Source of the DNA: a virus
Length of the DNA: 21,863 nt
Virus record (IMG/VR): IMGVR_UViG_3300046028_004129
Span: 1-21,863 of that record
Reading direction: 5' to 3' (one strand)
The position numbers and the translations under genes are program-made. Under the pieces are notes generated by a model. That model had not been told where the DNA came from and searched no databases. It worked only from the letters and a program-made list of their open reading frames with translations. The first letter of the stretch is position 1; each line of letters opens with the position of its first letter. Below are positions 1 to 21,863 of the stretch, one piece after another.

Positions 1-347
1 AAGCCGATGAGCGCCGGCGTCGACGCTTCCACGACCTCGAAATGAATCGGGATGCCGCGCCATTTCGCAAGCGCAACCTCGGCACTTGCGCCCTTGCTTT
101 TCTCCCATCCCGCGAGCGCATAGAGCGCATCGGCGCGCATCACTGCGGCAATGTCTCGATCCATTGCGTCGCGCAGAAACTCAATCGTCACTTCGGACTT
201 GTCAGGATCGAAACCAAGCTCGCGATCCATGTCGGCGGGACTAATGACTTCCCAATCGCGCTCAAGATCGTTTCGCGCCTGATCGAATGCGTCGAAATTG
301 TAGCGAGGATAACCCGTCATTGGACCCGCGATGTAGATGGAGGGCAT
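1..347 (-). CDS. DUF4406 family protein (partial, runs off left edge)
   Basis: Reading from an ATG at 347 to the window edge gives at least 115 residues beginning MPSIYIAGPMTGYPRYNFDA. The IAGPMTG...NFDAF start and the later GWEKSKGASAE motif are the hallmarks of DUF4406, small proteins with a fold related to nucleoside 2-deoxyribosyltransferases and common in phages. The family's activity is poorly known; nucleoside or nucleotide processing is inferred from the fold. The start overlaps the stop of the upstream phosphoesterase gene (TGATG), and a GGAGG lies about 8 bases upstream, one of the few good Shine-Dalgarno sites here. The C-terminus lies outside the window, but family members are usually only slightly longer than this. 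Confidence 0.85.
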   Translation of the reverse strand, partial: MPSIYIAGPMTGYPRYNFDAFDQARNDLERDWEVISPADMDRELGFDPDKSEVTIEFLRDAMDRDIAAVMRADALYALAGWEKSKGASAEVALAKWRGIPIHFEVVEASTPALIG

Positions 348-1315
348 CAGTAAACCCTCCCGTCGATGATCTTGTGATTGGCAACAAAGTAATCATCCGA
401 GTGGTTGATCTCAACGGTTGCAAATCCATGATTCCATCGGTTCGTGATAGCGTAATCTGGCGAGAGGTCACACAAGCATCCGAGGCTCCAATTATTCGTG
501 AGTTTCTTCTGCAATCCGGTTGCTTCGATGTTTTCGGATGTCTTGTGGAAGTGTCCACACATCGCCGTCTCGTCGAGCTTGAGCCATAGCCAGCGCGCAG
601 GATTCACGCCACCGCCCTTTGGCAGCTCATGCCCGTGGATGACAGGAAGCTTGCCGAGGCGTGTGATTTGCAACGACTCAACAAGCTCAATGCCCATGTC
701 ATCGAATTTCAAGAACGATTGTATTTTGAACTCTGGAATACCGAGAACAACTGGCGCATTCTTTGTTAGGTATCGTTCAACCCGCGTCTCATGGTTGCCG
801 ATTTTGTAGAGGATGCGCGCCTTCGGGAATTGAGCGCGGAGATAGAAAAGGAACTGGCGCAGCGAATCCAACTCCTCCGACATCAGCCTGCGTGGATCTT
901 TCGAGTGATCAGATGCCGCATAAAAGTCTCCAACATCTCCATTGAGCAGGATGATGGTTGGATTCTGTTTCTTCCCGTGCTCGATGGCAGTCTTAAGCGC
1001 CTTAACGTCATGGTAAGGAATATGAATATCAGACAGAATCAGAATGCGATTCTTGCCGCTGATGACGAAATCTTCACGCGGAGTTGCGAGCGTTTTCGGC
1101 ATGATATTCTTCTGCCATCCGAGCGGACGGACTGCGCTTTTGTCTGCCGCCTTGCGATCTCCAAACGCTCCGCGAAGAGTGCGGATGACGTTTCTAGCGC
1201 TCTCGGAGTTTGGGAAAACCTTAGGCTGCTCCTTGTTCATCGCCCGCGCAATCGTGCGGTTTTCGGCGTCGGGAAAGCGCGTGATGTAGTCCCTTGCGAT
1301 CTGTATTTTTGTCAT
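347..1315 (-). CDS. Calcineurin-like metallophosphoesterase
   Basis: A 322-residue protein with the ordered metal-binding motifs of the calcineurin-like phosphoesterase superfamily: DIH (D96, H98), GDVGD (D127, D130), GNHE (N174, H175), HGH (227-229) and GHFH (254-257). Residues 1-50 are helical and basic, like the helix-turn-helix-type N-terminus often seen on phage phosphoesterases. The open frame extends 15 codons further upstream, but the ATG at 1315 is preferred: it lies just after the stop of the upstream HExxH gene and is preceded by CCTAACCAC, a leader typical of this window, while the longer version would overlap that gene. The substrate cannot be read from sequence; cyclic nucleotides, nucleic acid ends or phosphoproteins are all possible. 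The pairing with a DUF4406 gene hints at nucleotide metabolism, which is inference. Confidence 0.88.
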   Translation of the reverse strand: MTKIQIARDYITRFPDAENRTIARAMNKEQPKVFPNSESARNVIRTLRGAFGDRKAADKSAVRPLGWQKNIMPKTLATPREDFVISGKNRILILSDIHIPYHDVKALKTAIEHGKKQNPTIILLNGDVGDFYAASDHSKDPRRLMSEELDSLRQFLFYLRAQFPKARILYKIGNHETRVERYLTKNAPVVLGIPEFKIQSFLKFDDMGIELVESLQITRLGKLPVIHGHELPKGGGVNPARWLWLKLDETAMCGHFHKTSENIEATGLQKKLTNNWSLGCLCDLSPDYAITNRWNHGFATVEINHSDDYFVANHKIIDGRVY

Positions 1316-1319
1316 GTGG

Positions 1320-1562
1320 TTAGGAGTCTGTTTTGCGGTATCCCTGCTTCCAAAGGGCATTGCCCATGATTCGTCCGGCGTGTAAAACTTTTGCCTCTTC
1401 CCATTCGGGCGCGATGTGGTGAATTATTTCGTGACACACGACTTCCAGCCGTTTCTTGCCCGTTAGACGCGGGTCAATTTCAATCGTGCCATCGTTCCAG
1501 CAAAGACCATGAGCGCCGTGCCTGCCGAGTTTCCGCTCTGTGATGGTTGGCGCTTTCGGCAT
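1320..1562 (-). CDS. Small HExxH putative metallopeptidase-like protein
   Basis: An 80-residue protein with HEIIHH at residues 44-49, a HExxH zinc-binding motif, followed by acidic residues (E53, E55, E56) that could supply a third ligand and by the C-terminal pattern NALWKQGYR. Small phage proteins of this layout (a HExLH helix, then an LW..GYR tail) are common and usually annotated as SprT-like or putative metallopeptidases; no activity is known for most. The protein is too short for a full peptidase domain. It lies between the membrane-protein cluster and the phosphoesterase, and its TAA stop lies within the CCTAAC leader of the next gene. A role in lysis or host takeover cannot be decided from sequence. 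Confidence 0.65.
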   Translation of the reverse strand: MPKAPTITERKLGRHGAHGLCWNDGTIEIDPRLTGKKRLEVVCHEIIHHIAPEWEEAKVLHAGRIMGNALWKQGYRKTDS

Positions 1563-1575
1563 GTGGTGCAGTTGA

Positions 1576-1677
1576 TTATTCCTCGCGGTTTTCGAGTCCT
1601 TGAAGCGCGAGATAAAACGCCATCAGCGTGAACAGTATCGTTGCAACTGCTGCAATAATTGAGCCGATTAGGATCAT
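1576..1677 (-). CDS. 33-residue single-pass membrane peptide
   Basis: A short open frame starting at the ATG at 1677 encodes 33 residues (starts MILIGSIIAAVATILFTL, ends GLENREE). Residues 2-25 form one continuous hydrophobic helix rich in I, A, L and F, followed by a charged tail. It fills the gap between the holin-like gene (stop at 1705) and the HExxH gene (start at 1562), with 27 bases before it and 13 after. The leader sequence ACCACATG is shared by this start and the next one downstream (1562). Size, topology and place fit a tiny phage membrane protein such as a holin accessory protein or a lysis-timing peptide; function is inferred from context only. It falls below common gene-calling cut-offs. 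Confidence 0.55.
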   Translation of the reverse strand: MILIGSIIAAVATILFTLMAFYLALQGLENREE

Positions 1678-1704
1678 GTGGTGTTCTTCGTGTGGTGTGA
1701 GGTT

Positions 1705-1935
1705 TTAGCCTTTGTAACTGTTGTTGGCGATGCCGTCATCAGCGAGATCACCGATTCGGTTTGTGGTGTCCTTGATGACGCTAGCACCCGCGAACGCGAG
1801 CGCGGCATATCCTGCGTATTGCATTGGAAGCATTCCAATGACCGGAAGCGATGCCGCACCCGTGACAATGGATGCGGTTTTTGTCAGGAGAGATAACCAG
1901 AGCATGAATTTCTTTTTCATATCGTCTTGCGTCAT
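1705..1935 (-). CDS. Small membrane protein, holin candidate
   Basis: A 76-residue protein with a short basic N-terminus (KKK at 7-9) and two hydrophobic stretches, about residues 10-36 and 38-54, followed by a charged tail with the pattern ASVIKDTTNRIGDLADDG. Size and topology (two membrane segments, charged C-terminus) fit a class II holin; similar short tails occur on uncharacterised phage membrane proteins. The ATG at 1935 overlaps the stop of the upstream gene (ATGA), which suggests translational coupling. It lies in a row of three small membrane proteins downstream of the tail genes, where lysis genes are often found. No endolysin is recognisable nearby, so the lysis assignment remains inference. 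Confidence 0.5.
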   Translation of the reverse strand: MTQDDMKKKFMLWLSLLTKTASIVTGAASLPVIGMLPMQYAGYAALAFAGASVIKDTTNRIGDLADDGIANNSYKG

Positions 1936-2180
1936 TTGTCAAAACAATCAGCGGCTGCAAGATCACTGTAAATGGTCGAGGGATTGATTGCGCTGGACTT
2001 CATGGCGCGGATGACTGCGATCTCTACGTCATGCCTCGCAACAGTGGATGTAACCCAAACACCCCACGACATCAGCGCCACCGTCTGCGCTGAGATGAGC
2101 GCCACACATGCGCCTGCCATGATTTTGTGAACCATTCCCACGCGCATGATTGCGTTGCCGTTTTCATCGATGATGCTCAT
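1932..2180 (-). CDS. Small single-pass membrane protein (possible lysis protein)
   Basis: An 82-residue protein with one clear membrane segment at about residues 18-46 (IMAGACVALISAQTVALMSW is its core), then a polar C-terminal part containing HDVEIAVIRAMKSS. The ATG overlaps the stop of the upstream 149-aa gene, and its own stop overlaps the start of the holin candidate (ATGA at both ends), so the three genes are probably co-translated. The layout, a membrane anchor followed by a short helical periplasmic or cytoplasmic stretch, resembles an i-spanin or an antiholin. No lipobox is visible and no overlapping o-spanin frame was found, so spanin function is not supported further. The last codons contain TTTTGACA just before the next start. 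Confidence 0.5.
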   Translation of the reverse strand: MSIIDENGNAIMRVGMVHKIMAGACVALISAQTVALMSWGVWVTSTVARHDVEIAVIRAMKSSAINPSTIYSDLAAADCFDK

Positions 2181-2626
2181 GTGAGGATTTCGGTTTTGCG
2201 CGCTCCGCTGATGATTCCGGCAGATGCCAGCGCTGTTAGGCCGTCAATGATTCGTTGATCGTCGGCGCGCACGGTCGCTGTCCACATGGTCAGCTCTTTG
2301 TCGAGCATCCTGATTCCAATGTTCGCGCTTGTGATGATTCCGGCTTTTTCTTCGGTGGTGAACTCGGCCCAGAACTCAGCTTTGGACGGCCATGCTTTCA
2401 CGGCAGGCGGCAGCGCTTCAACCTGCCATCCGTAATGCACGGTGCAGGCAGCGGCGTCGATTGTCTCGGTGCCAGTGAGTCGATGTGTGAGCGGGTCGAA
2501 CGCGGGCGCATCGTCACGCGTCACGTTCATGGTGAGGTAGTCGGATGACAAGCCAGATACGGTATCATCATCGCTGCGAGGATATGCGCAAAGCTCCTGC
2601 GTGGTTGTGTTGAAAAGCAACTTCAT
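2177..2626 (-). CDS. Tail-associated hypothetical protein
   Basis: A 149-residue protein. The N-terminus (MKLLFNTTTQELCAYPRSDD) reads as a short beta-rich segment with repeated polar turns. The C-terminal half (about residues 80-149) is helical and contains FWAEFTTEEKAGI, a pattern seen in many uncharacterised phage proteins encoded next to tail-fibre genes. Its start overlaps the stop of the lectin gene (ATGA) and its stop overlaps the start of the membrane-protein gene. A fibre chaperone or a small baseplate or fibre component would fit this place. I do not recognise a defined family; the assignment rests on context. Confidence 0.5.
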   Translation of the reverse strand: MKLLFNTTTQELCAYPRSDDDTVSGLSSDYLTMNVTRDDAPAFDPLTHRLTGTETIDAAACTVHYGWQVEALPPAVKAWPSKAEFWAEFTTEEKAGIITSANIGIRMLDKELTMWTATVRADDQRIIDGLTALASAGIISGARKTEILT

Positions 2627-3354
2627 GAGTCGGGATGGGCTGCGGTTGGGATGGTATTAGCGCGGGCAACGCCTTTAGTGATGCGGAGATCGTCGATATA
2701 ACCTTTACCGAATGCACCACTGACGGATGCATAATTCATTCTTAGTTCTTGATTGGCGCCAATGGTTACCGAAGAACCGTAGGTGCCTTGGGATGTGCCG
2801 TTGATGAACAGTTCACAAGTGCTGCCGCTGCGTCGAGCCATGATAAATTGCCATGCGTCATTTTTCCCCGACCATGAAGCGATCACCATATTCACGCCAC
2901 CGTTGCCAAAGTATAAAGAGCCACTGATTAGGGTCACATAAAAAGTATTTCCTTGCAGCGCAACACCGCATCCGTCGGGGTCTGTTGAGTCGCTTTTCAG
3001 CCAAAACTCGACAGTGAAATCTGTGCCTGTGCCGAATGAGAAATCAGCGGAGGAGGCGCATGATCCGTAATCATCTGTGCCGTCGGTCAGAAGCGATGCC
3101 GTGCCGAACTTGGGCGTCGTGGTGCTGAGTGCCGCGCCGCTGTTCAGAGTGATCGCGCGGGCGTAACTCGATGAGTCTGTTGTCGTCGTGGCTCCATTTG
3201 TGCCATCGAAATGGGCGAGTAGAACAACGCTGGCAAAATCGGGATCACTGCCGCCACCCGCGACGACAAATAAATATGGGTTGATGATGAACCCGAACGC
3301 GGGACAAGCCGCAGCAAGCCATACGATTGCGATGATATGAGAAAGTGTTTTCAT
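2623..3354 (-). CDS. Secreted LamG/concanavalin-A-like lectin domain protein
   Basis: A 243-residue protein. Residues 1-21 (MKTLSHIIAIVWLAAACPAFG) look like a Sec signal peptide: a positive start, a hydrophobic core and a small-residue cleavage site after AFG. From about residue 40 a LamG/concanavalin-A-like jelly-roll domain follows, with LLAHFDGTNG, FTVEFWLKSD and, near the end, GYIDDLRITKGVAR, which is diagnostic of the phage-type LamG domain. Such domains bind glycans and are common in phage adhesins and bacterial surface proteins. The ATG overlaps the stop of the large fibre gene (ATGA), so the two probably act together at the tail tip or on the cell surface. The signal peptide is unusual for a virion component. 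Confidence 0.8.
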   Translation of the reverse strand: MKTLSHIIAIVWLAAACPAFGFIINPYLFVVAGGGSDPDFASVVLLAHFDGTNGATTTTDSSSYARAITLNSGAALSTTTPKFGTASLLTDGTDDYGSCASSADFSFGTGTDFTVEFWLKSDSTDPDGCGVALQGNTFYVTLISGSLYFGNGGVNMVIASWSGKNDAWQFIMARRSGSTCELFINGTSQGTYGSSVTIGANQELRMNYASVSGAFGKGYIDDLRITKGVARANTIPTAAHPDS

Positions 3355-5165
3355 CGTGTGCCAATGATCCAGACCTTGACGCCTTCTCCGGTGTTGTCGG
3401 TAGTGGTGCCGACTTGATCAATGAATAGCTCGATCAGCGCGTCGTCTGCGAGTGCAGTGTCGGTCAGTGTGTGCGCTGTTGCAGCGGTGGTGCTGGTTGT
3501 TTCGCTCGCGTCCACGCTGAGTTTGTTGGTCGTCATCACGGTGGTGCCAGATTCGTGCAGATCCACAATGACGATTGCTCCCGTTGAGGCTTTGGTCAGA
3601 CTGCATCGCAGGCTGGTGATCGTCATTGCAAAGGGCATCCTGAAGGTCACCTTCGGAGTCGTGCTGCTGGCGGTGTTGTCGCTGGTTTCATCCGAGAGGG
3701 CAATGCCGATCTCGACTTTGGTTGCGCTAACCAAACGTGTGTCACTTCCCTGCACGGCGACACTGGCAGCAGTCTCACCATCAGTGGCAAGCTCGACGCT
3801 GCCGCGTGCAGAGGTCGTTGCGGCAGCGACGAGTGTTCCCGTGAGTGATCCATCGGCGAGGTCGGTGAGGTCGGCATCGAGTGTTTGATATGTGCTCGAT
3901 GCCGTAGCCGAGAGCAGATAATCCGTGATCGTTGCAGACTGCGTTGCCAGCGTGCCAAGTCCTAGCGTGGTGCGCTGAGCGGCGGCGTCAGCGTCATCGA
4001 GCAAAGCGCGGCCAGCCGTGGTGGTGGTCAGGGCAGCGATGCTGGTAAGGTCACTGTCGAGCGGCTGGTAGGTGCTCGATGCGGTAGCGCTCGTCAGATA
4101 CGCCGCAAGACTCTGGTCGCCCGTGTTGGTGCCGCTGAGATTCGCAACCGCACCGTTGGCAAGCATTGCGTTGCTGATTGCGCCATTGGCTATTGCAGTG
4201 GCGTTGCCAGTCGATGTTACGGGTCCGGTGAGGTTTGCATTTGTCGTCACCGTTGCAGCATTGCCGCTGGTGTTTTGGTTGAGCGTTGGAAAGTCTGTCA
4301 ATCCTGCCGCGCTGCCCGTGGTTGTTAAAATGACGCCAGTTCCAGACTCGTCAGACAAGACGCCGATGAGTTGCGCCGAGGTAGTCGCTGCAAACTGCGC
4401 GAGCGTGCCACTGGTGAGCGCGTCGCCACCGCCGCTGATGGTCTGCCAGGTGTTGTCACCACGCAAGTATTTGGTGGTAATGGAGGATCCACTGCCGAGT
4501 CGTGCTGCGGCGACGGTGCCAGATGAAATATTGTCGGCGTTGAGGCTGGTGAGACTTGCACCGCTGCCAGCCGTGGTGAGGATGGTGCCCGCGACGCTGC
4601 CGCCCGCCAGATTAGCGGTGCCCATAGTTAGACTGCCTCCCGCTGTGGTGGAGATGCTGCCTGCGTTTTGCCCCGGTGTGCCATACATGTTCAGACTGCC
4701 GCCGTTGCCGCCATGTTGAGCGTCAGCATCAGCACCTTGCAGCAACAAAGACCCACCCACGCCGCCGTGCCAAGGTGAGGCACTGGCACCGCCAAAGAAA
4801 CGAAGCGAGCCGTCACTGTATCGAGTGACGCCCGCCGACTGTCCGACAACATCGCCATCCGTGCCGATTTGTCCGGTGAAGGTTGGAGATGCTTTAGGTG
4901 CCTTCAAATCAAGCGCAGATTGCAAATCTGTCTGCGCGCTCAACGTGCCGCTAATGCTGCCCCATGCCGCCGATGCGGTGAAGCCTGTGATTGTTGCGCC
5001 AGTCGCGTTGATCGTTGCACCGCTCGCGATGGTTAGAGTCTTGCCGCTGCCGATGGTTAGGCTTTCCGTGATCGTGCTGCCGTTGATGTTCTTGAGAACG
5101 GCTTTAGTCTGCGCGGTGGCGATGGTTGCCGCGAAGATGGCGGCGAGAATGATGATGTGCTTCAT
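3351..5165 (-). CDS. Tail fibre protein with signal-peptide-like N-terminus
   Basis: A 604-residue protein read from the ATG at 5165 (MKHIIILAAIFAATIATAQ, a strong signal-peptide-like start). The open frame continues upstream to 5354, but that part overlaps the previous gene and its composition looks like out-of-frame sequence. After a low-complexity Ser/Thr/Gly region that resembles beta-helix repeats (GSGKTLTIASGATINATGA, about 38-57), a fibre hallmark KASPTFTGQ appears near residue 91. Two copies of SATASSTYQ-LD-DL lie near residues 358 and 418. The last 120 residues (ALSDET...FRMPFAMTI...IDQVG...VWIIGTR) match a domain found at the C-terminus of many phage fibres. It probably forms a trimeric receptor-binding fibre. 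Codons end in ATGA with the lectin gene. Confidence 0.85.
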   Translation of the reverse strand: MKHIIILAAIFAATIATAQTKAVLKNINGSTITESLTIGSGKTLTIASGATINATGATITGFTASAAWGSISGTLSAQTDLQSALDLKAPKASPTFTGQIGTDGDVVGQSAGVTRYSDGSLRFFGGASASPWHGGVGGSLLLQGADADAQHGGNGGSLNMYGTPGQNAGSISTTAGGSLTMGTANLAGGSVAGTILTTAGSGASLTSLNADNISSGTVAAARLGSGSSITTKYLRGDNTWQTISGGGDALTSGTLAQFAATTSAQLIGVLSDESGTGVILTTTGSAAGLTDFPTLNQNTSGNAATVTTNANLTGPVTSTGNATAIANGAISNAMLANGAVANLSGTNTGDQSLAAYLTSATASSTYQPLDSDLTSIAALTTTTAGRALLDDADAAAQRTTLGLGTLATQSATITDYLLSATASSTYQTLDADLTDLADGSLTGTLVAAATTSARGSVELATDGETAASVAVQGSDTRLVSATKVEIGIALSDETSDNTASSTTPKVTFRMPFAMTITSLRCSLTKASTGAIVIVDLHESGTTVMTTNKLSVDASETTSTTAATAHTLTDTALADDALIELFIDQVGTTTDNTGEGVKVWIIGTR

Positions 5166-5170
5166 GGTGA

Positions 5171-5863
5171 TTATCGGAGGCGCTTCCAAACTTGCTCGTT
5201 CGTGGTCGTGGCGTAGTCGTCTGGTCGCACAATACCGTTGTCCGCATCCTCTGCTGTTGTGCCTGTGGTTAGAATCCAGTCTTGAATCTCGGATGAGATT
5301 TTGAGGATCACGTAAAGGTTGGATTTTCCACTTGTGGTTATGGCATCGAGGCATGTTGACGTTCCACCAGTGAGCGCGGTGATTAGCGGCTTCCAGACTG
5401 GCACATTTTGCTCCAAGTATTCAGCCCCACCGTCGATTACTTCGACGCTCGCAGGCTCTGGCGCGACTGATGGGCGGATGATCTGAGCGCCAACTACAGT
5501 GTCCGAAATGGCAGGAGATGATGCCTCGCCGGATGCCCACCAATGAACCTCGACACTTGCCGCGATTGCTAGCACGGTGGCAGTCGTGAACGCCGTAGTC
5601 AGTGGCGTTGTATTGAGAATTAGAGTGCCGGTATAGTAGCCCGTTGCCGCCCCCGGCGCCGTGAATGACGTGCAAGTTGCCAGCGTCGTTCCCGCCCTTT
5701 CGAGGTAGAGGGCAAGGCCGAATCCAGTCGGTAAAAGCTCATCTGTGCCGTCGCGGTGAAAGTGAATGCGAATCGGTTCGCGACTCCGCCATTTGAGCGC
5801 GATTTCATCCACGCCGTTTGTCGGCACTAGCTGGTTAGTCGCAAGGTCAAAAGTGAAGTCCAC
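5171..5863 (-). CDS. Putative minor tail/baseplate structural protein
   Basis: A 230-residue protein starting at GTG 5863 (MDFTFDLATNQLVP). This start is chosen because it follows a TTTTGACAT element by the same distance and with the same ATTCGTG context as the head-closure gene at 16695. The first 130 residues look beta-rich and repeat the phrase 'A-W-A-S-G' type of Ig-like or jelly-roll sequence (RIHFHRDGTDELLP, YYTGTLILNTTP, EVHWWASGE). The C-terminal 60 residues contain alternating hydrophobic strands and end in TNEQVWKRLR. Similar proteins with an N-terminal jelly-roll often sit just before fibre genes in phages and act as baseplate or fibre adaptors, but I do not recognise a named family. 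The stop lies 5 bases before the fibre start. Confidence 0.55.
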   Translation of the reverse strand: MDFTFDLATNQLVPTNGVDEIALKWRSREPIRIHFHRDGTDELLPTGFGLALYLERAGTTLATCTSFTAPGAATGYYTGTLILNTTPLTTAFTTATVLAIAASVEVHWWASGEASSPAISDTVVGAQIIRPSVAPEPASVEVIDGGAEYLEQNVPVWKPLITALTGGTSTCLDAITTSGKSNLYVILKISSEIQDWILTTGTTAEDADNGIVRPDDYATTTNEQVWKRLR

Positions 5864-5876
5864 GAATCGCGGCGGA

Positions 5877-5884
5877 TGTCAAAA
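5877..5884 (-). promoter_or_regulatory. TTTTGACA element, minor tail protein leader
   Basis: TTTTGACA contains the TGA stop of the methyltransferase-like gene and lies 13 bases before the GTG at 5863, with the same ATTCGTG start context as the gene at 16695. Confidence 0.5.
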
Positions 5885-6466
5885 CAGGCGAAACTCTCTC
5901 CGCCCCCACTGAGCCGCCATCGCCTCCGCTATTCCAGCCATTGTTCGTGAGCGCTCCTTCCACCTGTCCGCGCTGGGTGGCATTTTCCAGATTCTTTGCT
6001 CGCGCCCCCCCACTATATTTGTTGGAGTCAGTTTCGGCAGATTTTTGAGCCAGAGGCAGGTTGCCTTTGTCTCGCCGTGTCCAAACTGCCAAGGCTGAAT
6101 GATTTGATCGGGCTTCCTGATTCGACTGCTGATGATGCTGATTGGGTTTTCCAACGCAATGCTGGCAATATTTGCACCCAGTAATAATCTGACAAATTCC
6201 AAAGCCTCATCTTGCACTCCGCTCTCTCGTTTTGCGGGAAAGTGGCGAGCGCCAGAAACCGCTAGATGCGTGCAAGGCGGATGTGCAATCATCACATCCC
6301 ATCCATCGCCCATCACGTTAAGCACATCGGTTTGGTGGTGGTTGCCTGGCTTTTCACTAGGCAGTAGATCGCATGACCATGCATCCCATCCGCGCCGAGC
6401 GAATGCATCGCGAACGGTGCCGGAATATTCACACGCTATCAGTATTCTGCCGATTTTGTTTTTCAT
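5879..6466 (-). CDS. Cytosine-C5 DNA methyltransferase-like protein, short phage form
   Basis: A 195-residue protein from the ATG at 6466 (MKNKIGRILIACEYSGTVRD). It has a class I SAM-binding start (ILIACEYSG, 8-16), an acidic CDLLPSE at 32-38, the PPC motif (63-65) that holds the catalytic cysteine of C5 cytosine methyltransferases, and ENP at 106-108 (motif VI). The patterns QPWQFGH (124-130) and ETKATCLWL are typical of a small phage family usually called DNA cytosine methyltransferase. It has no room for a normal target-recognition domain, so specificity, or even the DNA substrate, is uncertain. It may protect phage DNA from restriction. The longer frame from GTG 6529 would overlap the oxygenase gene and is less likely. 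The stop codon TGA lies inside a TTTTGACA element. Confidence 0.75.
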   Translation of the reverse strand: MKNKIGRILIACEYSGTVRDAFARRGWDAWSCDLLPSEKPGNHHQTDVLNVMGDGWDVMIAHPPCTHLAVSGARHFPAKRESGVQDEALEFVRLLLGANIASIALENPISIISSRIRKPDQIIQPWQFGHGETKATCLWLKNLPKLTPTNIVGGREQRIWKMPPSADRWKERSRTMAGIAEAMAAQWGRREFRLF

Positions 6467-6481
6467 GCAAAATAACAAAGC

Positions 6482-6502
6482 GCAACCGTTGCAACCGTCA
6501 AC
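6482..6502. repeat. GTTGCAAC palindromic element, methyltransferase leader copy
   Basis: The gap between the oxygenase stop and the methyltransferase start holds GTTGCAAC at 6488-6495, flanked by a GCAAC half copy on one side and GTCAAC on the other. The copy at 21464 has the same right flank. Confidence 0.5.
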
Positions 6503-6504
6503 AA

Positions 6505-7068
6505 CTATCTCGTCGGCCCATGAATCCACGTCACCAACGAATGCCTAATTCCTCGCGTGACTGGTTGCGCTTGATGCGTCAGCGCCGAACGGAAAAAGAG
6601 CACGTCGCCAGCGTTGCGAAAGTAAGTGTCAGGAATTGGATCGCCGCGAAGCTCAAACTTGCCGCCGTCGTATGCGCTCGCCTCGGTTAGTTGCATAACC
6701 ATTGTCAGCTTGCGGTCCATCGGCTTTTTGATGCGCGCTGAACTGTCCTCGTGCCATCCGTAATGCTCAAGGTCTTTGGAGTCGTATTCGGTGAACTGCC
6801 ACTCGACGGATGAGTGTTGGAGATCCAAACCGAACGACTGATTTGCGAGCAATGCCTTTGCATCAAGTCTGCGGAAAAGCCAGAGAAGGTCGAGATCGCC
6901 ATAGTCCAGCCATCGAACGGTTGATTTGCGTAACTGCGGATTAAGCGCGGACGTTCCGCCGTGACCAGTTGTTGCGGGTCGCGCCTCATAGCGTTTCTGC
7001 GCGTGCTTAACAACCATCTTGCACTCTTTCGGAGTGAGGACAGCGGGACAGTGGAACCAATCAATCAT
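6505..7068 (-). CDS. 2-oxoglutarate/Fe(II) oxygenase, PKHD/prolyl-4-hydroxylase type
   Basis: A 187-residue protein with the facial triad of 2-oxoglutarate-dependent oxygenases: H106 and D108 in YGWHEDSS, and H165 in [17 protein letters not shown]175 (10 residues after the distal histidine) is the probable 2-oxoglutarate-binding arginine. The phrase H-x-x-x-PVTRG-x-R-x-x-x-x-x-W is typical of the PKHD/P4H subfamily (SMART P4Hc), whose known members hydroxylate proline or other residues. The ATG at 7068 overlaps the stop of the third collagen-like fibre gene (ATGA), so it is co-translated with it. This suggests, but does not prove, that the enzyme hydroxylates prolines in the Gly-X-Pro repeats of the three fibres. 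DNA-base or small-molecule substrates are alternatives, as such enzymes are frequent in phages without known targets. Confidence 0.85.
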
Positions 7069-7934
7069 GGTGGTGGTGTGTTGATCGCGGATGCCCAGAA
7101 GGCGTCGTTGCGTTTTTTCTGCGTAGCGGTGAACTCAGGGAATCGGCGCGGCTCGATGTGATTCGGTGCCGCGCTTATGGTTGCCGCCCCTGTCAAAAGC
7201 TGCGCTTGTTTGCGAGCGGTTTTGATGACGATCATGTTGCCAACAATGGACGCACCTAACAACATGCTGCGACATGGGACGGCGGATGTTACGAGGATGG
7301 AATCGAGATGGACGGCGGCGAGAAAGCGCGGGTGCATCACAACGGTTGCGGTGGTTGAGCCTTTCGGAATTGACCATTCAACGACCTCGACAAAGCGCAT
7401 TTCGGGCTGCTCGATGACGTGCAATCCGACGATCTCGGTTCCGCTTTGGACGATGGCGAGTTTTGCTCCCGGCGGTCCCGGCGCGCCACCCGTCCCCATT
7501 GATCCATCTGCGCCTGCTGGCCCCTTGTCTCCCGGCGGCCCCGGCCCTGCTGGCGGTCCCGGCGGCCCCGGCCCTCCGGGCGGTCCCATTGGTCCCTGTG
7601 GTCCATTGTTTCCGGCTGGTCCCGGTGGCCCCGGCGTCAATGGTCCAACTGGTCCGCGTGCGCCCGGTCCTCCGGGTGGTCCCGGTGACGTTTGCGCTGG
7701 TCCTGTTGCGCCAGTTGGTCCCGTTGGTCCTTGTGCGCCGCCGTCTCCCGGTGGTCCGGGTGCGTATAGATCGGCGTCTATGTATCCCGCATTGTTAGAC
7801 GTAAACTCGCCCGATGTTATACCGCCGCCGACTTGCTTCATCAGCCACGTTCCAGCATCCCGCAAATCGGAGGCGAGCGCTAGCCCGCCGCTGCGCTTGA
7901 ACCTGTAAACGGCTTTTTGTTTCTGTGCTTTCAC
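7065..7934 (-). CDS. Collagen-like tail fibre protein, third of three
   Basis: A 289-residue protein in three parts. Residues 1-58 form a non-collagenous head ([13 protein letters not shown]). Residues 59-157 are Gly-X-Y collagen repeats with many Gly-Pro-Pro triplets and a few breaks such as QTSPG and LTPG. Residues 158-289 form a globular tip starting KLAIVQSG and ending near [12 protein letters not shown]. The start is GTG at 7934 in the context CATTCGTG, overlapping the stop of the previous gene (GTGA). Head, tip start and C-terminal motif are recognisably shared with the two upstream fibres, so these are paralogues. Collagen-like repeats form trimeric stalks in phage fibres. Its stop overlaps the start of the 2-oxoglutarate oxygenase. 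Confidence 0.85.
7464..7760 (-). repeat. Collagen-like triplet repeat tract 3
   Basis: About 100 residues of Gly-X-Y triplets in the third fibre gene. It has the densest Gly-Pro-Pro run of the three ([18 protein letters not shown] at about residues 118-135). Confidence 0.85.
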
Positions 7935-8764
7935 GAATGGGCGAGAGAGTAAAAGTCGTCATTCTTCCGCTTTTGATCTGGCGTGTAATCGCGATAAAAC
8001 CAGTTGCCGCAACCTCTGCGAATGCCCGCAACGGTGACGGTTCCGGCCCTGCCTTGAGAGTCGATGACGGCGCGATTGCCTTTGATATATGCGCCACAAC
8101 CAGTGAGCGAGCATGACATCACGCGCAGGCTGTCCGGCTCAATTGTTCCACGAAAAAGCGCAGGTATTGGAATGCTTTTCGTGGTTGCGCTGAACGTTAG
8201 ACGCTCGACGAAATAAGGGCGCGGTGATTCGGTGGCGATCATGCCGACGTGCCAACCTTCCGCCACGGTGACGATGGCATATTTATCTCCGGGCGGTCCC
8301 GGCGGTCCCTGTGGGCCATCCGGTCCCGGCGCGCCAGTGTCTCCCGGTTCTCCCGGTGGTCCCTGTGGACCTCCATCCGGTCCCGGCGATCCGACTGGTC
8401 CGGGCGGTCCGGGAATGCCCGGAATGCCATCAGGCCCGGTCGGCATCGGTCCCGGTGGTCCCGGTGTTGTCTGTGCCGGTCCCGGCGGCCCCGGCGTTGT
8501 GCTTGGCGGTCCGGCTGGTCCTGCCGCGCCTGCTGGTCCTGTTGGTCCGGGTGACCCCGCCATGCCCGCCGCTCCATCTGGTCCGGGTGGATGGCTGCCC
8601 GTGAGGTCAATGTATGTGCTGCCATCAGCGCGCTCTTGAAATCCCGGCTCGTTCGCGAATGAGATTTTGTAACCCAAGACGCGTCCCATAAACCGAATGT
8701 AATCGGAGAGTTGAGAGGCTTTGAGCACGCCTGATTTCGGCAGCATGTATCTGACTGGTGTCAT
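7931..8764 (-). CDS. Collagen-like tail fibre protein, second of three
   Basis: A 277-residue protein from the ATG at 8764 ([20 protein letters not shown]); this start overlaps the stop of the first fibre gene (ATGA) and is preceded by GGAGG 7 bases upstream. A longer frame to 8827 exists but lies inside the previous gene. Residues 1-58 are the head, with [12 protein letters not shown] matching [12 protein letters not shown] of the first fibre. Residues 59-159 are Gly-X-Y repeats. The tip begins [10 protein letters not shown] and ends with TVAGIRRG and [19 protein letters not shown], clearly related to the first fibre's end. The tip contains several cysteines (for example MSCSLTGCG), rare in the rest of the module. 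A trimeric receptor-binding fibre is the likely role. Confidence 0.85.
8288..8590 (-). repeat. Collagen-like triplet repeat tract 2
   Basis: About 100 residues of Gly-X-Y triplets in the second fibre gene, rich in GPPGP and with PSTTPG and AQTTPG breaks. Its similar length to the other two tracts suggests that stalk length is under constraint. Confidence 0.85.
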
Positions 8765-9621
8765 GCGTGAGCCTCCGCGTAAAAAGCAGCATTGCGCGCC
8801 ATTTGCTCCGCCGTGTATCGCGGCCATGATGCGCCCACAAAGCCGCGACGAATGCCCGTGACGGTAAAGACCGCTTCGAGCATTGCGCGCGCTTCTGTGA
8901 CGATATACGGCCCGCGCATGATGGCAGTGATGCGCGCAGGCTTGTTAGTCGTGACGCTTTCAATCTGCGCGGTTCCCGGCTCAATAACGGCGAGAAACTG
9001 CGCGTCGATTGGGATGTGACTTGTTCCCTTCGTGATGCGCGCTTTGATGTGGTCGCGAAAAAGGCACTCGCCGGACTCAATCGCGGCGAATCCATAAACG
9101 CCTTGATGGTTGGCCACGATGGCGGTCTTTGTCGGGTCGCCATCAGGTCCGGGCAATCCGTCAAGCGAAACGCCAGGTGATCCAGTCGCTCCCGTTGGCC
9201 CAACGTCGCCCTCCCAAGTGTTCACTCCCGGCGGTCCCGGCACTACTGGTCCCGCTGGTCCGGGCGGCCCCGGCACTGTGCTTGGCGGCCCCGGATCGGT
9301 TGGCGTTGGTCCCGGCGGCCCCGGCGCGCCCGGATCACCCTCCGGGCCATCTGGCCCCGGCGTGAGCGCTCCCGGCGGTCCATCTGGACCAGTTGGTCCC
9401 GTGACCCCGGTCGCGCCCGTTGCGCCCGGCGCTCCATTGTTTGTGAGCTTCCAGAAAACCGAACCGTCGGCGCGGACCTCGGCGCGGGTGACGCCCTTTG
9501 CCTCAATATCGAATTGAGCATGAACGCGAGCACCAATCCACGCCATCCAGTCGCGCAAGTCACGCATGGTGGCGACTCCGCGAAATCTCCTGATGCGATA
9601 CGTTGGCGCGACTCGTCCCAT
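8761..9621 (-). CDS. Collagen-like tail fibre protein, first of three
   Basis: A 286-residue protein. Residues 1-62 are a basic head ([19 protein letters not shown]). Residues 63-162 are Gly-X-Y repeats, more interrupted than in the other two copies ([20 protein letters not shown] breaks). The tip from residue 165 ([10 protein letters not shown]) to the end contains TVTGIRRG and [19 protein letters not shown], both shared with the second fibre. The ATG at 9621 follows AATAACCAA, where the TAA is the stop of the upstream minor tail gene. As the gene nearest the tape-measure side it may form the part of the fibre closest to the baseplate, or the three may form alternative or hetero-oligomeric fibres; the sequence cannot say which. 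Confidence 0.85.
9136..9435 (-). repeat. Collagen-like triplet repeat tract 1
   Basis: About 100 residues of Gly-X-Y triplets in the first fibre gene. At DNA level it is a degenerate 9-base repeat (GGN CCN CCN) with frequent synonymous variation and five or so in-frame interruptions. Confidence 0.85.
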
Positions 9622-9625
9622 TTGG

Positions 9626-10501
9626 TTATTCTGGCAGAATCTTGTGTTGGTATTCGTAGGTCACCGAAATGAACCAGAGGTTCTTTCCCGGTATCTGTTC
9701 GGTCGTCACGTTTGCGCGCCTCCATCCAAACGGCCAGTTGTAACGCACGGCTCCCGATGTCCAGAATACAAAGTCAGTGAGCGTCGGCGCATTCGCTGGC
9801 GTGAAGTTGCCCGGAATACCTCCCCACGGCGGCGTGGTGGTTGTGACGAATGAATCAACGACGGTGATCTTTGGAATGGTGAACTCCGTGTTTGGGTAGG
9901 AGTATCCCGGCCATCCGAGAATTGTTTCTCCAATCGCGTTCGTCTGGTCCGCCATTTCCCAGTTCACGGAAGGCTGAATGGTGACTTGGTTTCCGTTCAC
10001 TCGGCGGGTCAGTGGCTTGTCTCCGAGCAGTCCGCGAAGTTGAAGATTCAGGATGTTGAATCCGGCAACCTCCGAGACTTCTTTCGTGCGATCCACGATA
10101 TACATGTTCGGGAAACTATCATCATTCGGGATGCCTGCACCGCGCGCGAGTAGCGGATGCTCCGTGTCCATCGTGGTTGCGATGGTCAGATTGACGTTGT
10201 CGAATCCCTCCGACGGCGAGTTTTCCGAACGACTGAACACGCGCAGGGATTCGTTGGAGTTTTTGAACCCCTTATATTCTGCCGAGTAAATCCATGCCGC
10301 ACCGACGTCCTCTTGCCGAACATCCACGGCTTTCATCTTGGAATAGCCTGGCAATGCGGAACCAACGACAACAAAGCCGTCGCTGGCGCTGTCGATTGAA
10401 TAGCTGCACGAATCGAAATCATTGCCGCGCAGACTGAATTTCAGCCCGCCGATTTGCTCTTCTAAAGCGCCATGCGCGATGTGAGTTGGAGGTGTTGCCA
10501 T
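9626..10501 (-). CDS. Putative minor tail protein
   Basis: A 291-residue protein of mixed beta character with many aromatic residues (PPWGG, YNWPFGWRR). It starts at ATG 10501, overlapping the stop of the tape measure gene (TAATG). Its place directly downstream of the tape measure is where siphoviruses encode the distal tail protein or another baseplate hub component. I do not recognise family motifs. The length is close to that of Dit-type proteins (about 200-300 residues), so distal tail protein is the first guess. The stop TAA forms part of the leader of the first collagen-like fibre gene, which supports a physical link between the baseplate and the fibres. Confidence 0.6.
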   Translation of the reverse strand: MATPPTHIAHGALEEQIGGLKFSLRGNDFDSCSYSIDSASDGFVVVGSALPGYSKMKAVDVRQEDVGAAWIYSAEYKGFKNSNESLRVFSRSENSPSEGFDNVNLTIATTMDTEHPLLARGAGIPNDDSFPNMYIVDRTKEVSEVAGFNILNLQLRGLLGDKPLTRRVNGNQVTIQPSVNWEMADQTNAIGETILGWPGYSYPNTEFTIPKITVVDSFVTTTTPPWGGIPGNFTPANAPTLTDFVFWTSGAVRYNWPFGWRRANVTTEQIPGKNLWFISVTYEYQHKILPE

Positions 10502-12504
10502 TATGCGAGTGCTTTCTCAAAGATTTCAACCGTCTTGTCAGAGTAGGCTTTGAACAGTGTTGCGAGTTCAGATTCGCCGCTCGCTTTAGGCGCATCTGTG
10601 GCGGGTGTCTTTGCGCCGATGTCGCCGCGCGGCGCGAGTCGTGACGGACTCATGCTGTCCATTCCCATGAACTCATTGACTCGGCTATTTGCGCGCTCGC
10701 GGGCGTCGTTCCTGCGTGACTCAGCACGGCGGAAACCTGCGCCGATTGTATCCACGCCATCGCCTTGATCTTGCGAATAGCCATGAATCTTCCGCCGTCC
10801 ATTGCCGTCTTTGCGCCCATCAACACGCTCTTTGGCGCTAACCAACTGCTCCGCCTTCTTCGCGGCGTCAGCGTAGGCTAGTCCGGTGTCCGCAACGATG
10901 CGCGCCGTCTCTTCTTGCACGTCGCGCTCATGCTCAAGTTGCTTTGCTTTCTTGTCGTGTCCGCTGGCTTGCGCATTGAGGATGGCAAGCTCAAGATCGA
11001 GCATTTGAAGCGCGCTTCTGGAGTGGTCCTCCCTATCTTTGGCCTGCTTGAGCAATCGCTCATCCTCATCGACCTGCTTCTGTGTCTCCAGTTTTATTTG
11101 CTTTTCAAGATCACCAATGCGCAGCAGCACGCCCTCGCGCTCCGTCTTGAGCCTAATCACACGCTCCTCATCCCCAAAGATGGAAGCATAATCAATCTCG
11201 TTGTCGAGTTTGTCGAGTTTTTTAATCTCCCGCTGTTGCTGCATTTTTGGGCTTAGCGACGAGTTTAGTGTGCGCTCAGCGGACTGGTCTAACTGCTCTT
11301 GCAGTTTGGCCAACTCCTCCGCTTGCTTTGCAGAGGCAACGGCGGACTGTTCGGCGCTTGCGTTAGCCGCATCCTGTTTGGCGACATACAAATCTAGCGC
11401 GTTGTTTAATTCGTCGCGCTGCTTGGCCCACTCTTTATCTTGAGCCGCAGCCCTTGTGATCGAATCAGTGGCTTTGTCAGTTTCAGCTTTTTGCCTTGAA
11501 ATTACGTCGGCTAGTTTTTTCGACTTCTCAATGAGCGCGTCTTCTTGCTGCCAGTAGTTAGCTGCGAAAAGGTTAGCAAAGGACTGAAGCAGGCTATCCC
11601 CAGAGCCGCCAACGGCGCTGTTTAGGTCGTCAAACTGCCTTGACCACCTATTGGCAAAGTCGCCAGCAAAAGACCCCAATTCCTCGAACCTTTCACTGAG
11701 TGACCCCATACTCTCCGTTGCGGTGTCCAGCGGGCCAATCATCTCTTCCGCAATCCCAGCGCCAAACGCCGCCATACTCATTTGCGCAGCATCGCTAAAA
11801 TTGTCAATCTTCCCCTGAAGCCCAACAATAGCCCTCGGCACAGTGCGCGAAAAACCATCAACAACCAACGTGATGAATGATTCCACAGGAATGCCCATCT
11901 TCTGGATTGCCTCGGTGTCGGCGGTGCCAAATGTGCCTTTCAAGATGGCGCGAATCTGCGGCACTCGCTCTGCGATCTGGTTGATTTCCTCCGCTGAAAC
12001 CTTGCCCTTGCTGGCGATTTGCGAGAGCGCTAGAATCACGCCGTCCATATCACCCTTCCCCTTACCAACTGCCGCGAGCGCATTACCCATCTCCTCGATT
12101 GCCTTTTTGCTTACGCTTGCGCTGATTCCGGCTGATCGAAGTCGAATATCACCTTCGACCGTTTGTTGAAATCCAAGTCCAGGGAGTTTAGCAAGGTCTT
12201 GTAATTCCGATATACGTTGAGCGGCACCGCTGGCGCTTCCCTCGATTACCTCCATGCCAATCCTCATGGAATCAAACGAAATTGTGGCCTTGGCAATCTC
12301 GATAGGTATAGCCTTGATTGATGATGTAATGGAATTGAAGATTCCAACTCCAGCGCCAACTCCAACTCCAGATGCAACACTCTTTCCAATGCTAGCCAGC
12401 GCGCCCTTCATGCGAGCGCTCGCCTTGTCCACAATCGCGGCAGCGCCAGCAGCGCCCGCTTGCAGTTTGCCATTATTCCAGCCGAGTTCGATTGATGCGC
12501 TCAT
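10501..12504 (-). CDS. Tape measure protein
   Basis: A 667-residue protein. Residues 30-75 hold a Gly/Ala-rich hydrophobic stretch (SVASGVGVGAGVGIF). Residues 75-250 match the N-terminal tape-measure domain (FDSMRIGMEVIEGSA, LPGLGFQQTVEGDIRLRSAG, ALSQIASKGKVSAEEINQIA, VPQIRAILKGTFG). Residues 300-570 are long charged helices, probably coiled coil (KAETDKATDSI, EQSAVASAKQAEELAKLQ, KLETQKQVDEDERL). The family sets tail length; with about 0.15 nm per residue, the usual rule, the tail would be near 100 nm, which is short for a siphovirus. The gene follows the G/GT chaperone pair as in lambda-like phages. Its ATG at 12504 is preceded by TTTGACA and CTAACTAA with no Shine-Dalgarno site. Confidence 0.92.
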   Translation of the reverse strand: MSASIELGWNNGKLQAGAAGAAAIVDKASARMKGALASIGKSVASGVGVGAGVGIFNSITSSIKAIPIEIAKATISFDSMRIGMEVIEGSASGAAQRISELQDLAKLPGLGFQQTVEGDIRLRSAGISASVSKKAIEEMGNALAAVGKGKGDMDGVILALSQIASKGKVSAEEINQIAERVPQIRAILKGTFGTADTEAIQKMGIPVESFITLVVDGFSRTVPRAIVGLQGKIDNFSDAAQMSMAAFGAGIAEEMIGPLDTATESMGSLSERFEELGSFAGDFANRWSRQFDDLNSAVGGSGDSLLQSFANLFAANYWQQEDALIEKSKKLADVISRQKAETDKATDSITRAAAQDKEWAKQRDELNNALDLYVAKQDAANASAEQSAVASAKQAEELAKLQEQLDQSAERTLNSSLSPKMQQQREIKKLDKLDNEIDYASIFGDEERVIRLKTEREGVLLRIGDLEKQIKLETQKQVDEDERLLKQAKDREDHSRSALQMLDLELAILNAQASGHDKKAKQLEHERDVQEETARIVADTGLAYADAAKKAEQLVSAKERVDGRKDGNGRRKIHGYSQDQGDGVDTIGAGFRRAESRRNDARERANSRVNEFMGMDSMSPSRLAPRGDIGAKTPATDAPKASGESELATLFKAYSDKTVEIFEKALA

Positions 12505-12520
12505 TTAGTTAGACTCTGCG

Positions 12521-12527
12521 TGTCAAA
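12521..12527 (-). promoter_or_regulatory. TTTGACA element, tape measure leader
   Basis: TTTGACA, one base short of the full element, lies 16 bases before the tape measure ATG and contains the TGA stop of the GT extension. Confidence 0.35.
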
Positions 12528-13298
12528 GGCCAAAGGATTTCAAGACGCGATTCCACCAACGCCCTTCTGCGTTAGCTTCGGTTTGCGGCCATCGCATGTC
12601 TGATCCTGATTCGATGAGGAACTGATGGACGTATGCCCACCCGCGCTCTTGCGGTAAATGGTAGCGGATGAACTCTTCACTTTTGAGCGATGGGTTTGCC
12701 CTTGAAACGAGCGACACATAAGCCGCCGCGATGCAAGGGCGTGCTAGTTTTTTGAGCGTTGCTCGCTTGAGTTTTCGGAAGGTTTCGGAACGGCTCGCGT
12801 CTTTTGCGCGCTGCGAAAGATGTCGTAGAATAGTGACACCGCCATTGCCTGCTCGCTGTTCGCCACGTTGTCACGACTCCATGCGCGGATCTTCTCTTCG
12901 ATGATGAGCGCCCGCTCTTGAGCCGTGCGCCGAACCCATGCGCCATCCTCGTCGATGGTCATCGAGGGAATCGAGAGCCATTCACGCGGATCGTGAGCGC
13001 AGAACCAAATCACGCGCAGGGCATCCATGACCATCGACTGCGGAGTGCGGATGATTTCGTGAAGCTGCGGATCGCCCATGATTTCACGGTGACGCTGCCA
13101 GTCCCCTTCCCTGTCGATGGCGAAGGGCGCGAGTTGTTGAGACTTCCAGAAAAATGGAACGACTCCGAACGCTGCGTCAACGTCGCTCGCGTGACGGTCT
13201 GCGGCGGTTGTGTCGTCGTCCAGAATCATCACTGGCGCGCTGATGCCTTTGGATGTTCCATCTTCTTCAATCGTGAGGTTTTCTTCGTGTTCAATCAT
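12523..13298 (-). CDS. Tail assembly chaperone, frameshift fusion product (GT-type)
   Basis: This is the -1 frameshift product of the G-type gene. After residue N184, reading continues in the -1 frame at the slippery heptamer (12753-12747) and adds 74 residues, beginning LARPCIAAAYVSLVSR and ending NRVLKSFGL, for about 258 residues in total. The extension frame is open from before the heptamer to 12525. It has no good independent start: only a GTG at 12717 with no ribosome-binding site. The extension would act like the lambda gpGT tail domain, binding the tape measure protein during tail assembly. Its TGA stop lies in TTTGACA, 18 bases before the tape measure start. The fusion is inferred from sequence and gene order, not shown experimentally. 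Confidence 0.75.
12744..13298 (-). CDS. Tail assembly chaperone (G-type)
   Basis: A 184-residue, largely acidic protein whose ATG at 13298 overlaps the stop of the upstream gene (ATGA). Helical segments such as LHEIIRTPQSMVMDALRVIWF and ERALIIEEKIRAW fit the all-helical G/gp13-like chaperone family, although sequence conservation in that family is weak. It lies directly upstream of the tape measure gene, the invariant place for this function in siphoviruses, and ends exactly at a slippery site followed by TAG. The main product would stop at TAG; a minor fraction should frameshift to make the longer chaperone. Confidence 0.75.
   Translation of the reverse strand: MIEHEENLTIEEDGTSKGISAPVMILDDDTTAADRHASDVDAAFGVVPFFWKSQQLAPFAIDREGDWQRHREIMGDPQLHEIIRTPQSMVMDALRVIWFCAHDPREWLSIPSMTIDEDGAWVRRTAQERALIIEEKIRAWSRDNVANSEQAMAVSLFYDIFRSAQKTRAVPKPSENSSEQRSKN
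12747..12753 (-). other. Programmed -1 ribosomal frameshift site (A AAA AAC)
   Basis: On the minus strand, the in-frame heptamer A AAA AAC fits the X XXY YYZ rule exactly and is followed directly by the zero-frame stop TAG (12746-12744). The codons are TCA AAA AAC TAG. Six bases after the heptamer a possible stimulatory stem begins: GCCCTTG (12740-12734) can pair perfectly with CAAGGGC (12704-12698) across a 29-base loop. Inside the loop, GCGGC can pair with GTCGC with one G-U pair. The 6-base spacer is in the range normal for -1 frameshift stimulators. Confidence 0.75.
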
Positions 13299-14098
13299 AC
13301 AATTCCAAGGTGTTTTTTCACGCGATCCATTGCCGCGCCTTTCGAGTTTGAGCTAACTAACGATGCGCGTCCGGTGCCGGGGGCGCGGATGAGTACAAGC
13401 GGTTTTTTGTTTTCCATCAAATCGCGGATGGCGTCACGGTTTGAAAGTCCCTGCATCATCCACAAAAGTGGATGTTCTGGCGTGTGTTCCGCGAGTCTGC
13501 CAGAGCGGTATGCTTGCGCGAGATCGGAAACCACTGGCGGCGGGAATCCGTAGCCGACTGCGGGAAAGCAAAAGAGCGCGTTCGGTGATTGGCCTTCGAT
13601 GCGGAGAATAGGACAACCAAGGGCGGCGAGGCTTGCGGCGAGCTTGAGTGAGCGTGTGCCGAATGCTGCGGGCGCGGTTTTCGATGAGAGCGGCAGCGGC
13701 GATTTAACCAACGCCCATCGTTCCGCGCCTTTGACCTTCGCGAGAACGCATTCATCGCCCGTCTTTGCCCATTCTGCCAGCGTGTCAGCGGCTTTGCAGG
13801 CTCGCAAGACATCCAACGCGGGATGATGTGGATCAGCGTCTTGCAATGCTCCTGTGCGGATAAGGGAAAGCGTCGTGCGTGTGTTGTGAGACGGCAACGG
13901 ATCGTCTGCCAGAGTCTCCGCGCCGATGGCTTGCCACGGGACGGAATCCATACCGAGCATGAGTGTTCGCCAGCCTCTGCCGCTGATCTTGTCCACGCTT
14001 ACATCGAGCCTGATGTCGATTCCTAAAACGGACAACGCCGCTCCTAGTTCTACGGACGTTGTGCGAGAGTAGGCCGGAGCGGCGTTGGTGGTCTTCAT
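13295..14098 (-). CDS. Hypothetical tail-module protein
   Basis: A 267-residue protein from the ATG at 14098 (MKTTNAAPAYSRTTSVELGA); the frame runs upstream to 14185 but that would overlap the tail tube candidate. I do not recognise a family. Visible features are a hydrophobic central part with PNALFCFPAVGYGFPPPVV near residues 172-190, a basic C-terminus ending KKHLGIV, and a mid-protein AERWALVKSPLPLS. It lies between the tail tube candidate and the G-type chaperone, a place where some siphoviruses carry an extra structural or assembly protein. Its stop overlaps the chaperone start (ATGA), so the two are likely co-translated. A tail assembly role is inference from place alone. Confidence 0.6.
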   Translation of the reverse strand: MKTTNAAPAYSRTTSVELGAALSVLGIDIRLDVSVDKISGRGWRTLMLGMDSVPWQAIGAETLADDPLPSHNTRTTLSLIRTGALQDADPHHPALDVLRACKAADTLAEWAKTGDECVLAKVKGAERWALVKSPLPLSSKTAPAAFGTRSLKLAASLAALGCPILRIEGQSPNALFCFPAVGYGFPPPVVSDLAQAYRSGRLAEHTPEHPLLWMMQGLSNRDAIRDLMENKKPLVLIRAPGTGRASLVSSNSKGAAMDRVKKHLGIV

Positions 14099-14115
14099 GC
14101 TGGGAGTGCGGTTGT

Positions 14116-14511
14116 TTACGCGGTGACCACAAACGGAGCGTGGGTAATGTTGTATGAGGCTTTCACATCCTCGTCGAGTCCCCATGAATCCTCGACATCA
14201 TCGAGCATCATGGTTCCGACGGCAGGATCAAAGCCGCGCCGCTCGGTGGCGTAGTTGGCGAGCGAGACAACGCGAGTTCCTGGGTGTTGGTCGCCAAGTC
14301 CGGCAGCGGTCACGATGAAGGCCGTGAACGAGATGGAAACCATCGCGTTAAAATACTCGCGGCGGCGAAGGTTGCCGTGGCGGTTTTTGCGGTCACGTGT
14401 TTCACGCGATGCCTTGAATTTGAAGTCCTGAACGTCGAGATTACTCTCGTCTTGGATGTCGTTCAGCGTGTCGGCTGAGCCGTGAATGTTGACTGTGGAT
14501 GGGGCGGCCAT
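14116..14511 (-). CDS. Major tail (tube) protein candidate
   Basis: A 131-residue protein (MAAPSTVNIHGSADTLNDIQ). The middle part, DFKFKASRETRDRKNRHGN followed by FNAMVSISFTAFIVTAAG and then VVSLANYATE, looks like the strand-turn-strand layout of tail tube monomers, which have a basic loop between two long strands. The length is at the short end for a tail tube protein. The start at 14511 is preceded by an A+T-rich leader containing CCTAACATTTAACG and no Shine-Dalgarno site, which fits a highly translated gene with an open leader. Its place between head-tail completion genes and the chaperones also fits. No catalytic motif is visible. A head-tail connector remains possible. Confidence 0.45.
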   Translation of the reverse strand: MAAPSTVNIHGSADTLNDIQDESNLDVQDFKFKASRETRDRKNRHGNLRRREYFNAMVSISFTAFIVTAAGLGDQHPGTRVVSLANYATERRGFDPAVGTMMLDDVEDSWGLDEDVKASYNITHAPFVVTA

Positions 14512-14544
14512 ATTTTAGAGCGTTAAATGTTAGGCGAGAGCCGA

Positions 14545-15033
14545 TTAAGACGATGCGCCGGAGACGTGACCGGGTGCGCGAAAGAAAATGGTGGTGCCGC
14601 TTTTCACGACTCCAACGACGGTCAAATACCATCCCGCTGTCAGGTCGGCAGACGGAGCAATGCCGCCGGCGGTTGCGGAGGAAAGGAGAATGTTGTTTGG
14701 GGTTAGGCCAGATGCGGCAATCACAAGGGCGGGGTCGTAGGTGACGATCACGACAGGTTGACCGGATGACGCGCTAGAAACTGCGATTCCGTCCACAACT
14801 CGCAAAGCGGCGGCACCATTGGCGTCGCTCAACTTGGCCTTGCCGATGCCGTTGCCATCGAGGTCGGCGGCGTCGAGATAGCAGAGTTGACCGGCTGCGA
14901 TGGTTGCGCCTGCGGTGGCGTATTTGTAAACGGCGGACGAACTCGGCACGACTGCGGAGGCAATAACGGTGATGTCAGCGGCAAAGCCAAGCGTCGAGAG
15001 GGCGAGGAAAAGGACGAGTAGAAGGTGTTTCAT
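14545..15033 (-). CDS. Decoration (cement)-like protein with a predicted signal peptide
   Basis: A 162-residue protein. Residues 1-18 (MKHLLLVLFLALSTLGFA) form a strong Sec signal peptide with a likely cleavage after GFA. The mature part (ITVIASAVVPSSSAVYKYA..., AGQLCYLDAADLDGNGIGKA, ALRVVDGIAVSSASSGQPVV, LLSSATAGGIAPSADL, VVGVVKSGTTIFF) follows the pattern of DUF2190-type phage capsid cement proteins: AGQ..YLD, then K.. decaying to VDGIA, then G.., and finally TAGGI and VGV. A secreted copy of such a protein within a tail module is odd, because cement proteins normally stay in the cytoplasm. Either the leader is used for another purpose, or the protein is exported to the cell surface or periplasm. 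Confidence 0.6.
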   Translation of the reverse strand: MKHLLLVLFLALSTLGFAADITVIASAVVPSSSAVYKYATAGATIAAGQLCYLDAADLDGNGIGKAKLSDANGAAALRVVDGIAVSSASSGQPVVIVTYDPALVIAASGLTPNNILLSSATAGGIAPSADLTAGWYLTVVGVVKSGTTIFFRAPGHVSGASS

Positions 15034-15049
15034 ATCAAAACGCGGAGGT

Positions 15050-15057
15050 TGTCAAAA
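15050..15057 (-). promoter_or_regulatory. TTTTGACA element, decoration-like gene leader
   Basis: TTTTGACA lies 16 bases before the ATG at 15033, directly after the TGA stop of the previous gene (again TGA TTT TGA). A second TTTTGA follows just before the start. Confidence 0.4.
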
Positions 15058-15528
15058 TCACGATGCCGAGAGTTCATCCGTGCGGATGCCGATAACTATA
15101 TCAGCGCGGCGAGCGCGGACGCCCTGCTTGTCGTCAATAGCTTGCGAGGCATCGCTCAAACGGTAGTGCCGCACGCTGTAACCGGTGCGGACTGCGAGCG
15201 TTTGCGCGGCGAGCCAGGTGAGAAATGCGGCTTTGTCAGCTAGAATGAATCGGAGGCTTGCAGCCCATGCGCTTTCGTCGCTGATGGTTGCGGTTGCTGC
15301 GGCAACTTGCAACTCCACGCTAATGGTTAAATCCATCCGTTTGGGATGCGGGATGCCGACGCTAGACGTGACGAAAACAACGCGAGGAAATGCTTGCTCA
15401 ACGATGGTCGGACCAACGACGAACGGCAGCGCGGTGGAGTCTGGCAGGCTTAAATCAGCCCGGCGGGTGGTCGCGTAGTTGGCGATCAGTTGAGGAATCA
15501 GTGTTTCAGTGTTCGGCGGCAGCGGCAT
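15058..15528 (-). CDS. Tail terminator / tail completion protein candidate
   Basis: A 156-residue protein (MPLPPNTETLIPQLIANYAT). The middle, RVVFVTSSVGIPHPKRMDLTISVELQVAA, alternates strands as in the alpha/beta lambda gpU-like tail terminators, and it is followed by a long helix (ESAWAASLRFILADKAAFLTWLAAQ). Size and place, after the gp10/Z-like gene and before the tail tube, are those of the tail terminator in lambda-like phages. The ATG at 15528 is preceded by AATAAATG and, 15 bases further up, TTTTGAC. The assignment rests on place and size more than on sequence. Confidence 0.5.
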   Translation of the reverse strand: MPLPPNTETLIPQLIANYATTRRADLSLPDSTALPFVVGPTIVEQAFPRVVFVTSSVGIPHPKRMDLTISVELQVAAATATISDESAWAASLRFILADKAAFLTWLAAQTLAVRTGYSVRHYRLSDASQAIDDKQGVRARRADIVIGIRTDELSAS

Positions 15529-15543
15529 TTATTCGGCCGACGC

Positions 15544-15550
15544 GTCAAAA
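15544..15550 (-). promoter_or_regulatory. TTTTGAC element, tail terminator gene leader
   Basis: TTTTGACG lies 14 bases before the ATG at 15528, directly after the TGA stop of the previous gene; the two form in-frame tandem stops TGA TTT TGA. Confidence 0.4.
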
Positions 15551-16375
15551 TCAGGCGGCATTGATCGCCTGTTGGAGCTTCTTTTCCAGCTTGCGCACAA
15601 CAAATGGCACCTGCCGCTCAATCGCGTTGATACGGTATGAAAGCGCGTAGTTCATGCGGCGTTGCATTTCGCTTGTGGCGTATGCTTCAAGATTCAAGCG
15701 GAAGAAATGCGACTTTGCACCGCGCTTGTCTGTGACGGTTGCGCCGGACGTGTTCTTTTGGTTCTTGATCCATGCAGGAACGCCTGGAATCTTGCCAAGT
15801 TTGAAACCTGCGGCTGTTGGAATCATGGATGCCAACATGCCGACTCGCTTCACTTTCGCGACTCGCCACTTCTTGAGCGCATCAGGATTTGAAACGGTGA
15901 AGGATGGATATTTGCCAGCAACGCGGCCCGTGTTTGGCGCTCTGCGGACTTTCGCCTCTGCGCCTCCATCAAACGCCTTGGCTGGCGTTGCTGCCCATGC
16001 AATCAAACCCGGAACGCGAGCGGCGATGCTATTCATTCGCACGATGTCGCCTTTGAGTGATGCGGTGCGGTAGCCTTTCGCCATGTTGGCGTTGATCTTG
16101 GCTATCTCCTGCCAAACCGTGAACGATGTTCGATAAACCTTCGCAATGTCGGCGGTGACTCGCTTAACGCCTTGGAGTTGCGCGGCCTTTCCCTTCGTTC
16201 CCTGCGATGACGGCGGCGTTATTTGAAGCAATCCAGGCGTTGATCCTCGCGAATTGCTCACAAGCAACCGCACGTTATCAGTCAGGAACTTGTCCAACTC
16301 CACATCAGTCTTGCCGGGAAACGAACGAATTGCATCGTAGAGTTTATCGGTGTTGAAAACTGAAGTGACGGTCAT
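15551..16375 (-). CDS. HK97 gp10-like / minor tail protein Z-like protein
   Basis: A 274-residue, strongly basic protein with an amphipathic N-terminal region (FNTDKLYDAIRSFPGKTDVE), many lysines in the central part, and a helical C-terminus (EMQRRMNYALSYRINAIERQ...LEKKLQQAINAA). The pattern is consistent with the gp10/gpZ family of connector-tail proteins, which help join the tail to the head. The ATG overlaps the stop of the head-closure gene (ATGA), so the two are translationally linked. It is longer than the typical 130-200 residues because of a central insertion with several GVK/AKV motifs. Family membership is likely, not proven. Confidence 0.6.
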   Translation of the reverse strand: MTVTSVFNTDKLYDAIRSFPGKTDVELDKFLTDNVRLLVSNSRGSTPGLLQITPPSSQGTKGKAAQLQGVKRVTADIAKVYRTSFTVWQEIAKINANMAKGYRTASLKGDIVRMNSIAARVPGLIAWAATPAKAFDGGAEAKVRRAPNTGRVAGKYPSFTVSNPDALKKWRVAKVKRVGMLASMIPTAAGFKLGKIPGVPAWIKNQKNTSGATVTDKRGAKSHFFRLNLEAYATSEMQRRMNYALSYRINAIERQVPFVVRKLEKKLQQAINAA

Positions 16376-16695
16376 CGCGCAATCCTCAATCCAATTGTGA
16401 TCGTAACGGAATCAGCGGCAGCGCGGGTGACGGTATAATCAACGCCATCAATCGTGACCGTCTTGTTTTGCAGCGTCTTTTGCGCTGGCTTTGTGATCGC
16501 TTTGAACTGCCCTTTGTTGCAAACGAGCGTTGCATTGACACCAATGATCATGCCGTCCATTTCCAAGTCGTGATCACCTTCAAACTCGTTTAGAATGCCG
16601 CTGTATGCTTTGCCGTCCATCGTCCAAGTCGTAACGCCAAACATGGATTCGGCATCAGAAAAGCACTGGTCGTTGAAAGCGTCGAATTGGTTCAC
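16372..16695 (-). CDS. Head-tail joining (head closure, FII-like) protein candidate
   Basis: A 107-residue protein starting at GTG 16695 (MNQFDAFNDQCFSDAESMFG). It contains VTTWTMDGKAYSGILNEFEG and, at the end, TVTIDGVDYTVTRAAADSVT, a beta-rich pattern seen in small phage head-closure or stopper proteins encoded after the capsid gene. The GTG start is supported by the ATTCGTG context that it shares with two other GTG-start genes and by a TTTTGACAT element 13 bases upstream. It follows the capsid terminator directly. The identification as the FII/stopper equivalent is from order and pattern. Confidence 0.6.
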   Translation of the reverse strand: MNQFDAFNDQCFSDAESMFGVTTWTMDGKAYSGILNEFEGDHDLEMDGMIIGVNATLVCNKGQFKAITKPAQKTLQNKTVTIDGVDYTVTRAAADSVTITIGLRIAR

Positions 16696-16708
16696 GAATG
16701 GCGCGAAA

Positions 16709-16716
16709 TGTCAAAA
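16709..16716 (-). promoter_or_regulatory. TTTTGACA element, head-closure gene leader
   Basis: TTTTGACA lies 13 bases before the GTG start of the head-closure gene and continues into ATTCGTG at the start. It directly follows the T-tract of the capsid terminator. Confidence 0.5.
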
Positions 16717-16721
16717 CAAAA

Positions 16722-16743
16722 GCGGCACCCTTTCGGATGCCGC
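16722..16743 (-). terminator. Intrinsic terminator after the major capsid gene
   Basis: On the minus strand GCGGCATCC, a GAAA tetraloop and GGGTGCCGC form a 9-bp stem with one G-T wobble, followed by TTTTGTTTT. It lies about 30 bases downstream of the capsid stop codon at 16774. The run of Ts merges into a TTTTGACA element that precedes the next start. It would lower transcription of the downstream head-closure and tail genes relative to the capsid gene. Confidence 0.85.
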
Positions 16744-16773
16744 CCACTTCACACCACATGAAGAAACTGTTTG

Positions 16774-17949
16774 TTAGCCTAGAACGGTTGCGATCAACTC
16801 GGGCTTCCAGACCTTCGCCTGATAGTAGCAGACGATCTCCATCAGGTTCATTCCATAGCCCTTGTAGAGTGCCACCTCGAACACGAGGCCAGAATTCACG
16901 TCAGCGACGGTCATGCGGTCAGTTGCGGCGTCTCCGCCGTCTGGCATGGCTGGCGGGCGCATGGCAAGCTCGATGGCAGAGCGATGGCAAAGGATGTTGC
17001 CGGTGTAGCTTGCCGCGAGAGTGAGTGCGCGAGTGCTGGCTCCCGTGGCTTTCCGTAAGCCGCTCTTGTTGAGAACCAGCGTTGCGGCGGTGGATGCGTC
17101 GGCGACTCCGGTCTTAACGATGTAAACGTTCGCGGTGTCGTTGGCGATGCTCAATGCGTCGCCCGCAACAATGGTTCCGGTGCCAACGGAGGCCGTGAGC
17201 GTGATGCTTGTGTCGCCCACAATGAATCCGGCGGCAGCGCTGGTTGGAGAGCTGGCGAGAGTGCCTTTCGTGTGGCTCGCAACGCCCGCGCTCTGTTTGA
17301 TCTGCACGCCGTCGATGTCGAGCAAGATGCCATTGCGGAGAGTGTCGGCGCTGCCGTTCTCGTTCACCTTGTAGATGTGCGAGAGCGTTTTCAGGTTGGT
17401 AGCCGCGCCAGTCGAGATGATCAGCGAGCGCTGGCCGTCGTTTGGAGCGCCGTTGTCGGTCAGGATTTGATTGGCCTGGGGAATCAGCGCGTGGCTGGAC
17501 GCAAAAGGCGTGGTGCCAGCGGTGCCGACTGCGCGGCTCGATCCATTCTTGGCAACGGTGCCGACGTGCGATTCGATGGCGTTGACAATCTTACGGATTG
17601 CCTGCGCGAGCGTGTTCTTCACGAAGTTTTCACGGCCCACGGTGCTTTCAAGCTGGCGGACGGTTTCACCCTTGAGCGGGATGTTGACGCGAGCCACTTG
17701 GCCGAGGGTCATTTCTTCCAAGGTGGAAGTCATGTCATCACCAGCTGGAACGGTCATCGCTGGCGTGTGGTCGGTGTTGAGCGTTGGCTCGCCGCCGACA
17801 AAAGACTTAACGGTGCCGCCGAGGGAAACGCCCTCGCTGCCAGAGTTGACGATGACGGAGGTGGCGAAGCCGACTGGCTCGCGAAGAACGATGTCGCGTG
17901 CCTGATAAATGAGTTCAGTGAATCCAGTGAGGGTCTGAGAGTTTGCCAT
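16774..17949 (-). CDS. Major capsid protein (HK97 fold, P22 coat-like)
   Basis: A 391-residue protein (MANSQTLTGFTELIYQARDI). The early part matches P22-coat-type capsid proteins: LREPVGFATSVIVN, SLGGTVKSFVGG, then MTSTLEEMTLGQVARVNIPL and a long helix NTLAQAIRKIVNAIESHVGT. The centre, FIVGDTSITLTASVGTGTIV and GDALSIAND, resembles the accessory I-domain-like insertion of this family, in which a GDT...IAGD pattern is common. The C-terminus, GYGMNLMEIVCYYQAKVWKP, is a typical P-domain end. Size is normal for the family. It forms the icosahedral shell. The start at 17949 has the leader CCTAACTAACCAAATAT, free of Shine-Dalgarno, and the gene is followed by a strong terminator, both fitting high expression. 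Confidence 0.85.
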   Translation of the reverse strand: MANSQTLTGFTELIYQARDIVLREPVGFATSVIVNSGSEGVSLGGTVKSFVGGEPTLNTDHTPAMTVPAGDDMTSTLEEMTLGQVARVNIPLKGETVRQLESTVGRENFVKNTLAQAIRKIVNAIESHVGTVAKNGSSRAVGTAGTTPFASSHALIPQANQILTDNGAPNDGQRSLIISTGAATNLKTLSHIYKVNENGSADTLRNGILLDIDGVQIKQSAGVASHTKGTLASSPTSAAAGFIVGDTSITLTASVGTGTIVAGDALSIANDTANVYIVKTGVADASTAATLVLNKSGLRKATGASTRALTLAASYTGNILCHRSAIELAMRPPAMPDGGDAATDRMTVADVNSGLVFEVALYKGYGMNLMEIVCYYQAKVWKPELIATVLG

Positions 17950-17977
17950 ATATTTGGTTAGTTAGGGGATTGTTGGT

Positions 17978-17993
17978 GTTGCAACTGTTGCAG
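17978..17993. repeat. GTTGCAAC palindromic element, capsid leader copy
   Basis: The palindrome GTTGCAAC is followed by a half copy TGTTGCAG in the 46-base gap between the scaffold-like gene and the capsid gene. Related copies lie at 6488-6495 and 21464-21471. Confidence 0.5.
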
Positions 17994-17995
17994 TT

Positions 17996-18415
17996 TTAGT
18001 CGGTGACTTTGCCACCTGAGGAAATGAATGCTCCGCGTGCGGAGTGGTCGAGTTTATCGAAATCGGCGCGGGCGAGCGTTTGATCTCCGCCTTCCTTGGC
18101 CTGCGGATCACGCTTGATTGGATCAACGCCAGCGGATGCGAGGCGTTCAAGCACTTGAGCCTCAACAGCAGCCTCAGCGGCAACTGCGCGAGCGTCGGCG
18201 GCGATGGTTGCGGCTTCAGCAGCAGCAAGCGCGGTGGCGTTTTCTGCAACGGTTGCATTCAGAGCGTCGAGCGATGCGGACAATTCGGCGTTGATGATTG
18301 TTGCGCTGGCAAGCTCAGCCTGCGCCTCTTGCAGCACAGCAGCAGCTGAAGCGCCGGACGTTTGAGCGTCGAGAAGCGCGGCTTTCAGATTGGCGATTTC
18401 TTTGGATTGAAACAT
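17996..18415 (-). CDS. Scaffold-like coiled-coil protein
   Basis: A 139-residue, Ala-rich protein. Residues 1-100 have a heptad-like coiled coil with very few breaks (MFQSKEIANLKAALLDAQ through AEAAVEAQVLERLAS). The C-terminal 30 residues, ARADFDKLDHSARGAFISSGGKVTD, match a motif often found at the end of small proteins encoded between the prohead protease and the capsid gene in phages. This is the place of the scaffolding protein, a Nu3 analogue, and coiled coil plus basic end fits that role. The ATG at 18415 follows AACCTAATCAACATC with a TTTTGACA 21 bases upstream. It is not an in-frame internal start of the protease gene, unlike lambda Nu3. Confidence 0.65.
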   Translation of the reverse strand: MFQSKEIANLKAALLDAQTSGASAAAVLQEAQAELASATIINAELSASLDALNATVAENATALAAAEAATIAADARAVAAEAAVEAQVLERLASAGVDPIKRDPQAKEGGDQTLARADFDKLDHSARGAFISSGGKVTD

Positions 18416-18436
18416 GATGTTGATTAGGTTTGGGTT

Positions 18437-18444
18437 GTCAAAAT
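18437..18444 (-). promoter_or_regulatory. TTTTGACA element, scaffold gene leader
   Basis: TTTTGACA lies 21 bases before the ATG of the scaffold-like gene, within the 32-base gap after the protease stop. Confidence 0.45.
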
Positions 18445-18447
18445 TGG

Positions 18448-19275
18448 TTACTGCATCAGCAGTTTGGTGACGTATTCGTCGAGCGTTTCGCCGGTGAGTT
18501 CATCCACAAGTCCGAGCGCGAAACCTTCCGATGCGTCGAACCATTGGCCCTGCATCGTGGAATCTTCGACTTGCGGGCGGCGCTCATTCACTGCGGCCTT
18601 GAAGTTGGTATAGAGGCTATCGACTTTCGTTTGCAGCATGGCGCGCTCATCGTCTGCCAGCGGCTTGTAATCTGCGCCAACGGTCTTCCACTTGCCGCCT
18701 TGCATTACATTCACCTTCACGCCCTGCGCGTCGAGTCTGCGGCTTTGGTCGATCATCGCGAGGTAAACGCCGATGCTGCCGACGATGGCAGATGGAGCGG
18801 CGGCGATGTGATCACATGCGGAGGCGAGGTAATAGCCCGCCGAACAAGCCTGCGTATTCACGAACGCGTGAACCTCTTTCGCTTCACAGAGTGCGAGGAT
18901 GCGAGAATACGTTTCAGCAACGCCCACAACGCTGCCGCCTGGACTCGCGATATCGAGCACGATCTTCTCAGCACTTGAATGCAGAGCGAGAGCGAGAGCA
19001 GAATCAACGTCGCACAAATCAACGCCTCCATAGCAATCCATTTCCATGGAGCCGATTCGCTTATCAATCGCGCCGTCGATCTTGATAACCACGACGTTGC
19101 CTATTTGCTCATAAATGTTGGACACTCGGTTAGACGGTTCTTTTGGCACCATCGCGGGCATAACGTCCGACTCCATGCGCGCCAGTAATGCCGACTCAAA
19201 ACTTGCCCGCGTTGGAGCGTGAAGCATCAATGGCTGGCAGAAGAGTTTGGCGAAAAGGTGCGGGTAGGACTTCAT
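18448..19275 (-). CDS. S49 family prohead protease (SppA/lambda C type)
   Basis: A 275-residue ClpP-fold peptidase of family S49. The key motifs are DIASPGGSV at 108-116, which forms the oxyanion region, and ACSAGYYLAS at 143-152 with the catalytic S145. K195 or K197 in GGKWKTVG is the likely catalytic lysine, and SAIVGSIGV at 162-170 is a well-conserved segment after the nucleophile. The C-terminus, QGQWFDASEGFALGLVDE, is also typical. In lambda-like phages the enzyme (gpC) degrades the scaffold and matures the prohead. The ATG overlaps the portal stop (ATGA), giving a portal-protease pair as in lambda. It has no separate internal scaffold start that I can support. Confidence 0.9.
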   Translation of the reverse strand: MKSYPHLFAKLFCQPLMLHAPTRASFESALLARMESDVMPAMVPKEPSNRVSNIYEQIGNVVVIKIDGAIDKRIGSMEMDCYGGVDLCDVDSALALALHSSAEKIVLDIASPGGSVVGVAETYSRILALCEAKEVHAFVNTQACSAGYYLASACDHIAAAPSAIVGSIGVYLAMIDQSRRLDAQGVKVNVMQGGKWKTVGADYKPLADDERAMLQTKVDSLYTNFKAAVNERRPQVEDSTMQGQWFDASEGFALGLVDELTGETLDEYVTKLLMQ

Positions 19276-20735
19276 GCGTTCGGGTCTGATTGGTTCACGG
19301 TGACGACGTTCTGGCTGCCCGGCGTTGGTTCATAAAGCAGGCTGAAATCCACGCCCCATTCGACGCACTTTTTCTGTGTCCGGGCGAGGAAGCGAATGTG
19401 GTCGTCCATCTCCTGATCGGCATCGAGTCCCTGCTCTTCGAGGAAGCGCGGAATGCTCATGCCTGCGTTGCGCGTGAGAGTCTTGAACGCCGTTGCCATG
19501 CGTCCAACGTCCACGGTGATCTTGCGAGGACCACGGAATACAAGCTTTGAATACCAGAGCGGATCTTTCGGTGCGGCTAGTCTGCCGTCCTTGATTGCTT
19601 TGGAAACCTTCCAGATGATTTCGCGCCTAACTAGTTTATACGATATGGTATCAAACATCATATCGAAGGCACTCTGCGCATCCTCTGCGTCGTAACGTGC
19701 AGCGGTTCCGCCTGCTTTTGCCATGTCCCACATCACCGAAAACGGCACGTCATAGCCAACGCTCATTTGATGAAAAAGCATTTCAATGAATGCCATCACA
19801 TTCGCGCCTGGATGCTGCGACGAGTGAAGCTGCATCTCGCCATTTTCGCCAAGATAGTTGATCATCCCGCCGCCGAAAACCTTTTCGAGCGCTTGAATGT
19901 CGGATGAGTTGCCAGTCTCGCCGCCCGCGTTTGCAATCTTGTTGATTGCGCCCTTCTTGCTGCGCTTTGCTGTGCCTTTAACGCTCACGGCGAGCGCAGA
20001 GTGTAGCTTTGCGGTTCCCGTGACGAGCGCGTTAAGGTCGAGTGCGTCGATGCCCTGATTCAAGCCAGAGTATCCCCACGGCATCCCACGATGACCGCGA
20101 GCACGGCGGCGGCGGTGAATGTGAATCATCGAATCAGCAGGAACGAAACGATAATCACCTTGAACGTTAGACGAAAGACCGGGCAATGTGCGGATCGCGT
20201 ATTCAACCGGGCGCTCAAACTCGTTTACGCGAATGCCGTCATCCCATTGCCGCGCATCGAAATCTTTTCCCCACGGTGTCTCGATCTCGAACACATCCAG
20301 CGGCTGCATGGCTGGAAAACCACTCGCGGGATGAGTGGTCATCACGGAATTATATTCGCCGTCCAAGATGATTGACTCGGCGGCGATGAGCTTCGCTTCC
20401 CATCCGTCCACGCTGCCGTCGATGGAATAAACGGCGGCGTTGTTCCACCATTCCTCCACATCGCGGCGCATTGCGTCATTGAAAACGTCGTCTTCTGATA
20501 GGCATCGGAAGTGAATGCCGCTGCCGACTGCGTGCCGCGCAAACTTGCGGATCATGCGCGTGACGAATGAACAGTTTGCCTCAAGAGCGCGGTGCTTTTT
20601 GATGACCTCGCGACGTGTGTATGGCGTCAACTCACGGCGGGAGTTGGTCGGAAAATTGATGAACGACGAGCGGTTAGCGCTGGTCGTTGCGGCATCGTAT
20701 GCTGCGGCTCCCTGTCCTTGTGTAAGATCACTCAT
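19272..20735 (-). CDS. Portal protein (lambda B family)
   Basis: A 487-residue protein. It shows the recognisable sequence pattern of lambda-type portals: an early RRELTPYTRREVIKKHRALE and NCSFVTRMIRKFARHAVGSG, then WNNAAVYSIDGSVDGWEAKL, DGEYNSVMTTH, and, in the clip and crown part, HIHRRRRARGHRGMPWGYSG and GANVMAFIEMLFHQMSVGYD. These residues belong to the phage portal family that forms the 12-mer through which DNA enters the head. Length is near that of lambda gpB (about 530). The ATG overlaps the stop of the preceding 98-aa gene (ATGA). Confidence is high because both motifs and gene order agree. Confidence 0.92.
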   Translation of the reverse strand: MSDLTQGQGAAAYDAATTSANRSSFINFPTNSRRELTPYTRREVIKKHRALEANCSFVTRMIRKFARHAVGSGIHFRCLSEDDVFNDAMRRDVEEWWNNAAVYSIDGSVDGWEAKLIAAESIILDGEYNSVMTTHPASGFPAMQPLDVFEIETPWGKDFDARQWDDGIRVNEFERPVEYAIRTLPGLSSNVQGDYRFVPADSMIHIHRRRRARGHRGMPWGYSGLNQGIDALDLNALVTGTAKLHSALAVSVKGTAKRSKKGAINKIANAGGETGNSSDIQALEKVFGGGMINYLGENGEMQLHSSQHPGANVMAFIEMLFHQMSVGYDVPFSVMWDMAKAGGTAARYDAEDAQSAFDMMFDTISYKLVRREIIWKVSKAIKDGRLAAPKDPLWYSKLVFRGPRKITVDVGRMATAFKTLTRNAGMSIPRFLEEQGLDADQEMDDHIRFLARTQKKCVEWGVDFSLLYEPTPGSQNVVTVNQSDPNA

Positions 20736-21028
20736 CGGCTTAGGAGGGAAAAGTCGGCGTAGGTTGAAGAGACTTCATCGTCGTTGTCGCCGTCGCTGAG
20801 GTAGATTTTCAGCGCATCGCGGCAGGCTTTTAGCGTCTGCGCGGCAGTCATCTCAACTGTCCGAGCGGCAGACTTGCCGTTGACGCTGGTATTTGTTAGG
20901 CTGGAAAGTGAGCCGTTCCCTGCTGCGACCTGCGCCCTCGCCGCCTTGAGCATCTTGTCCACGAAATCCGTGGATGCGTCCGCCTCCATTTCGGAGACTA
21001 GAATCTGTGTGAACTCGGCGACGGTCAT
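20732..21028 (-). CDS. Small head protein in the gpW position
   Basis: A 98-residue protein (MTVAEFTQILVSEMEADAST) with an N-terminal helix, a central polar linker (NGSLSSLTNTSVNGKSA) and a C-terminal helix containing TLKACRDALKIYL. It lies between terminase and portal, the place of lambda gpW, a 68-residue head-tail joining protein. Sequence similarity to gpW is not visible to me, so only the place supports the role. The ATG at 21028 is preceded by GATTAA and, 14 bases further, a TTTTGACA element. Its stop overlaps the portal start. Confidence 0.5.
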   Translation of the reverse strand: MTVAEFTQILVSEMEADASTDFVDKMLKAARAQVAAGNGSLSSLTNTSVNGKSAARTVEMTAAQTLKACRDALKIYLSDGDNDDEVSSTYADFSLLSR

Positions 21029-21042
21029 TTAATCGCCGCGCA

Positions 21043-21050
21043 TGTCAAAA
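21043..21050 (-). promoter_or_regulatory. TTTTGACA start-associated element, gpW-position gene
   Basis: TTTTGACA on the minus strand, 14 bases before the ATG at 21028. It is one of six or seven such elements set shortly before start codons at gaps in the gene array. Confidence 0.45.
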
Positions 21051-21056
21051 CGCAAA

Positions 21057-21087
21057 CGAGCCTCGCGGGTAAAAGCCGCGAGGCTCG
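21057..21087 (-). terminator. Terminator-like hairpin between terminase and head genes
   Basis: CGAGCCTCGCGG and CCGCGAGGCTCG form a perfect 12-bp stem around a 7-base loop. On the minus strand it is followed by TTTGCGTTTT, a weak T-rich tract, which then leads into TTTTGACA and the start at 21028. It may terminate or attenuate transcription coming from the terminase genes, or protect the 5' end of the downstream message. Confidence 0.6.
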
Positions 21088-21149
21088 CGCATGAACACAA
21101 AAACAACGGAACGATTGGCGGGTGGTGTCAAAAAGCCGAACGTGCGCTG

Positions 21150-21170
21150 CGCCAAACGCAAGCGTTGGCG
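21150..21170. other. Small inverted repeat after the 76-aa gene
   Basis: CGCCAA and TTGGCG flank a short GC-rich loop, giving about 8 pairs with one bulge. It is 10 bases downstream of the stop of the gene ending at 21180. No T-tract follows directly, so a terminator function is doubtful. Confidence 0.3.
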
Positions 21171-21179
21171 AGCTATTTG

Positions 21180-21410
21180 TTAGTCCCAATAGGTCATACA
21201 CTCGTCGGCATCAGCTTCCGGCGTGGCTGGATCTTCCTCCCAGACGTTTGGGTTACTCTCGACGTGCGCATCGTATTCAGAGAGCGCGATTGCGGCATCC
21301 ACTTGCAGGCTGCCCATGTGTTGCAGGAAGCGTGTTTTGTATTCGGGTTCGTTCATAAGGACTAACAAGGCGAAGAAGCCGACAGCGATCAGCCTCTTCT
21401 TTGATTTCAA
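21180..21410 (-). CDS. Hypothetical protein between terminase and gpW-position gene
   Basis: An open frame of 76 codons from a TTG at 21410, or 58 from the ATG at 21356. The longer version would have a positively charged start and a short hydrophobic run (KSKKRLIAVGFFALLVL), resembling a membrane anchor; the shorter begins MNEPEYKTRFLQHMG, a soluble acidic protein ending DADECMTYWD. No ribosome-binding site clearly decides between them, and the ATG is favoured only because TTG starts are rare. I recognise no family. Such small acidic proteins are often found between terminase and portal genes. Confidence 0.45.
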   Translation of the reverse strand: MKSKKRLIAVGFFALLVLMNEPEYKTRFLQHMGSLQVDAAIALSEYDAHVESNPNVWEEDPATPEADADECMTYWD

Positions 21411-21463
21411 TCCGCCGTGCGCTGCGGCTTTTCTTGGTCGTTCGGCTCGCTATCGTTGCACCC

Positions 21464-21477
21464 GTTGCAACTGTCAA
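21464..21477. repeat. GTTGCAAC palindromic element, downstream of terminase
   Basis: GTTGCAAC followed by TGTCAAC at the terminase stop codon, closely matching the copy at 6488-6502 (CGTCAAC). On the minus strand it reads TTGACAGTTGCAAC, so it could also hold a weak -35 hexamer; no convincing -10 box follows. Confidence 0.5.
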
Positions 21478-21863
21478 CCAGCATTTTCCTCCATCCATTT
21501 GTCCCGCGCATCCGCCAGCGCTGATTCAACGGTGCCGCGCAAGACTTCGTGCATCTTCTCGGTATCGGCTAGATGGTTAGGACCGATGCAAACCCAAACG
21601 AGTTTGGTTGAGCCATCGGGCATCATCTTTTCTTCGGTGCGCTCATTGCATGACATCTCGCGGTAATCTGCACCTGTATTTCTAGGCAACCACCAAAGGG
21701 TTTTATGTTCCTTGATGCAGCCGTAATAAAGCTGCTGTTTGAATCCGTCATCGTAATACCAAACGAGATCCTGTTGATCCTCGTTCACTGGCGCGGTTCG
21801 CACGTCCTGCCCTCGCAACTGTGCGTATCCTCCGCCTTTCGACGGGCTGAATACGTCGGCCTC
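21474..21863 (-). CDS. Terminase large subunit, C-terminal part (runs off right edge)
   Basis: The frame is open from the right edge to the stop at 21474, giving at least 129 residues; no start is in the window. The visible part includes WWLPRNTGADYREMSCNERT and NHLADTEKMHEV, which follow the pattern at the end of GpA-type large terminases (hydrophobic-P...Y..Q/S...E...G....W....NHLxDCE). This region belongs to the nuclease domain that cuts the concatemer during packaging. The following genes (gpW place, portal, protease) are in the lambda order, which supports the call. The small terminase and the rest of the large subunit should lie just to the right. Confidence 0.7.
   Translation of the reverse strand, partial: EADVFSPSKGGGYAQLRGQDVRTAPVNEDQQDLVWYYDDGFKQQLYYGCIKEHKTLWWLPRNTGADYREMSCNERTEEKMMPDGSTKLVWVCIGPNHLADTEKMHEVLRGTVESALADARDKWMEENAG

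Follow-up and report, generated by a model that had tools for sequence, protein, structure and literature searches.

Collagen-like fibre genes overlapping a prolyl-hydroxylase-type oxygenase gene in a phage, and comparative evidence for the probable modification of collagen-like fibres by the phages that carry them

It is probable that phages modify the collagen-like fibres that they themselves encode, because genes for 2-oxoglutarate (2OG)/Fe(II) oxygenases recur beside collagen-like genes in phage genomes and because the presence of a companion fusion enzyme matches the presence of lysine in the Y position of the adjoining Gly-X-Y repeats. The case from which we argue is a 21,863-base IMG/VR virus record (hereafter the window, meaning the whole stretch of DNA analysed), in which three collagen-like fibre genes are followed by such an oxygenase gene. 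For this enzyme, we consider it fairly probable that it hydroxylates prolines of the phage's own collagen-like fibres.

On the minus strand, the genes read in the order F1, F2, F3, oxygenase (Table 1), and they are joined by 4-bp overlaps, ATGA between F1 and F2, GTGA between F2 and F3, and ATGA between F3 and the oxygenase; genes, order, strand and overlaps are all as an initial annotation of the window had described them. A longer ORF call for F2 begins at 8827, but the ATG at 8764 was taken as the start, since it results in the 4-bp overlap and agrees with the paralogues. F2 and F3 share 40 and 38% identity with F1, respectively. All three exceed the Pfam cut-off for collagen (27.2 bits for PF01391), and none of 2000 shuffles reached their longest triplet runs, such that, as judged from sequence, the collagen domains are real but interrupted. 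The initial annotation had spoken of Gly-X-Y tracts of about 100 residues, which holds for the length of the region in each fibre but not for its continuity: the repeat is broken by interruptions of one to several residues, and the longest runs, of 8 to 10 triplets, fall short of the long uninterrupted Gly-X-Y repeat of a PF01391 domain. The stability of a triple helix formed from such short tracts may therefore be doubtful. Across the 81 triplets of the window fibres, proline takes up 53% of the X positions and 40% of those at Y, which bears out the earlier remark on many prolines at Y, and there is little threonine or lysine at Y (lysine, 4%). The median for Y-Pro in 61 other phage collagens with at least 15 triplets is 3%, and only two of these lie at or near the 40% of the window.

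Table 1. Position of the fibre and oxygenase features in the window
Feature	Positions	Strand	Evidence or remark
F1 collagen-like fibre, 286 aa	8761-9621	minus	PF01391 5.1e-8, 33.0 bits; PHROG tail fibre matches; paralogue of F2 and F3
F1 interrupted Gly-X-Y region, residues 63-163	9133-9435	minus	longest run 8 triplets
F2 collagen-like fibre, 277 aa, ATG at 8764	7931-8764	minus	PF01391 1.9e-8, 34.3 bits; 4-bp overlap with F1
F2 interrupted Gly-X-Y region, residues 61-161	8282-8584	minus	longest run 10 triplets
F3 collagen-like fibre, 289 aa, GTG start	7065-7934	minus	PF01391 1.8e-7, 31.3 bits; 4-bp overlap with F2
F3 interrupted Gly-X-Y region, residues 60-158	7461-7757	minus	longest run 9 triplets
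2-oxoglutarate/Fe(II) oxygenase, PKHD/prolyl-hydroxylase fold, 187 aa	6505-7068	minus	PF13640 5.4e-13; PHROG 61 3.3e-20
Predicted iron ligands H106-x-D108	6745-6753	minus	invariant in two alignments, one of 31 phage oxygenases
Predicted iron ligand H165	6574-6576	minus	invariant in two alignments, one of 31 phage oxygenases
R175, probable 2-oxoglutarate carboxylate ligand	6544-6546	minus	invariant in two alignments, one of 31 phage oxygenases

The window oxygenase belongs to the PF13640 superfamily, with a score of 50.1 bits against a cut-off of 27. Its score for the PKHD equivalog YbiX/PiuC (PRK05467) is 48.5 bits, far below the cut-off of 143, and the TET/JBP and AlkB Pfam families gave no match to it. 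The signature H106-x-D108...H165...R175, which had been recognised initially, is confirmed by its invariance among the phage oxygenases aligned. The AlphaFold (AF2) model of the enzyme has a pLDDT of 92.9 and a pTM of 0.89, and its nearest PDB folds according to Foldseek are the P4H of P. putida (4iw3, the best match, and 4j25), the viral collagen prolyl hydroxylase (vCPH) of PBCV-1 (5c5t) and an algal P4H (3gze), along with the PHDs of Dictyostelium and humans; the list also includes PiuC and the uncharacterised 3dkq. Nearly all of these are prolyl hydroxylases, and the model has the prolyl-hydroxylase fold that is expected of the collagen prolyl 4-hydroxylase class. A relative from the collagen-linked clade described below gave a list of fold matches much like it. 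Thus, the modelled structure points to an enzyme of the protein prolyl hydroxylase type, though the fold does not name the substrate.

With respect to the phage itself, another record of 38,394 bases (G001) shares 21.6 kb of identical sequence with the window and extends it leftward. Its genes include those for a portal of the lambda type, a major head protein of PHROG 283, a tape measure protein and a head protease of the S49 type, and an ORF in the extension reads like a tyrosine-recombinase integrase, on account of which the phage is probably a temperate siphovirus. Because the only matches of the portal are to Verrucomicrobia phage P8625 and an Akkermansia phage, and the capsid has its best match in an Akkermansiaceae assembly, the host is likely to be a member of the Verrucomicrobiota. 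Scans for close relatives, with the oxygenase, the fibre C-termini and the gene preceding the fibres as queries, returned only the 38.4-kb copy and two distant oxygenases, and a genome scan with the window oxygenase found no relatives. Among 80 bacterial loci with relatives of the major capsid protein, neither collagen nor oxygenase was found within the stored flanks, several of these contigs stopping short of the fibre region. Chromosomal relatives of the oxygenase, from 12 of 195 Verrucomicrobiota genomes, had no collagen gene nearby.

The initial annotation had called for a search for linkage between P4H-like oxygenases and collagen-like phage genes, and such linkage does recur. Screening viral contigs with a DNA pattern for Gly-Pro-X repeats gave 80 loci, 77 of them with collagen ORFs. 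PF13640 was present in 15 of these 77 contigs as opposed to none of 39 control contigs carrying the same DNA word in non-collagen spacing (a small control set with unmatched hosts). In 11 of these 15 contigs, the oxygenase gene follows the collagen ORF at a distance of 0-5 kb and in the same orientation. A query with seven collagen-linked oxygenases gave at least 588 relatives, of which the best 80 were examined, 66 of them with at least 1.5 kb of upstream sequence. These 66 loci fall in clade C: 61 have a collagen gene on the same strand no more than 5 kb upstream, four have it immediately downstream and one has neither; none is on the opposite strand, so that 65 of 66 are linked, a count that includes many near-copies and comes from a query built from linked cases. 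Because of this origin of the query, an opposite scan was run with four unlinked cyanophage oxygenases, and here only one of 49 eligible loci (about 2%) was collagen-linked, this one belonging to clade C on the tree and the others to a sister group, D. Related oxygenases occur in hundreds of other phages; against our reading, relatives in other phages adjoin DNA-replication, tRNA or host-metabolism genes. Oxygenase homologues in phages without collagen-like genes, named in the initial annotation as evidence against its reading, therefore do exist, but they are confined to a separate clade and bear on that reading only at the level of the whole family. A high Y-Pro content was considered as a marker of linkage and was rejected, since clade-C collagens are almost without Y-Pro and several Y-Pro-rich contigs (L053, L031, L064 and L085) have no PF13640 enzyme.

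On a tree of 61 oxygenases below 70% identity, all 18 rows of clade C (support 95/97) are collagen-linked and none of the 33 rows of clade D (support 96/85) is, and the collagen label changes four times, compared with 15.6 times when shuffled. The window oxygenase has only distant relatives (37% identity or less) and sits on a long branch outside both clades, although it has a collagen gene on the same strand well within 5 kb, overlapping F3 by 4 bp. The linked oxygenases L161, L166 and L170 also fall outside C and D, on branches that are long or weakly placed. Judging from these four, collagen linkage arose or persisted more than once. Since the window enzyme is not part of clade C, we infer its role from the gene overlap, the prolyl-hydroxylase fold and analogy. 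The initial proposal of a phage that modifies the stalks of its own fibres is thus strengthened by the recurrent linkage and by the correspondence between fusion enzyme and Y-Lys, but is weakened by the position of this particular enzyme on the tree.

This correspondence concerns a gene that lies directly behind many of the clade-C oxygenase genes, overlapping them, and encodes a 580-620-aa fusion of glycosyltransferase family 25 (GT25), PLOD glycosyltransferase (PLOD-GT) and 2OG oxygenase domains. In phage S-PRM1, residues 4-204 of the fusion match human procollagen galactosyltransferase 1 (7e-23), residues 227-417 match human LH3 (4e-33) and residues 441-604 match a viral procollagen lysyl hydroxylase/glycosyltransferase (1e-9). 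With this fusion as the query, collagen was found upstream in 52 of 55 eligible loci. Lysine makes up 16-44% of Y positions in 20 loci with the fusion and 0-1% in 14 without it, a concordance of 34 out of 34. Fusion and Y-Lys also change together on the oxygenase tree in all four supported independent pairs (a number with which a sign test cannot reach 0.05), and the sisters L246 and L253 differ in both. We regard this as direct comparative evidence, drawn from sequences, that phages possess enzymes tailored to the collagen fibres they encode. The fusion (GT_PLOD, PF25342) is absent from G001, the 38,394-bp contig of the window phage, which is perhaps incomplete. In the databases, some entries from uncultured phages have automatically received names such as procollagen-lysine 5-dioxygenase.

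As to the residue on which the small oxygenase acts, a proline target fits the composition of the cassettes, because cassettes with the oxygenase only have X-Pro fractions of 0.64-0.87 and no Y-Lys, and because the collagens in cassettes that have the fusion but no separate oxygenase are nearly free of proline. The latter applies to the Roseobacter phage CRP-6, with an X-Pro fraction of 0.06 and a complete genome in which the fusion itself is the sole PF13640 match, and to L526, with an X-Pro fraction of 0. At L288, a clade-C oxygenase and a fusion accompany a collagen tract without any proline, and proline can therefore not be the target in every case. 4-Hydroxylation of Y-position prolines, the reaction invoked in the initial annotation, cannot, by this composition, be the general one, because the linked relatives of clade C adjoin Gly-Pro-Thr collagens with almost no Y-Pro. 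If proline is the target at all, the usual target must be the X-position proline, as in Gly-Pro-Thr, since Y-Pro is scarce in most of the linked collagens other than those of the window. For the P4H of B. anthracis, hydroxylation of both X and Y prolines has been reported (PMC8968730). The window cassette, with an oxygenase but no fusion, much proline and little Y-Lys, fits the pattern of a proline-only cassette.

It is also conceivable, if unlikely, that the oxygenase acts on the fibres at a residue other than proline (Thr, Asn, Asp, Lys), or aids fibre glycosylation. In this context, threonine in Y is higher in linked than in unlinked tracts (p 0.0009, relatedness ignored), in keeping with the Gly-Pro-Thr collagens beside the linked relatives, and the proline-free tract of L288 points in the same direction. 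However, the window fibres are poor in Y-Thr and Y-Lys and rich in proline, the nearest folds are prolyl hydroxylases, and it is the nearly proline-free CRP-6 and L526 that lack the small oxygenase.

The fold comparison raises another question, namely whether the enzyme hydroxylates a host protein and stands behind the fibre genes only incidentally, given that its best match is the P. putida P4H solved together with EF-Tu (4iw3) and that phages often carry PF13640 relatives with no collagen gene nearby. The translational chaining to the fibre genes argues against this, as do the strong clade-specific linkage to collagen and the lysyl-hydroxylase fusion in related cassettes, and we rate it as quite improbable.

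The gene 3' of the window oxygenase encodes a DNA methyltransferase homologue (PHROG 757, 3e-70), and the window operon is therefore not purely structural. One might thus suppose that the oxygenase, perhaps together with this neighbour, has DNA or a small molecule as its substrate, or serves as an auxiliary metabolic gene product that drains 2-oxoglutarate, all the more so as DNA repair or the control of 2-oxoglutarate are the roles that have been assigned to the 2OG oxygenases of cyanophages (PMC3037559; PMC9602691). These assignments are speculative and did not consider collagen, however, and the fold list consists of protein hydroxylases; we see very little prospect for this explanation, and DNA modification by the window oxygenase in particular was thought unlikely, the TET/JBP and AlkB families being unmatched. 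That the oxygenase is a mere chance neighbour or passenger with no role in the fibres would accord with its place outside the collagen-linked clade, but is scarcely credible given the 4-bp overlap (in a case itself chosen for adjacency) and the rarity of chance adjacency, only about 2% of group D (1/49) lying beside collagen.

We thus favour hydroxylation of the phage's own fibres. In this model, F1, F2, F3 and the oxygenase would form a tail-fibre maturation cassette, in which the oxygenase would be made right after the fibres and, with Fe(II), O2 and 2-oxoglutarate, would hydroxylate stalk prolines while the fibre chains are still unfolded. The modified chains would then assemble into triple-helical stalks. 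The prolines concerned could be those in X, in Y or in both, Y being unusually rich in proline in the window, and the outcome would be a stalk that is more stable or binds differently; effects on thermal stability, protease resistance and receptor binding are guesses. Whether this extends to a general principle is, in our estimation, evenly balanced: tailed phages would then possess a modular maturation of their own collagen fibres, with a prolyl hydroxylase for proline-rich stalks, a COLGALT-LH3-like fusion for lysine-bearing ones, or both, and the window would represent a proline-only version in which Y-Pro is hydroxylated as in animal collagen.

Such genes have been annotated, whereas the system as such seems to be undescribed. 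In the published view, stated in a 2012 study of phage collagens, bacterial and viral collagens show no preference for Y-Pro, which is ascribed to missing prolyl hydroxylases (PMC3368898), and prolyl 4-hydroxylase has been listed among viral auxiliary genes with its use called cryptic (PMC9301287). In line with the initial annotation, which was aware of no dsDNA phage system of this kind, our search of the open PMC literature, a body that leaves most subscription journals and all preprints outside, turned up no account of phage fibres being acted upon by collagen-modifying enzymes. Phage collagens have so far been treated as unmodified. If our reading is true, virion mass spectrometry, host-range work and phage-collagen biomaterials must allow for hydroxylation and glycosylation, and the cyanophage 2OG oxygenases of obscure function gain a testable substrate. 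Furthermore, the production of recombinant collagen would benefit from collagen hydroxylases that are compact and can be expressed in bacteria, and from a COLGALT-LH3 enzyme in a single chain. The claim is open to test in the cultured phages S-PRM1, S-CAM9, S-8S55 and CRP-6.

Several known systems can be compared with the one proposed here. Mimivirus L230 is reportedly a procollagen lysyl hydroxylase/glycosyltransferase (Luther et al. 2011), and its activities, like those of human LH3 and COLGALT1, are the ones predicted for the fusion beside clade-C oxygenases. The phage fusion differs in that COLGALT-, LH3-GT- and LH-like domains are united in one chain beside a fibre gene, and it is absent from the window phage. 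By fold, the closest enzyme to the window oxygenase is the P. putida P4H (PPHD, 4iw3), and by NCBIfam profile it is the PKHD-type YbiX/PiuC (PRK05467, below cut-off). These are chromosomal enzymes with a role in EF-Tu modification or iron uptake, unlike the window oxygenase. To our knowledge, the PBCV-1 vCPH stands in no operon with fibres, and we know of no translational joining of the B. anthracis P4H to its substrate. The vCPH (PDB 5c5t) is, like the window oxygenase, a virus-encoded, single-domain 2OG/Fe(II) enzyme of the same fold (Foldseek E 1.5e-9), but it comes from a eukaryotic algal virus and shares only about 17% identity with it; the vCPH was proposed to act on viral proline-rich proteins (Eriksson et al. 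1999, cited in PMC9301287). The B. anthracis P4H, though bacterial and not from a phage, resembles our proposal in being a prokaryotic 2OG enzyme that acts on collagen-like peptides at both X and Y positions, with Y favoured (PMC8968730).

Two window genes besides the fibre–oxygenase cassette, encoding a lectin-domain and a fibre-like protein and overlapping by 4 bp, probably supply further host-contact parts.

Genes in the window and at compared loci (L-numbers)
Feature	Position	Match	Remark
DNA methyltransferase homologue	window 5879-6529	PHROG 757, 3e-70	directly after oxygenase
LamG/ConA-like lectin-domain protein	window 2623-3354	PF13385	
Fibre-like protein, 667 aa	window 3351-5354		repetitive, Ala/Thr/Ser-rich
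Additional stand-alone PF13640 oxygenase	L293:6474-7085		
Additional stand-alone PF13640 oxygenase	L475:7839-8450		
Fusion	L293:7636-9480		
Fusion	L296:7579-9444		
Fusion	L475:9001-10845		
Fusion	L474:6926-8695		
Fusion	L036:2798-4621		

At other loci, an oxygenase that falls outside clade C, the collagen-linked phage clade, is closely preceded by a large collagen-like ORF whose 219 triplets lack Pro in X and have it in 23% of Y (GNPG, GQPG; L161:5166-8678), and two collagen ORFs in which Pro fills 24-37% of Y are followed by three consecutive PF13640 oxygenases (L166:4477-6255). In S-PRM1 and S-CAM9, an additional stand-alone PF13640 oxygenase stands between collagen fibre and clade-C oxygenase.

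One cassette (L288:1717-3967) combines a Pro-free collagen tract with both the small oxygenase and the fusion, a misfit with a prolyl-only role of the small enzyme. The L246 and L253 oxygenases are sisters (support 100/98). Of their two cassettes, one combines the fusion with 21% Lys in Y and the other shows neither, a natural contrast for assigning each enzyme to its target. The fusion, carried by the cultured phages S-PRM1, S-8S55, S-CAM9 and CRP-6, adjoins QKGE-type collagen fibres and joins procollagen-galactosyltransferase-like, LH3-glucosyltransferase-like and lysyl-hydroxylase-like domains in one chain.
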